DNA of 64,000 nt from Chryseobacterium aquifrigidense (GTDB taxonomy: Bacteria; Bacteroidota; Bacteroidia; Flavobacteriales; Weeksellaceae): positions 334,760 through 398,759 of the forward strand of contig NZ_VFPD01000001.1 in the NCBI RefSeq assembly GCF_006716485.1. Direction: 5' to 3'. A program made the position numbers and the translations under genes. This document shows, in pieces, positions 1 through 64,000 of this stretch (its first letter is position 1; every line of letters starts with the position of its first letter). The notes under the pieces are model-generated. The model was not told the DNA's origin and did no database searches. It saw nothing but the letters and a program-made list of their open reading frames with translations.

Positions 1-975
1 TGCCATGATGCGCTGGAAAATGTAGTAGATGAGGCCATTGAGAGAAACTGTAATCTGATTGTATGTTTTCATCCCATCATATTTTCCGGACTAAAATCTT
101 TAACAGGGAAGAACTATGTAGAGAGAGCTGTTTTAAAAGCTATTGAAAACAAAGTAGCCATCTATGCCATCCACACTGCGTTTGATAATGATTTCTATGG
201 GGTGAACTACGGTATATGCAGTCAGTTGGGACTAAAGAATATGAAGATTCTTCAGCCGAAGGAAAATAATTTAAAACAGTTGACTGTTTTTGTTCCCGGA
301 GAGTATTCAGAAAAAGTGAAAGAAGCCATGTTCTCAGCCGGAGCAGGAAATATTGGATTTTATGATGAGTGCAGTTTTACAGTGAATGGTAACGGAACAT
401 TCACGCCTAAAGAAGGCTCAAATCCGTTTTCAGGACAGCAGGGAATTCGCGAAAATGCAGATGAAGATATGATCTCTGTGATTTTTGAAGGGTTTAAAAA
501 AGGACAGATTGTGGGAGCCATGAAGGCAGCACATCCGTACGAAGAGGTAGCCTATCAGGTTTATAATCTGGATAATAAAAATCATCATGCCGGATTAGGA
601 ATGTATGGTGATCTGGAAGAGGAAATGGATGAAAAAGATTTCCTTGGGTTTGTAAAAGAAAAATTTGGTCTGGAGGTGATAAAACATTCCTCTTTTAACA
701 ATAAAAAAATCAAAAGAGTAGGGGTTTTGGGAGGTTCCGGGGCAAGTGGAATAAGATCTGCAGCTGCAAGAAAATGTGATGCTTACCTTACCGGAGATCT
801 TAAATATCACGACTATTTTCTGGCTGAGTCTAAAATGCTGATCTGTGATATAGGACATTATGAATCGGAACAATTGGTTACCCAACAATTATTTGAAATT
901 TTATCACAAAAATTTAGTACATTTGCAATTTCAAAATCTATTGAAAAAACAAACCCAGTAAATTATTTCATTTAA
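1..975 (+). CDS. Nif3-like dinuclear metal centre protein (5' truncated by window edge)
   Basis: The open frame runs in from base 1 without a start, so the N-terminus is outside the window. The family (Nif3/YbgI/YqfO, sometimes labelled GTP cyclohydrolase I type 2) forms toroidal hexamers with a two-metal site; its cellular role is not settled. Visible are the metal-site region FHPIIFSGLKSLTGKNYVE, then AIHTAFDN, and near the C-terminus GHYESEQ. The central insert (roughly 100 residues after the first third) is the PII-like domain seen in longer family members. Two positions differ from the usual motif: the HHP pair reads FHP, and HTNLD reads HTAFD. The His and Glu of the last motif remain. 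The next gene starts 2 nt after the stop, so the two are probably co-transcribed. Family assignment is secure; function is not. Confidence 0.9.
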   Translation, partial: CHDALENVVDEAIERNCNLIVCFHPIIFSGLKSLTGKNYVERAVLKAIENKVAIYAIHTAFDNDFYGVNYGICSQLGLKNMKILQPKENNLKQLTVFVPGEYSEKVKEAMFSAGAGNIGFYDECSFTVNGNGTFTPKEGSNPFSGQQGIRENADEDMISVIFEGFKKGQIVGAMKAAHPYEEVAYQVYNLDNKNHHAGLGMYGDLEEEMDEKDFLGFVKEKFGLEVIKHSSFNNKKIKRVGVLGGSGASGIRSAAARKCDAYLTGDLKYHDYFLAESKMLICDIGHYESEQLVTQQLFEILSQKFSTFAISKSIEKTNPVNYFI

Positions 976-977
976 AT

Positions 978-1754
978 ATGGCAAAAACCAACGATATTTC
1001 AGTTGAAGAAAAATTAAGAGCTTTATACGATTTACAGATCATTGATTCAAGATTGGATGAAATCCGAAATACTAGAGGAGAATTGCCAATTGAAGTTGAA
1101 GATCTTGAAATTGAAATTGAAGGTCTTGAAAAAAGAGCTGAAAAATTTCATGCTGATATCAAAGATCAGGACGATCAGATCAAAACGAAGCATGAAGTGA
1201 TTAACCATGCTAAAACTTTAATTGAGAAATACAAATCTCAACAGGATAATGTAAGAAACAATAAAGAGTTTGAAGCATTAGGGAAGGAAATGGAATTCCA
1301 GGATCTGGAAATTCAGCTTGCTGAAAAAAGAATTAAAGAATTCGCAGCTAAAATTGCTCACAAAAACGAAACTTTAAGCGAACTGAACGCTAAGATCGAT
1401 GATTTGAAAAGCCATTTGAAATTCAAGAAAGAAGAATTGGATGGTCTTATTTCTGAAACACAGAAAGAAGAAGAGTATCTTTTAGAGCAGTCTAAAGAAT
1501 TCGCAGCTAAAATTGATGAGAGATTATTGGCTTCTTACAACAGAATCAGAACCAACTCTATCAACGGACTTGCTGTAGTAGGATTAGAAAGAGGAGCTCC
1601 AAAAGGATCTTTCTTCACTATCCCTCCTCAAAAGCAGATGGAAATTGCTCAGAGAAAGAAAATCATTATTGATGAACACTCCGGAAAAATCCTTGTTGAT
1701 GATGAATTGGTAATGGAAGAAAACGAAAAAATGAAATCTGTAATTAAATTCTAA
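978..1754 (+). CDS. Coiled-coil protein of the C4-type zinc-ribbon family, zinc ligands lost
   Basis: This 258-residue protein has a long charged helical hairpin (about residues 30-180, rich in E, K, I and L) followed by a small C-terminal domain with the family signature FFTIPPQKQ, then KKIIIDEHSGKILVD. In the usual family these two segments each carry a CxxC pair that binds zinc. Here the positions read APKGS and DEHSG, and the protein contains no cysteine at all. The fold may be retained without metal. The gene follows the Nif3-like gene by 2 nt, a pairing I recall as common in Bacteroidota, and is closed by a strong terminator. No enzymatic role is evident; the family is loosely linked to nucleic-acid or ribosome-associated functions. 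Confidence 0.85.
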   Translation: MAKTNDISVEEKLRALYDLQIIDSRLDEIRNTRGELPIEVEDLEIEIEGLEKRAEKFHADIKDQDDQIKTKHEVINHAKTLIEKYKSQQDNVRNNKEFEALGKEMEFQDLEIQLAEKRIKEFAAKIAHKNETLSELNAKIDDLKSHLKFKKEELDGLISETQKEEEYLLEQSKEFAAKIDERLLASYNRIRTNSINGLAVVGLERGAPKGSFFTIPPQKQMEIAQRKKIIIDEHSGKILVDDELVMEENEKMKSVIKF

Positions 1755-1775
1755 TTATTGATTTTAACTTATACG

Positions 1776-1808
1776 AAAGCTGTTTCAGAAATGAAACAGC
1801 TTTTTTTT
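1776..1808 (+). terminator. Rho-independent terminator after the Nif3/coiled-coil pair
   Basis: A perfect 12-bp stem (1776-1787 with 1792-1803) closes a 4-nt loop and runs into eight T residues. It sits 22 nt after the stop codon. Confidence 0.9.
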
Positions 1809-1919
1809 GGGATATATGTAGTATATAATTTTTTTAGTTTTTAAATAAAAGATAAAATTATACTTATTTTAACTGTTTATTGTTGATATTTTTCAATCAA
1901 ACCTTAAAGTGTTAAATTA

Positions 1920-1951
1920 TTGTTAATATAATGTATTTATTTGTATATTTG
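1920..1951 (+). promoter_or_regulatory. Bacteroidota-type promoter of the first C1q-like gene
   Basis: TTG at 1920-1922, a 21-nt spacer and TATATTTG at 1944-1951 match the Bacteroidota -33/-7 consensus. The predicted transcript start near 1958 gives a leader of about 190 nt. The second gene copy has the identical -7 box at 3393-3400, but its -33 element reads TTA. Confidence 0.6.
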
Positions 1952-2147
1952 TTTTAATATCGACTGTTGAGGTGTCGTTTTTAAACAAACAGATTTCAGC
2001 AGTAGATAAACAGGCAACTAGATTCTGTAGATTATACCAAAAGTAAATATCTATTAATTATAGCTTCATTAATATAATCAAAAATGATTTTTATAAATAA
2101 TATCATTGGGATATTCAATTTATATGAAACCAAAAAAATTATATATA

Positions 2148-3107
2148 ATGAAAAAATTATTGATGGGATTTTTATCTCTTTTAAGTTACTGTCTCCTGGG
2201 ACAGCTGGGTAATGTTGGTATTAATACAGTAACACCCGGAAGTACATTGGAAATTAACGGAAGCCTTGCAGCACAGTACCGGTTAGTATCAGCGGATTAC
2301 AATATGAGTATTACAGATTATTATGTAGCTTATAATGGTAGTTCTGCCGGAACCATAACACTACCTGGAGCTATTGCTGCCTATCCCGTACAGGGGCATA
2401 TCAAAGGACGCGTGTATTATATTAAAAACACAGGAAATTTCAATGTCACCATAGCAGCCAATGGAAGTGAACTGATAGATAACCAGCCGGGTGCTGCCGC
2501 ATCATCTATAGGATTGGGGCAGGGATGGGCTGCAATCCTGATTAGCAATGGTAACGCGGGTGCCGGGGTAACGTGGGAAGCAGTAGTCATCAATCCAAAT
2601 AATGCCATTAATACCATTATCGGCATGTCATCAAGCTCCACTTACAGCTTACCTTCAACGGCGAACTTCAATTCCGGTATTCCACAGGTGCTGCCTTTTA
2701 CTGTGTCTGAAGTACAGATTAATCAGGGATCAACTGCTTCCTGGGATGCAGCAAATAACCGCTTTGTCATTAATGAAACAGGGGTTTATGAGCTGGATGC
2801 TTTGTCTTATTTCGGGGCAGGAGGAACTACAGGATCAAGTAATTATATTGGCGTTAATCTGGGTATTACAAAAAATGGAACGGCAGCAGCCAATATTATT
2901 GCCGGTACCCGTTCAAATATCGGACAGCTTATTGCCGGGGCTGGGAATACACCTATTTCATTTCATTGCCTGGTAAATTTAGTTGCTGGTGACGTTATCT
3001 ATCTAACAATCTATAGAGGATCGTTTGACACTGCTACAGGAACAGTGCAGTCACAGGCACCTTCGGGAGTGTCTGAATCCCGTCATTTCACTCTTAAAAA
3101 ATTGTAA
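2148..3107 (+). CDS. Secreted C1q/TNF-like jelly-roll protein, copy 1
   Basis: The ATG at 2148 is chosen because it begins a clean signal peptide (MKKLLMGFLSLLSYCLLGQ); the longer frame from 2106 would bury it. The mature protein opens with GNVGINTVTPGSTLEING, a segment frequent at the start of secreted Chryseobacterium proteins. A middle region follows that contains SADYNMSITDYYVAYNG, and then a C-terminal domain of about 140 residues resembling C1q/TNF trimeric jelly rolls (FVINETGVYELDALSYF, then LGITKNG, LVNLVAGDVIYLTIYRG). No T9SS tail is visible. The next gene is a close paralogue made by tandem duplication. Function is unknown; surface or matrix material is a guess from fold and export. 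Confidence 0.75.
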   Translation: MKKLLMGFLSLLSYCLLGQLGNVGINTVTPGSTLEINGSLAAQYRLVSADYNMSITDYYVAYNGSSAGTITLPGAIAAYPVQGHIKGRVYYIKNTGNFNVTIAANGSELIDNQPGAAASSIGLGQGWAAILISNGNAGAGVTWEAVVINPNNAINTIIGMSSSSTYSLPSTANFNSGIPQVLPFTVSEVQINQGSTASWDAANNRFVINETGVYELDALSYFGAGGTTGSSNYIGVNLGITKNGTAAANIIAGTRSNIGQLIAGAGNTPISFHCLVNLVAGDVIYLTIYRGSFDTATGTVQSQAPSGVSESRHFTLKKL

Positions 3108-3138
3108 AGGAATGAAGAAAAAATATTTTCCAGAGATG

Positions 3139-3168
3139 AAAAACCGCTTCAAATGAAGCGGTTTTTTT
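3139..3168 (+). terminator. Terminator of C1q-like copy 1
   Basis: A 10-bp stem (3141-3150 with 3155-3164) with loop AAAT is followed by T residues. The same hairpin occurs after copy 2, as expected from the duplication. Confidence 0.85.
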
Positions 3169-3285
3169 ATTCATGATGAGCATATATCTTATTGTATAAA
3201 GCAATAAATTTTTCTTTTCTGGCTTTCTCTTCAGTTTTAACGTTGGAGTAAGCAGTCCGCTTTTGGTGTTCTGTGCTTCGGGAGT
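3167..3285 (-). pseudogene. Relic of the 3' end of the acyl-CoA synthetase gene
   Basis: Bases 3167-3285 closely match the last 120 bases or so of the acyl-CoA synthetase gene that ends at 4636, in the same orientation, including its final HHE and stop. One T is missing in a T-run near 3226, which breaks the frame, and similarity stops abruptly near 3285-3290. It has no start codon and cannot be expressed as a protein. It is best explained as the end of the duplicated segment that created the two C1q-like genes. Confidence 0.85.
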
Positions 3286-3392
3286 TTTTGGACAAAAGGT
3301 GAAATCATACTTGTTTTTAATCGTATCGTCTGTATTTTTTTAAAGTATTGTAGGTAATATTTAAAATATTATTAACATATTGTATTTATTTG

Positions 3393-3400
3393 TATATTTG
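3393..3400 (+). promoter_or_regulatory. Possible -7 element of the second C1q-like gene
   Basis: TATATTTG is identical to the -7 box of copy 1. The TTG of copy 1 is TTA here, so this promoter may be weaker. The leader of about 200 nt between it and the start codon resembles that of copy 1 over most of its length, apart from small indels. Confidence 0.45.
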
Positions 3401-3612
3401 TTTTAATGAGGTATGTGAAGCTTTGTGTATTTTTAAATGAATAGACAAGTTTCAGCAGGAGATAAACAGGCAACTCAGTTTTATAGATTATCACCAGAGA
3501 AAAATACTATTAATTATAGTTTCATTCATATAATCAAAAATGATTTTGTATAAAATAATATCATTTGTACATTCTGATATTCAAATTATACACAACCAAA
3601 AAATTATATATC

Positions 3613-4572
3613 ATGAAAAAATTATTAATGGGGTTTTTATCTCTTTTAAGTTATTGCCTTCTAGGGCAGTTAGGGAATGTTGGTATTAATACAGTCACTC
3701 CCGGAAGTACATTGGAAATTAACGGAAGTCTTTCAGCACATTACCGGTTAGTATCAGCGGATTACAATATGAGTATTACAGATTATTATGTAGCTTATAA
3801 TGGTAGTTCTGTCGGAACCATAACACTACCGGCAGCTACGGTGGCTTATCCCGCACAAGGTCATATTAAAGGACGGACATATTATATTAAAAACACAGGC
3901 AGTTTCAATGTTATCATAACAGCCAATGGAAGTGAGCTGATCGATAATCAGACAGGTTTGCCCGTATCATCCATTGGTTTAGGACAGGGATGGTTTGTCA
4001 TGTTAATAAGTAACGGAGCTACAGGAGGTGTGGTCACCTGGGAAGCAGTAGTTATAAATCCAACCACTTCTATTAATACTATTATCAGTATGTCATCAAA
4101 CTCTACTTATAATTTACCTTCGACCGCTAATTTTAATTCTGGTATTCCACAAGTACTGCCTTTTACTGCCGGCGAAGTACAGGTTAATCAAGGCTCAACC
4201 GCTTCGTGGGATGCTGCAAACAACCGTTTTGTTATTAATGAAACAGGTATCTATGAACTGGATGCTTTGTCCTATTTCGGAGCTGGAGGTACTACAGGGA
4301 CCAGCAGTTACATTGGAGTTAACCTGGGTATTACAAAAAATGGAATAGGTGCAGCTAACGTTATTGCTGGTACCCGTGCAAATATAGGACAGGCTGTGGC
4401 TGGTGCAGGAAATACACCAGTTTCATTCCATTGTCTGGTAAATTTAACAGCAGGTGATGTTATTCATTTAACGATGTATAGAGGGGCTTTTGATTCTGCT
4501 ACAGGAACAGTGCAGTCACAGGCGCCTGCCGGTGTTTCTGAGGCCCGTCATTTCAGTCTGAAGAAATTATAA
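3613..4572 (+). CDS. Secreted C1q/TNF-like jelly-roll protein, copy 2
   Basis: This is a paralogue of the gene at 2148-3107, of the same length, with nearly the same signal peptide and colinear along its whole length. The ATG at 3613 is used for the same reason as in copy 1. Differences are scattered: LSAHYRL against LAAQYRL near the N-terminus, and changes in the middle region such as PAATVAYPAQG against PGAIAAYPVQG. The C-terminal jelly-roll is the most conserved part. The scattered substitutions indicate an old duplication or sustained diversification. Export is predicted from the signal peptide; no T9SS tail is visible and the function is unknown. Confidence 0.75.
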   Translation: MKKLLMGFLSLLSYCLLGQLGNVGINTVTPGSTLEINGSLSAHYRLVSADYNMSITDYYVAYNGSSVGTITLPAATVAYPAQGHIKGRTYYIKNTGSFNVIITANGSELIDNQTGLPVSSIGLGQGWFVMLISNGATGGVVTWEAVVINPTTSINTIISMSSNSTYNLPSTANFNSGIPQVLPFTAGEVQVNQGSTASWDAANNRFVINETGIYELDALSYFGAGGTTGTSSYIGVNLGITKNGIGAANVIAGTRANIGQAVAGAGNTPVSFHCLVNLTAGDVIHLTMYRGAFDSATGTVQSQAPAGVSEARHFSLKKL

Positions 4573-4601
4573 GGATGAAAAAAATATTTTCTGTAAATGA
4601 A

Positions 4602-4637
4602 AAAAACCGCTTCATTTGAAGCGGTTTCTGTTTTTTT
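4602..4637. terminator. Bidirectional terminator between C1q-like copy 2 and acyl-CoA synthetase
   Basis: A 10-bp stem (4604-4613 with 4618-4627) has A residues on the left and T residues on the right. It can therefore end transcription from both convergent genes and abuts the synthetase stop codon. Confidence 0.8.
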
Positions 4638-6414
4638 ACTCATGATGATCATACATCTTATTGTATAAAGCAATAAATTTTTCTTTTACGGCTTTTCTCT
4701 TCAGTTTTAACGTTGGAGTAAGCAGTCCGCTTTCGATGCTCCATACTTCAGGAGTAAGCTCAATTTTTTTGATTTTCTCCCAGTTTCCAAGGTGTTCATT
4801 GATCCCTTCGATTTCTTTTTCAATTCTTTGTTTTAATTCAGGGCTTTTTGCAATCTCTTCAGGTGTAGCACCGATATTCAGATTATTTCTCATAGCCCAG
4901 TTTTTAGCAAACTCAAAATCAGGTTGTACCAAAGCACATGGCATTTTTTCACCATCACCCACAACCATAATCTGCTCTATGAATTTTGAAGCTTTTGCCA
5001 GGTTTTCAATAGTCTGAGGGGCAATATATTTTCCGCCGGAAGTTTTGAACATTTCTTTCTTACGGTCAGTGATCTGTAAAAATCCGTCACTGTCAATATG
5101 CCCGATATCTCCGGTTTTGAAAAATCCATCTTCAGTAAAGGCTTCTTTTGTCATTTCTTCATTCTGGAAATACCCTTTGAAAACTGATGGCCCTTTTACT
5201 GTAATTTCCCCGTCTTCCTGAATTTTAACCTTTAAATTATCCAATGGAATCCCTACCGTTCCCACTTTCATTTTATCAAAGCTGTTTACGGAGATTACAG
5301 GAGAGGTTTCTGTTAAACCATAACCTTCCAGAATTGGAATACCGGCATTCTGGAACATCAGGTTAAGCCTTGTAGATAATGCTGCAGATCCTGAAACCAA
5401 AGTCACGATTTCACCGCCTAAACCTTCTCTCCATTTAGAAAATACAAGCTTGTCAGCAATAATTTCCTGAAGTCCGGATGGCTTTGAAATGGTTTTCTTT
5501 TTGGTGATCAGATTCAGTGCCCAGAAGAAGATTTTTGATTTTAATCCTCCGGCTGAAGATCCTGTATTATAGATTTTATCATATACTTTTTCTACCAGTC
5601 TTGGTACTACAGTCATATAATGAGGCTTCACTTCTTTTACGTTTTCACCCATTTTTTCAATGCTCTCAGCAAAATATAGAGAAAAGCCATTGTACTGATA
5701 AAGATAGAACAGCATTCTTTCAAAAATATGACAGATAGGAAGGAAACTTAATGCTCTGGCCTCCTTATAATCAAAACTTCTTTTCTTTGGAATTCTTGGA
5801 ATGGCTCCCAGGACGTTTGAAACAATATTATTATGCGTAAGCATTACTCCTTTCGGTCTTCCTGTCGTTCCGGAAGTATAGATAATCGTTGCAAGATCTT
5901 CTGTGTTGATCGCATTAGAAAGGTCATCTACTTCAATTTGGGTAGATTCATCCTTACCCAGATCCAGGATTTCTCTCCAGTTGGCTGCTCCACTGATGCT
6001 ATCAAAAGTAAAAATTCCCTGTAAACTCGGGATATTATGTTTTACTTTCATTACTTTATTCAACAGCTCTTTATCAGAAACAAAACAATACTGAATTTCA
6101 GCATTATTGAAGATAAATTCATAATCTTCAGGGGAAATACTTGGATATACCGGTACTGAAACAACTCCGATCTGAGAAAGCCCGAAATCCATAATTGCCC
6201 ATTCTGTGCGGGAATTGGTTGTAATCAAAGCAATTTTATCACCTGGCTTTATACCAAGCTTCAATAATCCTCTGGATATCTTATTTCCCTCATTAATAAA
6301 CTCCTGTGTAGAAGTTTTTTTCCACTCACCATGATACTTTGTGACAAACATATCCGTTTTAGGATATTTTTCTAAAGCATAGTGCGGAATATCGAATAAT
6401 CTCTTGATCGTCAT
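4636..6414 (-). CDS. Long-chain acyl-CoA synthetase (AMP-forming)
   Basis: This 592-residue member of the ANL superfamily activates fatty acids to acyl-CoA through an acyl-adenylate. The ATP/AMP-binding P-loop YTSGTTGRPKG lies at residues 179-189. A second signature, GYGLTETSP, lies near residue 365, followed by the adenylate-binding TGDIG and the hinge region DRKKEMFKTSGGKYIAP. Length and motif order match bacterial long-chain or very-long-chain synthetases. It is divergent from the acyl-CoA dehydrogenase gene across a 345-bp spacer, so the two probably serve the same fatty-acid oxidation step series. Chain-length specificity cannot be read from sequence. A partial copy of its 3' end lies at 3167-3285. 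Confidence 0.93.
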   Translation of the reverse strand: MTIKRLFDIPHYALEKYPKTDMFVTKYHGEWKKTSTQEFINEGNKISRGLLKLGIKPGDKIALITTNSRTEWAIMDFGLSQIGVVSVPVYPSISPEDYEFIFNNAEIQYCFVSDKELLNKVMKVKHNIPSLQGIFTFDSISGAANWREILDLGKDESTQIEVDDLSNAINTEDLATIIYTSGTTGRPKGVMLTHNNIVSNVLGAIPRIPKKRSFDYKEARALSFLPICHIFERMLFYLYQYNGFSLYFAESIEKMGENVKEVKPHYMTVVPRLVEKVYDKIYNTGSSAGGLKSKIFFWALNLITKKKTISKPSGLQEIIADKLVFSKWREGLGGEIVTLVSGSAALSTRLNLMFQNAGIPILEGYGLTETSPVISVNSFDKMKVGTVGIPLDNLKVKIQEDGEITVKGPSVFKGYFQNEEMTKEAFTEDGFFKTGDIGHIDSDGFLQITDRKKEMFKTSGGKYIAPQTIENLAKASKFIEQIMVVGDGEKMPCALVQPDFEFAKNWAMRNNLNIGATPEEIAKSPELKQRIEKEIEGINEHLGNWEKIKKIELTPEVWSIESGLLTPTLKLKRKAVKEKFIALYNKMYDHHE

Positions 6415-6759
6415 GATTTTTTACGTAATTTATAAAGAAATTTAAATATAAGCATTTTTTTTAATTGAAACCCTCAGAAGGTAATAATTAGGAATTAGTT
6501 AAATGCTTACCATAACAGTTCGATTCAAAAAGGGCGCCGGAAGCCCTGAAATAGAGATTTTATATTTAAAGTTAATCTTTAGTACAGATTCGCTTTTTCT
6601 GACATATCTTAAATTGGTTTTATAACTCTTGATCCCGAATCCCGAAACTCGTCTTCATCATCATTAAACCTCCCAAAACCTGCCTTTTTTCCACTTTTAA
6701 TTTATTTTTTCAGATTTGCTTAAAAAGTGTAAATTTACGGCTATCTAATTATTTTTTTT
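6415..6759. other. Divergent intergenic region between acyl-CoA synthetase and dehydrogenase
   Basis: These 345 bp hold no convincing gene. On the minus strand, TATATTTA close to the synthetase start resembles a -7 box, and on the plus strand TAAATTTA (6730-6737) does the same for the dehydrogenase. Neither has a good TTG at the right distance. No inverted repeat stood out. Confidence 0.4.
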
Positions 6760-7899
6760 ATGGACTTTAATTTATCGGAAGAACAGCTGATGATTCAGCA
6801 GGCAGCAAGAGACTTTGCACAAAACGAACTTTTACCTGGAGTGATTGAAAGAGACCGTGACCAGAAATTCCCTGCAGAACAGGTGAAGAAAATGGGAGAA
6901 ATGGGACTTTTAGGAATGATGGTAGATCCAAAATACGGAGGTGCAGGGATGGACAGCGTTTCTTACGTGCTTGCCATGGAGGAAATTGCAAAAGTGGATG
7001 CTTCTGCAGCTGTTGTAATGTCTGTAAACAACTCATTGGTTTGTGCCGGTCTTGAAAAATTCGCTTCTGAAGAGCAAAAAGTAAAATATCTTACTCCACT
7101 GGCTAGCGGACAGGTCATCGGAGCATTTGCATTATCTGAGCCGGAAGCAGGTTCTGATGCAACTTCTCAGAAGACTACTGCTGAAGACAAAGGAGATTAC
7201 TACCTTTTAAATGGTATCAAAAACTGGATCACTAATGGTGGAACAGCTACTTATTATATTGTAATTGCACAGACAGATCCTGAGAAAAAGCACAAAGGAA
7301 TCAATGCTTTCATCGTGGAAAGAGGATGGGAAGGATTTGAAATCGGATTAAAAGAAGACAAATTAGGAATCAGAGGAAGTGATACTCACTCTTTGATCTT
7401 TAATAACGTAAAAGTTCCAAAAGAAAACAGAATTGGTGCTGACGGATTCGGATTCAACTTTGCTATGGCAGTATTGAACGGAGGAAGAATCGGTATTGCT
7501 TCTCAGGCTTTAGGTATTGCTTCAGGTGCTTACGAACTGGCATTGAAATATGCTAAAACAAGAAAAGCTTTCAAAACTGAAATCATCAATCACCAGGCGA
7601 TTGCATTCAAATTGGCTGATATGGCTACTCAGATTACTGCCGCAAGAATGCTATGTTTCAAAGCAGCTTGTGAAAAAGATGCAGGAAAAGATATTTCTGA
7701 AAGTGGAGCTATGGCAAAATTATACTCTTCTCAGGTGGCAATGGATACTACTATTGAAGCAGTACAGATCCACGGTGGATATGGATATGTGAAAGAATAC
7801 CACGTAGAAAGATTAATGAGAGATGCAAAAATCACTCAGATCTATGAAGGAACTTCTGAAATCCAGAAAATCGTGATCTCCAGAAGTATCGCAAAATAA
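6760..7899 (+). CDS. Acyl-CoA dehydrogenase (FAD-dependent)
   Basis: This 379-residue enzyme catalyses the first step of beta-oxidation, making trans-2-enoyl-CoA with FAD. Family signatures are plain: ALSEPEAGSDA (124-134), QIHGGYGY (336-343) and YEGTSEIQ (362-369), whose Glu363 is at the catalytic-base position of short-chain enzymes. Length and motif spacing fit short/medium-chain or butyryl-CoA dehydrogenases. It lies divergently beside an acyl-CoA synthetase, and the small gene after it follows by 21 nt. An electron-transfer flavoprotein would be its acceptor but is not in this window. Substrate chain length is not determined. Confidence 0.95.
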   Translation: MDFNLSEEQLMIQQAARDFAQNELLPGVIERDRDQKFPAEQVKKMGEMGLLGMMVDPKYGGAGMDSVSYVLAMEEIAKVDASAAVVMSVNNSLVCAGLEKFASEEQKVKYLTPLASGQVIGAFALSEPEAGSDATSQKTTAEDKGDYYLLNGIKNWITNGGTATYYIVIAQTDPEKKHKGINAFIVERGWEGFEIGLKEDKLGIRGSDTHSLIFNNVKVPKENRIGADGFGFNFAMAVLNGGRIGIASQALGIASGAYELALKYAKTRKAFKTEIINHQAIAFKLADMATQITAARMLCFKAACEKDAGKDISESGAMAKLYSSQVAMDTTIEAVQIHGGYGYVKEYHVERLMRDAKITQIYEGTSEIQKIVISRSIAK

Positions 7900-7920
7900 C
7901 ATTTATAAAACACACTACCT

Positions 7921-8286
7921 ATGAAAAAATCTTTGTGGATCACCCTTGGTGTCGTACTGTTGTTACTGGGCGTGTTTGTCTGGTATAAGTACTATTTCGT
8001 TTTCGGAGAAGGAGTAAAATCCGGATACCTGAACTATGCTATGAAAAAAGGTTATGTCTTCAAAACGTATGAAGGTAAGCTGATTCAGGAAGGCTTTGGA
8101 AGAGGAAAAACAGGAACTATTACAAGCTATGAGTTTGAATTTTCTGTAGATGACCCCGAAGTTTTCAAACAACTGGAAACCAACAGCGGTAAAACTTTTG
8201 ACCTGCATTACAAAGAGTACAATGGTGCCCTTCCCTGGAGAGGAAACACAAAGTTTATTGTAGATAAAGTAGTGAATATGAAATAA
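7921..8286 (+). CDS. Small membrane-anchored protein, Bacteroidota family of unknown function
   Basis: The protein has 121 residues: one N-terminal membrane segment (residues 5-27) followed by a soluble part with the motif KGYVFKTYEGKLIQEGFG and ending WRGNTKFIVDKVVNMK. As I recall, relatives are sometimes labelled 6-phosphogluconate dehydrogenase, but the protein is far too short for that enzyme, lacks a Rossmann motif and has a membrane anchor, so I do not use that name. It follows the acyl-CoA dehydrogenase by 21 nt and ends in a terminator, so the two may be an operon. The role is unknown. Confidence 0.75.
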   Translation: MKKSLWITLGVVLLLLGVFVWYKYYFVFGEGVKSGYLNYAMKKGYVFKTYEGKLIQEGFGRGKTGTITSYEFEFSVDDPEVFKQLETNSGKTFDLHYKEYNGALPWRGNTKFIVDKVVNMK

Positions 8287-8290
8287 AACA

Positions 8291-8321
8291 AATAAGGCTC
8301 TCAATATGAGGGCCTTATTTT
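8291..8321 (+). terminator. Terminator after the small membrane protein
   Basis: A 12-bp stem (8291-8302 with 8308-8319, one G-T pair) and a 5-nt loop end in a short T-run. Confidence 0.8.
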
Positions 8322-8527
8322 ACACCAAATCACAAAATATTAATATATGAAATAAAATTTCCAAATTGATCTTTGAACCTCGTGTTATCGAAGATTCTTT
8401 ACATTTTGCTTATACTTAAAGTTAAGAGTAATTTTTATAATAAACAACACTTTCGTTGAATATTTGATAAAATTAAATATAAGAATCGAAAATCAATTCC
8501 AAACCTCATTAAAAAAATATTAAAAAT

Positions 8528-9472
8528 CTAATGAGAATCATTATCAACGATGTTTTTATTCTTCTTTTTATAGAAATAATATCCAATACCGGCAATCAGG
8601 AATAAAGGCCATAAGGGTAGGATAAACAGGAATATGGAAGTAATAACATCCCAGCCGGATTCAATGGCAGCAAGTGACTTTCCACCGAAAGTTTTAGGCT
8701 CTGTTTCTGTTTTAGCTTTTTCACTGATATTTACATTGATCGTACAGATCGCATTGTCCATATAGTTACGCCCTGAAACCTGAATATCTTTTGTATCAAT
8801 ATCTCCAACATTGCTATTGATATCCTCCATTAAGCCATCAAAATGCTGCATAGGAACTTTGATATCCAGACTGTATACTTTTTGGTCTTCTCCATCAGGG
8901 CTTGCTGATTCCACATAAGACAGATTTTCACTTTTGATATAACCGTTATTTCTGTTAGCTTCCTCTCGGATAATTTCCTTCACCGTTTCAGCATTTTCAG
9001 CTCTTATCACCAAATATCCTGATTTTACCATTTTATCTTTGGACATATTCAGTTTATAGCTGTCATTTTTAGGCTTTTCTCTGTAAATAATTTTGGTTTC
9101 TTTAATAACCTTTGGGGCTGGAGCTTTTACTGCAATTTTTTCAGATCTTTTCTCCATAGAATCCTTTTTCTCTATTTTGGATTCCAGTTTTGTAGCAGCT
9201 ATTTTATCAGATAAAGAGTCCACCATTTTGGAGGTGTGTTCTATCTTTTGCCGGATGTCATTTTTTGTATTTTCAAAATCTTTTATTTTAATACTGGCCG
9301 AATCAAGAACTTTGTCTGCTGTTTTACTGACATGATCAATGGTTTCTGTAGCCACTGTGGCAGCACTGTCTGCGGAATAGATTGCTTCATTTATTTTATC
9401 CTGTGTAGCTTCTGCTTTTTTACACATAATGAAAGTGCCTGATATGGCAGCGAGTAATATGAACTTTTTCAT
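8528..9472 (-). CDS. DUF4349-like lipoprotein with C-terminal membrane segment
   Basis: This 314-residue protein begins MKKFILLAAISGTFIMCKK, a lipoprotein-like signal with Cys17, although Met at -1 is unusual. A charged helical region (about 25-130) is followed by a domain resembling DUF4349: VKSGYLVIRAENAETVKEI, NNGYIKSENLSY, then LDIKVPMQHFDGLM and GDIDTKDIQVSGRNYMD. A strong membrane segment lies near the C-terminus (about 280-302), followed by KKKNK. The double anchoring suggests an envelope protein. No enzymatic motif is visible. The gene stands alone, between a convergent small membrane protein gene and release factor 3. Confidence 0.7.
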   Translation of the reverse strand: MKKFILLAAISGTFIMCKKAEATQDKINEAIYSADSAATVATETIDHVSKTADKVLDSASIKIKDFENTKNDIRQKIEHTSKMVDSLSDKIAATKLESKIEKKDSMEKRSEKIAVKAPAPKVIKETKIIYREKPKNDSYKLNMSKDKMVKSGYLVIRAENAETVKEIIREEANRNNGYIKSENLSYVESASPDGEDQKVYSLDIKVPMQHFDGLMEDINSNVGDIDTKDIQVSGRNYMDNAICTINVNISEKAKTETEPKTFGGKSLAAIESGWDVITSIFLFILPLWPLFLIAGIGYYFYKKKNKNIVDNDSH

Positions 9473-9688
9473 AACATTAATTTTTTTGATGAAGTAAAAT
9501 TAGAAGGGAAGTTCTTGTAAAGATTGTAAATAGAATGTATTGTGCTGGTAAAATAGTAACTGTTATATTTTCAGTGTTTTGTATTTGTTTTACAAAAGAT
9601 TTACAAAGCGTTTTTCTGAATTTGAGGTATTGAAATTATTCTAAAGCTTTGTCTTTTTACTCAATAGTAGTTTGGAAATCTAAAAATT

Positions 9689-9740
9689 CCCATCCTCTGG
9701 AGGGGTGGCGAAAATTCAAAAGAGTTTTAACGGGGTGGTT
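9689..9740 (+). repeat. Dispersed 52-bp repeat (GGGGTGGCG family), copy 1
   Basis: The element contains a CTGGAGGGGTGGCGAAAATT core and a second GGGGTGG about 30 nt later. Two further copies in this window lie at 35439-35491 (minus) and 63777-63831 (plus). The two GGGGTGG boxes are direct repeats around an AT-rich centre. Confidence 0.8.
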
Positions 9741-9751
9741 TCATACTATAC

Positions 9752-9783
9752 AAAAAAAAAATCCGCAGAAAACTTCTGCGGAT
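9752..9783 (-). terminator. Terminator of release factor 3
   Basis: A 10-bp stem (9761-9770 with 9774-9783) is preceded by nine or more A residues, which become the U-tract on the minus-strand transcript. Confidence 0.85.
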
Positions 9784-9831
9784 CTATAGGATAAACAATT
9801 TCGACTTTTAGCGATTTTGTCTGTTTACTTT

Positions 9832-11427
9832 TTAATTTTCTCTGAACTCACTGATGAAGTGTAATTTCACATTCGGGAATTTCTCCTGCGTCATATGAAT
9901 CGTGAAAGAAGAGTCTGCAAGGAATACCAGTTGATTGTATTTATCTCTCGCCAGGAATCTCTGCTTTAATCTTGCAAATTCTTTGAATTCTTCAGACTTC
10001 TCATCAGCTTCTACCCAGCAAGCTTTGTGCATAGATAGCGGTTCATAAGTACATTTTGCACCATATTCATGTTCTAAACGATATTGGATAACTTCATACT
10101 GAAGGGCACCTACCGTTCCGATAATCTTTCTTCCATTCATTTCAAGCGTAAACAGCTGTGCAACTCCCTCGTCCATCAGCTGATCAATACCTTTCGCCAA
10201 TTGCTTAGCTTTTAACGGATCATTGTTATTGATATAACGGAAATGTTCAGGAGAGAAGCTAGGAATACCTTTGAAACTTAGTTTTTCTCCACCAGTCAAT
10301 GTATCTCCGATTCTGAAACTTCCGGTATCATGTAAACCTACGATGTCACCAGGGAAACTTTCTTCCACCACTTCTTTTTTATCTGCAAAGAACGCGTTAG
10401 GAGAGGAGAATTTCATTTTTTTGCCTTCTCTTACCAATAAGTAATTTTCGTTTCTCTTGAAGGTTCCTGAAACAATCTTTACGAAAGCAAGCCTGTCTCT
10501 GTGCTTAGGATCCATATTCGCATGGATTTTGAAAACAAATCCTGTGAAAGAGCTTTCTTCAGGTTTTACCAGACGCGTGTCACTTTCTTTGGGCTGTGGC
10601 ATTGGAGCAATATCAATAAAAGCATCCAATAATTCACGTACCCCAAAGTTATTTAAAGCTGATCCGAAAAATACCGGCTGAAGATCTCCTTTCATATAAT
10701 CTTCACGGTTAAACTCAGGATAAACAGACTGGATCAGGTCCAGCTCTTCTCTTAAAGTTTTTGCCGCTTTTTCACCAATAACATCATCAATAGAAGTGTC
10801 ATTGATATCATCAAACTTAATAGAATCTCCAACTTTCTGCTTTTTCTCTTCTAAGAATAACTGAATATTGTCTTCCCAGATATTATAAATTCCCTGGAAA
10901 TCACTTCCCATACCAATTGGTAAAGAAAGAGGACAAACCGTTAATCCTAATTTTTGTTCTACTTCATCCAAAAGATCGAAGGCATCTTTACCTTCACGGT
11001 CCAGTTTATTGATGAATACCAACATCGGGATATTTCTCATTCTACAAACCTGAACCAGTTTTTCAGTTTGTTCCTCAACCCCTTTTGCAACGTCAATCAC
11101 CACAATTACGGAGTCTACAGCAGTTAATGTTCTGTAGGTATCTTCCGCAAAGTCCTTGTGACCAGGAGTATCGAGAATATTGATTTTGTGGTCTCTGTAT
11201 TCAAAAGCCAATACGGAAGTTGCTACAGATATTCCTCTCTGTCTTTCAATTTCCATAAAGTCGGAGGTAGCTCCTTTTTTTATTTTGTTGGATTTTACCG
11301 CACCCGCTTCCTGAATTGCTCCCCCGAAAAGAAGTAACTTTTCTGTAAGAGTTGTTTTTCCGGCATCCGGGTGGGAAATGATCCCGAAGGTCTTTCTTTT
11401 TTGTATTTCTTTGATTAAGTCTGACAT
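9832..11427 (-). CDS. prfC: Peptide chain release factor 3
   Basis: RF3 is the translational GTPase that recycles class I release factors from the ribosome. The 531-residue protein shows the G1 loop SHPDAGKTT (18-26), the G2-region TSDFMEIERQRGISV, G3 DTPGHKDF (86-93) and G4 NKLDREG (140-146). This is followed by beta-barrel domains and an RF3-specific C-terminal domain (GALQYEV, then YNQLVFLADS). Length matches E. coli RF3 (529). A promoter is visible just upstream and a terminator follows, so it is a single-gene unit. Confidence 0.97.
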   Translation of the reverse strand: MSDLIKEIQKRKTFGIISHPDAGKTTLTEKLLLFGGAIQEAGAVKSNKIKKGATSDFMEIERQRGISVATSVLAFEYRDHKINILDTPGHKDFAEDTYRTLTAVDSVIVVIDVAKGVEEQTEKLVQVCRMRNIPMLVFINKLDREGKDAFDLLDEVEQKLGLTVCPLSLPIGMGSDFQGIYNIWEDNIQLFLEEKKQKVGDSIKFDDINDTSIDDVIGEKAAKTLREELDLIQSVYPEFNREDYMKGDLQPVFFGSALNNFGVRELLDAFIDIAPMPQPKESDTRLVKPEESSFTGFVFKIHANMDPKHRDRLAFVKIVSGTFKRNENYLLVREGKKMKFSSPNAFFADKKEVVEESFPGDIVGLHDTGSFRIGDTLTGGEKLSFKGIPSFSPEHFRYINNNDPLKAKQLAKGIDQLMDEGVAQLFTLEMNGRKIIGTVGALQYEVIQYRLEHEYGAKCTYEPLSMHKACWVEADEKSEEFKEFARLKQRFLARDKYNQLVFLADSSFTIHMTQEKFPNVKLHFISEFREN

Positions 11428-11444
11428 ATCGTATTTTGAAGTTG

Positions 11445-11475
11445 CAAAAATCGTGATTTTTTACGAGGTTTTCAA
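11445..11475 (-). promoter_or_regulatory. Promoter of prfC
   Basis: Read on the minus strand: TTG (11475-11473), a 20-nt spacer and GATTTTTG (11452-11445). It differs from TAnnTTTG only in the first base. It leaves a leader of roughly 10 nt before the ATG. Confidence 0.5.
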
Positions 11476-11641
11476 ATTTAAATGACAACAATGCTTATCA
11501 GGTTGTAGAGTAGGTGAATAAAAGAGTTTTAGAAACAGTGGTTTTCCATTTATAATGACTCATTTTTTCTTCTTAAAAGTTACAGAATCTGAAGTATACT
11601 ATACATGGAAAAGTACATGGATTAAGGATGAATTTCTCACT

Positions 11642-12352
11642 CTAAATCAAAATCTTTATGACTAAAGTAAAAACGTAAATCAAACCTGCTGCAGCAAGGA
11701 TAAAAATAGCAGACATGACATATTCAAATATCCCAAATTCGGTTTTTTGCGGTTCTGAACTAAGATTGTACTGCTCAATAGTCTGCAGACTTATTTTCAG
11801 ATCGGGACGAAAATGCTGAATGCCTTTAAGAAAATGACGGTACAGCTCATATTGGTTACTTACAATAACCAGTTGCAAATTAAGATCTACAGGGGCTTGT
11901 ATAATTTTACCTGTTCTGTCTTTCTGGTAAATTTGCAATGTCGTTTTGCCGTACTTTACGGTCTGAGTGTTGAGGACAAATACATCGTCAGAAGAACTTT
12001 GAGTAGACTGAAGTTCCTCATATAATAGGGTGTCAATGATTGTATTCTGATTGTTATAGAAAGTAACTCCTTTTTCATCCACAACTGCTTTTCGGATTCT
12101 TTGTTTTTTTCTGTACGTTAAAGCCATTATCAAAGCGATAGCACAAAATATAAGAAGAAGCAAGGCAATAATTAATGTGAAAAAAATCCCGGGATCATTT
12201 TCCAAATATTGTCTGAAATGATTGTAAATATGACCGAAAATGACCCCGATTACCACAATAATCAGAATGATAGCGATCCAGATAATCCCCATTAAAAAAT
12301 AGGTAACAGGTTTATTGATTTTGGATTCTATGGCCTGGAATTTTTCTGTCAT
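11642..12352 (-). CDS. Membrane protein of unknown function, paralogue of the upstream gene
   Basis: The ATG at 12352 (MTEKFQAIES) is preferred over the longer frame because it lies 1 nt after the preceding gene's stop and matches that protein's N-terminus (QRIEST against QAIESK). The 236-residue protein has two N-terminal membrane segments (about 17-40 and 56-78), a cytosolic-type beta-rich middle (VVDEKGVTFYNN, YRHFLKGIQHFRPDL) and a C-terminal membrane segment. It shares these motifs with the gene at 12354-13058. The two form an operon from an old duplication. The middle region recalls PH-like domains of bacterial membrane proteins, but I cannot show that. Confidence 0.6.
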   Translation of the reverse strand: MTEKFQAIESKINKPVTYFLMGIIWIAIILIIVVIGVIFGHIYNHFRQYLENDPGIFFTLIIALLLLIFCAIALIMALTYRKKQRIRKAVVDEKGVTFYNNQNTIIDTLLYEELQSTQSSSDDVFVLNTQTVKYGKTTLQIYQKDRTGKIIQAPVDLNLQLVIVSNQYELYRHFLKGIQHFRPDLKISLQTIEQYNLSSEPQKTEFGIFEYVMSAIFILAAAGLIYVFTLVIKILI

Positions 12353-12353
12353 T

Positions 12354-13058
12354 TTAATTTTTGGTTTCAGATAATAAAAAAACAAAACCGCATATAAGCG
12401 CAGTAATAACAAGGGTAGCGAGAAATAAAAGCCAGCCTCCCGGAGAAATCCCTTTGCTGTTCACTTTCCATGTTTCCGTATCAATAGAATAGCTCCGGAA
12501 AACAAAAGGATCTATCGTTAAATCAGGGCGGAAAGTAACAATACCCTGCAGGAAATGGGCATACAAAGTCGATTTATTTCTTACCACCTTCAAAGGAAGA
12601 TTCATATCAATACGTCTGGTAGTTTCTTCCTTTTTCTCTGATAAGATTGTTATTTCCAGTAAAGGAGCAATACCTGATCCTACCGGATTGACTGTATAAA
12701 TATCAAAATTCTGTCTTGAAGGCCGGAGATCTGTATAGAGGATCTGATCCACAATTTCATTTCCTGAATTATAAAATAAAAGTCCGGTTTCGTCAACTAC
12801 AATTTTTTGGGCTGGCTTTTTCCGTTTGATCATAAAATAGCGGATAACAGGAATCAGAATCAGAAATGAAAGCCCCCAGCCGATCAGAGCAGGGTACAGC
12901 ATAGCTTCAAATCCTCTTTTATAAATTCCGTAAGCAGGACCTGCAACGAAAATCAAAGCGAAAGGAATAAAGATTACAAAGAAAAGCCCATTCAGAACAA
13001 CAGTCATTAATCTGTTGGTTGTAGACTCAATTCTTTGAAAAGGAGATTCTGTATTCAT
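12354..13058 (-). CDS. Membrane protein of unknown function, first gene of paralogous pair
   Basis: The 234-residue protein has two hydrophobic segments near the N-terminus (about 17-45 and 53-73) and one at the C-terminus (about 207-230), with the soluble part between them. Shared with its neighbour are VVDETGLLFYNSGNEIVDQILY (compare VVDEKGVTFYNN) and LYAHFLQGIVTFRPDLTID. Overall identity to the neighbour looks low outside these motifs, so the duplication is old. Stop and next start are 1 nt apart. It is divergent from the CPBP protease gene. No known function. Confidence 0.6.
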   Translation of the reverse strand: MNTESPFQRIESTTNRLMTVVLNGLFFVIFIPFALIFVAGPAYGIYKRGFEAMLYPALIGWGLSFLILIPVIRYFMIKRKKPAQKIVVDETGLLFYNSGNEIVDQILYTDLRPSRQNFDIYTVNPVGSGIAPLLEITILSEKKEETTRRIDMNLPLKVVRNKSTLYAHFLQGIVTFRPDLTIDPFVFRSYSIDTETWKVNSKGISPGGWLLFLATLVITALICGFVFLLSETKN

Positions 13059-13108
13059 TTTGTGATGTTCATGGATAAAGGAACGAAAATAAGAAAATCC
13101 TTTTTTAG

Positions 13109-13139
13109 TTGCCTGTAGCAGTCAAAAAAATTATCTTTG
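13109..13139 (+). promoter_or_regulatory. Promoter of the CPBP protease gene
   Basis: TTG (13109-13111), 20 nt and TATCTTTG (13132-13139) form a near-perfect Bacteroidota promoter. The in-frame ATG at 13137 overlaps the -7 box, so the true start must be the ATG at 13167. Confidence 0.7.
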
Positions 13140-13166
13140 TTTCTCATAAACTTTTACAGAGAAAGG

Positions 13167-13997
13167 ATGGAAAATAGCAAATATCCGAAGTTTACGTTTA
13201 CTTGGTTGGGCGGTGTTGTCTTGGTAGTTGGATTATTCGTGGGAACAATGGCTGTTTCTTTATTCAGTACTTTTTGGAAAGTGGTTTTCAGGGAAAATAT
13301 TGAATTGAAAGACTGGTTTCTGATGGTGGCGAATTCTGTAGGATTCCTTACTGCCATTGCCTTTTTTGACTTTTTCATTGTAAGACGTACTACGCAAAAG
13401 AGACTTAACTTTAACTTATCATCAGTTAATTTTTCAACCTATCTCCTCATATTTCCAATGATGGCGGGAATGATGTTTATTTCCGAATTTGTAGCCGCTC
13501 AGATCCCAACTACAGGGCCTTTTTTCGGCGATTTTTATGAATATTTTACCCAGCTGATGAGCCAATTGACAGATAATCCTGTTGTCATGATTATCATGAC
13601 CGTAATCATGGCTCCGATTTTTGAGGAAATTATATTCAGGGGAATTATTCAGAAAGGATTGATTAATAAGGGAGTAGAACCCTGGAAAGCGATTCTGTAT
13701 GCTTCCATTATTTTTGGAGTAGTTCACGGAAATCCATGGCAGTTTATCAGCGCTGTAATGTTGGGCTGTGTACTGGGATTGGTCTATCATAAAACAAAAT
13801 CTTTACTGATGCCGATATTGCTGCATGCATTTAATAATTTAACACTGTCGTTATTGGTTCTGTATGGTAAAGATGAGAGTTTTGCAAAAGTGCTTCATGT
13901 TTCGGAATGGCTTGTATTAGCTGTTGGAATTGTACTTTTCTCTCTGTTCTATTATCTCTTTATGAAAAAGTATAAAGTGCATTATGCTGAGATGTAA
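13167..13997 (+). CDS. CPBP-family intramembrane metalloprotease
   Basis: The start at 13167 (MENSKYPKF) is set by the promoter upstream. The 276-residue protein is strongly hydrophobic with about seven or eight membrane segments. Active-site motifs of the CAAX-protease/bacteriocin-processing (Abi) family are present in order: EEIIFRG (Glu153, Glu154, Arg158), VVHGN (His187) and HAFNN (His220, Asn224). These proteins are intramembrane glutamate or metal-dependent proteases; substrates in Bacteroidota are largely unknown. The gene is followed 41 nt later by rdgB on the same strand. Confidence 0.88.
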   Translation: MENSKYPKFTFTWLGGVVLVVGLFVGTMAVSLFSTFWKVVFRENIELKDWFLMVANSVGFLTAIAFFDFFIVRRTTQKRLNFNLSSVNFSTYLLIFPMMAGMMFISEFVAAQIPTTGPFFGDFYEYFTQLMSQLTDNPVVMIIMTVIMAPIFEEIIFRGIIQKGLINKGVEPWKAILYASIIFGVVHGNPWQFISAVMLGCVLGLVYHKTKSLLMPILLHAFNNLTLSLLVLYGKDESFAKVLHVSEWLVLAVGIVLFSLFYYLFMKKYKVHYAEM

Positions 13998-14038
13998 GTA
14001 ATCTGATTAAAAAAGTAAAATTGAAAATGAATATAGAA

Positions 14039-14614
14039 ATGGAATTATTAGTAGCTACACACAACGAACACAAAAAAGAAGAAATTCAACAGATCCTTGG
14101 AAGTGATTGCGTGGTGAAAAGCCTTACCGATTATAATATTCACGAAGAAATTGTGGAAGATGGCGATTCTTTTCATGCTAATGCCCTGATCAAAGCGAAA
14201 TATTGCTTTGAAAAGACCGGAATTCCAAGTCTGGGAGATGATAGCGGCTTGGTAGTAGAAGCTTTGGACGGAAGACCCGGGATTTTTTCTGCCCGTTATG
14301 CCGGAGATCATGATTTTGCAAAAAATATCGAAAAGGTATTGGAAGAAATGCAGGGCATTGAAAACAGAAAAGCTTATTTTGTGACGGTTCTGTGTTACTA
14401 TGATGAAAATGGCGCTCAATATTTTGAAGGCAGAGTTCACGGAAATTTACTGACAGAAAATAAAGGTTTCAAAGGCTTCGGTTATGATCCGATTTTTGTT
14501 CCTGAAGGTTATGAAAGAACTTTTGCTGAAATGGATCCCGAAGACAAAAATAAAATCAGTCACCGTAAACAGGCATTAGACCTATTTATGGATTTTTTAA
14601 AAGTAACTGATTAA
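14039..14614 (+). CDS. rdgB: Non-canonical purine NTP pyrophosphatase (RdgB/HAM1)
   Basis: This enzyme hydrolyses ITP, dITP and XTP to the monophosphate, keeping deaminated purines out of DNA. The start at 14039 gives MELLVATHNEHKKEE, which matches the family N-terminus (T/S-x-N substrate loop); an ATG at 14027 would add four residues. Signatures DDSGLVVEALDGRPGIFSAR and FGYDPIFVPEG, then KISHR, are all present. At 191 residues it has the usual length. It lies in a run of same-strand genes with RNase Z and TIGR02757. Confidence 0.94.
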   Translation: MELLVATHNEHKKEEIQQILGSDCVVKSLTDYNIHEEIVEDGDSFHANALIKAKYCFEKTGIPSLGDDSGLVVEALDGRPGIFSARYAGDHDFAKNIEKVLEEMQGIENRKAYFVTVLCYYDENGAQYFEGRVHGNLLTENKGFKGFGYDPIFVPEGYERTFAEMDPEDKNKISHRKQALDLFMDFLKVTD

Positions 14615-14656
14615 ATTTTAATATCAGGGTGAAATCCCTATTTATATTTTCTGTTG

Positions 14657-14664
14657 TACATTTG
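14657..14664 (+). promoter_or_regulatory. Possible -7 element before RNase Z
   Basis: TACATTTG matches TAnnTTTG and lies 18 nt before the TTG start codon, but there is no TTG at the -33 position. Confidence 0.35.
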
Positions 14665-14682
14665 TTATCATAAATTATTGAT

Positions 14683-15597
14683 TTGAGTACTTATTTAACA
14701 ATATTAGGCTTTAACTCTGCGATTCCGACCATCAACACATCACCCACAGCACAGCTGCTGGAAATGGAAGAAAGACTCTTCCTGATCGATTGTGGAGAAG
14801 GCACTCAGGTACAGTTGAGAAAGGCAAAAGCACGATTTTCAAAAATCAATCATATTTTTATCTCCCATCTTCATGGAGACCATTGTTTCGGGCTTCCGGG
14901 ACTTATAGCTTCTTTCAGACTTTTAGGAAGAGATATGCCTTTGCATGTGTATGGTCCTAAAGGAATTAAGAAGATGATGGAAACCATTTTTCAGATTACA
15001 GAAACCCATCGTGGTTTTGAAGTGGTTTATCATGAACTGGATAAAGATTATTCTGAAAAAATATATGAAGACAACAGAATAGAAGTATATACTATTCCGT
15101 TGGATCACAGGATTTACTGTAATGGGTATCTTTTTAAAGAAAAACCAAAAGACAGGCATCTTAATATGAAAGAGATTGCGAAGTACAGTGAAATTGAAAC
15201 CTGTGATTATCACAATATCAAAGCAGGGAAGGACTTTGTATTAAGCGATGGCTATGTTCTTAAAAATGAAATTCTGACTGTTGACCCGGCTCCGTCGGTA
15301 TCATATGCGTTTTGCAGTGATACCCGTTATCTGGAAAGTGTGATTCCTATTATTAAAAATGTAACGGTTCTTTATCATGAATCCACATTCCTGCATGATC
15401 TGAAAGAAATGGCAGATTATACCGGTCACACTACGGCTTTGGAAGCTGCTACCATTGCTCAGAAAGCTCAGGTTGGAAAGTTGATTTTAGGTCATTTTTC
15501 CAATAGATATGGAGATCTGACAGTATTTACGGATGAAGCGAGAGAAATATTTCCCAACACATTTTTACCAAAAGCATTGGAGAGTGTAAAGATTTAG
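14683..15597 (+). CDS. rnz: Ribonuclease Z (tRNA 3' endonuclease)
   Basis: RNase Z removes the 3' trailer of tRNA precursors. The start is a TTG: an in-frame TAA lies only 10 nt upstream and no ATG intervenes, while the product MSTYLTILGFNSAIPT fits the family N-terminus exactly. The zinc motif SHLHGDH is at residues 61-67. Further metal ligands lie in CSDTRYLE, YHESTFL and GHFSNRY, and GHTTA is also conserved. At 304 residues the length is that of the short bacterial form. The next gene begins 1 nt after the stop. Confidence 0.95.
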   Translation: MSTYLTILGFNSAIPTINTSPTAQLLEMEERLFLIDCGEGTQVQLRKAKARFSKINHIFISHLHGDHCFGLPGLIASFRLLGRDMPLHVYGPKGIKKMMETIFQITETHRGFEVVYHELDKDYSEKIYEDNRIEVYTIPLDHRIYCNGYLFKEKPKDRHLNMKEIAKYSEIETCDYHNIKAGKDFVLSDGYVLKNEILTVDPAPSVSYAFCSDTRYLESVIPIIKNVTVLYHESTFLHDLKEMADYTGHTTALEAATIAQKAQVGKLILGHFSNRYGDLTVFTDEAREIFPNTFLPKALESVKI

Positions 15598-15598
15598 A

Positions 15599-16375
15599 AT
15601 GAATATGTTGAAATTTGAAGAACTCAGAGATTTTCTCAACGAAAAAGCAGATCAGTATAACGCTCCTGATTTTATTGAAAATGACCCGATACAGATTCCA
15701 CATCGTTTTTCCTTAAAACAGGATATTGAGATTGCTGGATTTCTGGCCGCCACAATTTCCTGGGGAAACAGAAAGTCGATCATTAATTCTGCAGATAAAA
15801 TGCTTGATATTATGGGCAATTCTCCCTATGATTTTGTAATGAATTATGGTGAAAAAGATCTGGAAATGCTTCAGGATAAAAGTATTCACAGAACGTTTAA
15901 TGGGCAGGATTTTTCTTATTTTATCAGACAGTTTAACAGAATTTATAAAGAAAATGAAAGTCTGGAAAGTTTATTTAAAGTGAAACAATCTGAGAATAAT
16001 TTTCTCCACGCCATAGAAAGATTCAGAAGTGATTTCCTGGAAACGGAAAAACACAGAAGTCATAAACATATCAGTTCACCTTATAAAAATTCTTCTGCTA
16101 AAAGAATTATTATGTTTTTAAGATGGATGGTGCGTAAAGATAAACGGGGAGTAGATTTTGGAATATGGGAAAATATAGATCAGAAATATCTTTCCATTCC
16201 TCTGGATGTGCATACCGGAAATATCTCCAGAAAATTAGGGTTGGTTTCGCGAACACAGAATGACTGGAAAACGGTAGAGGAACTGGATATCGCCATCAGA
16301 AAATTTGATGAAAAAGACCCTGCAAAATATGACTTTGCATTGTTTGGATTAGGAGTGACAAAGGAACTGTTGTAA
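15599..16375 (+). CDS. TIGR02757 family protein (DUF2400)
   Basis: This 258-residue protein belongs to a Bacteroidota-rich family of unknown function. Recognisable stretches are the N-terminal QDIEIAGFLAATISWGNRKS, MLDIMGNSPYDFV, the middle KRIIMFLRWMVRKD, and the C-terminal PLDVHTGNISRKLGL and DFALFGLGVTKELL. The helical pattern and the final motifs recall HhH-GPD DNA glycosylase folds, which I offer as inference only. It begins 1 nt after the RNase Z stop, so translation is probably coupled. Confidence 0.85.
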   Translation: MNMLKFEELRDFLNEKADQYNAPDFIENDPIQIPHRFSLKQDIEIAGFLAATISWGNRKSIINSADKMLDIMGNSPYDFVMNYGEKDLEMLQDKSIHRTFNGQDFSYFIRQFNRIYKENESLESLFKVKQSENNFLHAIERFRSDFLETEKHRSHKHISSPYKNSSAKRIIMFLRWMVRKDKRGVDFGIWENIDQKYLSIPLDVHTGNISRKLGLVSRTQNDWKTVEELDIAIRKFDEKDPAKYDFALFGLGVTKELL

Positions 16376-16386
16376 AAATATAAAGG

Positions 16387-16932
16387 ATGAAAAAATATAA
16401 TGAAAAAACAGAAGTTCTTGAGAAGATAGCCGACAGCATTACCTCATGGATAGGATCTATTCAGTCCCTGATTGTCCATACATTGCTGTTCGTTACTTCG
16501 TTTTTACTTCCGATGCTGGATATCGTTGATTTTGATAAAATGCTTCTTATTCTGACTACGGTACTTTCTCTGGAAGCTATTTATCTTGCGATCTTCATTC
16601 AGATGTCTGTGAATAAAAGCCACGAGAAAATTGAAGATATTCAGGAGGATATTGAGGAGATCAGTGAAGATATCGAAGATATTCAGGAAGATCTTGAAGA
16701 AATCAGCGAAGACATTGAAGAGATCAACGAAGATATAGAAGATATCCAGGAAGATATTGAGGAAATCAACGAAGACGAAGATGAAGAAGATCATAATGAA
16801 AGAGCAAAAAATGTAATACTCAAAAGCAATGTAAGCTCGAACAAAAACGAAATAAAAGCCTTAAAAGATATTATCTCTCAGTTGCAGAATGAAATAGACC
16901 AGTTGAAAAAAGATGATAAAGAACCGGAATAA
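16387..16932 (+). CDS. DUF1003-like membrane protein with a perfect heptad coiled coil
   Basis: This 181-residue protein has two membrane segments (about 25-47 and 54-76) whose sequence, ending LSLEAIYLAIFIQMSVNK, resembles the DUF1003 membrane hairpin. It is followed by eight near-identical seven-residue units of the type EDIEDIQ/EDIEEIS (about 82-135), then a charged stretch and a second helical part. The heptads place Ile or Leu at regular positions and Asp/Glu elsewhere, so a long, very acidic coiled coil is predicted. The gene is 11 nt after TIGR02757 and ends in a terminator. Function is unknown. Confidence 0.65.
   Translation: MKKYNEKTEVLEKIADSITSWIGSIQSLIVHTLLFVTSFLLPMLDIVDFDKMLLILTTVLSLEAIYLAIFIQMSVNKSHEKIEDIQEDIEEISEDIEDIQEDLEEISEDIEEINEDIEDIQEDIEEINEDEDEEDHNERAKNVILKSNVSSNKNEIKALKDIISQLQNEIDQLKKDDKEPE
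16630..16788 (+). repeat. Internal 21-bp tandem repeats encoding the heptads
   Basis: About seven degenerate 21-bp units of the form GAAGATATTGAAGAxATC follow one another, with third-position changes between units. They encode the acidic heptads of the surrounding gene. Confidence 0.75.
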
Positions 16933-16947
16933 TGGCAGTTAAAGTTT

Positions 16948-16977
16948 AAACAGATCAATACGTTGGTCTGTTTTTTT
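16948..16977 (+). terminator. Terminator after the heptad-repeat gene
   Basis: An 11-bp stem (16948-16958 with 16963-16973, one G-T pair) with loop TACG precedes a run of T residues. Confidence 0.85.
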
Positions 16978-17125
16978 ATGGGTTAATTTCTGTTCAAAAT
17001 GATTTGCGGAAAATGTAATAATAAGAAAAAAATGTTGTGAATCTACCTGTCAGATTATAAAATAGTAATGTTAAAGGCTGATTTAGTATAATTATTTTTG
17101 CTACATTTGAACAAATGAAAACAAA

Positions 17126-19486
17126 ATGTTAATCTATAGACTAAAAAACTATTTTTTCCTTTTTTCTTTTTTATTGATTTCCGTTTCTGCATTTTCTCAA
17201 ACGAGGCCTGTCAGAAAATCAGAAAGAATAAAACCTTCTGCTGCGGCGCTTAGGGCTGGAGCATTTATAGATGTGAATGTACCACCTTACACCCCTTCAA
17301 ATTATACTCCCGAGCAATTGGTAAAGAATATTTTGATCAATGGAGGTACCAACTGTACAACAGCCAATGTCACCAACGTTACGGTATCTCCTAATCATGA
17401 TGTAACAAACAGCAACAGATTCTGGGGTTATTTTCATAAAGGAACAACCAATTTTCCTTTTACGGATGGGATTGTCCTTACTACAGGATACGCTTCAGAA
17501 GCTGGTAATAACTATGTATCAGCTGTAGGACAATCAGTAGGAACAGGAAGTGATGCTGATCTTGTAGCCGCTACCGGAGCCAATGTAAGCTTAACCGATG
17601 CGGTAGCCCTTGAGTTTGATTTCGTTCCAAATTCAAACCAGGTGAAATTTAATTACATATTCGTTTCTGATGAATATACTTCGGATTATCCTTGTCTGGG
17701 GTATTCTGATGCCTTTGCTCTTTTATTAAAGAAAGTTGGAGATCCTACCTATACTAACCTGGCAGTATTGCCGGGAGGTGCCGGACCTGTAAGTGCAACC
17801 AATATTGTTCCTGCAGGAAATGGATTCAGCTGTGGGCCAATCAATGCAGCTTTTTTTGGAGCACTGGCAAATCCGCATTTAGTAATCAATTATTTTGGAA
17901 GAACAACTCCTTTAACAGCTGTAGCAGATGTAATCCCAGGACAAACGTATCATTTCAAAATGGTATTGGCAGATGCCAAAGACCCGTCTCATGACTCTGC
18001 AGTTTTCTTAGAAGGAGGATCTTTCGACGTAGGAATTAAAATTGTAGACGAAACAGGAGTTGTGTTACCAGGTACTATCAACATGTGTGATAATACACCA
18101 AAGCAGTTAAAGGCACAGGTCGCAGCAATTCCGGGAATGACTTATCAGTGGTATAAAGATGGAGTGGCTATTCCAGGAGCAACCAGCGCTGTTTATGTAG
18201 CTACCCAGGCAGGAGTTTATACTGTAAAAGTGATGGTTCCGGGGAATCAGTGTCCAAGTGAAGCCTCTATTACCATTATTGGAGGAACGAGTCCTACCGT
18301 GCAGAATGCTGAACTTAAACTCTGTACGACACCGGCCATTACCAGTTTTAATCTGGAAACAGCAAAACCTCTGATCAGTACAACACAAGGAGCAGTATTC
18401 CGTTTTTATGCGAATCAGGCCGATGCACAGGCTCAAAATAACAGTTATATCACCAATCTTACCAACTATCCCGGAACAGATGGTCAGATATTATATGTAT
18501 TGGTTTCCAATGGCGCTTTCTGTAGTAAAATTGCGACCTTAACATTAAGAAAAGAAGAAACACCAACAGCGCTGGTTACAGCACCGAGATTGAAAATCTG
18601 TGCCGGTGAATCCGTAGTGTTAACAGCTACCGGCGGTGTAACGTATGAATGGAGTGATTCAGCGGCCACTACCGGAGGAATCAGAACGGTAAGCCCGACT
18701 CAGACAACTACATACACGGTATATGCTATTGGAGCACAGGGATGTAAATCTCTTCAGCCGGCACGTATTACCATTGAAGTAGTTCCGGCTATCGTTTCCA
18801 ACTTAAAAGGAGGACATATCTGTCAGGGTGATAAAATCATTCTGGATGCAGGTTCAGGCCCCGGATATACGTATCAGTGGAGTTCTGGTGAAACCAGTCA
18901 GAGTATTACAGTAGCTACTCCGGGAGTCTATTCGGTAACGATCAGTAACGGAGTTTGTTCAAAAGAATTCAAAACCGAAGTTATTAAAGCTGTAATCCCT
19001 GAAGTGATAAAAGTGGATTATAATGAGAGTGGAACAATGATCATTACAGCAAGCAATCCAAGTAATGGTATCCTGGAATATTCAGTAGATAACGGAGTTA
19101 CATGGCAGTCTTCCAATGTGTTTAATAATGTACCTAAAAATAAAATCATTTCGATCAGAGTTAGGGTCAAATTTACCAGCTGTGTAGGTTTCCTTGAATT
19201 CTTTACATTCGTGATGAAAAATGTAATTACTCCAAACGGTGATAATATTAATGATACCATTGATTTCAGCGGGGTGGTTAACTATAAAGATTTCAGCGGA
19301 CAGGTTTTCGACCGTTACGGAAGAGAAGTGTTCAAAGCAGCGAAGATCAATCCATATTGGGACGGATATTTCCAGGGCAAAAAGCTTCCTACTTCTACCT
19401 ATTGGTATCAGGTAACCTTCGAAGATCCTGCAAGTAAAGAACTTACTGTAAAAACAGGATGGATATTACTTAAAAATATAGAATAA
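17126..19486 (+). CDS. Choice-of-anchor L domain surface protein, T9SS type B (array gene 1)
   Basis: This is a 786-residue secreted protein. A signal peptide (1-24, ending SAFSQ) leads to a choice-of-anchor L domain (about 55-310; FDFVPNSNQVKFNYIFVSDEYTS is split across its core). Ig-like or SprB-like modules follow (MCDNTP to PSEASITI; KICAGES to ITIEV; ICQGDK to the next Cys). A type B sorting domain ends it (about 700-786: ITPNGDNINDTIDFSG, IFDRYG-type VFDRYGREVF, TGWILLKNIE). Type B tails direct export through T9SS and surface attachment. It heads an array of three paralogues, each with its own terminator. A role in adhesion or matrix is inference. The ATG at 17115 opens only a five-codon frame and is not the start. 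Confidence 0.9.
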   Translation: MLIYRLKNYFFLFSFLLISVSAFSQTRPVRKSERIKPSAAALRAGAFIDVNVPPYTPSNYTPEQLVKNILINGGTNCTTANVTNVTVSPNHDVTNSNRFWGYFHKGTTNFPFTDGIVLTTGYASEAGNNYVSAVGQSVGTGSDADLVAATGANVSLTDAVALEFDFVPNSNQVKFNYIFVSDEYTSDYPCLGYSDAFALLLKKVGDPTYTNLAVLPGGAGPVSATNIVPAGNGFSCGPINAAFFGALANPHLVINYFGRTTPLTAVADVIPGQTYHFKMVLADAKDPSHDSAVFLEGGSFDVGIKIVDETGVVLPGTINMCDNTPKQLKAQVAAIPGMTYQWYKDGVAIPGATSAVYVATQAGVYTVKVMVPGNQCPSEASITIIGGTSPTVQNAELKLCTTPAITSFNLETAKPLISTTQGAVFRFYANQADAQAQNNSYITNLTNYPGTDGQILYVLVSNGAFCSKIATLTLRKEETPTALVTAPRLKICAGESVVLTATGGVTYEWSDSAATTGGIRTVSPTQTTTYTVYAIGAQGCKSLQPARITIEVVPAIVSNLKGGHICQGDKIILDAGSGPGYTYQWSSGETSQSITVATPGVYSVTISNGVCSKEFKTEVIKAVIPEVIKVDYNESGTMIITASNPSNGILEYSVDNGVTWQSSNVFNNVPKNKIISIRVRVKFTSCVGFLEFFTFVMKNVITPNGDNINDTIDFSGVVNYKDFSGQVFDRYGREVFKAAKINPYWDGYFQGKKLPTSTYWYQVTFEDPASKELTVKTGWILLKNIE

Positions 19487-19500
19487 TTTAAACTATAACT

Positions 19501-19532
19501 GAAAGACTGACTATTTTGTCAGTCTTTTTTTA
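19501..19532 (+). terminator. Terminator of array gene 1
   Basis: A 10-bp stem (19502-19511 with 19518-19527) is followed by T residues. Confidence 0.9.
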
Positions 19533-19606
19533 TTATTTTAAAATAAACAGAGTTGATATTCTAATATAAATAAATTTGCGTTAGTAATAATGTAAATTGT
19601 GTTAAC

Positions 19607-19638
19607 TTGAATTTCAATCAAAAAAAATAGTATTTTTG
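19607..19638 (+). promoter_or_regulatory. Promoter of array gene 2
   Basis: TTG (19607-19609), a 21-nt spacer and TATTTTTG (19631-19638) lie 16 nt before the ATG. The gene therefore has its own promoter as well as an upstream terminator. Confidence 0.65.
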
Positions 19639-19654
19639 TTCAAAATAATATAAA

Positions 19655-22600
19655 ATGTTAAATAGGAGGAGAGGAAATTTATTTTTAGCGTTATTTTTAG
19701 CTTTCATGGGAAACTTTGTTTTGGCTCAAAATAAAGGAAGGGTAGAAATTGCTGCAAAACCTAAAGCTGCTTCTTTAAGGGCAGGTGTTTTTATAGATGT
19801 AAATGCACCAAGCTACCCGGAATCCGGCTATCCTATAACTCAGCTGATCAATGATGTTCTTATATCAGGAGGTAGCACTTGTACGAGTTCAACGGTAAGC
19901 AATGTAACCGTTTCTCCCAACGTGTCTGCTACCAATCAGAACCGAAGCTGGGGATATTTTAATAAATCAAATACTAATTTTCCTTTCAGTAAGGGAATTA
20001 TACTTTCAACAGGTTATGCCAATAAAGCCGGGAATACTTTTCAGGGAACTTTAAGTGATGATCTGGGAACAGGAGGAGATGTAGATCTGGCGAATGCCTT
20101 ATCAATCGGTAATAATAACCTAACCAACGCTACTTCTATAGAATTCGACTTTGTCGCTGCTTCTACTGAAATTACTTTCAGATATTTGTTTGCTTCTAAA
20201 GAATATCAGCAAAACTTTCCATGTACTATTACAGACGGTTTTGCCTTACTGTTAAAAAAAGCATCTGATCCTACGTATACCAATCTTGCAGTGCTTCCGG
20301 GAGGAGCAGGGCCTGTAAGTGTAACCAATATCCACCCTCAATATCAAAACTGCGGACCTAAAAATGAAGCTTATTACGGAGGTACCAATACCGCTCAGAT
20401 CGAAACCAATTTTAATGGACGCACCATTCCGCTTACAGCAAAAGCAACTGTAATTCCTGGAGAAACCTATCATTTTAAAATTGTACTTGCAGATTATCAG
20501 GATCCGAACTTTGATTCAGCCGTATTTCTTGAAGCAGGATCATTTGATATCGGAGTGAAAATTCTGGATCCGGCAGGCGTGCAGCTTCCTGACTCTGTTA
20601 ATATGTGTGATAATACACCACAGACTTTTACAGCTTCTGTACAGGGGCCTAATATAACGTATCAGTGGTATCAGGGGACCACTCCGATTGCAGGAGCTAC
20701 CAATGTAAGTTACACGGCAACAGCACCAGGGGTATACACCGTTAAGGTTTTCATCCAGGGAAATACCTGTCCGGGAGAGGCTACTATCACTGTGGTAGGC
20801 GGAACATCTCCTACAGTCCAGAATGCTACACTGACAGCCTGTTATACTGCCGGAAATGCAACGTTTAATTTAACATCTGCACAAGCTTCCATAAGTACTA
20901 CTCCGGGAGCCGTGTTTTCATATTATACTACTTTGGCAGATGCCAATGCAGGAAATGCCAATACAATTCCTAATCCAACAGCTCATCAGAGTGCGGGTGG
21001 AACGGTGTATGTAAGAGTAGCCAATGGTTTCTGTGCAAAAGTAGCACAACTCCAACTGGTAAAAGCTCCACAGATGGTACCTACCATTGCCCCTCCGGCA
21101 GTGCTTACCTGTAACAACTCTCAGACTACATTGGATGCATCAGCCTCCGTTTATCCGGCAGGAGCTACTTTCAACTGGACTACTACAGGAGGAAATATTG
21201 TTTCAGGAGGTACTACTTTAAATCCTGTGATTAATGCTGCCGGAACCTATACTTTAACAATAACAAAAGTTTATCAGCCTGGAAATATCAGCTGTACAGC
21301 GGTAGGAACTGTCACCGTAACAGGAAACAGCGCTCCGCCAGTTACCGGCCTTACAGCCAGCAAAATAAAAATCTGTAAAGGAAATTCTACAACACTTACC
21401 GCTTCAGGCGGGGCTACCTATAACTGGGGTAATGGTCTTACAGGAAACGGAAGTACACAAGTTGTTTCACCTACTGTCACCACTACTTACACGGTAACAG
21501 CAGTGGGCGCCAATGGTTGTATCTCTCAAAACCCTGCAACGATAACAATAGAAGTTTCGGAACCTTTTACAGCACAAAATGCAATACTTCATAAGTGTTA
21601 TCAGCCAGGATTAACTTATAATCTTACTGAAGCTCAGCCTCAGATCACAACTACTGCAGGAGTAACTTTTACTTACTATATCAGTCAGGCTGATGCCAAC
21701 GCGGCTAACGGAAACTTTATTGTAACGCCTACAACGTATACACCTCCGGGAGGAAGTCAGACTATTTATGTATTAGTAAGTAATGGAGGCTGCAGCTATG
21801 TAGTATCTCTTCAATTATTAAGTACGGCTCAAACGACTCTTACCATAGCAGCACCACAGACAATTACATGTACAACTCCACAGATTACGATCAATGCTTC
21901 AACATCTGTTGTACCTGCAGGGTCTACCATTGCATGGACAACGGCAGGAGGAACTATTGTCTCAGGAGGTAATACACTTACCCCTGTTGTAAGTGCTGGC
22001 GGAACATATACTTTAACAGTTACTAATGTATCACAACCAGGAAACCTAAATTGTACATTTACTGCAACAGTAACAGTTCAGGAAGATAAAGTACAACCGG
22101 TTGCTGCATTAGTTTCATCACAACCGCGTATTTGTATAGGAGAATCAGTAACATTAACTGCTTCCGGAGGGGTAACCTATAACTGGGGCAATGGTCTTAC
22201 AGGAAATGGAAATACTCAGGTTGTTTCACCTACTACAACTACTGTGTATACAGTATTTGCTGTCGGAGCAAACGGATGTATTTCTGCAACACCGGCAACT
22301 GTTACAGTTCAGGTTGGTCCGCCAATAGCAGGCCTTACCGCATCTAAATTAAAAATTTGTGAAGGTGAATCTGTGACATTAACTGCGACCGGAGGAATTA
22401 CTTATAACTGGGTAGGTCTTACAGGAAACGGAAACACACAGGTTGTTACTCCTACAGTAACCACAGAGTATTCCGTATATGCATTAGGAGGAAACGGATG
22501 TAGCTCTGTGAATCCGGCTAAGGTTACCATTGAAGTAGTTCCGGCAATTGTTTCTACATTAAAAGATGTATTTGTCTGTGCCGGAGATAAAGGAACTCTG

Positions 22601-23239
22601 GATGCCGGGGCAGGACCGAACTATACTTATGTATGGAGTACAGGAGCAACCACTCAAACCATAACCACTAATATTCCCGGAACATATTCTGTAATAATCA
22701 GTAATGGAGTCTGTTCTAAAACTTTCTCTGCACAACTGATCAATCCGGATCTACCACAGTTTACCAATATTGTTTATGACAACCATATTCTTACGCTTAC
22801 TGCAAGTAATCCTACAGGTGGAACTTTAGAATATTCTATAGACGGAGGGTTAACATGGCAGGCATCCAATGTGTTTACAGGTGTTTTGAATAACACGATG
22901 TATTCTGTAATGGTAAGAGTGAAAGGTGCCAAATGTGGTACTTCACTGGATTACTTTACATTCATTATCAGTAATGCCATTACGCCTAATATGGATGGAG
23001 TAAATGATACAATTGACTTCACCGGAATAAGCGGATACAAAGATTTCGCAGCCTCTATTTTCGACAGATACGGAGCCGAAGTATTCAAAGCCAGTAAGGG
23101 TAATGTTATATGGACAGGATCTTTAAAAGGAATTAATCTTCCTACTGCTACTTATTGGTACAGGGTACAGTGGGAAAATCCTGCAAGCAAAAAAATGGAA
23201 CAGCGCTCCGGTTGGATTCTTTTAAAGAACAGAAACTAA
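19655..23239 (+). CDS. Choice-of-anchor L domain surface protein, T9SS type B (array gene 2, expanded)
   Basis: At 1194 residues this is the longest of three paralogues. Order: signal peptide (1-24, FVLAQ); choice-of-anchor L (about 60-300); Ig-like module (317-380); two copies of a composite block (about 385-635 and 636-888), each ending in a KICKGNS/RICIGES module; a third such module (890-962); a VCAGDKGTLDAG module (963-1030); and a type B tail (1106-1194) with ITPNMDGVNDTIDF and SGWILLKNRN. The additional blocks account for the extra roughly 400 residues over its neighbours. Cysteines recur once or twice per module. The protein is predicted to be exported by T9SS and held at the surface; a ligand is unknown. 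Confidence 0.92.
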   Translation: MLNRRRGNLFLALFLAFMGNFVLAQNKGRVEIAAKPKAASLRAGVFIDVNAPSYPESGYPITQLINDVLISGGSTCTSSTVSNVTVSPNVSATNQNRSWGYFNKSNTNFPFSKGIILSTGYANKAGNTFQGTLSDDLGTGGDVDLANALSIGNNNLTNATSIEFDFVAASTEITFRYLFASKEYQQNFPCTITDGFALLLKKASDPTYTNLAVLPGGAGPVSVTNIHPQYQNCGPKNEAYYGGTNTAQIETNFNGRTIPLTAKATVIPGETYHFKIVLADYQDPNFDSAVFLEAGSFDIGVKILDPAGVQLPDSVNMCDNTPQTFTASVQGPNITYQWYQGTTPIAGATNVSYTATAPGVYTVKVFIQGNTCPGEATITVVGGTSPTVQNATLTACYTAGNATFNLTSAQASISTTPGAVFSYYTTLADANAGNANTIPNPTAHQSAGGTVYVRVANGFCAKVAQLQLVKAPQMVPTIAPPAVLTCNNSQTTLDASASVYPAGATFNWTTTGGNIVSGGTTLNPVINAAGTYTLTITKVYQPGNISCTAVGTVTVTGNSAPPVTGLTASKIKICKGNSTTLTASGGATYNWGNGLTGNGSTQVVSPTVTTTYTVTAVGANGCISQNPATITIEVSEPFTAQNAILHKCYQPGLTYNLTEAQPQITTTAGVTFTYYISQADANAANGNFIVTPTTYTPPGGSQTIYVLVSNGGCSYVVSLQLLSTAQTTLTIAAPQTITCTTPQITINASTSVVPAGSTIAWTTAGGTIVSGGNTLTPVVSAGGTYTLTVTNVSQPGNLNCTFTATVTVQEDKVQPVAALVSSQPRICIGESVTLTASGGVTYNWGNGLTGNGNTQVVSPTTTTVYTVFAVGANGCISATPATVTVQVGPPIAGLTASKLKICEGESVTLTATGGITYNWVGLTGNGNTQVVTPTVTTEYSVYALGGNGCSSVNPAKVTIEVVPAIVSTLKDVFVCAGDKGTLDAGAGPNYTYVWSTGATTQTITTNIPGTYSVIISNGVCSKTFSAQLINPDLPQFTNIVYDNHILTLTASNPTGGTLEYSIDGGLTWQASNVFTGVLNNTMYSVMVRVKGAKCGTSLDYFTFIISNAITPNMDGVNDTIDFTGISGYKDFAASIFDRYGAEVFKASKGNVIWTGSLKGINLPTATYWYRVQWENPASKKMEQRSGWILLKNRN

Positions 23240-23261
23240 ATATTTATCAGAATAAAAAATT

Positions 23262-23304
23262 AACAACAAAATCTTTCAGTAATGAAAGATTTTGTTGTTT
23301 TTAA
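23262..23304 (+). terminator. Terminator of array gene 2
   Basis: A perfect 17-bp stem (23262-23278 with 23283-23299) with loop GTAA and a T-rich tail follows the stop by 22 nt. Confidence 0.92.
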
Positions 23305-23503
23305 TAATAAACACTATGGTGTTTTGTGAATTATTTAAAATATGCATGCACTATGGTAAAATAAATTATAATACAATGCTACCACACTATTTAGGGTTGC
23401 TTAGAATATCAATAGATTAATGAAAATTTGCTTTAAGACGTTCTTATTTTGTTTTTTTATGGTAAAAAATATAAATATGTATGTGAGATATTTAAAAAAA
23501 AAT

Positions 23504-23511
23504 TAAATTTG
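23504..23511 (+). promoter_or_regulatory. Possible -7 element of array gene 3
   Basis: TAAATTTG lies 16 nt before the ATG, the same distance as in array gene 2. No clear TTG lies at -33. Confidence 0.4.
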
Positions 23512-23527
23512 TTGAAACAAAAATATT

Positions 23528-25885
23528 ATGAGAAGATATCTACCGCTTTGTTTATTTTTTTTAGTCATCTCGACTTTTTTATTTTCACAAAATCTGCCGC
23601 CACGAAAACATGCAAAAGAAACACCTTCAAATCTGTCCGCAAGAGCTGGTGCTTTTATTGATGTGAATGCTCCGCAGTATCCTGAAACCGCTTACACAAT
23701 TGAAAAGATGGTTAAAGATGTATTGATCTCATCCGGGACGAATACCTGTCTTACTCCCAATGTGTCCAATGTGAAGATTACGCCTAACCACGCTCCAAGT
23801 GATGCAGACAGAGCATGGGGATATTTTCATAAGGCTGCAACCAACTTTCCCTTTAAAGACGGGCTTATTCTTTCTACAGGGTATGCAAGAAGAGCTGGTA
23901 ATACCTTTGAAGGTGGCCTTAGTGACGTCAACGGTGGAGGATCAGATGCTGACCTTGCGCAGGTGATTGGAGTAGTGGAAAGCAGATTGAATGATGCTGT
24001 ACTTTTGGAGTTTGACTTCGTTCCAACAACCTCTCAGATTAAGTTTAATTATCTGATTGCCTCAGAAGAATATACAGGCTCGTTCCCTTGTACCTTTGCA
24101 GATGCATTTGCCATCTTATTGAGACCTACTTCAGGTGGGCCTTATGTAAATATGGCTGTACTTCCGGGAGGAGCAGGACCTGTAAGTATTACCAATATTC
24201 ACCCTGCAATTGCAGGTAGTTGCGGTGCCGTAAACGAACAATATTTTGCAGGATATAACACCGGGAATGTTGAAACAAATTTTAATGGGAGAACGATTCC
24301 ATTGACTGCTACAGCAACTGTAGTAGCAGGACAGCAATACCACTTCAAAATGGTAATTGCCGATTATAGTGACCACAGTTATGACTCTGCAGTATTTCTT
24401 GAAGGAGGATCTTTCAATATCGGGGTAGACCTTTTAGACCCTGCAGGAACAAAATTACCTTCAGATATCAATGTATGTGATAATGTACCTCAGGTAATTA
24501 CAGCGTCTGTAAATGATCCTAACCTTGTTTATCAGTGGTTTTTTAACGGTACTCCAATACCTAATGCAACAACAAATACAATTACTGCAATACAGCCTGG
24601 TACCTATACCATTGAAGTAAGTGTTCCCGGTAACCCATGTCCGGGTAAAGCTTCCATCCAGATTCACGGAGGCACAACACCTCAGGCTCAGGATGCAACA
24701 TTGCTGCTTTGTACTACACCGGATATTACTACTTTTGATTTAAGTACAATTATGCCTACCATCAGCCCAACGCCTGGAGCTATCTTTAAATTCTATGAAA
24801 ATCAGGCGGATGCCATTGCACAGAATAACAGCTATATTCAGACTCCTTTAAATTATAATGGTAATGATGGGCAGATTCTGTATGTGCTTGTTTCCAATGG
24901 AGGATTCTGTAGTAAAATTGTAGAATTGACATTGCAGAAAGAAGCAACACCAACTGCTAAATTGAAAGCTTCCAGAATAAAAATATGTCCGGGGGAATCT
25001 GTAACGCTTACTGCTGAAGGAGGGGATACTTATCTTTGGAGCAATTTCATGGGAACAGGGAATATGCAGACCGTTACACTATATCAGACTACAACATTTA
25101 CAGTATACGCACTGGGTGCAAAAGGATGTAAATCTCTTAATCCTGCAACGATTAGAATTGAAGTAACACCGGAAATCACTTCTCCATTAAAAGATGTTGA
25201 AATGTGTATAGGTGATACCGTAACGCTTGATGCAGGAGCTGGTGATGGTTATAAATATCTTTGGAGCACAGGTGCTACAACGCAGAAAATTAATGTCAAC
25301 CAATGGGGCATCTACTCAGTGGAAATTGATAACGGTATCTGTAAGAAAGTTTTTGAAGCTAAAGTAATGGGCGCTGCAACTCCTTTTGTTACCGCTTTAA
25401 ATTATGAAAGTATCAAAAAGTCAGTAACGATTACAGCCGAAAACCCGCCAATGAACAATACCCCAAGTACTTTGGAATATTCTCTTGACGGTGGTATTAC
25501 ATGGCAGGCTTCCAATGTATTTACGAATCTTTTGGATAATACCAACTATACTGTTCTAGTAAGAAGAGTAGGAACACATTGTGTGGGATCTCTTGAATTC
25601 TTTACATTACAGATCAACAATATCATTACTCCGAACGAAGACGGAATCAATGATGTACTGGATCTTAAAGCTCTTGGAGACTTTAAAAACTTTACCGGTT
25701 CTATATATGACAGATATGGAGTGGAAATGTTCAGATTCTCGAAAGAAAATCCTATCTGGGACGGAACAGTAGGAGGTAAGAGACTTCCTACAGCTACATA
25801 CTGGTATAAGTTCAACTTTGAGTATCCAAAATCAAAAGCTCAGATGAACTGGTCTGGATGGATCATGCTGAAGAACAGAAACTAA
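23528..25885 (+). CDS. Choice-of-anchor L domain surface protein, T9SS type B (array gene 3)
   Basis: The 785-residue protein is colinear with array gene 1: signal peptide (1-21, FLFSQ), choice-of-anchor L domain (about 55-310, FDFVPTTSQIKFNYLIASEEY within), Ig-like module beginning VCDNVPQVITA, a KFYENQADAIAQNNSYI segment shared with gene 1, then RIKICPGESVTLTAEGG and MCIGDTVTLDAG modules. It closes with the type B tail (ITPNEDGINDVLDL, YDRYGVEMFRF, SGWIMLKNRN). The end of the tail matches array gene 2 most closely. It is monocistronic, with a terminator behind it. Predicted to be exported by T9SS and attached to the cell surface; ligand unknown. Confidence 0.92.
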   Translation: MRRYLPLCLFFLVISTFLFSQNLPPRKHAKETPSNLSARAGAFIDVNAPQYPETAYTIEKMVKDVLISSGTNTCLTPNVSNVKITPNHAPSDADRAWGYFHKAATNFPFKDGLILSTGYARRAGNTFEGGLSDVNGGGSDADLAQVIGVVESRLNDAVLLEFDFVPTTSQIKFNYLIASEEYTGSFPCTFADAFAILLRPTSGGPYVNMAVLPGGAGPVSITNIHPAIAGSCGAVNEQYFAGYNTGNVETNFNGRTIPLTATATVVAGQQYHFKMVIADYSDHSYDSAVFLEGGSFNIGVDLLDPAGTKLPSDINVCDNVPQVITASVNDPNLVYQWFFNGTPIPNATTNTITAIQPGTYTIEVSVPGNPCPGKASIQIHGGTTPQAQDATLLLCTTPDITTFDLSTIMPTISPTPGAIFKFYENQADAIAQNNSYIQTPLNYNGNDGQILYVLVSNGGFCSKIVELTLQKEATPTAKLKASRIKICPGESVTLTAEGGDTYLWSNFMGTGNMQTVTLYQTTTFTVYALGAKGCKSLNPATIRIEVTPEITSPLKDVEMCIGDTVTLDAGAGDGYKYLWSTGATTQKINVNQWGIYSVEIDNGICKKVFEAKVMGAATPFVTALNYESIKKSVTITAENPPMNNTPSTLEYSLDGGITWQASNVFTNLLDNTNYTVLVRRVGTHCVGSLEFFTLQINNIITPNEDGINDVLDLKALGDFKNFTGSIYDRYGVEMFRFSKENPIWDGTVGGKRLPTATYWYKFNFEYPKSKAQMNWSGWIMLKNRN

Positions 25886-25905
25886 AATTGATAATGTGAT
25901 ATAAA

Positions 25906-25944
25906 AGAAAGCCTTTCAGATTTATTTGAAAGGCTTTCTACTTT
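25906..25944 (+). terminator. Terminator of array gene 3
   Basis: A 13-bp stem (25906-25918 with 25927-25939) with an 8-nt loop lies 20 nt after the stop. Confidence 0.88.
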
Positions 25945-25974
25945 TAACGAATAAGGTTGTCGTAATTTCTTCAA

Positions 25975-26003
25975 GAAAAAAAGCTCCCGGTAAAGGAGCT
26001 TTA
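25975..26003 (-). terminator. Terminator of rsmA
   Basis: A 7-bp stem (25981-25987 with 25995-26001) is flanked by A residues on its left, giving a U-tract on the minus-strand transcript. Confidence 0.75.
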
Positions 26004-26015
26004 TAGTGATTGTTT

Positions 26016-26786
26016 TTATTGATTTTCTTTCCAAAGATTCGCGAAGTGTATAAAATCTGCTACACTGAGTTCTTCCGCTCTCTTATCTAAAAATTCATGT
26101 CCTTTTAAGGCTTCAGGAATATTAAGTGATTTTAAAGCATTAGACAGCTTTTTTCTTCTTTGATTGAAGCCTGTTTTTACAATCTGTTTAAACAGAACTT
26201 CATTGCCTGCAAGCCCTTCCTTTGGATTTCTTGTAAGCCTGATCACTCCTGATTTTACTTTTGGCGGAGGGTTGAAGACATTCTCATGTACCGTAAACAT
26301 GTAAGATACATCATAATAAGCCTGTATCAGAACAGAAAGAATACCGTAATCTTTAGTTCTGGGAACAGCAGCCGTTCTTTCAGCAACCTCTTTCTGGAAC
26401 ATTCCTACCATTTCCGGGATCAATTGATAATGATCTACAATCTGAAACAAAATCTGTGACGAGATGTTATAAGGGAAATTACCAATGATAGCAATCTGAT
26501 CGTCTTTGATAAAACTGAAATCCTGCTTCAGGAAATCGCCTACAAAAGTTTCTTCAGTTACCTTTGTATAGTTGTTTTTCAGATATTCGATAGACTCTGT
26601 GTCTATTTCAGCAAGATAAATCTTCTGATCCTTTTCAAGAAGATATTTGGTAAGAACGCCCATTCCGGGACCTACTTCCATAATGTTATTATAGTTCTCA
26701 AAACTAAGACCTTCTACGATTTTTCTTGCGATATTTTCATCTGTCAGGAAGTGCTGTCCAAGATGTTTTTTTGCTTTTACACTCAA
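26016..26786 (-). CDS. rsmA: 16S rRNA dimethyladenosine transferase
   Basis: RsmA (KsgA) dimethylates A1518 and A1519 of 16S rRNA (E. coli numbering) late in small-subunit assembly. The start is TTG: an in-frame TAA lies 6 nt upstream, and the N-terminus MSVKAKKHLGQHFLTDENIA matches the family. The SAM-binding loop EVGPGMG is at 37-43 and the catalytic motif IV NFPYNISS at 103-110 (usually N-[LI]-P-Y). Downstream motifs FNPPPKVKSGVIRL and FNQRRKKL are also typical. The 256-residue length is standard. It is divergent from ftsX. Confidence 0.95.
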   Translation of the reverse strand: MSVKAKKHLGQHFLTDENIARKIVEGLSFENYNNIMEVGPGMGVLTKYLLEKDQKIYLAEIDTESIEYLKNNYTKVTEETFVGDFLKQDFSFIKDDQIAIIGNFPYNISSQILFQIVDHYQLIPEMVGMFQKEVAERTAAVPRTKDYGILSVLIQAYYDVSYMFTVHENVFNPPPKVKSGVIRLTRNPKEGLAGNEVLFKQIVKTGFNQRRKKLSNALKSLNIPEALKGHEFLDKRAEELSVADFIHFANLWKENQ

Positions 26787-26877
26787 AGTTTTTTATGATT
26801 TTATTAACAGTGATTTTCTTTATTTCGTCCCAAATTTCGGAAGATTTTTTCTATTTTAGCCAAAAATTTTAATATTA

Positions 26878-27777
26878 ATGGCTAAATCTGTAGATGAATT
26901 TAATAAGAAAAGGCTTCGGTCCAGCAATATTACAGTAGTGATAAGTATTGCCTTAGTGTTATTTTTGTTAGGATTAATGGGGCTTATTCTGATTAATGCC
27001 CAGAAGTATTCTGACTATATCAAAGAACAGTTGGTGGTGAACGCCTACTTTGATGAAAACTATGATGCTAAAGATTCTGTAAAAATTGCAAAACTTGAGG
27101 AAGAAACTTTTAAAAAGGTACAGTTATTAGCTCCTGTAAAAAAAGCGACTTATATTTCAAGGGATATGGCGGCTAAAGAAGCCAAAAAGACTATGGGAAT
27201 CGACAGTGATGCATTGTTCGAAGAAAATATCTTCCCTTCCTCTATTGAAGTGGCTTTAAAACCGGAATTCGTGGATCCTGCAAAGATTGATGAAGCAATT
27301 AAAGAGATCAAGTCCGTTCCCGGAATTATCGATGTTAAAAATGACAGTACTTTAATGGTGGACGTCTACAATAACCTGAGCAGAATTCTGAAATGGATCT
27401 TAGGATTTTCAGTTCTGTTCCTGATATTGGCGGTTGTATTGATCAACAACTCTATCCGTCTGAAAATATTCTCGAAGAGATTTATTATTAAAACTATGCA
27501 GCTTGTAGGAGCGAAGAGAAGATTTATCCTTAAACCTTTTATCGTAGAAGCCATTATTTTAGGAGCTATCGGTTCTTTAATAGGTCTTATTGCGTTAGGT
27601 GGAGTGTGGTATTATTTCACTAGCCAGATTGGTTCAGCTTTCGTACAGGACAATAACCAGTATTTCTGGTTGGTTATCCTGGTACTTGGTGTTGGAATTT
27701 TTATTTCTGTCTTAAGTACGATTTTCGCTACATGGAGATTCTTAAAATCAAACGTTGACGATTTATATTACTCTTAA
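26878..27777 (+). CDS. ftsX: Cell division protein FtsX (ABC-type permease)
   Basis: FtsX is the membrane subunit of the FtsEX complex, which couples division to peptidoglycan hydrolase activation. The 299-residue protein has one membrane segment near the N-terminus (about 19-42), a periplasmic domain with YISRDMAAKEAKKTMG and the FtsX signature region VPGIIDVKND, and three C-terminal membrane segments (about 170-192, 222-245, 263-288). No ftsE is nearby, which is common in Bacteroidota. The DUF3098 gene begins 2 nt after its stop, starting a cluster that continues to the RluF-like gene. Confidence 0.92.
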   Translation: MAKSVDEFNKKRLRSSNITVVISIALVLFLLGLMGLILINAQKYSDYIKEQLVVNAYFDENYDAKDSVKIAKLEEETFKKVQLLAPVKKATYISRDMAAKEAKKTMGIDSDALFEENIFPSSIEVALKPEFVDPAKIDEAIKEIKSVPGIIDVKNDSTLMVDVYNNLSRILKWILGFSVLFLILAVVLINNSIRLKIFSKRFIIKTMQLVGAKRRFILKPFIVEAIILGAIGSLIGLIALGGVWYYFTSQIGSAFVQDNNQYFWLVILVLGVGIFISVLSTIFATWRFLKSNVDDLYYS

Positions 27778-27779
27778 TA

Positions 27780-28076
27780 ATGAGCAAAAAAACAAATAAA
27801 TTTTCCGCTTCAGACTTTGGACATGAAGCTGAAGTACCACAGGAAAACGCTTTCTATTTCGGACAGCAGAATTTCAAATGGATGCTGATCGGATTAGCAT
27901 TTATTGTAGTAGGATTTCTACTGATGATGGGACACGATGCCAATACTGTAGATGGGAAATTTGATCCTAATTCATGGAATGACGATATCTTTTCTATCAG
28001 AAGAATCAGAATAGCACCACTATTTGTTGTGATAGGATTTGTGATAGAAGTGTACGCGATCTTAAAAAGAAAATAA
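27780..28076 (+). CDS. DUF3098 family small membrane protein
   Basis: The 98-residue protein has two membrane segments (about 34-54 and 78-94) separated by a short loop containing the family's DPNSWND and FSIRRIRIAPL. The N-terminal AFYFGQQNFKWML is also typical. DUF3098 is found almost only in Bacteroidota and regularly lies between ftsX and uppP, as here. The context points to the cell envelope or division; there is no direct evidence of function. Confidence 0.85.
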   Translation: MSKKTNKFSASDFGHEAEVPQENAFYFGQQNFKWMLIGLAFIVVGFLLMMGHDANTVDGKFDPNSWNDDIFSIRRIRIAPLFVVIGFVIEVYAILKRK

Positions 28077-28094
28077 ATAAATTTTTATATTTTG

Positions 28095-28153
28095 AGATTA
28101 AGAGATTAAGAAATTGAGAATTATGCATTCTGAGTTTCCGGATCTCTTAATCT
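28095..28153. repeat. 12-bp inverted repeat between DUF3098 and uppP
   Basis: The arms at 28095-28106 and 28142-28153 are exact complements, with T-rich sequence after the second arm. It may be a weak or partial terminator within the cluster, or a remnant of an intergenic repeat. Confidence 0.5.
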
Positions 28154-28172
28154 TTTAATTTTTTAAAGGAAT

Positions 28173-28991
28173 ATGGATTTAATTAAAGCAATTATTATTG
28201 CCATTGTAGAAGGATTAACAGAATATCTTCCGATTTCTTCTACCGCACACATGGGATTTACTGCAAATCTTATGGGGCTGGAGGAAACAGAATTTTTAAA
28301 AATGTTTCAGGTGTCTATTCAGTTTGGAGCTATTTTATCTGTGGTAGTAGCCTACTGGAAAAAGTTTTTTGACTTAAATAATATTCAGTTTTATTTCAAA
28401 CTTGCATTTGCTGTCGTTCCGGCTTTGGTGCTGGGATATTTATTCGATGATAAAATTGAAGCCGTTCTTGGAAATCAGATTGCAATTTCTTCAGTATTGG
28501 TTTTAGGTGGTATTGTTTTACTGTTTGCCGATAAATGGTTCAAGAACCCTAAGATTGATGATGAAAAAGGAATTACCATAAGAAATGCTGTTACCATCGG
28601 TTTCTGGCAGTGTCTAGCGATGATGCCGGGGACAAGCCGTAGTGCAGCCTCTATTATTGGGGGAATGGCACAAGGTCTTACCAGAAAAGCAGCAGCAGAG
28701 TTCTCTTTCTTCCTTGCAGTTCCTACCATGCTTGCAGTAACGGTGTATTCCGTTTTCGTAAAAACCTGGGGAAAAGAAACCCCCAATCCGCAGAAAGGAT
28801 ATGAAATGATTATGGCTTCACAGGATCACATTATGATCTTCATCGTAGGAAATGTTGTAGCATTTATTGTAGCACTTATTGCAATCAAAGCATTCATTGG
28901 AGTGCTTAATAAGTATGGATTTAAACCTTGGGGCTGGTACCGTATTTTTGTTGGAGTTGCCCTGTTGATTTATTTTTATTTCTTTAAATAG
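28173..28991 (+). CDS. uppP: Undecaprenyl-diphosphatase
   Basis: UppP (BacA) dephosphorylates undecaprenyl diphosphate to recycle the lipid carrier for peptidoglycan and other cell-wall polymers; overexpression gives bacitracin resistance. The active-site motifs EGLTEYLPISSTAH (13-26) and MPGTSRSAASIIGG (155-168) are intact. The 272-residue protein is hydrophobic with about eight membrane segments and an extra loop (PNPQKGYEMIMAS) before the last two. It sits in the ftsX to rluF cluster, 20 nt before truB. Confidence 0.95.
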   Translation: MDLIKAIIIAIVEGLTEYLPISSTAHMGFTANLMGLEETEFLKMFQVSIQFGAILSVVVAYWKKFFDLNNIQFYFKLAFAVVPALVLGYLFDDKIEAVLGNQIAISSVLVLGGIVLLFADKWFKNPKIDDEKGITIRNAVTIGFWQCLAMMPGTSRSAASIIGGMAQGLTRKAAAEFSFFLAVPTMLAVTVYSVFVKTWGKETPNPQKGYEMIMASQDHIMIFIVGNVVAFIVALIAIKAFIGVLNKYGFKPWGWYRIFVGVALLIYFYFFK

Positions 28992-29011
28992 GAAATCTTT
29001 TATACCCATTC

Positions 29012-29710
29012 ATGACTGCTGAAGAACTGAAATCAGGATACATTTTTTTATTGGATAAGCCTTTGGACTGGACTTCCTTCCAGGCTGTCAATAAAATGAA
29101 ATATAAACTTAAAAGGGAGTTTGACCTTCCTAAAAAATTTAAAATCGGACACGCCGGAACTTTAGATCCCAGAGCAACGGGGCTTCTTATTGTTTGTTGT
29201 GGAAAATTCACAAAGAAAATTCCTGAAATCCAAGATGCTCCCAAAGAATATTGGACAGAGATCAAGATTGGTGTACAGACGGAATCCTACGATACCGAAA
29301 AACCTGAAATTCTTCAACAGGAAATTTCCCATATTACTGAAGAACAGGTAATAGAAGTTCTGGAAAAATTTGTTGGAGAAATTGAACAGAAGCCACCTGT
29401 TTATTCAGCGATTAAAATTGATGGCGAAAGAGCTTACAACCTTGCCAGAGCTGGTGAAGAAGTGGAAATGAAAGCAAGAAAAACAACGATCCATTACATT
29501 AAAGATATTAAAATTGATTTTCCTTTGGTGAGTTTCATGGTAGGCTGTTCAAAAGGAACATACATCAGAAGTCTTGCCCATGATATCGGACAGGAGTTGG
29601 GAGTAGGAGCTTATCTGACCCAATTAAGACGTACTAAAATCGGAGACTATGCTATTGAAGATGCTACAGATCAGTTTTTGAATAACGAGTACAGATTTGA
29701 AGGCCTATAA
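29012..29710 (+). CDS. truB: tRNA pseudouridine(55) synthase
   Basis: TruB makes pseudouridine 55 in the T-loop of tRNAs. The catalytic motif GHAGTLDPRATG is at 46-57 with Asp52 as nucleophile; KPPVYSAIKIDGERAYNLAR and GTYIRSLAHDIG are the other conserved blocks. At 232 residues it lacks the C-terminal PUA domain found in longer TruB proteins, as is usual for Bacteroidota. It belongs to the ftsX to rluF cluster. Confidence 0.95.
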   Translation: MTAEELKSGYIFLLDKPLDWTSFQAVNKMKYKLKREFDLPKKFKIGHAGTLDPRATGLLIVCCGKFTKKIPEIQDAPKEYWTEIKIGVQTESYDTEKPEILQQEISHITEEQVIEVLEKFVGEIEQKPPVYSAIKIDGERAYNLARAGEEVEMKARKTTIHYIKDIKIDFPLVSFMVGCSKGTYIRSLAHDIGQELGVGAYLTQLRRTKIGDYAIEDATDQFLNNEYRFEGL

Positions 29711-29743
29711 AAATAAAAACTATCCCGGTTACGGAAAAGACTA

Positions 29744-30466
29744 ATGGAAAAAACGCGTATCAATAAATATTTATCAGAAGTGGGATACTGTTCAAGAAGA
29801 GCAGCAGATAAACTTTTGGAAGAAGGTAGAATCAAGATAAACGGGAAAATTCCTGAGTTAGGAACCAAAGTTTCTGATGAAGATCTGGTAGAAGTAGACG
29901 GAAAACCGATCAGAGAACCACAGGAAAAGCCGGTGTATATTGTTTTTAATAAACCGGTGGGAATCGTTTGTACTACAGATACAAAACGTGAAAAAAATAA
30001 TATCGTAGATTATATCAACCATCCCAAAAGAATTTTTCCTATCGGAAGATTGGATAAACCAAGTGAAGGACTTATTCTCTTAACAAGTGATGGTGATATT
30101 GTCAATAAAATTCTGAGAGCGCGCAATAATCACGAAAAAGAATATCTTGTTCGCGTAGACAAGCCTATCACTCCAAGGTTTCTGGAAAAAATGAGAAACG
30201 GTGTTCCAATCCTTGATACGGTGACTAAAAAATGTGAGGTAGAGAAGATTGATGAAATGAATTTCAGAATTATCCTTACTCAGGGACTCAACAGACAGAT
30301 CCGTAGAATGTGTGAATATCTCGGATATGAAGTGAAAAAACTGAAACGAATCCGTATCATGAATATCAAACTTGATCTGCCAATTGGGAAATGGAGAGAT
30401 ATGACGGATGAGGAACTTAATACACTCAACTCCTTGCTGGCAGATTCCAGTAAAACAATTGATTAG
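29744..30466 (+). CDS. RsuA/RluB/RluF-family 23S rRNA pseudouridine synthase (RluF-like)
   Basis: An N-terminal S4 RNA-binding domain ([20 protein letters not shown], 5-24) precedes a synthase domain with the catalytic motif [10 protein letters not shown] (101-110, Asp104) and [17 protein letters not shown]. The tail [12 protein letters not shown], then [11 protein letters not shown], most resembles RluF, which modifies U2604 of 23S rRNA. The RluF assignment within the family is likely but not proved from sequence alone, so no symbol is given. The gene follows truB by 33 nt. Confidence 0.88.
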
Positions 30467-30633
30467 AAATACCTAAAATACTTTAACGATTTTAATTTCA
30501 TGCTTCCTGATAGTAACTCATGGAAGCATTACCTGCTATTGCTATATTGTTTTTCACATATTGGTGTAATATATTTTATTTTTCATTGAAAATGTTTTAT
30601 ATTTATAATACCAACAATAATAACCTGAAAATC

Positions 30634-31857
30634 ATGAAATTAAAATTTAATTCAGTTCTAGTATTTATTACTTTGGTAATAGTAATGAGTTGTCAAAATG
30701 ATAATCATTATCCGGATCACCCGCATGATTCTTCGTTTTACATTGATTACAGAAGTTTAAAAGGATTTCCAGACGGAATCGCCGTTATTGAACTTGATCC
30801 TGAAGCTCCCAATTTTGGAAATATCAGCAGCAAACTTGAATTAGGTGTCGGTGTATTGCCTCACCATATTTATTACAATCAAAATGCCAATAAAATGTTC
30901 ACAACCGCTCTGGGAGGCAGCTACCTTTATGAAGTGAAAGCAGGAAAAGATAAAAACGGACAGCCCATATTAATCAATGCAACGCCTATTGATACCGGGG
31001 AAAATACCGTTGGTGAAAATTTATTCTTTACGAATGATGGCAGATATTTTATGACCTTTATGGGTGGAGCAGGAGGTCCAAAAGACGGCAGCATAGGTGT
31101 TTTTAACGCGGCTAATAATCAGCTTATCAAAACGATTAAAGCTCCGATTCAAGCCAATCCCAACAAATTTATCATGTATCCGCATGGTATTTCAATTAAT
31201 GAGGAAAAAGGATTAATGATGGTGTCATCCACTATTCACCCGGATCTCACTACCGGAATGGGGAATACATGCACCTTATTAGACCTGAACACTTACGAAA
31301 TAAAAGAAACTTATCAGGTAGCAGACTCTCCAACGGATTTATCTGCTCCTGTAGAAGTATTGTTACTACGCGGAAAGTTTCCACAATATGCACTTGCTAC
31401 AACAATGCTTGGCGGAGATATCTGGATTGCTCCCTATAATACTACAACCAAAAAATATGATGCTTTTACTAAGATCTTTGACGGAAGTACAAAAGGTTTA
31501 GGCTGGGCACTTGAAATGTATATTGATGATTCCAACAAATTGTATGTCAGTTTTGCTGAACCTGGAAAAGTACTTGTCTTTGATATTAATAATCTTCCCC
31601 AACTAAAGCTTTTGAAGACTCTTGATGCAGATAAGGGTGCACATCATATGGCTTTCTTTAAAACCAAATCTGGAAAAGACGTTGTGGCAGTACAGAATAA
31701 TTTATTGGATCTACCCAATCTAAATTCCGGTACCATTAGTATAATTGACATTAATACGGGAAAAAAACTAGGCACAGTAGATTTACGGGATAAATATGGA
31801 ATACTACCAGAGTCCATCGAAGGAACTAACGGGCCAAGCAATTATATGCATCACTAA
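30634..31857 (+). CDS. Beta-propeller lipoprotein (YncE / selenium-binding-protein-like)
   Basis: The ATG at 30634 is chosen because it starts a lipoprotein signal, MKLKFNSVLVFITLVIVMSC with lipobox Cys20; the longer frame from 30520 would destroy it. The 407-residue product carries repeated blade-like stretches: GVLPHHIYYNQNANKMFTTA, TNDGRYFMTFMGG, GSIGVFNAANNQLI, MYPHGISINEEKG, LYVSFAEPGKVLVFD and KGAHHMAF. His-rich spots (PHH, HGI, AHH) recall SBP56/methanethiol-oxidase proteins, but the active-site residues of that family are not clearly conserved. Likely outer-membrane or periplasmic. It stands alone; the substrate is unknown. Confidence 0.7.
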   Translation: MKLKFNSVLVFITLVIVMSCQNDNHYPDHPHDSSFYIDYRSLKGFPDGIAVIELDPEAPNFGNISSKLELGVGVLPHHIYYNQNANKMFTTALGGSYLYEVKAGKDKNGQPILINATPIDTGENTVGENLFFTNDGRYFMTFMGGAGGPKDGSIGVFNAANNQLIKTIKAPIQANPNKFIMYPHGISINEEKGLMMVSSTIHPDLTTGMGNTCTLLDLNTYEIKETYQVADSPTDLSAPVEVLLLRGKFPQYALATTMLGGDIWIAPYNTTTKKYDAFTKIFDGSTKGLGWALEMYIDDSNKLYVSFAEPGKVLVFDINNLPQLKLLKTLDADKGAHHMAFFKTKSGKDVVAVQNNLLDLPNLNSGTISIIDINTGKKLGTVDLRDKYGILPESIEGTNGPSNYMHH

Positions 31858-31935
31858 AATGCAGGATATTATTTACAGCACATCACTCTTCCAGAATATG
31901 ATTTGGAAGAGTGTAATCTAATTTTAGGCTTTATA

Positions 31936-33202
31936 TTATTTTACGTATAACTTCATTCTTTCTTCATATTCAGGTTTGAGCTTTAAAAGTTTCCATATTT
32001 TTTTATCATCAGGATTACTGATGCGGTAGAATATGATTTTGTCTGCCGAGTATTTGAAATAAGGATGATTTTTAAGCCATTCCTCAGGTGCTTCTACTAA
32101 TGAATACCGAGGAACACCCTGAAGTGTTCAATGGTGCAATTGAAATCAGTTTCTGAACAAGATCCTGATCTATGTTGTAAGTGCTTAGAATTTGCTGCTT
32201 ATTCATAAAACCTCCCAGTTTTTTTCTGAAACCAATGATTGAACCGGCACTTCTTTCATCCAGTCCGAACTCAATAAGCTGTTTGAAGGTAATGGTATTA
32301 AGGTCTGTTTTTGAAAAGTCTGTTTTTTCCTGTTGCTTTTCCTGTAACCTGATATAAGGTTTCATTTCGTGAAATTTCTCTGCAGAAATCACAAAACATT
32401 TTTGCAGATCATCTAAGCTTTTAAAACTTCCCCGTAAATTTCTGTCCCTATAACTGATGATAGTGATGGCTTGTTTTTCGGAAAATCCAAATGCTTTCCA
32501 ACCCTCTAAGTCCAGCTGATTAGGATCAAACGGATGATATTGAATCTTGGATTTTACAGTATTGGTCTTTCCGAAATTCCTGATGTTTTCCGGAGTTTTT
32601 TCCGGAAGTAAAAGATAAGGAGCAAGTTTGCTGTAGTTTTCCGGAGAGATGATGAAGCATTCTTTAAACTTTTCTTTACTGATAAAACTTCCCCCGAGAT
32701 AATTTCTATACTTTATAATAGCCTCGGCCTGCTTTTCACTGAAACCGATCTTAAGCCAGTCATTGGCAGAAAACTGATCAGGATTGAATTTTCCTGAAAT
32801 CATAATTCCTTTCTTTCCATATGAATTAGTGAATCCTTTTGAATTTCCTTTTTCACCTATCTCAGGAAGCAAAATGAAAGAGGCCAGTTCACTGAATTTC
32901 TCTTCAGAAATAGCGTAGCATTTTTTCAACTGCTCTTTTGAAGTAAATTTTCCTCCTACAATATCTTTATACTTGAGAATGGTGGCAGTTTGTTTCTCTG
33001 AAAATCCAAGTTTCTGCCACTGGTCTTTGTCCAGCGTATTAGGATCAAAATCTGATAAGTTTGCTGGCATTGCAGCATTTGTAATGAACCTGACTTCAGG
33101 AAACGGTTCTTTTTTACGGCTGGTATATTTCTGAAATGCCAGTAAAACAGTCAGCAATGTGACCATCAATGCTAATTTTCGGTAATAGTTTTTTCTCATC
33201 AT
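31936..33202 (-). pseudogene. Helix-hairpin-helix (ComEA-like) repeat protein, frameshifted near the 3' end
   Basis: The frame opens at 33202 and closes early at 32084. It encodes an N-terminal membrane segment (about 7-23) and four repeats of about 65 residues with HhH pattern (for example WQKLGFSEKQTATILKYKD, WLKIGFSEKQAEAIIKYRN). Just after SIAPLNTSG the coding continues in the next frame as VPRYSLVEAPEEWLKNHPYF, on through a fifth HhH-like unit to a stop at 31936. Removing one base from the GGG run at 32117-32119 (minus strand) restores a single 421-residue protein. HhH repeats bind DNA or protein without sequence specificity. Whether the shift is real or an assembly error cannot be told here. 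Confidence 0.8.
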
Positions 33203-33618
33203 GCAGTAAACTTATTGATAAAAATAAATTGCAGCAATAGTTGATAATGAAATAGTTAAATATGATATAGAGAAAGTGTTTTATTATGTATAAGCCAATG
33301 AGAATATTGCCTTTTGGGCGATATAATTTCGTAATTGATACTGAATACTCTGATTGGATTTTTATTTTTAACACTACAGATTTTGTCGCTGTAGATAGAT
33401 GTTTTTGCATCATAATAATACTAATTGCAATACAATATAGAGGAAATTTGATTATTAATAGTATGATTTATAGTATATAGAAATATGGTGATTGTCGTGT
33501 CTTAAAAAAAATTAAATTCGTTTCGTTTTAATAAACTAATTATTAGTATTTTCCTTCAAACGGCTTGGTTTTTGTAATTTTTTTATCATACCTATTAACC
33601 TTATTAATCGATAGAAAT
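33203..33618. other. Gene-free stretch between the HhH gene and a small hypothetical gene
   Basis: This is AT-rich sequence of 416 bp. The short frames on either strand lack family resemblance, signal peptides or promoters. I see no hairpin terminator or repeat in it. Confidence 0.4.
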
Positions 33619-33843
33619 ATGAATTACACTGAAGCATTGAAATACAAGGAAGAAGCATTGAAAAAAGCTGACAATACAGTGGTTGACAATTACCATATCG
33701 TTATAGTTCCGGCTGATACAACTGAAAGTGCAAGGTATATAGAAGAGTATACCAAAAAACCTGAAAACTTTAAAGATGATAGCTGTAAGAAATATTGTTC
33801 AAACGGAGAATATCTGGTGGTGAGTTTTAAGAAAGAAGAGTAG
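33619..33843 (+). CDS. Small hypothetical protein (74 residues)
   Basis: The start at 33619 (MNYTEALKYKEEALKKA) is more plausible than an upstream in-frame ATG, which would add a hydrophobic stretch of poor signal quality. The product is soluble and charged, with HIVIVPADTTESARYIEEYTKKPENF and two closely spaced Cys (CKKYC). No family is recognised. It is followed by the MerR gene, convergent, with a shared terminator. Codon use looks like its neighbours, so I regard it as a real gene with moderate confidence. Confidence 0.55.
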   Translation: MNYTEALKYKEEALKKADNTVVDNYHIVIVPADTTESARYIEEYTKKPENFKDDSCKKYCSNGEYLVVSFKKEE

Positions 33844-33893
33844 TTTTGAACAAAAATAATAATAAGTTATTGTCTTCCAAAGGTATATCCATC

Positions 33894-33933
33894 AATAAAA
33901 CCTCCGCTGCAAATTAATTGCAGCGGAGGTTTC
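33894..33933. terminator. Bidirectional terminator between the small gene and the MerR gene
   Basis: A 12-bp GC-rich stem (33901-33912 with 33918-33929) extends by A-T pairs on both sides, giving a U-tract in either direction. Confidence 0.88.
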
Positions 33934-33949
33934 TATATGTTCAAAGAAA

Positions 33950-34294
33950 TTAGTCTTCTTCTCTTTCTCCTAAAGATTCTTTCAGTTTGATCAACTCAGC
34001 TTTTACAAACTCCAGGCGGTCAATCAGAGTAATCGTTTCGGAAATTTTACTGTTGGTGGTCAGAGCGACACGGGCTCCGTCAAGGGTATATCCTTTTTCT
34101 TTCACGAGATGGTAGATCATCTGAAGATTTTTGATGTCTTCAGGAGTGAAATATCGGTTTCCTTTTCTGTTTTTTTTAGGCTTGATAATCGGGAATTCCT
34201 GTTCCCAGTAACGTATTAATGAAGTGTTTACATCGAATGCTTTCGCAACTTCTCCTATAGAATAATACAGCTTATCAGGTAAATTTATTTTCAT
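33950..34294 (-). CDS. MerR-family transcriptional regulator
   Basis: The ATG at 34294 (MKINLPDKLYYSIGEVAKAF) is set by a promoter at 34313-34344. This gives 114 residues: a MerR helix-turn-helix (YYSIGEVAKAFDVNTSLIRYWEQEFP, about 10-35, then GNRYFTPEDIKNLQMIYHLV) and a short helical dimerisation region. There is no C-terminal effector domain or metal-binding Cys, so the signal is unknown. This short MerR type is common in Bacteroidota. The target is not evident from neighbours. Confidence 0.85.
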   Translation of the reverse strand: MKINLPDKLYYSIGEVAKAFDVNTSLIRYWEQEFPIIKPKKNRKGNRYFTPEDIKNLQMIYHLVKEKGYTLDGARVALTTNSKISETITLIDRLEFVKAELIKLKESLGEREED

Positions 34295-34312
34295 TTTACA
34301 ACTCCTAAACCT

Positions 34313-34344
34313 CAAAGATAAAAATTTTTTAAAGTTTAATCCAA
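34313..34344 (-). promoter_or_regulatory. Promoter of the MerR gene
   Basis: On the minus strand: TTG (34344-34342), 21 nt and TATCTTTG (34320-34313). It lies inside the longer open frame, which rules out the upstream ATG codons. Confidence 0.7.
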
Positions 34345-34503
34345 AATATATTGTAAAATGTGCGGTCATACTTTGTTTCAAAGGTATTGATGTGGTTTAA
34401 TTCATGATTCAAAAGCAATGTTTGTTGTCGCAGATATAAAGGATCATGATATACTGGATCTTTTTTGTCTAAATTTGTAAATTCTTATGATATATAAATA
34501 TAG

Positions 34504-35385
34504 ATGAATCCAATCTCCGTTCTTCATATCGACCTTTTTCAGGCGGGTAAAAACACTTCAGATTTTTATTTTAACACGATGAAGAATCATTTGGTGGTGG
34601 GACATCGCCATATAGAAAAACCTCATAGACATGATTTCTATGCAGCTGTTCTTTTTACTCAGGGAACAGGAGTACATGAGATCGATTTTCAGAGGTATGA
34701 AGTTTCGGAAGGAAGTCTTTTCTTTCTGTCGCCGGGACAGATTCACAGCTGGGAACTTTCCGAAGATATTGATGGGTACATTTTCTTTTGTTCACAGGAA
34801 TTCTATGAAATGCATTATGTAAATCAGAAACTGAGAAATTTTCCCTTTTTTGGATCTGTATCTTTTCCCAGAAAACTACAGTTGGATGCTGAGGAGCTTG
34901 TGAAAAATATCAGTTTATTTATGGAACTCGGAGAAGAATATCAGACTAAAAATATCATGAAAGAAGGGTTGATTTTATCATTGATGTCTCAGATTTTTAT
35001 CAATGCTAGCAGATTGTTTTCAAGGGACTTTGATACAACGGATTCTGCTGCCGGACTTTCTTATTTTAAACATTATCAGGATTTTGAAAACCTTATCGAG
35101 CAAAATTTCACAAAACATAAATCTATTACCTATTACGCTTCTTTATTAGGTATTTCATCCAAACATCTGAACAGGATTGCCCAGACTGTTGTTCAAAAAA
35201 CGGCCACTGATGTAATTACAGAAAGGGTAGTGCTGGAAGCCAAAAGAATGCTTATGTATCTGGACGAAAGCCTCGTAGAAATTGCTTTTCGTTTAGGATA
35301 TGAAGAATATTCCTACTTTGTAAGAGTATTCCGGAAAAGCTCCGGAATGACTCCTACGCAGTTCATGAGGAAATATAAGGCTTAA
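34504..35385 (+). CDS. AraC-family transcriptional regulator
   Basis: The 293-residue protein has an N-terminal cupin-type sensor domain (HRHDFYAAVLFTQGTGVHEI, SLFFLSPGQIHSWE, about 40-110) and a C-terminal double helix-turn-helix (about 195-293). The latter ends with the family signature VEIAFRLGYEEYSYFVRVFR, then SGMTPTQFM. The ligand is likely a small molecule. The nearest genes are on the other strand, so no target is evident. TAAATTTG at 34470-34477 could be its -7 element. Confidence 0.9.
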   Translation: MNPISVLHIDLFQAGKNTSDFYFNTMKNHLVVGHRHIEKPHRHDFYAAVLFTQGTGVHEIDFQRYEVSEGSLFFLSPGQIHSWELSEDIDGYIFFCSQEFYEMHYVNQKLRNFPFFGSVSFPRKLQLDAEELVKNISLFMELGEEYQTKNIMKEGLILSLMSQIFINASRLFSRDFDTTDSAAGLSYFKHYQDFENLIEQNFTKHKSITYYASLLGISSKHLNRIAQTVVQKTATDVITERVVLEAKRMLMYLDESLVEIAFRLGYEEYSYFVRVFRKSSGMTPTQFMRKYKA

Positions 35386-35438
35386 TGAGTGTAAAATTTA
35401 AAGTGTAAGGTTCAAAGTTTGGAGAGAGACTGTTGAGA

Positions 35439-35491
35439 ACCACCCCGTCAAAAATTCTTTGAATTTTCGCCACCCCTCCGGAGGATGGGAA
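35439..35491 (-). repeat. Dispersed GGGGTGGCG-family repeat, copy 2
   Basis: It is the reverse complement of the element at 63777-63831, almost base for base, and is closely related to 9689-9740. It sits between an AraC gene and ccoG, near their 3' ends. Confidence 0.85.
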
Positions 35492-35524
35492 TTAGGGAAA
35501 TATCAACTACTATTCTTATCCCTG

Positions 35525-35563
35525 TCACCTATGTCTGCAACCTGCCACCTGCCATCTGCAACC
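35525..35563. repeat. Short direct repeats (CTGCMACCTGCC type) before the ccoG 3' end
   Basis: The pattern CTGCAACCTG, CCACCTGCC, ATCTGCAACCT is a degenerate tandem repeat of about 11 nt filling the space to the ccoG stop codon. Confidence 0.5.
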
Positions 35564-37005
35564 TAAAGCGCCAGCTTAAACGGTCCTTCAAAAGTTGTTT
35601 CAAACGAATCTACAAGTTTTCCTTTTTCATCAAATACGCCGATGACCATGTTTTGTTTTGAGAATTTAATTTCATCTTCGGGGAAGGAAATGTTGATGTT
35701 TCCTTTCAGAATCTGATCTCCTTTCAAAATAATTTTTTCAGAACCGAAATAAGTGATTTCCGCATTCGTTGGAGTGATCACTTTAATGGTAAGGATCTTT
35801 TTCTCGTTTGATTTATTCAGAAGAGTATAAATAAAAGTATTGGTGATTTTACCGTTCTTAATGAAAAATGTAGAACCAGCGGGTTTAATGAATTTGGCTT
35901 CCATAGAACCACGGTCATACATTAAAAATCCAAGGAATCCAATTAGCAAGGCGAGGATAACGGTTGTTGCTTTCATTCTTGGGGTGAATCTGAATGTATC
36001 ACGGTTTTCAATCTCAGCTTCTGTAGCATAACGTACCAACCCTTTAGGTAAGCCGACCTTTTCCATGACTTCATCACAGGCATCGATACAGGCTGTACAG
36101 TTCACACATTCCAGTTGCTGTCCGTTTCTGATATCAATTCCTGTAGGACATACTACAACACATTGGTTACAGTCGATACAATCTCCTTTTCCTGCCGCTT
36201 TTCTGTCTTCGTTATTTCTCCATTTTGCGCGGCCTTCACCTCTTTTAAAATCATAGTATACATTGATGGTCTGTTTGTCAATCAATACACCCTGCAGTCT
36301 CCCGTAAGGACAAACTAACGTGCAAACCTGCTCACGAAGCCATGCAAAAACAAAATAAAATGTCATCGTAAAGAAGATCATAACGATAAACTTCAGTGAG
36401 TTGGCTTCAGGTCCTTCACTCATAATACGGAAAACCTCTTCGTAGCCCACAATATACATGAACATAAAGTGAGAGATAATCAATGAAATTAAAAGGAAAA
36501 CAGACCATTTCGTCAGTCTTTTCCGAATTTTCTCTGCATCCCATTCCTGTCTGTCCAGCTTCATCTGTTTATTCCGGTCTCCTTCAATCCAGTATTCGAT
36601 TTTGCGGAAGACCATTTCCATAAAGAGAGTCTGCGGGCACAGCCAGCCACAGAATATCCTTCCAAAAACCACAGTAAAGAGCATCACAAAAATGACTGAG
36701 GTGACTGCCCCTAAAGCAAGAATGAAAAAGTCCTGCAGGTAAAACGGTTGTCCGAGAATAAAGAATTTCCTGTCGATGACATTGATCAGCAGAAAAGGAT
36801 TATTATTGATCTTTACAAACGGCAATCCAAAAAATAAAGCAAGAAGAAAATAGCTGGTGTAATTCCTGTAGTTGGTATATTTTCCTTTGGGTTTTCTGGG
36901 AAAAATCCACTTCCTTTTACCGGTTTCATCCATGGTTCCCACTGAATTTCTGAAATCTTCATTTTCAATTTCCAAAGACTTGATATTGTTGGACTCTGCG
37001 CTCAT
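35563..37005 (-). CDS. ccoG: Cytochrome c oxidase accessory protein CcoG (4Fe-4S)
   Basis: CcoG (RdxA/FixG) is a membrane iron-sulfur protein that helps supply copper for cbb3 oxidase assembly. The 480-residue protein has several membrane segments (about 50-70, 90-115, 165-190, 210-230 and 340-360), a NapH-like region (FCGWLCPQTLFME) and CPYGRLQGV. A ferredoxin-type cluster motif GDCIDCNQCVVVCPTGID follows, with a second set LECVNCTACIDAC. A periplasmic Ig-like C-terminal domain (about 375-480) completes the usual layout. The ccoNOP genes are not in the window, so it is separate from the oxidase operon here. Confidence 0.92.
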   Translation of the reverse strand: MSAESNNIKSLEIENEDFRNSVGTMDETGKRKWIFPRKPKGKYTNYRNYTSYFLLALFFGLPFVKINNNPFLLINVIDRKFFILGQPFYLQDFFILALGAVTSVIFVMLFTVVFGRIFCGWLCPQTLFMEMVFRKIEYWIEGDRNKQMKLDRQEWDAEKIRKRLTKWSVFLLISLIISHFMFMYIVGYEEVFRIMSEGPEANSLKFIVMIFFTMTFYFVFAWLREQVCTLVCPYGRLQGVLIDKQTINVYYDFKRGEGRAKWRNNEDRKAAGKGDCIDCNQCVVVCPTGIDIRNGQQLECVNCTACIDACDEVMEKVGLPKGLVRYATEAEIENRDTFRFTPRMKATTVILALLIGFLGFLMYDRGSMEAKFIKPAGSTFFIKNGKITNTFIYTLLNKSNEKKILTIKVITPTNAEITYFGSEKIILKGDQILKGNINISFPEDEIKFSKQNMVIGVFDEKGKLVDSFETTFEGPFKLAL

Positions 37006-37258
37006 TGTTGTATGCTATAAAGTATTTTGGTACAATTTTCATCCTGACCGGTCTTGTTTTCATATTGATGTTGCCATGAAAAAGTGATCGATTCTGGTAC
37101 TGCAAAGCTCCGGATTATATCTTTTTATTACTAATATGATCTACTTCCAAAATAGGACAATTGGGACATTTTGTGTCTGATGTTTTTATTGTATCAAAAC
37201 GGGAAAATATTTTGAAACCTGTGGACCATATCGTAAATTGCAGCCTTAAAAATGAAGC

Positions 37259-38152
37259 ATGAAGAATATATTTAAAATAGGTATGATTGGTTTGGTTTTC
37301 GCATTGGTAAACTGTCAATCAGTAAATTATAATAAAATGTTTTATGAGGGAGTGCAGCCGGAAAAGGTTTCAGATAAGTTCAGTTTCACAGAAGGTCCAT
37401 CAGCAGATAAAGAAGGAAACGTTTACTTCACCGATCAGCCTAATGATAAGATTTATTATTGGGACTGGAAAAGCAATCAGGTGATAGAGTTTTTAAATAA
37501 AACAGGAAGGGCAAACGGAACTCACTTTGACAAAGATGGATATTTGATTACCTGTTCAGACGATCAGGGTGAGATATGGAAGATATCCAAAGATAAAAAA
37601 GTAGAAGTTCTGCTAAAAGGTTTTGAAGGGAAAAGGCTGAACGGCCCCAATGATGTCTGGAATGATGAATTTGGCGGAATGTATTTTACAGACCCTTTGT
37701 ATGAAAGAGATTACTGGGTTGGTTTTAAACAGGAGATTCAACATAAAAGTCTTTATTACAGAGATAAGTCAGGAAAAGTTACAAAACTGGAAACCTTCAC
37801 ACAGCCCAATGGAATTGTAGGAAGTGAGAAATTAAAGAAATTGTATTTATCTGATATTGATGCCGGAAAAACCTATGTGTATGATATTTTGGGTGAAGGA
37901 AAACTGTCTGAGAAAAAACTTTTCTGTGAAATGGGTTCAGACGGAATGACGATGGATAAACACGGAAATCTGTACCTGACAGGAGATGGAGTGCATGTTT
38001 TCAACAGTTCCGGGAAGAAGATTTATCATATTCCGATTCCTGAAGACTGGACATCCAATGTTACTTTTGGTGGTAAAAATAATGATATTCTGTTCATTAC
38101 TGCCTCTAAGTCAGTGTATACTTTCCCTCTGAGAGTAAGAGGAATTAAATAA
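37259..38152 (+). CDS. SMP-30/gluconolactonase/LRE-family lipoprotein
   Basis: A lipoprotein signal (MKNIFKIGMIGLVFALVNC, Cys19) is followed by a six-bladed propeller of the SMP-30/Gnl/LRE family. Conserved stretches are FTEGPSADKEGNVYFTD, TGRANGTHFDKDGYL, LNGPNDVWNDEFGGMYFTDP, the TQPNGIVGS turn and CEMGSDGMTMDKHGNLYLTG. Metal-binding positions expected of the family (Glu near the start, Asn in GPND, Asp in GSDG) are present. Such enzymes hydrolyse sugar lactones, but the lipoprotein anchor and lack of sugar genes leave the substrate open. The gene stands alone. Confidence 0.85.
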   Translation: MKNIFKIGMIGLVFALVNCQSVNYNKMFYEGVQPEKVSDKFSFTEGPSADKEGNVYFTDQPNDKIYYWDWKSNQVIEFLNKTGRANGTHFDKDGYLITCSDDQGEIWKISKDKKVEVLLKGFEGKRLNGPNDVWNDEFGGMYFTDPLYERDYWVGFKQEIQHKSLYYRDKSGKVTKLETFTQPNGIVGSEKLKKLYLSDIDAGKTYVYDILGEGKLSEKKLFCEMGSDGMTMDKHGNLYLTGDGVHVFNSSGKKIYHIPIPEDWTSNVTFGGKNNDILFITASKSVYTFPLRVRGIK

Positions 38153-38157
38153 TATTA

Positions 38158-38210
38158 TGTCATTGCGGGGAGTGCAGATTGCTTCGGCACTATGCTCCTC
38201 GCAATGACAA
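38158..38210. repeat. Palindromic dispersed repeat (GTCATTGCG type)
   Basis: Arms 38159-38172 and 38195-38208 are complementary over 14 bp with one G-T pair, with a 22-nt centre containing GATTGCTTCG. A partial relative occurs at 63838-63870. It lies between convergent genes and may also act as a terminator, although no T-run follows. Confidence 0.75.
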
Positions 38211-38230
38211 TAAAGGATAAAGTGGAGGGT

Positions 38231-39538
38231 TTAATAAGCTACCTCCATTTTCACTTTCTTACCTTTCAGTTTTTCGTTCTGAAGTTTTCTTAAAAGGGCG
38301 TTTACTTTATTTCTGGAGACAGCAACATATGATGTCGTGTCTTTTACTTCGATGATTCCTACATCTTCTTTTTGAAGCTCGCCTTTCTTTAGCAGATATC
38401 CTACAATATCCACCTTGTTCACTTTATCTTTTTTTCCTGCACTGATGTAAACAGTCTGGAAAGGAGTTTTCTGCGGAACTTTGGTAAATCCGGCCACACT
38501 TTCTTCAGGAGTATTATTTTTAATGAACGGGAAATTTTCTTCTTCAGTCATGATCAGGTATACAAAACCTTTTGCATTCATTCTTGCGGTACGTCCGTTT
38601 CTGTGAATGAAGGCATCTTCTTTTGGAGGAAGCTGGTAATGAACGATAGATTCTACTTCAGGAATATCAAGTCCGCGGGCTGCAAGATCTGTAGTAATAA
38701 GAATTCTTGCGGAATCATTTCTGAATTTTAATAAAGCACGTTCCCTCTCATCCTGTTCCATCCCGCCGTGGAAGGTTTCTCTGTCGATTCCCATCTGATG
38801 AAGCAGTTCAGAGATACGGTCTACAGCATCACGGTGATTACAGAAAATTAACGTTCTTTTATTTCCTATTTTACAAACCAGATTAAAAAGCGTATCCAGT
38901 TTTTCCTCAGGAATAGTCATTACTTTTCTCAGTTGGAGATCTGGTTTTACATCATTTTCTTTAAGGAAACTGATTACTTTTTCATCTTTTAAGCCTGTAA
39001 AAGCCGGAATTTCATCCATGGCTGTGGCAGAGGTTAAAATTCTTTGAGAAAGCCCTTTTAAAGAATTGGAAATGAATTCCATATCATCCTGGAAACCCAA
39101 TTCCAGAGCTTTGTCGAATTCATCAAGAACCAGAGTCTTGATCGTTTTCGGATCAAAATTGTTATTTCTTAAGTGGTAAACAACTCTTCCCGGAGTTCCG
39201 ATCAATACAGCCGGAGCTTCAATTAAATTATTAACCTCAATTTTTTTGTCATGCCCACCATAGCAGACAGAAACTTTAAAATCTGTCCCCATGGATTTAA
39301 AAACCTGCTCAATCTGTAAAGCAAGCTCCCTTGCTGGAACGAGTATCAATGCCTGAACTCCCTGAACATTTTTTTTCAGATTTCTGAGAACAGGAAATAA
39401 AAAAGCAAGAGTCTTCCCGGATCCTGTGGGAGAGAGTAAAACAATGTCCGTATTGTTTTCAGATGCATTATAAGTAGATTTCTGCATTTGATTCATATCC
39501 TGAATCTGCAGTTTTTGATAAATCGGCTGTAATTCCAT
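38231..39538 (-). CDS. DEAD-box-family RNA helicase, DbpA-like
   Basis: The 435-residue protein has the two-lobe helicase core: motif I SPTGSGKT (36-43), Ia VPARELALQ, Ib TPGRV, motif II DEFD (139-142, where most relatives have DEAD), motif III SAT (170-172), motif V TTDLAARGLDIP and motif VI HRNGRTARM. A C-terminal domain (about 360-435, VDIVGYLLKKGELQKEDVGI) resembles the DbpA RNA-binding domain that recognises 23S rRNA. A role in 50S assembly is therefore likely. The N-terminus is short, without extra Q-motif extension. Confidence 0.88.
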   Translation of the reverse strand: MELQPIYQKLQIQDMNQMQKSTYNASENNTDIVLLSPTGSGKTLAFLFPVLRNLKKNVQGVQALILVPARELALQIEQVFKSMGTDFKVSVCYGGHDKKIEVNNLIEAPAVLIGTPGRVVYHLRNNNFDPKTIKTLVLDEFDKALELGFQDDMEFISNSLKGLSQRILTSATAMDEIPAFTGLKDEKVISFLKENDVKPDLQLRKVMTIPEEKLDTLFNLVCKIGNKRTLIFCNHRDAVDRISELLHQMGIDRETFHGGMEQDERERALLKFRNDSARILITTDLAARGLDIPEVESIVHYQLPPKEDAFIHRNGRTARMNAKGFVYLIMTEEENFPFIKNNTPEESVAGFTKVPQKTPFQTVYISAGKKDKVNKVDIVGYLLKKGELQKEDVGIIEVKDTTSYVAVSRNKVNALLRKLQNEKLKGKKVKMEVAY

Positions 39539-39660
39539 GCTGCAAAGGTAATGAATTTAAGCGGGTGATGGGTGGGAGAGTTTGAGAGTGTTAGGGTTTT
39601 AGAGTAGGAGCGTTTGAGAGGGAGAGGGATAGAAAGAACTGTTTTTTTTAATTCTGAATT
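39539..39660. other. Purine-rich low-complexity spacer upstream of the helicase gene
   Basis: The sequence GAGAGTTTGAGAGTGTTAGG and related GAGAG/TTTGAG units fill about 80 bp directly upstream of the helicase start. They give a strong strand bias of purines on the plus strand. No gene is present. Confidence 0.5.
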
Positions 39661-39661
39661 A

Positions 39662-39851
39662 CTGTCATTCTGAATGAAGCTCAGCGAAATGAAGAATCTC
39701 ATTTTGTCTTCTATTTATTATATGATAGATACTTCGTGGACTGCCTTTCGTAAACTTTCATTGTATGCTCAGCATGACAGTGGATATTGCTTTATTCTAA
39801 GATTAAAACAGTTCATATCGGAATGTCATGCTGGGCGGAGTCGAAACATTC
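39662..39851. repeat. Cluster of three GTCATnCTGAnC-type dispersed repeat units
   Basis: Unit 1 (39662-39702, plus) begins TGTCATTCTGAATGAAGC and ends GAAGAATCTC. Unit 2 (39725-39781) is the same kind inverted: its complement begins CTGTCATGCTGAGC and ends GAAGTATCT. Unit 3 (39821-39851, plus) begins ATGTCATGCTGGGCGGAG and ends GAAACATTC. No gene is visible in this stretch. Confidence 0.6.
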
Positions 39852-39909
39852 TTTTAATAAAATATTGATTTTTAAATATATAACTTAAATAATAGCATAT
39901 TAGAATCTA

Positions 39910-39940
39910 TTGTTTATCTTAAATAAAATTCATATCTTTG
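39910..39940 (+). promoter_or_regulatory. Promoter of rpsA
   Basis: TTG (39910-39912), 20 nt and TATCTTTG (39933-39940) match the consensus exactly. The transcript would start near 39946 and carry a leader of about 115 nt. Confidence 0.75.
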
Positions 39941-40062
39941 CACCCACTTTTGTGGCGAAAAGGTTTGACGAGTAAATTACTTAAAATTAATTACTTCCGT
40001 ATTTTTTAATCCGCATTTATTCAAACCGTTAAAAAAGAAGGAATACAAATTTTTATTAGAAA

Positions 40063-41853
40063 ATGTCAAAAGAGACAAATTCAGCAGAGGTTTTATTAAA
40101 CCAAAACGTAGCACCAGAACAATTTGATTGGGATTCATTCGAATCAGGTCTTGATGCAGATGCGAGAAAAGAAAAAAGCGATTTAGAAGAAATTTACAAC
40201 GGATCTTTAAACAACCTTGACGATAACGACGTTTTAGTTGGTAAAGTTGTAAGATTAACTGATAAAGAAGCAATCGTAGACATCAACTTCAAATCTGAAG
40301 GTGTTATCTCTCTAAACGAATTCCGTTACAACCAAGGCCTTAAAGTAGGTGATGAGGTAGAAGTAATGGTTGACAAGAGAGAAGACAAAACTGGACAATT
40401 ACAGTTATCTCACAGAAAAGCCAGAACACTTAAAGCTTGGGATAAAGTAAACGAACTTCACGAAACTGGAGAAATCGTTAACGGTTTTGTTAAATCTAGA
40501 ACTAAAGGTGGTATGATCGTTGACGTTCACGGAATCGAAGCATTCTTACCTGGTTCTCAAATTGACGTTAAGCCAATTAAAGATTACGATCAGTTCGTAG
40601 GAAAAACTATGGAATTCAAAGTTGTGAAAATCAACCCTGAGTTCAAAAACGTAGTAGTATCTCACAAAGCATTGATCGAAGCAGATATCGAAGGTCAGAA
40701 AAAAGAAATCATCGCTCAGCTTGAAAAAGGTCAGGTTCTTGAAGGTACTGTTAAGAATATTACTTCTTACGGTGTATTCATTGACTTAGGAGGTGTTGAT
40801 GGATTGATCCACATTACAGACCTTTCTTGGTCTAGAGTGAACCACCCATCTGAAATCCTGGAGGACGGACAGACTGTAAAAGTTGTAATCCTTGATTTCG
40901 ATGATGAGAAAACAAGAATCCAATTAGGTATGAAGCAATTAGAAGCTCATCCTTGGGATGCTCTTTCTGCTGACTTGAAAGTAGGTGACAAAGTAAAAGG
41001 AAAAGTAGTAGTTCTTGCTGACTATGGTGCATTCGTAGAAATCGCTCCAGGTGTTGAAGGATTAATCCACGTTTCTGAAATGTCTTGGTCTACTCACTTA
41101 AGATCTGCTGGAGATTTCGTAAAAGTAGGTGATGAAGTAGAAGCTGAAGTATTAACTTTAGATAGAGAAGAAAGAAAAATTTCTCTTGGTATCAAGCAAT
41201 TGTCTAAAGATCCATGGGAAAACATCGAAGCTAAGTATCCGGTAGGATCTCAGCATGTAGGAACTGTAAGAAACTTCACTAACTTTGGTGTATTCGTAGA
41301 GTTAGAAGAAGGTATCGACGGATTAATCTACATCTCTGATCTTTCTTGGACTAAGAAAATCAAGCACCCATCTGAGTTCTGCGCAGTAGGTGATAAATTA
41401 GACGTTGTAGTTCTTGAATTAGATATCCAAGCTAGAAGATTATCTCTAGGTCACAAGCAATTGACTGAAAACCCATGGGATAAATTCGAAACTAAATATG
41501 CTGAAGGAACTATCCACGCTGGTAAAGCTGTAGAAGTTCACGATAAAGGAGCTTCTGTTCAATTCGAAGATGCTGAAGTAGAAGCATTCTGCCCTTCAAG
41601 ATTATTAGAGAAAGAAGATGGATCTAAAATCAAAAAAGGTGAAGATGCTCAGTTCAAAGTAATCGAATTCAACAAAGAATTCAAGAGAGTAGTAGTATCT
41701 CACACAGGTATCTTCAGAGACGAAGAAAAGAAAAACGTTAAAGAATCTTCTTCTAGAAACGTAACTTCTTCTTCTAACAACGAAGAAAGATCTACTCTTG
41801 GAGACATCGATGCATTAGCAGAGTTGAAAAGAAAAATGGAAGAAGGTAAATAA
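40063..41853 (+). CDS. rpsA: 30S ribosomal protein S1
   Basis: S1 binds mRNA at the 30S subunit. The 596-residue protein has about six S1 (OB-fold) repeats. The clearest are VLEGTVKNITSYGVFIDLGG (from about 226), KVKGKVVVLADYGAFVEIA (from about 310) and HVGTVRNFTNFGVFVELEE (from about 398), each followed by an INDLSW-type ending (DLSW or EMSW). The N-terminal region contains EFRYNQGLKVGDEVEV. The C-terminus is a serine-rich, charged tail. Codon use is strongly biased, as expected for a highly expressed gene. It is monocistronic, with its own promoter and terminator. Confidence 0.96.
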   Translation: MSKETNSAEVLLNQNVAPEQFDWDSFESGLDADARKEKSDLEEIYNGSLNNLDDNDVLVGKVVRLTDKEAIVDINFKSEGVISLNEFRYNQGLKVGDEVEVMVDKREDKTGQLQLSHRKARTLKAWDKVNELHETGEIVNGFVKSRTKGGMIVDVHGIEAFLPGSQIDVKPIKDYDQFVGKTMEFKVVKINPEFKNVVVSHKALIEADIEGQKKEIIAQLEKGQVLEGTVKNITSYGVFIDLGGVDGLIHITDLSWSRVNHPSEILEDGQTVKVVILDFDDEKTRIQLGMKQLEAHPWDALSADLKVGDKVKGKVVVLADYGAFVEIAPGVEGLIHVSEMSWSTHLRSAGDFVKVGDEVEAEVLTLDREERKISLGIKQLSKDPWENIEAKYPVGSQHVGTVRNFTNFGVFVELEEGIDGLIYISDLSWTKKIKHPSEFCAVGDKLDVVVLELDIQARRLSLGHKQLTENPWDKFETKYAEGTIHAGKAVEVHDKGASVQFEDAEVEAFCPSRLLEKEDGSKIKKGEDAQFKVIEFNKEFKRVVVSHTGIFRDEEKKNVKESSSRNVTSSSNNEERSTLGDIDALAELKRKMEEGK

Positions 41854-41874
41854 TCTTTGAACCATATATAAATA

Positions 41875-41903
41875 GGAAGCCGCTCATTTGAGCGGCTTTT
41901 TTT
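41875..41903 (+). terminator. Terminator of rpsA
   Basis: A 9-bp GC-rich stem (41877-41885 with 41890-41898) with loop ATTT is followed by T residues. Confidence 0.9.
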
Positions 41904-42238
41904 ATGCATATACATAGGATAGCAGAATTGTATGTAAGGTCTTGAAAAGGAAGTTTCTTAGAATCAGACATAATATTATAAAAATAATTGAATCTTGTTT
42001 GTATGAGAAATTTATATCTAAAATTCATTTATGTTGCGAAATATTTAAACTAAAAAAATCAAAAAAACAGAATAAGAATAATCTTGAATATCTAAGTATG
42101 TTATGCTGTACTATTAATTGATAAATATGTAAAATAATTTTAATTTTTTGTTTTATATAGGTATTTATTTACATATTTATTTTTATTAAAAAAAATCGTA
42201 AAGTTTTGTGAATTATTTGTAGATTAGCGCCTTTAATA
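41904..42238. other. AT-rich upstream region of the M36 protease gene
   Basis: These 335 bp hold no gene. The part just before the protease start contains TTATTTG-like and TAGATTAG sequences but no convincing promoter of the standard type. Long A/T runs dominate. Confidence 0.4.
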
Positions 42239-44875
42239 ATGGATATGAAAAACAAAGCTCTACCTCTTTTATTTGCAGTATTTTCTACATTTCCTGCAAT
42301 ATTATTCGGACAGGATAATGAAAAACTCATTAAAGACTATATTTCTCAAAATAAAATAAGGGAATATAAAAAATCTGATCTTAATAATATCATTGTTGAT
42401 AATGTAGATCCGTCAAAATCATTGAATGGTAATGTGGTTAAATTTTTACAGACTTATAATGGTTTGCCGGTATACAGCTCTGTAGGAACAGCATTGATCA
42501 GGGATAATAAAATTATTTACTACACGGATAATTTTGTTAAAGATTATACTGCATCTACTTCAGGTATAGCCGCCATCAATAAAAATACAGCTCTTCAAAA
42601 GATTGCTGAAGATCTGAAGAATTCGGATATTGCAAATTTTACGATTCTCGAATACTTTGAAAAGACTCAGAAAAGAGCTACATCAGCTAATCAGAGACTG
42701 GTTTATACGAATGACGAGAATGGAAACCTTCGTCTGGCGTATGAGTATACATTAATGGAGCCAAAATCTCCCAATTACTGGAATATCCTAGTAGATGCTA
42801 ACAATGGAAATATCCTGTTGAAAAACAATCTGACACTATCATGTAATTTCCATCATGATGCTTACGGTTCAGAAGTAGGAGAGAGCCATGCTGATCATTT
42901 TGAAAATACATTAGCAGGGCCTCAAAATAATGTAGCACAGAATAATAATATCCCATTACTTGTGCCGGATAATGCGTCATATAATGTATTTCCATTGCCT
43001 ATCGAAGCAGCGACATTTGGTTCGAGATCAATCATTAACAACCCGTGGATTCTGAGTGCTTCGCCTGAAGGATGGCATTCTGACGGAACTAACCATTATA
43101 CTGTAACAAGAGGAAATAATGTTTTTGCCTATGAAGATGCAGATGGAACAGCTTTAACAGCACCTGATTATCTTACAGGGGCTCCGGCAGAAGGAGGGGC
43201 AACAAGAAATTTTGATTTCCCTTTTAATATCAATGAAACTCCAGTAAATAACAGAAATGCTGCCATTACGAATTTATTTTATCTGAATAACAGAATTCAT
43301 GATGTTTTCTACAAATTCGGATTTACAGAAACCGGAAGAAACTTTCAGCAGAATAATTTTGGAAATGGAGCTGTAACAGGAGAAGATGATTCTGTATATG
43401 CAGAGGCTCAGGATGGAAGCGGCTTAAGCAACGCAAACTTCTCTTCGCCACCAGACGGATATAATGGTAAAATGCAGATGTATCTTTGGTCTTCAGTAGG
43501 AAGAATATTTTTCTATAATGCACCTACTGCTGCTGTTTCCCGTACACCGGGAGCCGGAACCGCACAGTTTGGAAATCCACTCCCTATCAATGGAATAACA
43601 GGAGATGTAGCACTGTCTTCAGTGTTGGATGGATGTACAGCGTTACCTGCAAGTTCATTGGTTGATAAAATAGGATTGGTTGAAAGAGGTACATGTGCTT
43701 TTACCGTAAAAGTGAAAAATCTTCAGGATGCAGGAGCTAAAGCGGCTATTGTTTATAATAACAGTGTAAACGGTTCTTCTCTAGGAAATATGGCAGGTGA
43801 TGATCCGGCAATTACAATCCCTTCAGTACTTATTACCAATACGGAAGGAGAATACATCAAAACTCAGCTTGCCGCAAGTACAACAGTAAATGTTACCTTA
43901 AAAAGAAATATGACCCCTGACGGAAGTTTTGATAACGGAATCGTAACTCACGAATATGGTCATGGGATCTCAAATAGAATGACCGGTACAGGATATAACT
44001 GTCTGAATTCAGGAATTAGCAAAGAACAGATGGGAGAAGGATGGTCTGATTTCTTTGCTCTAATGCTGACTAATAAAGCTGGAGATAATGCTACAGTGGC
44101 CAGAGGTATAGGTACTTATGCAATAGGACAGCCAATAACAGGAGGTGGTATCAGACCTGCAAAATATTCTACAAGTCTTGCCGTTAACGGATTTACCTAT
44201 GGAAATACCAACGGAATGGAATACAATAACGGATCAGCGATTGTTCCGGATGTACACTCTATTGGTTTTGTCTGGGCAACAATGTTATGGGACCTTCATT
44301 GGAAATATGTTGAAAAATATGGTTATTCTTCAGACGTATTATCAACAACACCTAACGGAAGTACAAAAGTATTGCAGTTAGTAACAGATGCACTTAAACT
44401 TCAGGGATGTAATCCTAGCTTTATTGATGGAAGAAATGCAATTTTAGCAGCCGAACTGGCAACTACTCAGGGACAGGATAAATGTATGATCTGGGGAGTG
44501 TTTGCAAGAAGAGGTTTAGGAGTAAATGCATCGGCAGGAGTTAAAAATAATATTAATGATCAGGTTCAGGACTTTAATGTTCCCGAAGCATGTTTATTAG
44601 CGACCAATGATGTAAATGCAGAAAAGAACAATAATATTTCTATCTATCCAAACCCTGCTAAAGACGAATTTTATATTAAGTTCCCAAGCAACACTCTTGG
44701 AAAAGTAAGTGTAGAACTTTATGATATGTCTGGTAAGCTGGTTTCTTCAGAAGATAAAATCTCACCGGATGCCAAGAAAGCAATTTCTACAAGCAATCTT
44801 GTCAACGGAACTTACATGGTTAAAATTAAAGGGCTAGGCTTCGAAGCTGCTTCGAAAGTAATGGTTAAAAAATAA
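42239..44875 (+). CDS. Secreted M36 (fungalysin-type) metalloprotease with PA domain and T9SS type A tail
   Basis: This 878-residue protein has a signal peptide (1-24, ending ILFGQ) and an FTP-type propeptide region (about 25-190). The catalytic domain carries the zinc motif HEYGH (571-575) and the third ligand Glu600 in EGWSD. A protease-associated insert (about 440-555, with GLVERGTCAFTVKVKNLQDAG) lies just before the zinc motif. The C-terminus (about 795-878: ISIYPNPAKDEFYIKF, GTYMVKIKG, KVMVKK) is a T9SS type A sorting domain. An ATG two codons later is an alternative start. It is probably an extracellular protein-degrading enzyme, made as a zymogen. Confidence 0.94.
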   Translation: MDMKNKALPLLFAVFSTFPAILFGQDNEKLIKDYISQNKIREYKKSDLNNIIVDNVDPSKSLNGNVVKFLQTYNGLPVYSSVGTALIRDNKIIYYTDNFVKDYTASTSGIAAINKNTALQKIAEDLKNSDIANFTILEYFEKTQKRATSANQRLVYTNDENGNLRLAYEYTLMEPKSPNYWNILVDANNGNILLKNNLTLSCNFHHDAYGSEVGESHADHFENTLAGPQNNVAQNNNIPLLVPDNASYNVFPLPIEAATFGSRSIINNPWILSASPEGWHSDGTNHYTVTRGNNVFAYEDADGTALTAPDYLTGAPAEGGATRNFDFPFNINETPVNNRNAAITNLFYLNNRIHDVFYKFGFTETGRNFQQNNFGNGAVTGEDDSVYAEAQDGSGLSNANFSSPPDGYNGKMQMYLWSSVGRIFFYNAPTAAVSRTPGAGTAQFGNPLPINGITGDVALSSVLDGCTALPASSLVDKIGLVERGTCAFTVKVKNLQDAGAKAAIVYNNSVNGSSLGNMAGDDPAITIPSVLITNTEGEYIKTQLAASTTVNVTLKRNMTPDGSFDNGIVTHEYGHGISNRMTGTGYNCLNSGISKEQMGEGWSDFFALMLTNKAGDNATVARGIGTYAIGQPITGGGIRPAKYSTSLAVNGFTYGNTNGMEYNNGSAIVPDVHSIGFVWATMLWDLHWKYVEKYGYSSDVLSTTPNGSTKVLQLVTDALKLQGCNPSFIDGRNAILAAELATTQGQDKCMIWGVFARRGLGVNASAGVKNNINDQVQDFNVPEACLLATNDVNAEKNNNISIYPNPAKDEFYIKFPSNTLGKVSVELYDMSGKLVSSEDKISPDAKKAISTSNLVNGTYMVKIKGLGFEAASKVMVKK

Positions 44876-44895
44876 TTTACTTTTATAATAATCTC

Positions 44896-44931
44896 AAAAT
44901 CGCCACAAGCTTGCTTGTGGCGATTTTATTT
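44896..44931 (+). terminator. Terminator of the M36 protease gene
   Basis: A stem of 14-15 bp (44896-44910 with 44913-44927) runs into T residues 20 nt after the stop. Confidence 0.88.
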
Positions 44932-44974
44932 ATCTATCACCATCACACTTCAGAATGATTTAATTTATATGTCG

Positions 44975-44982
44975 TACCTTTG
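44975..44982 (+). promoter_or_regulatory. Possible -7 element of the DMT transporter gene
   Basis: TACCTTTG matches TAnnTTTG, but no TTG lies at -33. Because the in-frame TTG codon at 44980 lies inside it, the ATG at 45001 is the likely start. Confidence 0.45.
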
Positions 44983-45000
44983 CAGGCTGTTAAAAAAATT

Positions 45001-45978
45001 ATGAAGAAGAAAAATATACTAAAAGGTGTTTTATTTGTAGGGATTGGAGCTAGTATATATGGTATGTTGGCCACTTTTGTGAAAATGGCTTACCACGATG
45101 GTTTTACAACCTCAGAAGTAACTACTTCCCAATTCGTATTAGGTTTGACAGGACTTTTGATCCTGAACTTTATTCAGACCCTGACCTCAAAACAGAAATT
45201 ATCGATGCCAAGTTCTAAAGAAGTAAGAATGCTCTTGCTTGCAGGGACTTCGTTGGGGGGAACAAGTTTATTCTACTATATTGCTGTACAATATATCAAT
45301 GTGTCCATTGCCATCGTTTTATTGATGCAGTCGGTATGGTTCAGTGTAGTGATAGAAAGTATCCTTACTAAAAAATTACCCAACGCAAGAAAAGTGGTTT
45401 CCGTAGTTATTGTATTGTTGGGGACAGTTCTGGCAACGAATCTTATTAATATGGAAATAGAACTGGACTGGCATGGGGTTTTCTGGGGGCTTATGGCAGC
45501 AGCTTCATATACTTTGACGATGTTTACCTCTAATACGCTGGCTACCCATCTTCCGGTTTTCAGAAAGAGTTTTATTATGCTGGCAGGAGGTTCTGTTGTC
45601 GTTTTTGCATTCTTATTCTTTGCTCAGATAGGACCAATGTATTTTGATAGTTTAAAATCATTATACCTGAATTTTACAGATAATACAGAACATATCCATT
45701 CATTTAATTATTCAATATTTCCCACGTATGGATTGGTGCTGGCTCTTTTTGGGACAATTATCCCGCCGGTTTTGTTTAATGTAGGATTTCCAAATGCCGG
45801 ATTAGGGCTTGGAAGCATTGTTTCATCACTGGAGCTTCCGGTTTCCGTTACCATGGCTTTTGTTTTACTGGGAGAGAAAGTATTTTTCATCCAGTGGGTA
45901 GGAATTGTCCTGATTCTTTTTGCAATTGTTTTGATGAATTTGCCTTCAAAAAAAGGAAAAAATGTTTCAATAGCATAA
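45001..45978 (+). CDS. DMT-superfamily (EamA) transporter
   Basis: The 325-residue protein has about ten membrane segments arranged as two EamA repeats, separated by a charged loop (SLYLNFTDNTEHIHS) near residues 225-245. Typical spots are GTSLGGTSLFYYIAVQY, MQSVWFSVVIES and, in the second repeat, ASYTLTMFTSN and LGSIVSSLELPVSV. Members export or import small metabolites or amino acids; the substrate cannot be predicted. The gene is followed by a terminator and then an alpha/beta hydrolase gene that probably has its own promoter. Confidence 0.88.
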   Translation: MKKKNILKGVLFVGIGASIYGMLATFVKMAYHDGFTTSEVTTSQFVLGLTGLLILNFIQTLTSKQKLSMPSSKEVRMLLLAGTSLGGTSLFYYIAVQYINVSIAIVLLMQSVWFSVVIESILTKKLPNARKVVSVVIVLLGTVLATNLINMEIELDWHGVFWGLMAAASYTLTMFTSNTLATHLPVFRKSFIMLAGGSVVVFAFLFFAQIGPMYFDSLKSLYLNFTDNTEHIHSFNYSIFPTYGLVLALFGTIIPPVLFNVGFPNAGLGLGSIVSSLELPVSVTMAFVLLGEKVFFIQWVGIVLILFAIVLMNLPSKKGKNVSIA

Positions 45979-46013
45979 TTATCTAAAAAATATTTAACTA
46001 AAAATAACAGTTG

Positions 46014-46042
46014 AAACCGTTCCTTTTGGAGCGGTTTTTTTA
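46014..46042 (+). terminator. Terminator of the DMT transporter gene
   Basis: A 10-bp stem with one G-T pair (46014-46023 with 46028-46037) and loop TTTT leads into a T-run. Confidence 0.8.
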
Positions 46043-46068
46043 ATTTTAATCTCTAAAATAAAAGTTTC

Positions 46069-47061
46069 ATGAAACATTTCAGAAATATAATGGCCGCTTT
46101 TACTTTAACGGTCTCTGGTTTTATATTTTCACAGGTAAAACCTCTGGATGCAATGCTGTCTGATTATCAATATCCTTACGAAGTTCATTTCCTCGACTTG
46201 AAGTCTCAGGGTGAACATTTGAAAATGGCTTATATGGATGTACAGCCGCAAAAATCCAATGGAAAAACTATTATACTTCTCCATGGCAAAAACTTTAACG
46301 GAGCTTATTGGGAAAGAACAGCCAAAGATCTTTCTGCTAAAGGTTTCAGAGTAGTGATTCCTGATCAGATAGGATTTGGAAAATCATCAAAACCTCATGC
46401 ATATCAGTTTTCATTTTCACAGCTGGCAGAAAATACAAAAGCGGTTCTGGATGAACTGAAAATTGACAAAACGATAGTACTGGGACATTCAATGGGAGGA
46501 ATGGTGGCAACCAGATTTACATTATTATACCCTGAAAAAGTAGAAAAACTGATTCTGGAAAACCCGATAGGATTGGAAGATTATAAAGCTTTTGCAGCAT
46601 ACCAGACCATTGATCAGGCCTATCAGTCTGAACTTAAAAATACAGCTGAAACCTATAAAAATTATCAGCTGAAATTCTATTATGACAACAAATGGAAAGA
46701 AGAATATCAACCCTGGCTTGACTTAATTGCAGGATGGACTCTTCATAAAGATTATCCTCAGGTAGCATGGGATGCAGCACTTACTTCAGATATGATTTAC
46801 AACCAACCGGTATGTTATGAATTTAAAAATATCAAAGTTCCTACCTTGCTTATTATTGGAACAAGAGATAGAACAGCAATAGGAAAGGATAGAGCCCCTA
46901 AGGAACTTCAGTCAAAAATGGGGCAATATCAGGAGCTGGGAAAGAAAACCCAACGTGAAATTGCGGGTTCCAAACTTGTAGAAATTGAAAATGTAGGGCA
47001 TCTTCCGCATATTGAAGTATACCCTAAATTCATGGAAGCACTGTCTGATTTTATACAATAA
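46069..47061 (+). CDS. Secreted alpha/beta hydrolase
   Basis: A signal peptide (1-22, ending GFIFSQ) precedes an alpha/beta hydrolase fold of about 300 residues. The oxyanion-hole region LLHGKNFNG lies near 71-79, the nucleophile elbow GHSMGG at 139-144 (Ser141), the acid probably in IGTRDRTAIG and the catalytic His in VGHLPHIE (about 312). A cap region (about 175-240) is rich in Tyr and Lys. The family includes epoxide hydrolases, haloalkane dehalogenases and esterases. The substrate cannot be decided. Periplasmic location is predicted. Confidence 0.88.
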   Translation: MKHFRNIMAAFTLTVSGFIFSQVKPLDAMLSDYQYPYEVHFLDLKSQGEHLKMAYMDVQPQKSNGKTIILLHGKNFNGAYWERTAKDLSAKGFRVVIPDQIGFGKSSKPHAYQFSFSQLAENTKAVLDELKIDKTIVLGHSMGGMVATRFTLLYPEKVEKLILENPIGLEDYKAFAAYQTIDQAYQSELKNTAETYKNYQLKFYYDNKWKEEYQPWLDLIAGWTLHKDYPQVAWDAALTSDMIYNQPVCYEFKNIKVPTLLIIGTRDRTAIGKDRAPKELQSKMGQYQELGKKTQREIAGSKLVEIENVGHLPHIEVYPKFMEALSDFIQ

Positions 47062-47187
47062 CTTAATGTTTAGCTATAAAATATTTGAAACATTAAGTCT
47101 TATAAATGATTAATTATCTTGCTTAATTTTTCATCTTTGATGAACCTTAACAATTCTTATCATCTTCATTACACTTAATGTTTCAAA
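47061..47187. repeat. Three related inverted/direct repeats of ACTTAATGTTT
   Basis: ACTTAATGTTT (47061-47071) is complemented by AAACATTAAGT (47088-47098). A 14-bp complement of 47084-47097 recurs at 47174-47187. The units fill the space between two convergent genes, and either hairpin could serve as a weak terminator. Confidence 0.55.
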
Positions 47188-47188
47188 A

Positions 47189-48331
47189 TTAATTTTTTTT
47201 GTTACTAATGAATAATAAAGTACAAACTCCGATTCCTGAAAACAGGACACACGAAATTCCCAGATTCTGTATAAATCCAATAGCTGTCAGCCCAAGACCT
47301 ATCTGTACGTAATAAATCAATCCTAATAAAGCACCTGCACTTCCGGTTTCATTCTTATAATGGATAAGTGCTGTACTCAGTATATTAGGAATGGCAATGC
47401 TGAAGGCCATCACAATGAAGAAATAAGGAATTAAAAAATATATTCCTGTATCCATCAGAAGCCATACGAAAATAGAGGCGATAAATGCGGTATAGGTACT
47501 TGCTTTAACTAAATACCCAGCTTGTATATTCTTCAGTAACAAATATCGATTAAGTTTTGCGCCTGCAAATGTACCGCAAGCCAATATTATACTGCTGTAT
47601 CCAAAAACATAAGAAGAATAATGATTTTCTTTAAAGATAAATGGAGCCAGTGAATAGTATGAAAATAGCAAAACATTAAAGCTCATAATCAGTAAGCAGC
47701 ACTTAATGATGCTTTGATCATGAAGCATCCGTTCCAATAAGTTGATCAATGTCTTTACGTTAATTGATTTCTTTACATGATGAGTTTCATAAATGTTTTG
47801 TCTGGAAAGGAGTAAAAAAAGTATACCCAGGATACATAATGTAATAAATACCCCCTGATGCCCGCCGGAAGAAGCTAATATTGAACCTGTAACCATTCCT
47901 ATTACCGGACTGATAGACAAACCGATTCCGATCCAGGAAAATACTTTGCTGATATTTTCTTTGTCAAAAGTATCTCTTAAAATAGTCTGGGTTACGATGG
48001 AACCCACCGAAATTCCGAATGCTGAAATAATCCTGGCAGCAAGAAGAACCATGAAATCAGGAGCAAAAACAGCAGCCAAAGTTCCGATTCCATAGGTGAT
48101 GAGGCCGTATTCCAATGATTTTTTCCTTCCGATCCTGTCGCATTGAACGCCCCAGAATGCAACACCCAACGCAAATGCTATAAAATACAAACTGATCGTT
48201 AAGGTAACCGATTCTTCATGTACTCCAAACTCTTCCTGTACCATAGGCAAAACTGGACTATAAATGGTTTCTACAAACTGGGGGAGCATCACAAGTAAAG
48301 TCAACAGCCAGATAGGATTGGTCTTTTTCAT
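47189..48331 (-). CDS. Bcr/CflA-type MFS efflux transporter
   Basis: The ATG at 48331 (MKKTNPIWLLTLLVMLPQF) begins directly with the first membrane segment, so the longer frame is rejected. The 380-residue protein has twelve predicted membrane segments. Family features are the first-helix motif PQFVETIYSPVLPMV, GVQCDRIGRKKSLEYG (the MFS signature loop after helix 2) and IISAFGISVGSIVTQTILRD (helix 4-5 region, typical of drug efflux). It is divergently placed to an AraC-family gene with only 76 bp between, as with E. coli nimT-nimR, which suggests regulation by that protein. The substrate is unknown. Confidence 0.88.
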   Translation of the reverse strand: MKKTNPIWLLTLLVMLPQFVETIYSPVLPMVQEEFGVHEESVTLTISLYFIAFALGVAFWGVQCDRIGRKKSLEYGLITYGIGTLAAVFAPDFMVLLAARIISAFGISVGSIVTQTILRDTFDKENISKVFSWIGIGLSISPVIGMVTGSILASSGGHQGVFITLCILGILFLLLSRQNIYETHHVKKSINVKTLINLLERMLHDQSIIKCCLLIMSFNVLLFSYYSLAPFIFKENHYSSYVFGYSSIILACGTFAGAKLNRYLLLKNIQAGYLVKASTYTAFIASIFVWLLMDTGIYFLIPYFFIVMAFSIAIPNILSTALIHYKNETGSAGALLGLIYYVQIGLGLTAIGFIQNLGISCVLFSGIGVCTLLFISNKKN

Positions 48332-48407
48332 TTTTTTTCTGCAAAGTTTCCAAAAAATCAATGTATATTTATAATGATATAAAAACAAAAAATATCAAAA
48401 ATAGGAC
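48332..48407. promoter_or_regulatory. Divergent control region between the MFS and AraC genes
   Basis: These 76 bp must hold both promoters and any AraC-type operator. The core contains TATATTTATAATGATATA, an imperfect palindrome, and a nearby ATATCAAAAATAGG. No strict TAnnTTTG with a correctly spaced TTG was found for either direction. Confidence 0.45.
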
Positions 48408-49190
48408 ATGGCTTTAATAGATCAGAATGAAAGCTTTGATGCAGATGCTATATCCGAAAAAATAATCGGAATAGCCTCTGATATGGTATTGCATGACTCC
48501 GGCTTTCATTTTCATAAAACGAAGTCCCAGCTGTTGTATGCGCCATCAGGTTGTATGACGGTAACTACTTCTGACAGGCAGCTGGTTCTCCCTCCGTTCA
48601 GAATGCTCTGGATTCCTTCCCATGAAGTCCATCGTGTGAATTTCAGAAATATTGTAGCCTATAGATCTGTCTATTTTGATGAAGGCTATTCGAAAAAATA
48701 TATAAAACCGGATCTCAAGGTTCTTCATGTCAACGCCTTGTTAAAAGAAATTATAGAAAGGATTTGTTTTTGGGAATGGTCTGCACTCAAAAATGATCAG
48801 GTCCATCTTTTAAAGGTGTTCTGGGATGAAATACAAAGGGCTCCAGAAGAAAAATTGGAACTTAAAATGCCACAGGACAGACGTTTTAAGAGATCAGTTG
48901 AAGAATGGACACTCCGTGATTCCATGCCTCCAAGGCTGAAAGATCTTGCAGTAAAAACCGGAGCAGTAGAGAAAACAATCAGCCGTATTTTTAAAAAAGA
49001 AACCGGATTGTCTTATCAGGATTGGAGGCAGCAATGGCGGCTGCAGCGATCTATCGAGCTTTTGGTGGAAGGCAATTCAATAGGAGAGGTTTCTCATATG
49101 CTGGATTTTTCTTCGGACAGTGCTTTTATTGACTTTTTTAAAAAACAAACAGGCTCAACACCTTTGCAGTATCTCATGAAGCATGAATAG
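48408..49190 (+). CDS. AraC-family regulator, probably of the divergent MFS gene
   Basis: The 260-residue protein has an N-terminal cupin-like sensor (LLYAPSGCMTVTTSDRQLVL, PPFRMLWIPSHEVHRV, about 40-90). A C-terminal AraC domain (about 160-260) has one HTH at LKDLAVKTGAVEKTISRIFK, then SYQDWRQQWRLQRSIELLV, and the second at IGEVSHMLDFSSDSAFIDFF. This layout matches NimR (YeaM) of E. coli, which controls an adjacent divergent MFS exporter. The ligand is unknown. Regulation of the neighbour is inferred from arrangement only. Confidence 0.88.
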   Translation: MALIDQNESFDADAISEKIIGIASDMVLHDSGFHFHKTKSQLLYAPSGCMTVTTSDRQLVLPPFRMLWIPSHEVHRVNFRNIVAYRSVYFDEGYSKKYIKPDLKVLHVNALLKEIIERICFWEWSALKNDQVHLLKVFWDEIQRAPEEKLELKMPQDRRFKRSVEEWTLRDSMPPRLKDLAVKTGAVEKTISRIFKKETGLSYQDWRQQWRLQRSIELLVEGNSIGEVSHMLDFSSDSAFIDFFKKQTGSTPLQYLMKHE

Positions 49191-49306
49191 CCCTTTTGCA
49201 GCTTATAAAAAGTACGATTGTGATGTAATAATATATTATTTTCTTGTCCTATGAAAAGTCCGGATTATAGTAAATTTCATAAAATTGTACTACCAATACA
49301 ATAATT

Positions 49307-49774
49307 ATGAAAACGATTAATACAAATAGTGTTGAGAACTACGTACATACACTTGGCATCAACACGACTGCTGATAAAGTGTATCAAGCTTTAACTGATA
49401 AAATTCCTCTTTGGTGGACTGAATGGTTTGAAGGTTCATCTTCGGAGGTTGGAAATCTTTTTACCATAAGATTTGGAGATAACATTCACAAAACAATGCG
49501 TGTGAAAGAATTAACTGCCAATACAGAAATTGTCTGGTTGGTTGAAGATTCACTGATTGCCCTTCCTGAATTAAAGAACCAGACAGAATGGATCGGAACA
49601 ACAATCATCTGGGAAATAGAGGGAAATAATGAAAGCACTCAGATAAAACTTACCCATATCGGTCTGAATCCGGCTATTGAATGCTATGAGATCTGCTCCA
49701 ATGGCTGGCTGCAATTTCTTGGAAGCCTGAAGAAATTTCTCGAAACCGGCGAAGGAGCTCCCTATAAAAAGTAA
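49307..49774 (+). CDS. SRPBCC / AHSA1-like domain protein
   Basis: The 155-residue protein has the helix-grip pattern of START/SRPBCC proteins: an opening strand and helix (INTTADKVYQALTDKIPLWW), then FEGSSSEVGNLFTIRFGD, IVWLVEDS, and a long final helix (GWLQFLGSLKKFLETGEG). AHSA1-type members bind hydrophobic ligands or, in signalling variants, act with ArsR-type regulators; none is adjacent. It is soluble, with no signal peptide. The 3' end converges with rplS across a shared terminator. Confidence 0.82.
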   Translation: MKTINTNSVENYVHTLGINTTADKVYQALTDKIPLWWTEWFEGSSSEVGNLFTIRFGDNIHKTMRVKELTANTEIVWLVEDSLIALPELKNQTEWIGTTIIWEIEGNNESTQIKLTHIGLNPAIECYEICSNGWLQFLGSLKKFLETGEGAPYKK

Positions 49775-49787
49775 AATATTTACACAA

Positions 49788-49825
49788 AAAAAAGAGACTG
49801 TTTATAAGTAAACAGCCTCTTTTTG
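49788..49825. terminator. Bidirectional terminator between the SRPBCC gene and rplS
   Basis: A 15-bp stem with one mismatch (49790-49804 with 49809-49823) is flanked by A and T runs. Confidence 0.82.
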
Positions 49826-49843
49826 TATGTATTGTTGTCTGAA

Positions 49844-50200
49844 TTATTTCTTCTTGTAAGCAGCGTCTTTGATTCTTGCTTTCTTACCTCTAAGGTCTCT
49901 GAAGTAGTAAATTCTAGCTCTTCTAACTCTACCTCTTCTATCAACTTCGATTTTTTGAAGTGCAGGCATGTTAATAGGGAATACTCTTTCTACACCTACA
50001 TCACCACTCATTTTTCTGATAGTGAAAGTTTTTGTAGAACCAGTACCTCTTAATTGGATAACTGTTCCTTTGAAGAACTGAGTTCTTGTCTTTTGTCCTT
50101 CTTTAATTTCGTAATACACAGTAATTGTATCACCTGCTTTGAATTCAGGGAATTCTTTTTTCGCAATGTACTTGTCTTGTACGTACTTTAATAAATCCAT
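49844..50200 (-). CDS. rplS: 50S ribosomal protein L19
   Basis: L19 lies at the 30S-50S interface. The 118-residue product shows the family blocks PEFKAGDTITVYYEIKEG, RTQFFKGTVIQLRG, FTIRKMSGDVGVERVFP and RRGRVRRARIYYFRD. Length and charge are normal. It is not next to trmD or rpsP here, so it is separate from that classical operon. It has its own promoter 70 nt upstream. Confidence 0.97.
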   Translation of the reverse strand: MDLLKYVQDKYIAKKEFPEFKAGDTITVYYEIKEGQKTRTQFFKGTVIQLRGTGSTKTFTIRKMSGDVGVERVFPINMPALQKIEVDRRGRVRRARIYYFRDLRGKKARIKDAAYKKK

Positions 50201-50269
50201 TATTAATAAAATAAAATGTTAAAGCTAAGCAACTTACACGTTCTTCGTCAGAGGTTGAATAACAGGTTG

Positions 50270-50301
50270 CAAATGTACAAAATAGTTTTTGAATATGCCA
50301 A
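50270..50301 (-). promoter_or_regulatory. Promoter of rplS
   Basis: On the minus strand: TTG (50301-50299), a 21-nt spacer and TACATTTG (50277-50270), giving a leader of about 62 nt. The match to the consensus is complete. Confidence 0.75.
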
Positions 50302-50493
50302 ATATTTACTGTACTAAAAACTATAATTTTTTCACTCCGGTTTTGTTAAAAAATTAACGGTTTCTTTAAAATACCATCAGACAGAGTTTATATGGGAATT
50401 CTACTTTTGCCCGAAGTGAAAAATCTTAACACCGATTTTTAAATTCCTGATTCACAACTTAAAACTATATGTTATTTTAAAACGAAAACGATT

Positions 50494-53232
50494 ATGAAAC
50501 ATTATTTCTTCTTTTTTTGTTTCGCGGTCCAGATGGCTTTCGGGCAGGCTTTGTATCCTTACTTACAAAACCCGACTCCGAATTCTATGATCGTCAATTG
50601 GAAAACAGCCTCCAATAATGAAACAACGGTGATCTATGGAGATTCTCCAACAAACCTGAATGTTACGGTAACGGGAACTACCAATATCTTCTCAGATACA
50701 GGATACAACAACAATTATTATTATCATACAGCAAAGGTTACCAATCTGCAGCCGAATACTAAATATTATTATAAGATTAAAACAGGAACCACTGAGTCTG
50801 CTGTATACAATTTCAGAACACTTCCTTTGCCGGGACAGGCCGTAACGGCCAATGGAAAGATCCGTTTCCTTATTATGGGAGACAACCAGATTAAAGCTGA
50901 GCCCAGATATGATACGCTTACTTTGAATGCCTATAAAAAACTAAAGGAAAAGTTCGGGGCTGCTTCAGATCCTTCAGATAATATTGCGCTTACTTTTATG
51001 GTGGGTGACCAGGTAGACGTAGGTACATTGGATCACTATGAAAATGTTCACTTTAAAAAGAATATCAAATTATCACCTTATCTGCCCATCCAAACAACAG
51101 TAGGAAACCATGAAACCTATGGAACGATGGGAATGAATTCTTACTATGCCCATTTTTATATTGATGAAATCAGTTATAAAGGAATAAGCTCAGGAAATGA
51201 AAATTATTATGCCCAGCAGGCAGGAAATGTATTATTTGTGAGTTTAAGTTCTGAACATACCGGATCAGCACAACAGTCATGGCTTCAGCAGATCTTAACG
51301 GCAGCCAACAATGATGCTACAGTAGACTGGATTATTTCTTTGAGCCACAGACCGTATCAGGCTGAGCAGTACGTAGGCGATATTTCTACCTGGGTAAGAG
51401 AAAATGCCGTACCGCTTCTGGTTACTTCTGATAAATATTTAATGCATGTGGGAGCTCACCATCATTTATACCACAGAGGTCAGCTTAAAAATACACCGAA
51501 TTACCAGATTATTTCCGGAGGAACAGCCTGGGATCAATATTGGGGAATGTCTAATGAACAGGATTTTGATGATGTTCAGAAAACGTTGACAGACTGGACT
51601 TATCAGATTGTGGAAGTAGATATTCCAACCGGAAAAGTGGATATCGAATGTTATTCAATTGGTGGAGTGTACAACAAGAAAAACAATGTGCTGCTGGATT
51701 CTTTCCACAGGTATAAAAATCAGCCCAAACCGGCAAAACCATCCATTACAAATACTTTTTCAGGACCAATTAGTTTACCATTAACATTAAACGGAAGTGC
51801 ATTTTCATCTTCCAACGGAGAACTTTTAAACACAACACAGTTCCAGATCAGTAAAACCTCAAACTTTTCTGTAATTGAAAAAGAATTTTACCGTGATTTT
51901 GAAAACTGGTTCGGAAAAGACGGAAACGGAACTCCCGATAAAACCAAAAACCTGAATGATGGAGTAGACATCACCAAAGCAACCTTGGCTGCGAATTCTA
52001 TTCCCAACGGGATTTATTACATAAAAATACGCTACAGAGACAGAAACCTGGAGTGGAGTGAGTGGAGTGATGTGAAGCAGTTCGAAATTACAGGAAGTGT
52101 GGTTTCAAATCCTACATTTACTTTAAATAAAACAGAATATGCCCAAAATGAAGCTATAACAGCTACATTCACCGGAGGTCCTGGAAATCAGCAGGATTGG
52201 GTAGGAATCTATAAAAAGGGACAAACTCCGGCTTCTACCACTTCACAAGGATATATTTATACGAATGGGCAGACTGCAGGAACAGTAACGTTCAATAATG
52301 GTCTGGCTACTAAAGGTCAGTATTTTGCGGGATTCTTTGCCAATGGGGGATATACAGAAATCACTCCAAGAAAAAATTTCTATGTAGGACCGAAAGTACA
52401 GCTGAAGACGACGGCTGATACATATCCGGTGGGAGGAACGGTTACCATCAATTTTACAGACGGCCCGAACTTACAGAAAGACTGGATCGGAATTTATAAA
52501 ATGGGACAAACTCCGGGAACGACTGCTTCCATCAAATGGAGCTATGTAACAACTGCTTCAGGAACTCTTAATTTCACAGGACTTCCAAAAGGATATTATT
52601 ATGCTCAGTATTTATTGGAAGACGGATATAACGGAATCGGGGAGAAAGTATTCTTTAAAGTAGGGGATATCGTTACAGATCTTTGGATCAACAAACCTGT
52701 ATATACCTTGGGTGAAAATATTACCGCTTCATGGACAGATTCTCCGGGAATCATCAAAGACTGGCTTGGAATTTATCCTCAAAGTGTTCAGACACCGGAT
52801 GATAATTTTGTTTCTTATACCTATTTTGATGGGGTAACGCAGGGAACAAAAACCATCCAGGGAACAGCAGTACCTGCCACACCGGGAAATTATTATATGG
52901 TAATGTTTACCAATGATTCCTATACAGAAGTGTCAAACAGAGTACAGTTTCAGGTAACTTCACCTACTTTGGGAACTGAAGAAATAAGAACTACAGAGAA
53001 AAATGTAGTGTTGTATCCAAACCCAACCAAACCGGGACAGCCTACTTTTATTAAAAGTGATTACCCGATTGAAAAAATTGAATTGGTTTCAGCTTCAGGA
53101 GAATTACTGTATGTATCAAAAAATATCAATAACCAACGTTTCTCTTTGGTGAATGAAAACCTTCCGGCAGGCGTTTACTATGTAAAAGTACACGGAAGAA
53201 AACTATTTACTTTAAAGCTGATTATTCAGTAA
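50494..53232 (+). CDS. Secreted purple-acid-phosphatase-like protein, T9SS type A
   Basis: This 912-residue protein has a signal peptide (1-18, ending AFGQ) and an Fn3-like N-terminal domain of purple acid phosphatases (about 20-110, VNWKTASNNETTVIYGD, TKYYYKIKTGT). A metallophosphoesterase domain follows: GDNQ (Asp130), GDQVDVG (Asp172), GNHETYG (Asn205, His206), SLSHRPYQ and VGAHHHLYH. Then come a linker domain and three repeated modules with DWVGIYKKGQTP, DWIGIYKMGQTP and DWLGIYPQSVQT (about 545-825). A type A sorting domain (NVVLYPNPTKPGQPTFI to LIIQ) ends it. It is likely a surface or extracellular phosphoesterase; the substrate is unknown. Confidence 0.9.
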   Translation: MKHYFFFFCFAVQMAFGQALYPYLQNPTPNSMIVNWKTASNNETTVIYGDSPTNLNVTVTGTTNIFSDTGYNNNYYYHTAKVTNLQPNTKYYYKIKTGTTESAVYNFRTLPLPGQAVTANGKIRFLIMGDNQIKAEPRYDTLTLNAYKKLKEKFGAASDPSDNIALTFMVGDQVDVGTLDHYENVHFKKNIKLSPYLPIQTTVGNHETYGTMGMNSYYAHFYIDEISYKGISSGNENYYAQQAGNVLFVSLSSEHTGSAQQSWLQQILTAANNDATVDWIISLSHRPYQAEQYVGDISTWVRENAVPLLVTSDKYLMHVGAHHHLYHRGQLKNTPNYQIISGGTAWDQYWGMSNEQDFDDVQKTLTDWTYQIVEVDIPTGKVDIECYSIGGVYNKKNNVLLDSFHRYKNQPKPAKPSITNTFSGPISLPLTLNGSAFSSSNGELLNTTQFQISKTSNFSVIEKEFYRDFENWFGKDGNGTPDKTKNLNDGVDITKATLAANSIPNGIYYIKIRYRDRNLEWSEWSDVKQFEITGSVVSNPTFTLNKTEYAQNEAITATFTGGPGNQQDWVGIYKKGQTPASTTSQGYIYTNGQTAGTVTFNNGLATKGQYFAGFFANGGYTEITPRKNFYVGPKVQLKTTADTYPVGGTVTINFTDGPNLQKDWIGIYKMGQTPGTTASIKWSYVTTASGTLNFTGLPKGYYYAQYLLEDGYNGIGEKVFFKVGDIVTDLWINKPVYTLGENITASWTDSPGIIKDWLGIYPQSVQTPDDNFVSYTYFDGVTQGTKTIQGTAVPATPGNYYMVMFTNDSYTEVSNRVQFQVTSPTLGTEEIRTTEKNVVLYPNPTKPGQPTFIKSDYPIEKIELVSASGELLYVSKNINNQRFSLVNENLPAGVYYVKVHGRKLFTLKLIIQ

Positions 53233-53257
53233 AGTAAACTAAACATAATTATAATCA

Positions 53258-53290
53258 AGAGGCTGTCAGAAATGATAGCCTCTTTTTTAT
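53258..53290 (+). terminator. Terminator of the purple-acid-phosphatase-like gene
   Basis: A 12-bp stem (53258-53269 with 53273-53284, one G-T pair) leads into a T-run. Confidence 0.88.
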
Positions 53291-53319
53291 GGATGTAAGT
53301 AATCATAAAATTACCCATA

Positions 53320-53361
53320 TTATTTGTGAAAATCTGTGCCCTCTGTGGTTAAATAAAAAGC
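53320..53361 (+). repeat. Dispersed TTTGTGAAA-type repeat, copy 1
   Basis: ATTATTTGTGAAAATCTGTG followed by CCCTCTGTGGTTAA shows TGTG units about 12 nt apart. A relative with the same rhythm is at 63884-63931. Confidence 0.5.
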
Positions 53362-53405
53362 GATTCCAAAAAAATGAAACCGCCTTTGATATATAGTTGT
53401 GGTAA

Positions 53406-54947
53406 TTAGTCAAATAGATGATGCAGATCATCCTCGCTGATCAGTGTCTGGTTTTCAGCAGAAGCATTTTCATCCTGAACATCGGCCAGCGTTTTAGTTT
53501 CCTGAATCAGTTTCCCATCCATATTATAAAGCTTTAACAAGATCCACTTCCCGCTGCGTTCAAGTTCTTTAGCTCCATCCCATGTTTTTATTCTGATTTT
53601 TCCGCTTTGAATGACACCTGCTTTTACAGAAGACTTATGTGCAGGTTTCCCTTTTACATACTGTGTGATTTGTGCCGTGAAGGAATAATCTTCCCCATCT
53701 TCACTGATCGGTTGTGTGAATGTATATAAAATAGTGCCTTTTGGGTCATAAACAGTTGCATCATAGCCTGTTTGTTTAGCGTTCAGCTTTTTTTCAAAAC
53801 TCAGCTTCGTGTTATTACCTTCAAAAAAGCTTTTGATATTTACGATAATACCTTCCTTATAGACTGTTTCATTAAAGCCTTCATAAGTGGTACCATTATA
53901 AGGGATACCATCTTTATATGTTAATGTAGATTTCAGCTTTCCCTCCGGGGAATAATATTTAATTTCCTGGATAAGATCATCTTTTAAAAATTGCTCGGAG
54001 GATAACTTTCCGTCTTCATCAAAATATTTACTGGTTACCTTTGAGCCTTTTTCATAAGTATCAATAGAGGAAATCTGTGAATATTCATAAGCCAGATGAT
54101 AATCATCCCCATCCATTGGATTATAAATATCATTTTCCTTATCATATTGGTAGACCAGATGACCTATTTTTTTACCCGACTCATCATAAGTGGTTTTATA
54201 GCCATCTTTTTTATTCATTTTCTGTTCCTGTAAAATCTTTCCGGTTTTGCTGTAGACAACACCTTCCTTTACACTGCCGTCCTTTCTGTATTTTTCTATC
54301 TTGGAAATCCTCATTGGGCTGGAATAATAATCCACCACCATATTTTCACCTGAACCGGAGGTAGTATTGCTGCCCAGGTATTTTCCTTTTTCACCGTAAT
54401 ATTTTGTTTCGGTGTTGCTGTCCTTATCAATGATGGTTTCATTTCTGATCCCTTTAATATCATCATCATAAACGGTTGTTTTTACGGGCGTTGAGTTTTC
54501 ATATTCGACCAGAATATTAAAATCCATCCCATCCTCAGCATCCTTATAACTGAACATCTTTCCTGAAAAACTTCCGTCGGCTTTATAAACGACATCTTCT
54601 GTCAGCCTGCCATTCATATCATAAGTCTGGGCAGGGCCAACCTGTTGTCCGTTGGAATAGGTGACAAAATTTAAAACCTTCCCTTCCTCAGTATACCAGG
54701 TTACTTTTCCTTCAAAAACTTCATTGTTGGGAGTGGTGTCTGAAGCCAATCCTTCCATTTGAAGTTTTCCATCCTTATAGAAATCTTTGATAAGGGTAAG
54801 TTTTCCTTTTGAAATCGTTTCACGGTAATATTCCATGTTGTCCTGAGTGGTTTTTTCCCAGTTTTCATCAAAATAAGTTTTCTCCTGTGCGCATACATTG
54901 ATGCTGAGTACCAGTGCAAGTAATGCTGAGGTAAATAATTTTTTCAT
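53406..54947 (-). CDS. Secreted YwqK/MORN-type repeat protein
   Basis: The 513-residue protein has a signal peptide (about 1-20, ending NVCAQ) and many repeats of 20-24 residues of the MORN/YwqK type, such as IKDFYKDGKLQMEGLA, VTWYTEEGKVLNFVTYSNGQ, TYDMNGRLTEDVVYKADGS and KYFDEDGKLSSEQFL. Databases often label such proteins as YwqK-family antitoxins; nothing here indicates a toxin-antitoxin pair. The repeats form extended beta hairpins that can bind protein or lipid. Predicted to be periplasmic or outer membrane. The gene stands alone. Confidence 0.75.
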   Translation of the reverse strand: MKKLFTSALLALVLSINVCAQEKTYFDENWEKTTQDNMEYYRETISKGKLTLIKDFYKDGKLQMEGLASDTTPNNEVFEGKVTWYTEEGKVLNFVTYSNGQQVGPAQTYDMNGRLTEDVVYKADGSFSGKMFSYKDAEDGMDFNILVEYENSTPVKTTVYDDDIKGIRNETIIDKDSNTETKYYGEKGKYLGSNTTSGSGENMVVDYYSSPMRISKIEKYRKDGSVKEGVVYSKTGKILQEQKMNKKDGYKTTYDESGKKIGHLVYQYDKENDIYNPMDGDDYHLAYEYSQISSIDTYEKGSKVTSKYFDEDGKLSSEQFLKDDLIQEIKYYSPEGKLKSTLTYKDGIPYNGTTYEGFNETVYKEGIIVNIKSFFEGNNTKLSFEKKLNAKQTGYDATVYDPKGTILYTFTQPISEDGEDYSFTAQITQYVKGKPAHKSSVKAGVIQSGKIRIKTWDGAKELERSGKWILLKLYNMDGKLIQETKTLADVQDENASAENQTLISEDDLHHLFD

Positions 54948-55334
54948 GTTTTTTTGTAAGCTTTGATATTTTTATATGATTAATGTGATGAACAGTGTTG
55001 AAAGAGATCTTCGTAGCGATCCAAAGAGAAGCGAAAAGGGCAGTAATTGTCCGCCATTGAAATAATTTCTACATTAAAGTTGTGTTTAAGTGATAGCCGG
55101 AACTAAAAAAAATACAGTGTTCCAGGCTTTGAGAGCGCAAATATATATGAAATTCATGAGAAATAATACAAAAAATGAACAGACTTGTTCGGTTTTTAAA
55201 GTAATGGTCTGATTTTTATGTTTTTAAATGTTGAAAATGATGTTTTAAAAATGTATCAAATTCAGCACTGTTTCCACTCACTGGATATACAAGAAAATTT
55301 ATTAAATTTAGCCAACAGAAAAATCTAATATTTC
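54948..55334. other. Divergent intergenic region upstream of the CoA-transferase A gene
   Basis: These 387 bp have no gene. TAAATTTA (55303-55310) is a possible -7 element for the downstream gene, with CTG rather than TTG at -33. I saw no strong inverted repeat. Confidence 0.4.
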
Positions 55335-56036
55335 ATGATAGATAAAAGAGTAAAAAATGCAAAGGAGGCCATCGAAGGAATTAATGATGGAATGACACTG
55401 ATGCTTGGCGGATTCGGACTTTGCGGAATCCCTGAAAACTCAATCAATGCTTTGGTAGAAAGCGATGTGAAAGATCTTACTTGTATTTCAAACAATGCAG
55501 GTGTGGATGATTTCGGATTAGGATTACTGCTTCACAAAAGACAGATTAAAAAAATGATCTCTTCCTATGTAGGAGAAAATGCTGAATTTGAAAGACAGAT
55601 GCTTTCAGGTGAATTGGATGTAGAACTTACTCCTCAGGGAACCTTAGCGGAAAAATGCAGAGCTGCTCAGGCTGGAATTCCTGCTTTTTACACTCCTGCA
55701 GGCTACGGAACTGAAGTAGCAGAAGGGAAAGAAGTAAAAGAATTCAAAGGAAAACCTCATATTCTGGAGCATGCTTACGATGCAGACTTTTCTATCGTAA
55801 AAGCATGGAAAGGTGATCATGCAGGAAATCTTATCTTCAAGGGATCTGCAAGAAACTTCAATCACCCAATGGCAGGTGCTGCAAAGATTACCATTGCTGA
55901 AGTAGAAGAATTGGTAGAACCGGGACAATTGGATCCGAATGAAATTCATATTCCGGGAATCATGATTCAAAGAATTTTCCAGGGAGAAAAATTTGAAAAA
56001 AGAATTGAACAGAGAACTGTAAGAACTAAAGAATAA
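55335..56036 (+). CDS. 3-oxoacid CoA-transferase subunit A
   Basis: Subunit A of a heterodimeric SCOT-type enzyme, which moves CoA from succinyl-CoA to acetoacetate (or related 3-oxoacids) in ketone-body use. The 233-residue protein shows [15 protein letters not shown] (22-36), [12 protein letters not shown], the [11 protein letters not shown] region and the C-terminal [11 protein letters not shown]. The partner subunit B is not adjacent: it lies at 58014, beyond an ABC transporter gene on the opposite strand. A strong bidirectional terminator follows, so the two subunits must be transcribed separately. Confidence 0.93.
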
Positions 56037-56052
56037 GTTCAAAACAATAAAA

Positions 56053-56090
56053 ATAAAAAGCGCTGAATATTTCATCAGCGCTTTTTTTAT
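56053..56090. terminator. Bidirectional terminator between CoA-transferase A and the ABC transporter
   Basis: A 12-bp stem (56055-56066 with 56075-56086) has A residues on the left and T residues on the right. Its right flank overlaps the stop codon of the ABC transporter gene. Confidence 0.88.
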
Positions 56091-57889
56091 GCTTGGGGAG
56101 TAAGTGTTTTTCTTTCTCCGATTTGTTGTCTCCACATGGCATAGTAAAGCCCTTTTTCGTCAATAAGATTGGCATGAGATCCGGTTTCTACAACCTGTCC
56201 GCGTTCAAGAACATAAATTTTATCTGCATGCATAATCGTACTTAAACGATGCGCAATGAGAACGGTAATCTGTTCTCTTTCTTTGGAAATATTCTTGATG
56301 GTAGTGGTAATTTCTTCTTCCGTGATACTGTCCAGTGCAGAAGTAGCTTCATCAAAAATTAAAAGATGAGGTTTTCTTAAAAGAGCTCTTGCGATAGCGA
56401 TTCTTTGCTTTTCACCACCGCTCAGCTTCAGGCCGCCTTCACCGATAACAGTTTCAATTCCTTTTTCGGCTCTTTCCAATAATGCGGTGCAACTTGACTT
56501 CTGTAAAGCAATGGCCAGTTCCTCTTCCGTAGCTGAAGGATTAACGAAAAGAAGGTTTTCTTTAATCGTTCCGGCAAACAACTGAGTATCCTGTGTGACA
56601 AAACCAATCTGATTTCTCAGTTCGTCAAAATCAAATTCCTTTCCATTGATACCATTGTAAAAAATATTTCCTTCCTGAGGTCTGTACAATCCAACCAGCA
56701 GTTTCACCAAAGTACTTTTTCCGGAACCGCTCGGTCCCACAAAAGCAATGGTTTCACCGTTTTTAAGATCAAAAGAAATATTATTTAAAGCTTTGTACTG
56801 AGCAGACTGATGCTTGAAAGAAACATGTTTGAATTCCAGTTCCTCAATAGCTCCGATTTGTTTCGGATGAAGAGGTTTTTCTTCTACCTCTTTTTTCATC
56901 AAACGGTCAAAATTCTGAAGTGAAGCTTCTGCCTCACGATAAGAAATAATAATGTTTCCAATTTCCTGCATAGGCCCGAAAATAAAGAAACCGTAAAACA
57001 TCAGCGACAGATATTGGCCCGGAGTTACAATGTTTTTAAAAATTAAAAATAAAAGGGTCAGGGTAATCAACTGTTGAAGAAAATTAACCATGGTTCCCTG
57101 GATAAAACTCAAAGAACGGATGCTTTTCACCTTTCTAAGTTCAAGCCCAAGAATCTTATACGTATTGTTATTTAAACGGATCACTTCCTGATTGGTTAAT
57201 CCTAAACTTTTGACAATTTCAATGTTTCTTAAGCTTTCAGTAGTACTTCCGGCTAAAGCTGTGGTTTCAGTCACAATATTTTTCTGAATCACTTTTATTC
57301 TCTTGCTCAATAAATTGGTGACGATGGCAATAAAAAAAATCCCGCAGATATAAACCGGCATGATAGACCAGTGTAAACGGATCGCATACACCGAAACGAA
57401 AATAATACTTACCAGAATTCCGAAGAAAATATTAATGAAATTCGTAATGAATTTTACCGTATCTTCTCTTACTTTCGTCAAAATAGACAAGGTTTCACCG
57501 CTTCTCTGATCTTCAAACTCCTGATAGGGCAATGCCATCGAGTGTTTTAATCCGTCTGTAAATATTTTTGCTCCAAACTTTTGAGTAATTACACTGACCA
57601 CATAATCCTGAAAAGCTTTCGCAATTCTGCTCACCATGGCAGTCCCGATAAGCAGCCCCAAAAAGTAAAAAGCACCGTGATAGGCAGAGCTTCCGTATAA
57701 ATATTCATTCAGGTTTCTGGGCAATAGTTTTTCCTTATCAAAAAAGTTGGGATGAGTAACCAGCTGATCCAGGATATTTCCTGTAATGGCCGGAGCAAAT
57801 AAAGAGAAAACCTGGTTAATAGTAGCCAAAAATAAAGAGATGATAATCAGCCACTGATAGGGTTTAAGATATCTAAAAAGTATTTTCAT
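56087..57889 (-). CDS. ABC exporter (fused membrane and ATPase domains)
   Basis: The 600-residue half-transporter has six membrane segments (about 15-35, 72-92, 148-168, 176-192, 265-285 and 290-308). Its nucleotide-binding domain carries Walker A GPSGSGKST (385-393), the Q-loop IGFVTQDTQLFAG, signature LSGGEKQRIAIARAL and Walker B LLIFDEATSALD. It resembles MsbA/MDR-type homodimeric exporters for lipids or drugs. The gene separates the two CoA-transferase subunit genes and is divergent from subunit B; a 10-bp inverted repeat lies in the shared upstream region. Confidence 0.92.
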   Translation of the reverse strand: MKILFRYLKPYQWLIIISLFLATINQVFSLFAPAITGNILDQLVTHPNFFDKEKLLPRNLNEYLYGSSAYHGAFYFLGLLIGTAMVSRIAKAFQDYVVSVITQKFGAKIFTDGLKHSMALPYQEFEDQRSGETLSILTKVREDTVKFITNFINIFFGILVSIIFVSVYAIRLHWSIMPVYICGIFFIAIVTNLLSKRIKVIQKNIVTETTALAGSTTESLRNIEIVKSLGLTNQEVIRLNNNTYKILGLELRKVKSIRSLSFIQGTMVNFLQQLITLTLLFLIFKNIVTPGQYLSLMFYGFFIFGPMQEIGNIIISYREAEASLQNFDRLMKKEVEEKPLHPKQIGAIEELEFKHVSFKHQSAQYKALNNISFDLKNGETIAFVGPSGSGKSTLVKLLVGLYRPQEGNIFYNGINGKEFDFDELRNQIGFVTQDTQLFAGTIKENLLFVNPSATEEELAIALQKSSCTALLERAEKGIETVIGEGGLKLSGGEKQRIAIARALLRKPHLLIFDEATSALDSITEEEITTTIKNISKEREQITVLIAHRLSTIMHADKIYVLERGQVVETGSHANLIDEKGLYYAMWRQQIGERKTLTPQA

Positions 57890-57948
57890 TCTATTAAAAA
57901 ATAATGGAACAAAATTACAGATATTATTTTAACTAACAGTGTTAATTG

Positions 57949-57978
57949 TTGAATACAACAAAGCCCTTTTGTATTCAA
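57949..57978. promoter_or_regulatory. Candidate operator: perfect 10-bp inverted repeat
   Basis: TTGAATACAA (57949-57958) and TTGTATTCAA (57969-57978) are exact complements with a 10-nt spacer, so the arm centres are 20 bp apart, two helical turns. It lies between the divergent ABC transporter and CoA-transferase B genes. This is the usual geometry for a dimeric repressor site; a regulator gene is not adjacent. Confidence 0.5.
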
Positions 57979-58013
57979 GTGAAAATAATTAAATTGCAGT
58001 CTAAGTTTTTATT

Positions 58014-58667
58014 ATGCTTACAAAAGAACAAATTGCCAAAAGAATTTCAAAAGAACTGAAAGATCGTTATTATGTAAACCTGGGAATTGGGATTCCTACT
58101 TTGGTTGCCAACTATGTTCCGGAAGGTATTTCCGTAGAATTCCAGAGTGAAAATGGAGTTTTGGGAATGGGACCTTTCCCTTTCGAAGGAGAAGAAGATG
58201 CGGATATCATTAATGCCGGAAAACAGACTATTACTATTCTGGAAGGAGGCTCATTCTTTGATTCTGCCTTTAGTTTCGGGATGATCCGTGGTCAGAAAGT
58301 AGACCTTACTATCCTTGGAGCAATGGAAGTTTCAGAAAACGGAGATATTGCCAACTGGAAAATTCCGGGAAAAATGGTAAAAGGAATGGGAGGTGCAATG
58401 GACCTTGTAGCTTCTGCTGAAAATATAATCGTTGCTATGATGCACGTGAACAAGGCAGGAGAAAGCAAAATCCTTAAGAAATGTACACTTCCTCTAACAG
58501 GAGTAAACTGTGTGAAAAAAGTAGTTACTGAACTAGCTGTTCTGGATGTAACTCCGGCAGGTTTTAAGCTGGTAGAAAGAGCACCAGGCGTTTCAGTAGA
58601 AGAGATTATTAAAGCTACAGAAGCAGATCTGATCATTGAAGGAGAAATTCCTGAAATGCAGTTCTAA
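58014..58667 (+). CDS. 3-oxoacid CoA-transferase subunit B
   Basis: The 217-residue catalytic subunit carries VNLGIGIPTLVANYVP (21-36) and the active-site glutamate in QSENGVLG (Glu46). Later conserved blocks are GMIRGQKVDLTILGAMEVS and KMVKGMGGAMDLV, then HVNKAGESKILKKCTLPLTG. It pairs with subunit A at 55335-56036 despite the intervening gene. The start is the ATG 124 nt after the divergent ABC gene start. It ends in a very stable terminator. Confidence 0.94.
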   Translation: MLTKEQIAKRISKELKDRYYVNLGIGIPTLVANYVPEGISVEFQSENGVLGMGPFPFEGEEDADIINAGKQTITILEGGSFFDSAFSFGMIRGQKVDLTILGAMEVSENGDIANWKIPGKMVKGMGGAMDLVASAENIIVAMMHVNKAGESKILKKCTLPLTGVNCVKKVVTELAVLDVTPAGFKLVERAPGVSVEEIIKATEADLIIEGEIPEMQF

Positions 58668-58683
58668 TCTGATGATCAATATA

Positions 58684-58722
58684 AAAAGTTTCGGCCTCAC
58701 AAAGTGAGGCCGAAACTTTTAT
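58684..58722 (+). terminator. Terminator of CoA-transferase B
   Basis: A perfect 17-bp stem (58684-58700 with 58704-58720) with loop AAA. Confidence 0.92.
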
Positions 58723-58739
58723 AAAACATAGCAAATAAA

Positions 58740-58931
58740 CCGACATAGGAACCCGGAGCGTTAAAAAAATAAGTCCTGTGAACGTTAAAAAAATTCTCCT
58801 GTCCGAAGCGCGAGACAAAATCAGAACCAATTAAGCAATAATAATTTCGCGCAAGTTTAGAATTTTTAGAGAACAGGAATTATTTTTAGCGAAGAGGTCC
58901 AGGTCTTGAACTTTTGTTTTAAGACAAAAAA
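58740..58931 (+). repeat. Tandem unit R1
   Basis: Shortest core: about 10 bases within the final CTTTTGTTTC stretch are missing, but the complementary GTCTTGAA and TTTAAGAC are kept. The 5' part has the AGCGTTAAAAAAATAA variant and the 3' part has ACAGGAATTA. Confidence 0.85.
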
Positions 58932-58985
58932 CAATGCCTTTGTTCATTTATACTCAAACAAATATTTATACAAATGAGTTTAAAA

Positions 58986-59190
58986 CCGACATAGGAACTC
59001 GCAGCGTCAAAAAAATAAATCCTGAGAACGTTAAGAAAATTCTCCTGTCCGAAGCGCGAGACAAATTCAGAACCGATTAAGCAATAATGATTTCGCGCAA
59101 GTTTAGAATTTTTAGAGAACAGAACTTATTTTTAGCGGAGAGATCCAAGTCTTGAACTTTTGTTTCTTTTGTTTCAAGACAAAAGAAATT
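58986..59190 (+). repeat. Tandem unit R2
   Basis: The 5' part has the AGCGTCAAAAAAATAA variant with CCTGAGAACG; the 3' part has ACAGAACTTA. Confidence 0.85.
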
Positions 59191-59258
59191 AAAACAGTAA
59201 CAAAACAGAGCCCTTGTCATGTATGCTCAGACAAATAGTTCTATAGATACCTTTCACC

Positions 59259-59463
59259 CCGACATCGGAACTTGGAGCGTTAAAAAAATAATTTCTGTGA
59301 ACGTTAAGAAAATTCTCCTGTCCGAAGCGCGAGACAAATTCAGAACCGATTAAGCAATAATGATTTCGCGCAAGTTTAGAATTTTTAGAGAACAGAACTT
59401 ATTTTTAGCGGAGAGATCCAAGTCTTGAACTTTTGTTTCTTTTGTTTCAAGACAAAAGAAATT
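59259..59463 (+). repeat. Tandem unit R3
   Basis: The 5' part has the AGCGTTAAAAAAATAA variant with CTGTGAACG, like R1. From about 59308 to the end it is nearly identical to R2. Confidence 0.85.
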
Positions 59464-59527
59464 AACACATAAAAAAACACTGTTATTATCATTTAGGCCA
59501 GACAAATAGTTCTATAGCTGACTTTAA

Positions 59528-59732
59528 ACGACATCGGAACTCGCAGCGTCAAAAAAATAACTCCTGAGAACGTTAAAAAAATTCTCCTGTCCGAAGCGCG
59601 AGACAAACTTAGAACTGATTAAGAAATAATGAATTCGCGTAAGTTTAGAATTTTTAGAGAACAGGAATTATTTTTAGCGGAGAGATCCAGGTCTTGAACT
59701 TTTGTTTCTTTTGTTTCAAGACAAAAGAAATT
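59528..59732 (+). repeat. Tandem unit R4
   Basis: The 5' part matches R2 (AGCGTCAAAAAAATAA, CCTGAGAACG). The 3' part has ACAGGAATTA and CCAGGTCTTG as in R1. Several private changes lie in the middle. Confidence 0.85.
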
Positions 59733-59735
59733 ATA

Positions 59736-59766
59736 GCAAAAAAGCTGTTTCATCATGAAACAGCTT
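59736..59766 (-). terminator. Terminator of the DUF4197 gene
   Basis: An 11-bp stem (59742-59752 with 59756-59766) is preceded by an A-run, giving a U-tract on the minus-strand transcript. Confidence 0.82.
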
Positions 59767-59790
59767 CTATATATTTAGTCTAATCTTATT

Positions 59791-60600
59791 TTATTTCCCA
59801 TCCTGAGCTCCAAACACCTTTTGCAGAATACTCGTAGTCCTCATAGCAGGCGTATTCCTGATTCCGCTTTCTTTATCGGCAACCATTTTGAAAACACCGT
59901 TGATGGTTTCTGTAGTGACATATTCGTTAAGATCAGTAGTTACAGCTTGTCCGGTAAACGTATTATATTTTGAAATCAGATTTTTCCAAAGGGTGTCAGC
60001 ACCTACTTTACCTAAAGAAGCTTTTACTTTGGGCTGAAAGGCATTAAACAGCTGAGTCTGGGTTTTTCCCTGCAGATAACTTGTTGCAGCATTGTTACTG
60101 CCTAACAGGATGTTTTTGGCATCTGTAATCGTCATAGAAGTAATAGCATTTGTAAAAATAGGTGCAGCTTCTGTTACGGCATCTTCGGCAGCTCTGTTCA
60201 GTAATTTCACCCCTTCATCAGCAAGGCTTCCCATTCCGATGGAACGTAGCGTTGTATCGATCTTTCTTAATTTTTCAGGCATTAAAATCTTTACTGCTTC
60301 ATTTTTGAAGAAGCCATCGGTGACCGCCAGTTTTTTTACACCATCTGTTACTCCCATAGTTAAAGCTTCTTTTAATCCTGAAGAAATCTGACTGGAAGTA
60401 AGGTTTCCAATATTGGCAGATGAATTGCCTGAGGTGGTAGTGGTTGTCTTGGTAGAAGTTATTGTACCATTATTTTTTACTGGAACATTAAGATCTACAC
60501 CAGTTTTATCTTTAACAGCAGATTTTATAATATCAAAAATTTGTGCCTGAGCTGATAAAGAAAATAATAAAGCGGCTGCCAGAAAAATGTTTTTTTTCAT
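59791..60600 (-). CDS. DUF4197 family secreted protein
   Basis: The 269-residue protein has a signal peptide (1-19, ending LSAQA) and a Ser/Thr-rich linker (TSTKTTTTTSGNSSAN). The DUF4197 domain (about 65-265) contains SSGLKEALTMGVTDGVKKLA, FFKNEAVKILMPEKLRKI, MNRAAEDAV-like LNRAAEDAVTEAAPIFTNAI and DAKNILLGSNNAATSYLQ. DUF4197 is all-helical, periplasmic or outer-membrane in other groups, with unknown function. The gene is monocistronic. Confidence 0.88.
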   Translation of the reverse strand: MKKNIFLAAALLFSLSAQAQIFDIIKSAVKDKTGVDLNVPVKNNGTITSTKTTTTTSGNSSANIGNLTSSQISSGLKEALTMGVTDGVKKLAVTDGFFKNEAVKILMPEKLRKIDTTLRSIGMGSLADEGVKLLNRAAEDAVTEAAPIFTNAITSMTITDAKNILLGSNNAATSYLQGKTQTQLFNAFQPKVKASLGKVGADTLWKNLISKYNTFTGQAVTTDLNEYVTTETINGVFKMVADKESGIRNTPAMRTTSILQKVFGAQDGK

Positions 60601-60831
60601 CCTATTTTTTTACAAATTTAAACCTTTAATTTTTTTAAGTCGACTAAATTGATCAAAAAGCAAACCATAATATTTAGTATTTAATAGAATAATTTCTATA
60701 TGGAATACTTGAACAACGGTAAATTATTCATTTTACAAGAATCTAAACAATTAACGTATTTAATTTGTTTTTAAAAAGGTTCAAAGAGTTTTGAAAAATA
60801 ATTATCTTAGCTCAAACCTTAACCCCATCTC

Positions 60832-63096
60832 ATGATACGGACTTTTTTAGTACTTTTTGTATTGATTTCAAACGTGATTTTTGCTCAAAATAAATTAAAT
60901 CTAATCCCTTATCCTCAAAAAGTTCAACTTTTACAGGGTGAATTTGTAATCCCAAAAACTTTTGTATTAAGTGGTGATCTGCCAAAAGAGGAAACTGCCT
61001 ATTTTAAAAACCGAATGGGTTCTCAGTCAGAATTTCAATATGCTCAGAAAGGTGGTGGAATTCATTTAACAAACTCTGTAATTCCTTCGCCTTCGGAAGC
61101 AGAAACTCAGCAGAAAAAAGAATATTATTCATTAGAAATCTCTCCAAAGCAAATCCATATTAAGTCTTATACGAAGCAAGGTTATTTTCTGGCCCTTCAA
61201 ACTTTAATTCAGATTTTCCAACAATACAAAGAGAGTAAGAAAATTCCGGCAATGAAAATCGAAGACCAGCCAAAGTTTGCCTGGAGAGGAATGCACCTGG
61301 ATGTCTGCCGTCACTTTTTCACAGTGGATGAAGTAAAACAATATATTGACTATCTGGCAATGTACAAGCTTAATACCTTTCATTGGCATTTAACGGATGA
61401 TCAGGGATGGAGAATTGAAATCAAAAAATATCCTAAACTTACCCAGATTGGTTCAAAACGCAAGGAATCTATGATTGGAGCTTATGTAGACAATACGTTT
61501 GATGGAAAACCTTATGGACCTTATTTTTATACACAGGAACAAATAAAAGAAGTAGTAAAATACGCCCAGGACAGACATATTACTGTGGTCCCGGAAATTG
61601 AAATGCCGGGACATGCATTGGCCGCTTTATCAGCATACCCTGAACTGGCATGTACCAAAGGACCTTTTGAACCCGCTACGAAATGGGGTGTTTTTGATGA
61701 TGTTTTCTGCCCGAAGGATGAAACCTTTGCTTTTCTTGAAAATGTTCTGGATGAGGTCATCAAATTATTCCCTTCCCGGTACATTCATATTGGCGGTGAT
61801 GAGTGTCCGAAAACACGATGGAAAGAATGCGCGCACTGTCAGGAACTGATTAAGAAAAATAATCTGAAAGATGAACATGGTTTGCAAAGCTACTTTATTC
61901 ATCGGATAGAAAAATATGTCAACAGTAAAGGCCGAAAAATTATCGGCTGGGATGAAATTTTAGAAGGCGGACTAGCTCCGAATGCAGCCGTAATGAGCTG
62001 GACGGGCGTGAACGGAGGTATTGAAGCCGCAAAATCAAAACACTTTGCCGTAATGACTCCCGGCGCCTACTGTTATTTTGACCACTATCAGGGAGATCCG
62101 CAATCTGAACCTAATGCTTTTGGAGGATTTACACCCCTGGAAAAAGTATACTCTTATAATCCTATTCCTTCTGAACTGAATGCTGAGCAAGCCAAATTTA
62201 TTATGGGAGTTCAGGCTAACCTGTGGACAGAATATATTTTAGATTTCAAACAGGTACAGTACATGATTTTTCCAAGATTAATGGCACTTTCTGAAGTGGG
62301 ATGGGGAACATCAGATCCTAAAAATTATAAAGAATTCGAAAACAGGGTGATCAGTCAGTTTAAGGTTCTGGATGATATGAAAGTAAATTATGCAAGAAGC
62401 ATTTATAACATTACAGGAAAAGTAATTCCTTCCCAAAATGGAATTGCTTACGAGCTTTCCACTTCGCAGAATTCAAATGGCATCCGATATACACTTGACG
62501 GAACAGACCCTTCCATCAATTCTAAAACGTATCAGAATGCAGTTCAGATACCTAATTCTTTAACAATTAAATCGGCCTATTTTGAAGACGGACAATTAAA
62601 GAGCGCTGTTTCATCACAGCAATTTACAATTTCAAAAACCACAGGGAAAAACATAACATTAGAGCAGCAACCGAGTGAAAACTATTCTTTCGGAGGAGCT
62701 TTCACCTTAGTAGACGGTATTATCGGAAATGTAAAACAACTGGGCAAAACATGGCTGGGCTTTCAGGGAAAAGATGTTGTGGCAACCATAGATTTTGGTC
62801 AGAAAACAGCTTTTTCAGAAGTGTATTTCAATACCCTTGAGAACAAAGGAAGCTGGATTCATCTGGCCAAATCTGCAAAGATTTTTGTTTCTGATGATAA
62901 CATGAATTTTAAACTGATCAAAGAAATTGAGACATCTGAAATTCAGAAAGCCAAGGGAAAGATCAAAGTGAATGTAGGAATGCAGAATGCGAAATACCTG
63001 AAAGTAAGTATTGAAAATGCCGGGACTATTCCGGCAGGAAATCCCGGAGCAGATTCCAAAGCATGGTTGTTTGTTGATGAAATTGGCGTAAATTAG
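60832..63096 (+). CDS. Beta-N-acetylhexosaminidase, GH20
   Basis: This 754-residue enzyme removes terminal GlcNAc or GalNAc from glycans. Order: signal peptide (1-18, VIFAQ), GH20b-type N-terminal domain (about 20-145), and GH20 catalytic domain (about 148-500) with HWHLTDDQGWRIEIKKYP and the catalytic pair in HIGGDE (Asp323-Glu324). A chitobiase-type C-terminal domain follows (about 540-600, IRYTLDGTDPS) and then a discoidin-like domain (about 615-754, GGAFTLVDGIIGN). No T9SS tail is seen, so it is likely periplasmic or anchored otherwise. It is followed 6 nt later by a Crp/Fnr regulator gene. Confidence 0.94.
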   Translation: MIRTFLVLFVLISNVIFAQNKLNLIPYPQKVQLLQGEFVIPKTFVLSGDLPKEETAYFKNRMGSQSEFQYAQKGGGIHLTNSVIPSPSEAETQQKKEYYSLEISPKQIHIKSYTKQGYFLALQTLIQIFQQYKESKKIPAMKIEDQPKFAWRGMHLDVCRHFFTVDEVKQYIDYLAMYKLNTFHWHLTDDQGWRIEIKKYPKLTQIGSKRKESMIGAYVDNTFDGKPYGPYFYTQEQIKEVVKYAQDRHITVVPEIEMPGHALAALSAYPELACTKGPFEPATKWGVFDDVFCPKDETFAFLENVLDEVIKLFPSRYIHIGGDECPKTRWKECAHCQELIKKNNLKDEHGLQSYFIHRIEKYVNSKGRKIIGWDEILEGGLAPNAAVMSWTGVNGGIEAAKSKHFAVMTPGAYCYFDHYQGDPQSEPNAFGGFTPLEKVYSYNPIPSELNAEQAKFIMGVQANLWTEYILDFKQVQYMIFPRLMALSEVGWGTSDPKNYKEFENRVISQFKVLDDMKVNYARSIYNITGKVIPSQNGIAYELSTSQNSNGIRYTLDGTDPSINSKTYQNAVQIPNSLTIKSAYFEDGQLKSAVSSQQFTISKTTGKNITLEQQPSENYSFGGAFTLVDGIIGNVKQLGKTWLGFQGKDVVATIDFGQKTAFSEVYFNTLENKGSWIHLAKSAKIFVSDDNMNFKLIKEIETSEIQKAKGKIKVNVGMQNAKYLKVSIENAGTIPAGNPGADSKAWLFVDEIGVN

Positions 63097-63102
63097 AATA
63101 AA

Positions 63103-63744
63103 ATGCAGGACAACACCATACTTTCTTCCGAATTCTCATCTTCACCGGAGCTGGTAGAAAAGCTGTATCAGTATGGTACAACAAAAAACTACCATGAAGG
63201 AGACATTATTTTAGATGAAAATGCTTCCATCCGTTCCATTCCTATTGTGATGAAAGGAATGCTGAAAGTAATCAGAACCGAAGAAGACGGACGTGAAATC
63301 TTATTATATTACATCAAAGCTGGGGAAAGCTGCATTATGTCTTTTCTTGGCGGCATGCACAATGAAAAAAGTATTGTAAAAGCTGAGATTGAAGAGGATG
63401 CTGAAATTCTTTTTTTACCGGTAGATAAAGTATCTTTATTCATCAAAGAACATCCTGAATGGCTGGATTATATTTTCAGATTGTATCATAAACGATTTGA
63501 AGAACTTTTGGATATCATCAATGCCATTGCTTTCAAAAAAGTAGACGAAAGGCTTCTCAATCTGCTGCAGAAAAAATCTGAACTGACCCGTTCTGAAACC
63601 ATTCATACCACTCATGAACAACTGGCCAATGAGTTGGGAACCGTAAGGGTAGTGGTTTCAAGACTCCTCAAACAGCTGGAAGAAGATGGAAAACTCAAAT
63701 TGGGTAGAAACAAAATTACTCTTTTGAAAACCCTGAACTCATAA
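63103..63744 (+). CDS. Crp/Fnr-family transcriptional regulator
   Basis: The 213-residue protein has an N-terminal cyclic-nucleotide-binding-type beta-roll (about 25-125; GDIILDENASIRSIPIVMKG, YYIKAGESCIMSF) and a C-terminal winged helix (about 150-205; HEQLANELGTVRVVVSRLLK). There are too few N-terminal cysteines for an Fnr iron-sulfur cluster, and the cAMP-binding Arg-Ser pair is not obvious, so the signal is unknown. It starts 6 nt after the hexosaminidase gene and is probably co-transcribed. Confidence 0.9.
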   Translation: MQDNTILSSEFSSSPELVEKLYQYGTTKNYHEGDIILDENASIRSIPIVMKGMLKVIRTEEDGREILLYYIKAGESCIMSFLGGMHNEKSIVKAEIEEDAEILFLPVDKVSLFIKEHPEWLDYIFRLYHKRFEELLDIINAIAFKKVDERLLNLLQKKSELTRSETIHTTHEQLANELGTVRVVVSRLLKQLEEDGKLKLGRNKITLLKTLNS

Positions 63745-63776
63745 CCCTTACTTTACTTCAATCAAAGGTACTCATA

Positions 63777-63831
63777 TTCCCCTCCTCCGGAGGGGTGGCG
63801 AAAATTCAAAGAATTTTTGACGGGGTGGTCA
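63777..63831 (+). repeat. Dispersed GGGGTGGCG-family repeat, copy 3
   Basis: The first part CCCCTCCTCCGGAGGGG is palindromic and is followed by TGGCGAAAATTCAAAG and GACGGGGTGG. It is almost identical to the complement of 35439-35491. Confidence 0.85.
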
Positions 63832-63837
63832 ACCTGT

Positions 63838-63870
63838 CATTGCGAACCGTAGGTGAAGCAATCTCAATAT
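63838..63870 (+). repeat. Dispersed GTCATTGCG-type repeat, partial
   Basis: GTCATTGCGAACCGTAGGTG is followed by AAGCAATCTC. It is half of the palindrome class seen at 38158-38210 and lies 7 nt from the end of the preceding repeat, so two repeat families are adjacent. Confidence 0.6.
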
Positions 63871-63883
63871 CCCTCACAATAGC

Positions 63884-63931
63884 TTATTTGTGTCATTTGT
63901 GAAACCATTAGTGCTCATCCGTGTTTAATCT
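63884..63931 (+). repeat. Dispersed TTTGTG-type repeat, copy 2
   Basis: TTATTTGTGTCATTTGTG followed by AAACCATTAGTG and CATCCGTGTTTAA repeats a GTG element every 10-14 nt. It is related to 53320-53361. The remaining bases to the window end show no gene. Confidence 0.5.
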
Positions 63932-64000
63932 CTCCTTATGTAACAAAAGTAGCTGTAGACTTTCTTTCATCTTTCCATTTTTGCATCAGAATTAGTTGAA

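Follow-up and report, generated by a model that had tools for sequence, protein, structure and literature searches.

Known intergenic repeats and the array at scoB

The ERIC (IRU) sequences of enterobacteria are intergenic imperfect palindromes of ~100-200 nt which occur as many single copies and have a mobile origin. To our knowledge, few intergenic RNA repeats have been described in the bacterial class of the present host, although bacteria of this class abound in gut, soil, and water. The REP/BIME elements associated with RAYT are described as palindromic, extragenic sequences of 20-40 bp tagged with GTAG and CGTC, and mRNA stabilisation is given there as one hypothesised role (PMC3733652).

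The window analyzed here, a stretch of 64,000 nt, contains four direct repeat copies which occupy ~1 kb and separate scoB from a convergent DUF4197 gene. The features of this region are:

58014..58667, plus strand: scoB-type CoA-transferase subunit gene, upstream of the array (Pfam CoA_trans, 157.4 bits)
58684..58720, plus strand: terminator-like hairpin of scoB, preceding R1 (perfect 17-nt arms, loop of 3 nt)
58741..58934, plus strand: repeat copy R1 (model R1, 199.5 bits)
58987..59189, plus strand: repeat copy R2 (model R1, 233.2 bits)
59260..59462, plus strand: repeat copy R3 (model R1, 237.4 bits)
59529..59731, plus strand: repeat copy R4 (model R1, 230.4 bits)
59742..59766, minus strand: terminator-like hairpin of the DUF4197 gene, after R4 (read from the sequence; presumed terminator)
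59791..60600, minus strand: convergent DUF4197 gene (Pfam DUF4197, 249.6 bits)

The original prediction of a four-copy tandem array was confirmed by comparison with a reference copy (four 261-nt copies, 73, 100, 91, and 82% identical to it, at spacings of 246, 273, and 269), by TRF (period 273 nt, score 1233) and by the covariance-model boundaries, which gave unit lengths of 194, 203, 203, and 203 nt for R1 to R4 and gaps of 52, 70, and 66 nt. The 3' hairpin of R1 is shortened. A single mechanical ORF of at least 60 aa touches the array (65 aa, 58633-58830, minus strand). Elsewhere in the window, a 21-bp tandem repeat of ~7 copies was observed at 16630-16775, and an opposite-strand ABC transporter gene lies between the CoA-transferase subunit genes at 55335-56036 and 58014-58667.

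No Rfam family (release 15) reached the gathering threshold in the array, so a known RNA family was rejected as its identity. The sole hit in the window was the L19-Flavobacteria ribosomal protein leader at 50230-50257 (minus strand, 35 bits), outside the array. The best sub-threshold hit, BTnc231 (27.9 versus 80.4 bits), spans the 3' portion of R4 together with the adjoining terminator-like hairpin. The repeat thus resembles the Rfam families in having a covarying structure and differs in that none of them is found at threshold in the array.

As in elements of the ERIC/REP type, the copies are dispersed, non-coding, palindromic, and intergenic. With ERIC, compared by its generally known features rather than by sequence, the repeat shares the size class, the intergenic imperfect palindrome, the dispersed single copies and the mobile origin, but it differs in showing no visible target duplication, in its sense orientation, in locus clades at two sites, in its 3' hairpin and in its tandem arrays. 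Like REP/BIME it is palindromic and extragenic. However, its model length of ~203 nt compares with 20-40 bp, in agreement with the earlier judgement that the unit is too large for a REP, and across 16 genomes its occurrence did not correlate with that of Y1 transposases; short CGTC-containing inserts sit within some of the copies. With MITEs it has in common non-coding, dispersed, and precise units, whereas no target duplication was seen, no parent transposon is known and an inverted end hairpin was seen at one locus pair alone (L290/L291). None of the titles listed by our literature search describes this repeat family, although coverage of subscription papers was limited and an earlier description is possible. 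The kind of element, an interspersed structured intergenic repeat, is already known; this one differs in that it combines spread throughout the class and tandem arrays with a sense orientation and with constraint at a fixed locus.

Distribution of the repeat

In its own genome, the repeat was found at 12 places by DNA search and at 13 by the covariance model, the four of the array included. Within the genus, 90 of 98 genomes gave a DNA match; the copy numbers are lower bounds because just 8 candidates were scored per genome. The covariance model detected the repeat in 146 of the 197 genomes sampled from the taxonomic family (24 of 33 genera) and, with E up to 1e-4, in 76 of 295 genomes of the class (51 of 155 genera), few candidates being scored per genome and stricter filters applied in both searches. 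Eight genomes had 9 to 30 matches each, and four equal-scoring copies were found in G538. A pattern scan of named genomes returned 30 stretches, 28 from Chryseobacterium, one from Cloacibacterium rupense and one from a Flavobacteriales bacterium. Outside the taxonomic family, copies were read in G101, where by eye the architecture is retained and the sequence clearly diverged. Beyond the class, the search covered one exact pattern as well as plasmid, phage, and viral collections: R3 had no blastn match in the plasmid and phage collections, and one exact 23-letter pattern was absent from viral contigs. A phage or plasmid origin was rejected on these grounds.

Predicted structure and covariation

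A total of 59 distinct near-full copies were extracted, 38 of which were aligned without structure (A1). A second alignment (A3) of 116 copies, taken from nine genomes, was made by fitting to the model, a procedure that favours the model's pairs, and a third (A4) comprised the argC-argD copies described below (30 of 31 clade members, L344 being dropped as close to L343). The unit starts with YGACNTAGGA and ends in a hairpin near ...TCAAGACAAAAGAA. It is predicted to form a six-helix rod, with the 3' hairpin as a seventh helix; the apical stem-loop is missing from some copies. Two motifs of the form C[GUUAA]R across from U[A]G are present, and both read GTTAA in the consensus of A1 and A3. In R3 they are located at:

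59279..59283, plus strand: internal-loop module 1, unpaired GTTAA (C[GUUAA]R across from U[A]G; identified by eye on the aligned copies and their structure)
59303..59307, plus strand: internal-loop module 2, unpaired GTTAA (by eye; conserved in the A1 and A3 consensus)

In A1, 97.1% of the cells were paired and 23 of 50 pairs showed double changes, and none of 500 shuffles was as high; for slid partners, the paired fraction was 38.5-58.1%. A3 showed changes on both sides in 43 of 50 pairs and a covariation score of 0.453, compared with 0.145 for shuffled and at most 0.113 for slid alignments. Double changes occurred in 13 of 47 predicted pairs of A4. Within the array, one helix-4 pair is C-G in R1 and R4, U-A in R3 and a C.A mismatch in R2. 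The dispersed copies and the strong covariation among them bear out the structured non-coding family that had been proposed. Two findings had been named as speaking against that proposal, the absence of both a transcript and covariation across many copies, and an origin of the core as a fragment of a known IS. As far as the searches made here extend, neither occurred: covariation is strong, and no relation to an IS surfaced.

The complementary segments noticed earlier could be placed in this structure. GCGCGA and TCGCGC form helix 6, and GTCTTGAA and TTCAAGAC were located in the 3' hairpin region. The third pair held in part: ACAGGA is confined to R1 and R4 (R2 and R3 have ACAGAA), but the proposed partner TCCTGT differs by copy. 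In the covariation-supported structure the partner is TCCTGT in R1, TCCTGA in R2 and R4, and TTCTGT in R3, which gives full pairing in R1 and R3, one mismatch in R4 and two in R2.

Two types of insert were observed within copies. A short CGTC-containing insert (TGACTACGTCGAATCTTCGATT-like), resembling a nested REP, is located in the 3' hairpin loop in L016, L024, L025, L396, L401, and L405. A second insert of ~30-60 nt (TTCGCCGATTCC...ATGAGGC-like) occurs at varying points of the copies in L281, L285, L286, L253, L267, and L293.

Strand and orientation

On the plus strand, G.U cells outnumbered A.C cells by 357 to 34 in A3 (154 to 29 without three G.U-rich pairs) and by 112 to 12 in A1 (24 to 12 without them), an excess that is favoured by the underlying structures, since these came from programs accepting G.U and not A.C. 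The MFE z-scores of 60 copies were indistinguishable between strands (-3.77 on the plus and -3.82 on the minus strand). In the array they were (plus/minus) -2.10/-2.34 for R1, -0.73/-1.72 for R2, -1.85/-1.77 for R3, and -1.58/-2.93 for R4, i.e., lower on the minus strand in three copies and within 0.1 in R3. Folding energy gives no strand assignment, and the strand claim is therefore based on pair counts and orientation. The plus strand as the functional strand is supported, with a caveat.

The genomic context was counted for 85 clusters in nine genomes, with genes predicted by a home-made ORF scorer and the array studied here not included. The orientations of the 5' and 3' neighbour genes relative to the repeat were (+,+) in 43, (+,-) in 23, (-,-) in 10, and (-,+) in 8 clusters; one cluster had no 5' gene, and the 5' gene was antisense in 18 of 84. 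Only the co-directional gaps are informative for orientation. Here, 43 sense contrasted with 10 antisense clusters (p 6e-6), and 37 with 10 after hand removal of six loci that recurred between genomes (p 1e-4). Convergent and divergent gaps numbered 23 and 8 (p 0.01). A separate, redundant count of other loci gave (+,+) 44, (+,-) 46, (-,-) 13, and (-,+) 1, with eight rows lacking one neighbour. Both the sense orientation and the paired changes speak for a role as a single strand, most simply as RNA.

Retention at fixed loci

Between scoB and DUF4197, a match was found in 47 of 96 loci of the genus, and every match listed lies in the scoB direction; DUF4197 was not located in 12 of the 96 fetched stretches. 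Near-full copies numbered one at 27 loci, two at 7, three at 4, and four at 2, so that 13 of 96 have two to four, and fragments alone were found at 7. Amplification of the non-coding element in place, as had been suggested, is probable; the number of near-full copies at scoB varies from 0 to 4. Similar elements had been taken to occur singly and not in tandem. Single copies are indeed dispersed in relatives, but arrays were found as well: both forms occur at the scoB loci of the genus, and other tandem clusters include five and six copies at non-scoB sites in G022 and G019 and seven copies in G264.

A second locus is the gap between argC and argD. The argC gene is present in 86 genomes and the gap was examined in 70, of which 46 contained a match. 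Near-full copies were found in 41 gaps, all of them sense, and fragments alone in five; L366 contains one further short reverse fragment. In G196, a genome of another genus, the repeat likewise lies between argC and argD. A match was absent from 24 of the 68 gaps with argD adjacent, and together with the five of 46 matches that are fragments, this indicates that the repeat is dispensable or replaceable. The repeat-less gaps (L346-L350, L352, L354, L356, L358, L360, L362, L363, L365, L367, L369, and L370) are filled by other sequence, several with a hairpin-like GGGAACTCGAAACTCGAATCCC-type stretch. Since the repeat-less gaps that were read at scoB and argC-argD hold other sequence, no clean pre-insertion site was found among them.

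A tree was calculated from 119 copies, in which 40 of the 41 extracted argC-argD copies were entered (two L400 copies shared a single name). Of these, 31 formed one pure clade (0.97) and nine fell outside. All six copies at a TROVE-like locus formed one clade (0.998), whereas the largest pure scoB clade contained 29 of 59 copies (0.705), and neither the three ilvA copies nor the two from the Crp locus clustered together. The copies outside their locus clades indicate that gene conversion or re-insertion occurs, which may partly mimic constraint. At the TROVE-like locus, the conserved copy lies downstream of the gene in L298, L294, L235, and L190, with small variable genes intervening in some species.

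Across bins of argD divergence, the copies of the argC-argD clade were 0.85-0.90 identical, whereas identity was 0.54-0.58 in the 5' spacer and 0.50-0.63 in the 3' spacer; argD third positions of same-residue codons were 0.58-0.83 identical, and unrelated 80-nt flanks averaged 0.58. The spacers are visibly alike between nearest relatives, so that the low averages derive from more distant pairs. With the repeat 85-90% identical and the spacers averaging 50-63%, the argC-argD copies look kept and constrained as structures, to which gene conversion may contribute. Covariation and constraint at a fixed locus, as expected of a cis RNA element, were thus found together at argC-argD.

Dispersal and alternative explanations

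In G132, two copies are 98% identical and have sharp ends, whereas their flanks are 0.50 and 0.60 identical, which demonstrates a precise recent dispersal in one genome; no target duplication was visible by eye in these or the other flanks printed. Copies at different loci of G022 have flank identities up to 0.93, suggesting that larger segments also spread there. G101 contains two locus pairs with common stretches of 362 and 368 bp. The 368-bp unit common to L290 and L291 opens with an inverted copy of the 3' hairpin, and the full mobile unit there may be larger. Y1 transposases (PF01797) were detected in 15 of 16 genomes, i.e., in all eight carriers and in seven of the eight genomes without a DNA match to the repeat, and mobilisation by RAYT was rejected for lack of correlation. 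Also rejected was a TnpB-like guide RNA: a TnpB-like gene precedes an array in one genome, but the two did not track each other over 96 genomes. The TnpB-like protein was found in 23 of the 96, was missing from carriers including G022, G004, and G002, and was present in G031, where repeat matches were just weak or partial. This 364-aa putative TnpB/Cas12-like protein (G000:C1:2944894-2945985, L284:324-1418) is one open frame in most of the 23 genomes. Its only Pfam match is Cas12f1-like_TNB (residues 343-362, E 0.086), and the protein ends just inside this domain; it is possibly a nuclease-dead relative.

In an alternative explanation, the repeats are non-autonomous mobile elements (MITE-like or single-strand hairpin elements), folded for recognition by a transposase that works on one strand of the DNA, and reside in the genome without host function. 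The precise unit with sharp ends, the 9 to 30 matches per genome and the inverted hairpin at L290/L291 would fit, and the tolerance of G.U holds for single-stranded DNA too. We nevertheless consider this rather unlikely: target duplications were not seen, Y1 transposases are nearly as common without the repeat, plasmid, phage, and viral collections gave no match, and the argC-argD copies remain constrained. Mobility accounts for spread, not for retention, and both can hold in sequence if the repeat was mobile and then retained. In a second alternative, each copy would be an independent small RNA gene, with its own promoter and a start at the conserved YGAC end. The sharp 5' end, the 3' hairpin and the arrays agree with this. 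In 156 non-redundant upstream flanks, which are T-rich at -21 to -16, have A at -3 and -2 and otherwise carry no signal, the promoter-like TAnnTTT occurred at -20 to -8 in 14, and TTG-N16-23-TAnnTTT in 6, matching the maximum among 200 shuffles (mean 1.5), so that a subset of copies may have promoters. However, the TAnnTTT count lies within the shuffles (mean 9, maximum 18), no T-run follows the 3' hairpin by eye and the sense bias relative to the upstream gene is left unexplained. A promoter and terminator per copy were thus not found for the family as a whole, and independent genes appear improbable; of the small RNA family originally suggested, the structured RNA is favoured and the independent genes are less supported.

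The array had also been proposed as a protein-binding site. The copies would then be double-stranded DNA binding or nucleoid sites, and their pairing would reflect inverted binding half-sites. The conserved repeated motif CGTTAAGAAA of the consensus and the arrays would fit. Changes on both sides of most pairs and an excess of G.U over A.C are unexpected for duplex DNA, and this reading is very improbable. The paired changes might instead have been produced without selection. Long imperfect palindromes are prone to template-switch correction in replication, and L062, L064, and a copy in the own genome which lack the palindrome centre are consistent with such events. Against this, the copies read retain the asymmetric internal loops (altered in G101) and the argC-argD spacers diverge more than the repeat. 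Palindrome correction is in our view the least probable of these explanations.

Proposed role of the repeat

The repeat is best read as an RNA element of mobile origin that acts in cis, within a 3'-UTR or between cistrons. Constraint on the structure at a fixed locus and an orientation matching the upstream gene make an RNA role at the 3' end or between cistrons the simplest. We propose, tentatively and with slightly less than even confidence, that the array consists of class-wide non-coding repeats, each with a predicted rod and 3' hairpin, which act as the RNA part of the upstream message and protect or punctuate it. Transcripts reading through the scoB terminator would enter the array; as a terminator-like hairpin precedes the array, this read-through would need to be substantial. 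Each unit would then fold into the rod, in which C[GUUAA]R/U[A]G forms two identical internal loops. Their repetition suggests a protein partner, which probably binds at both loops and which, with the 3' hairpin, might block 3'-to-5' decay or set a processing point. Such an effect on decay or processing is proposed by analogy with REP elements, and copy number could tune it. The repeat would spread now and then as a precise unit of ~200 nt, selection could keep it once placed, as the measurements at argC-argD suggest, and arrays would probably grow and shrink through local duplication.

The gene upstream of the conserved copy at the TROVE-like locus is one that we take to encode a TROVE (Ro60-like) protein. 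Possibly, a specific RNA-binding protein recognizes the repeat, for which this protein, whose own gene carries a copy, is a candidate. The idea of a Y RNA, which arose from this assignment, was set aside. In a bolder version, which we regard as doubtful, the repeats would be uncatalogued, class-wide mobile 3'-UTR RNA modules domesticated at chosen genes, with two docking loops each and a tandem number that tunes scoB-like output.

The post-transcriptional rules of the host group are little known. A structured repeat family detected in 146 of the 197 genomes sampled from the taxonomic family, with copies that lie between arginine genes and beside a CoA-transferase gene, offers a handle on 3'-end control in these bacteria. 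Moreover, because dispersal and constraint at a fixed locus are visible in one family, the old question of whether ERIC/REP-like repeats are parasites or regulatory parts of the host becomes testable.
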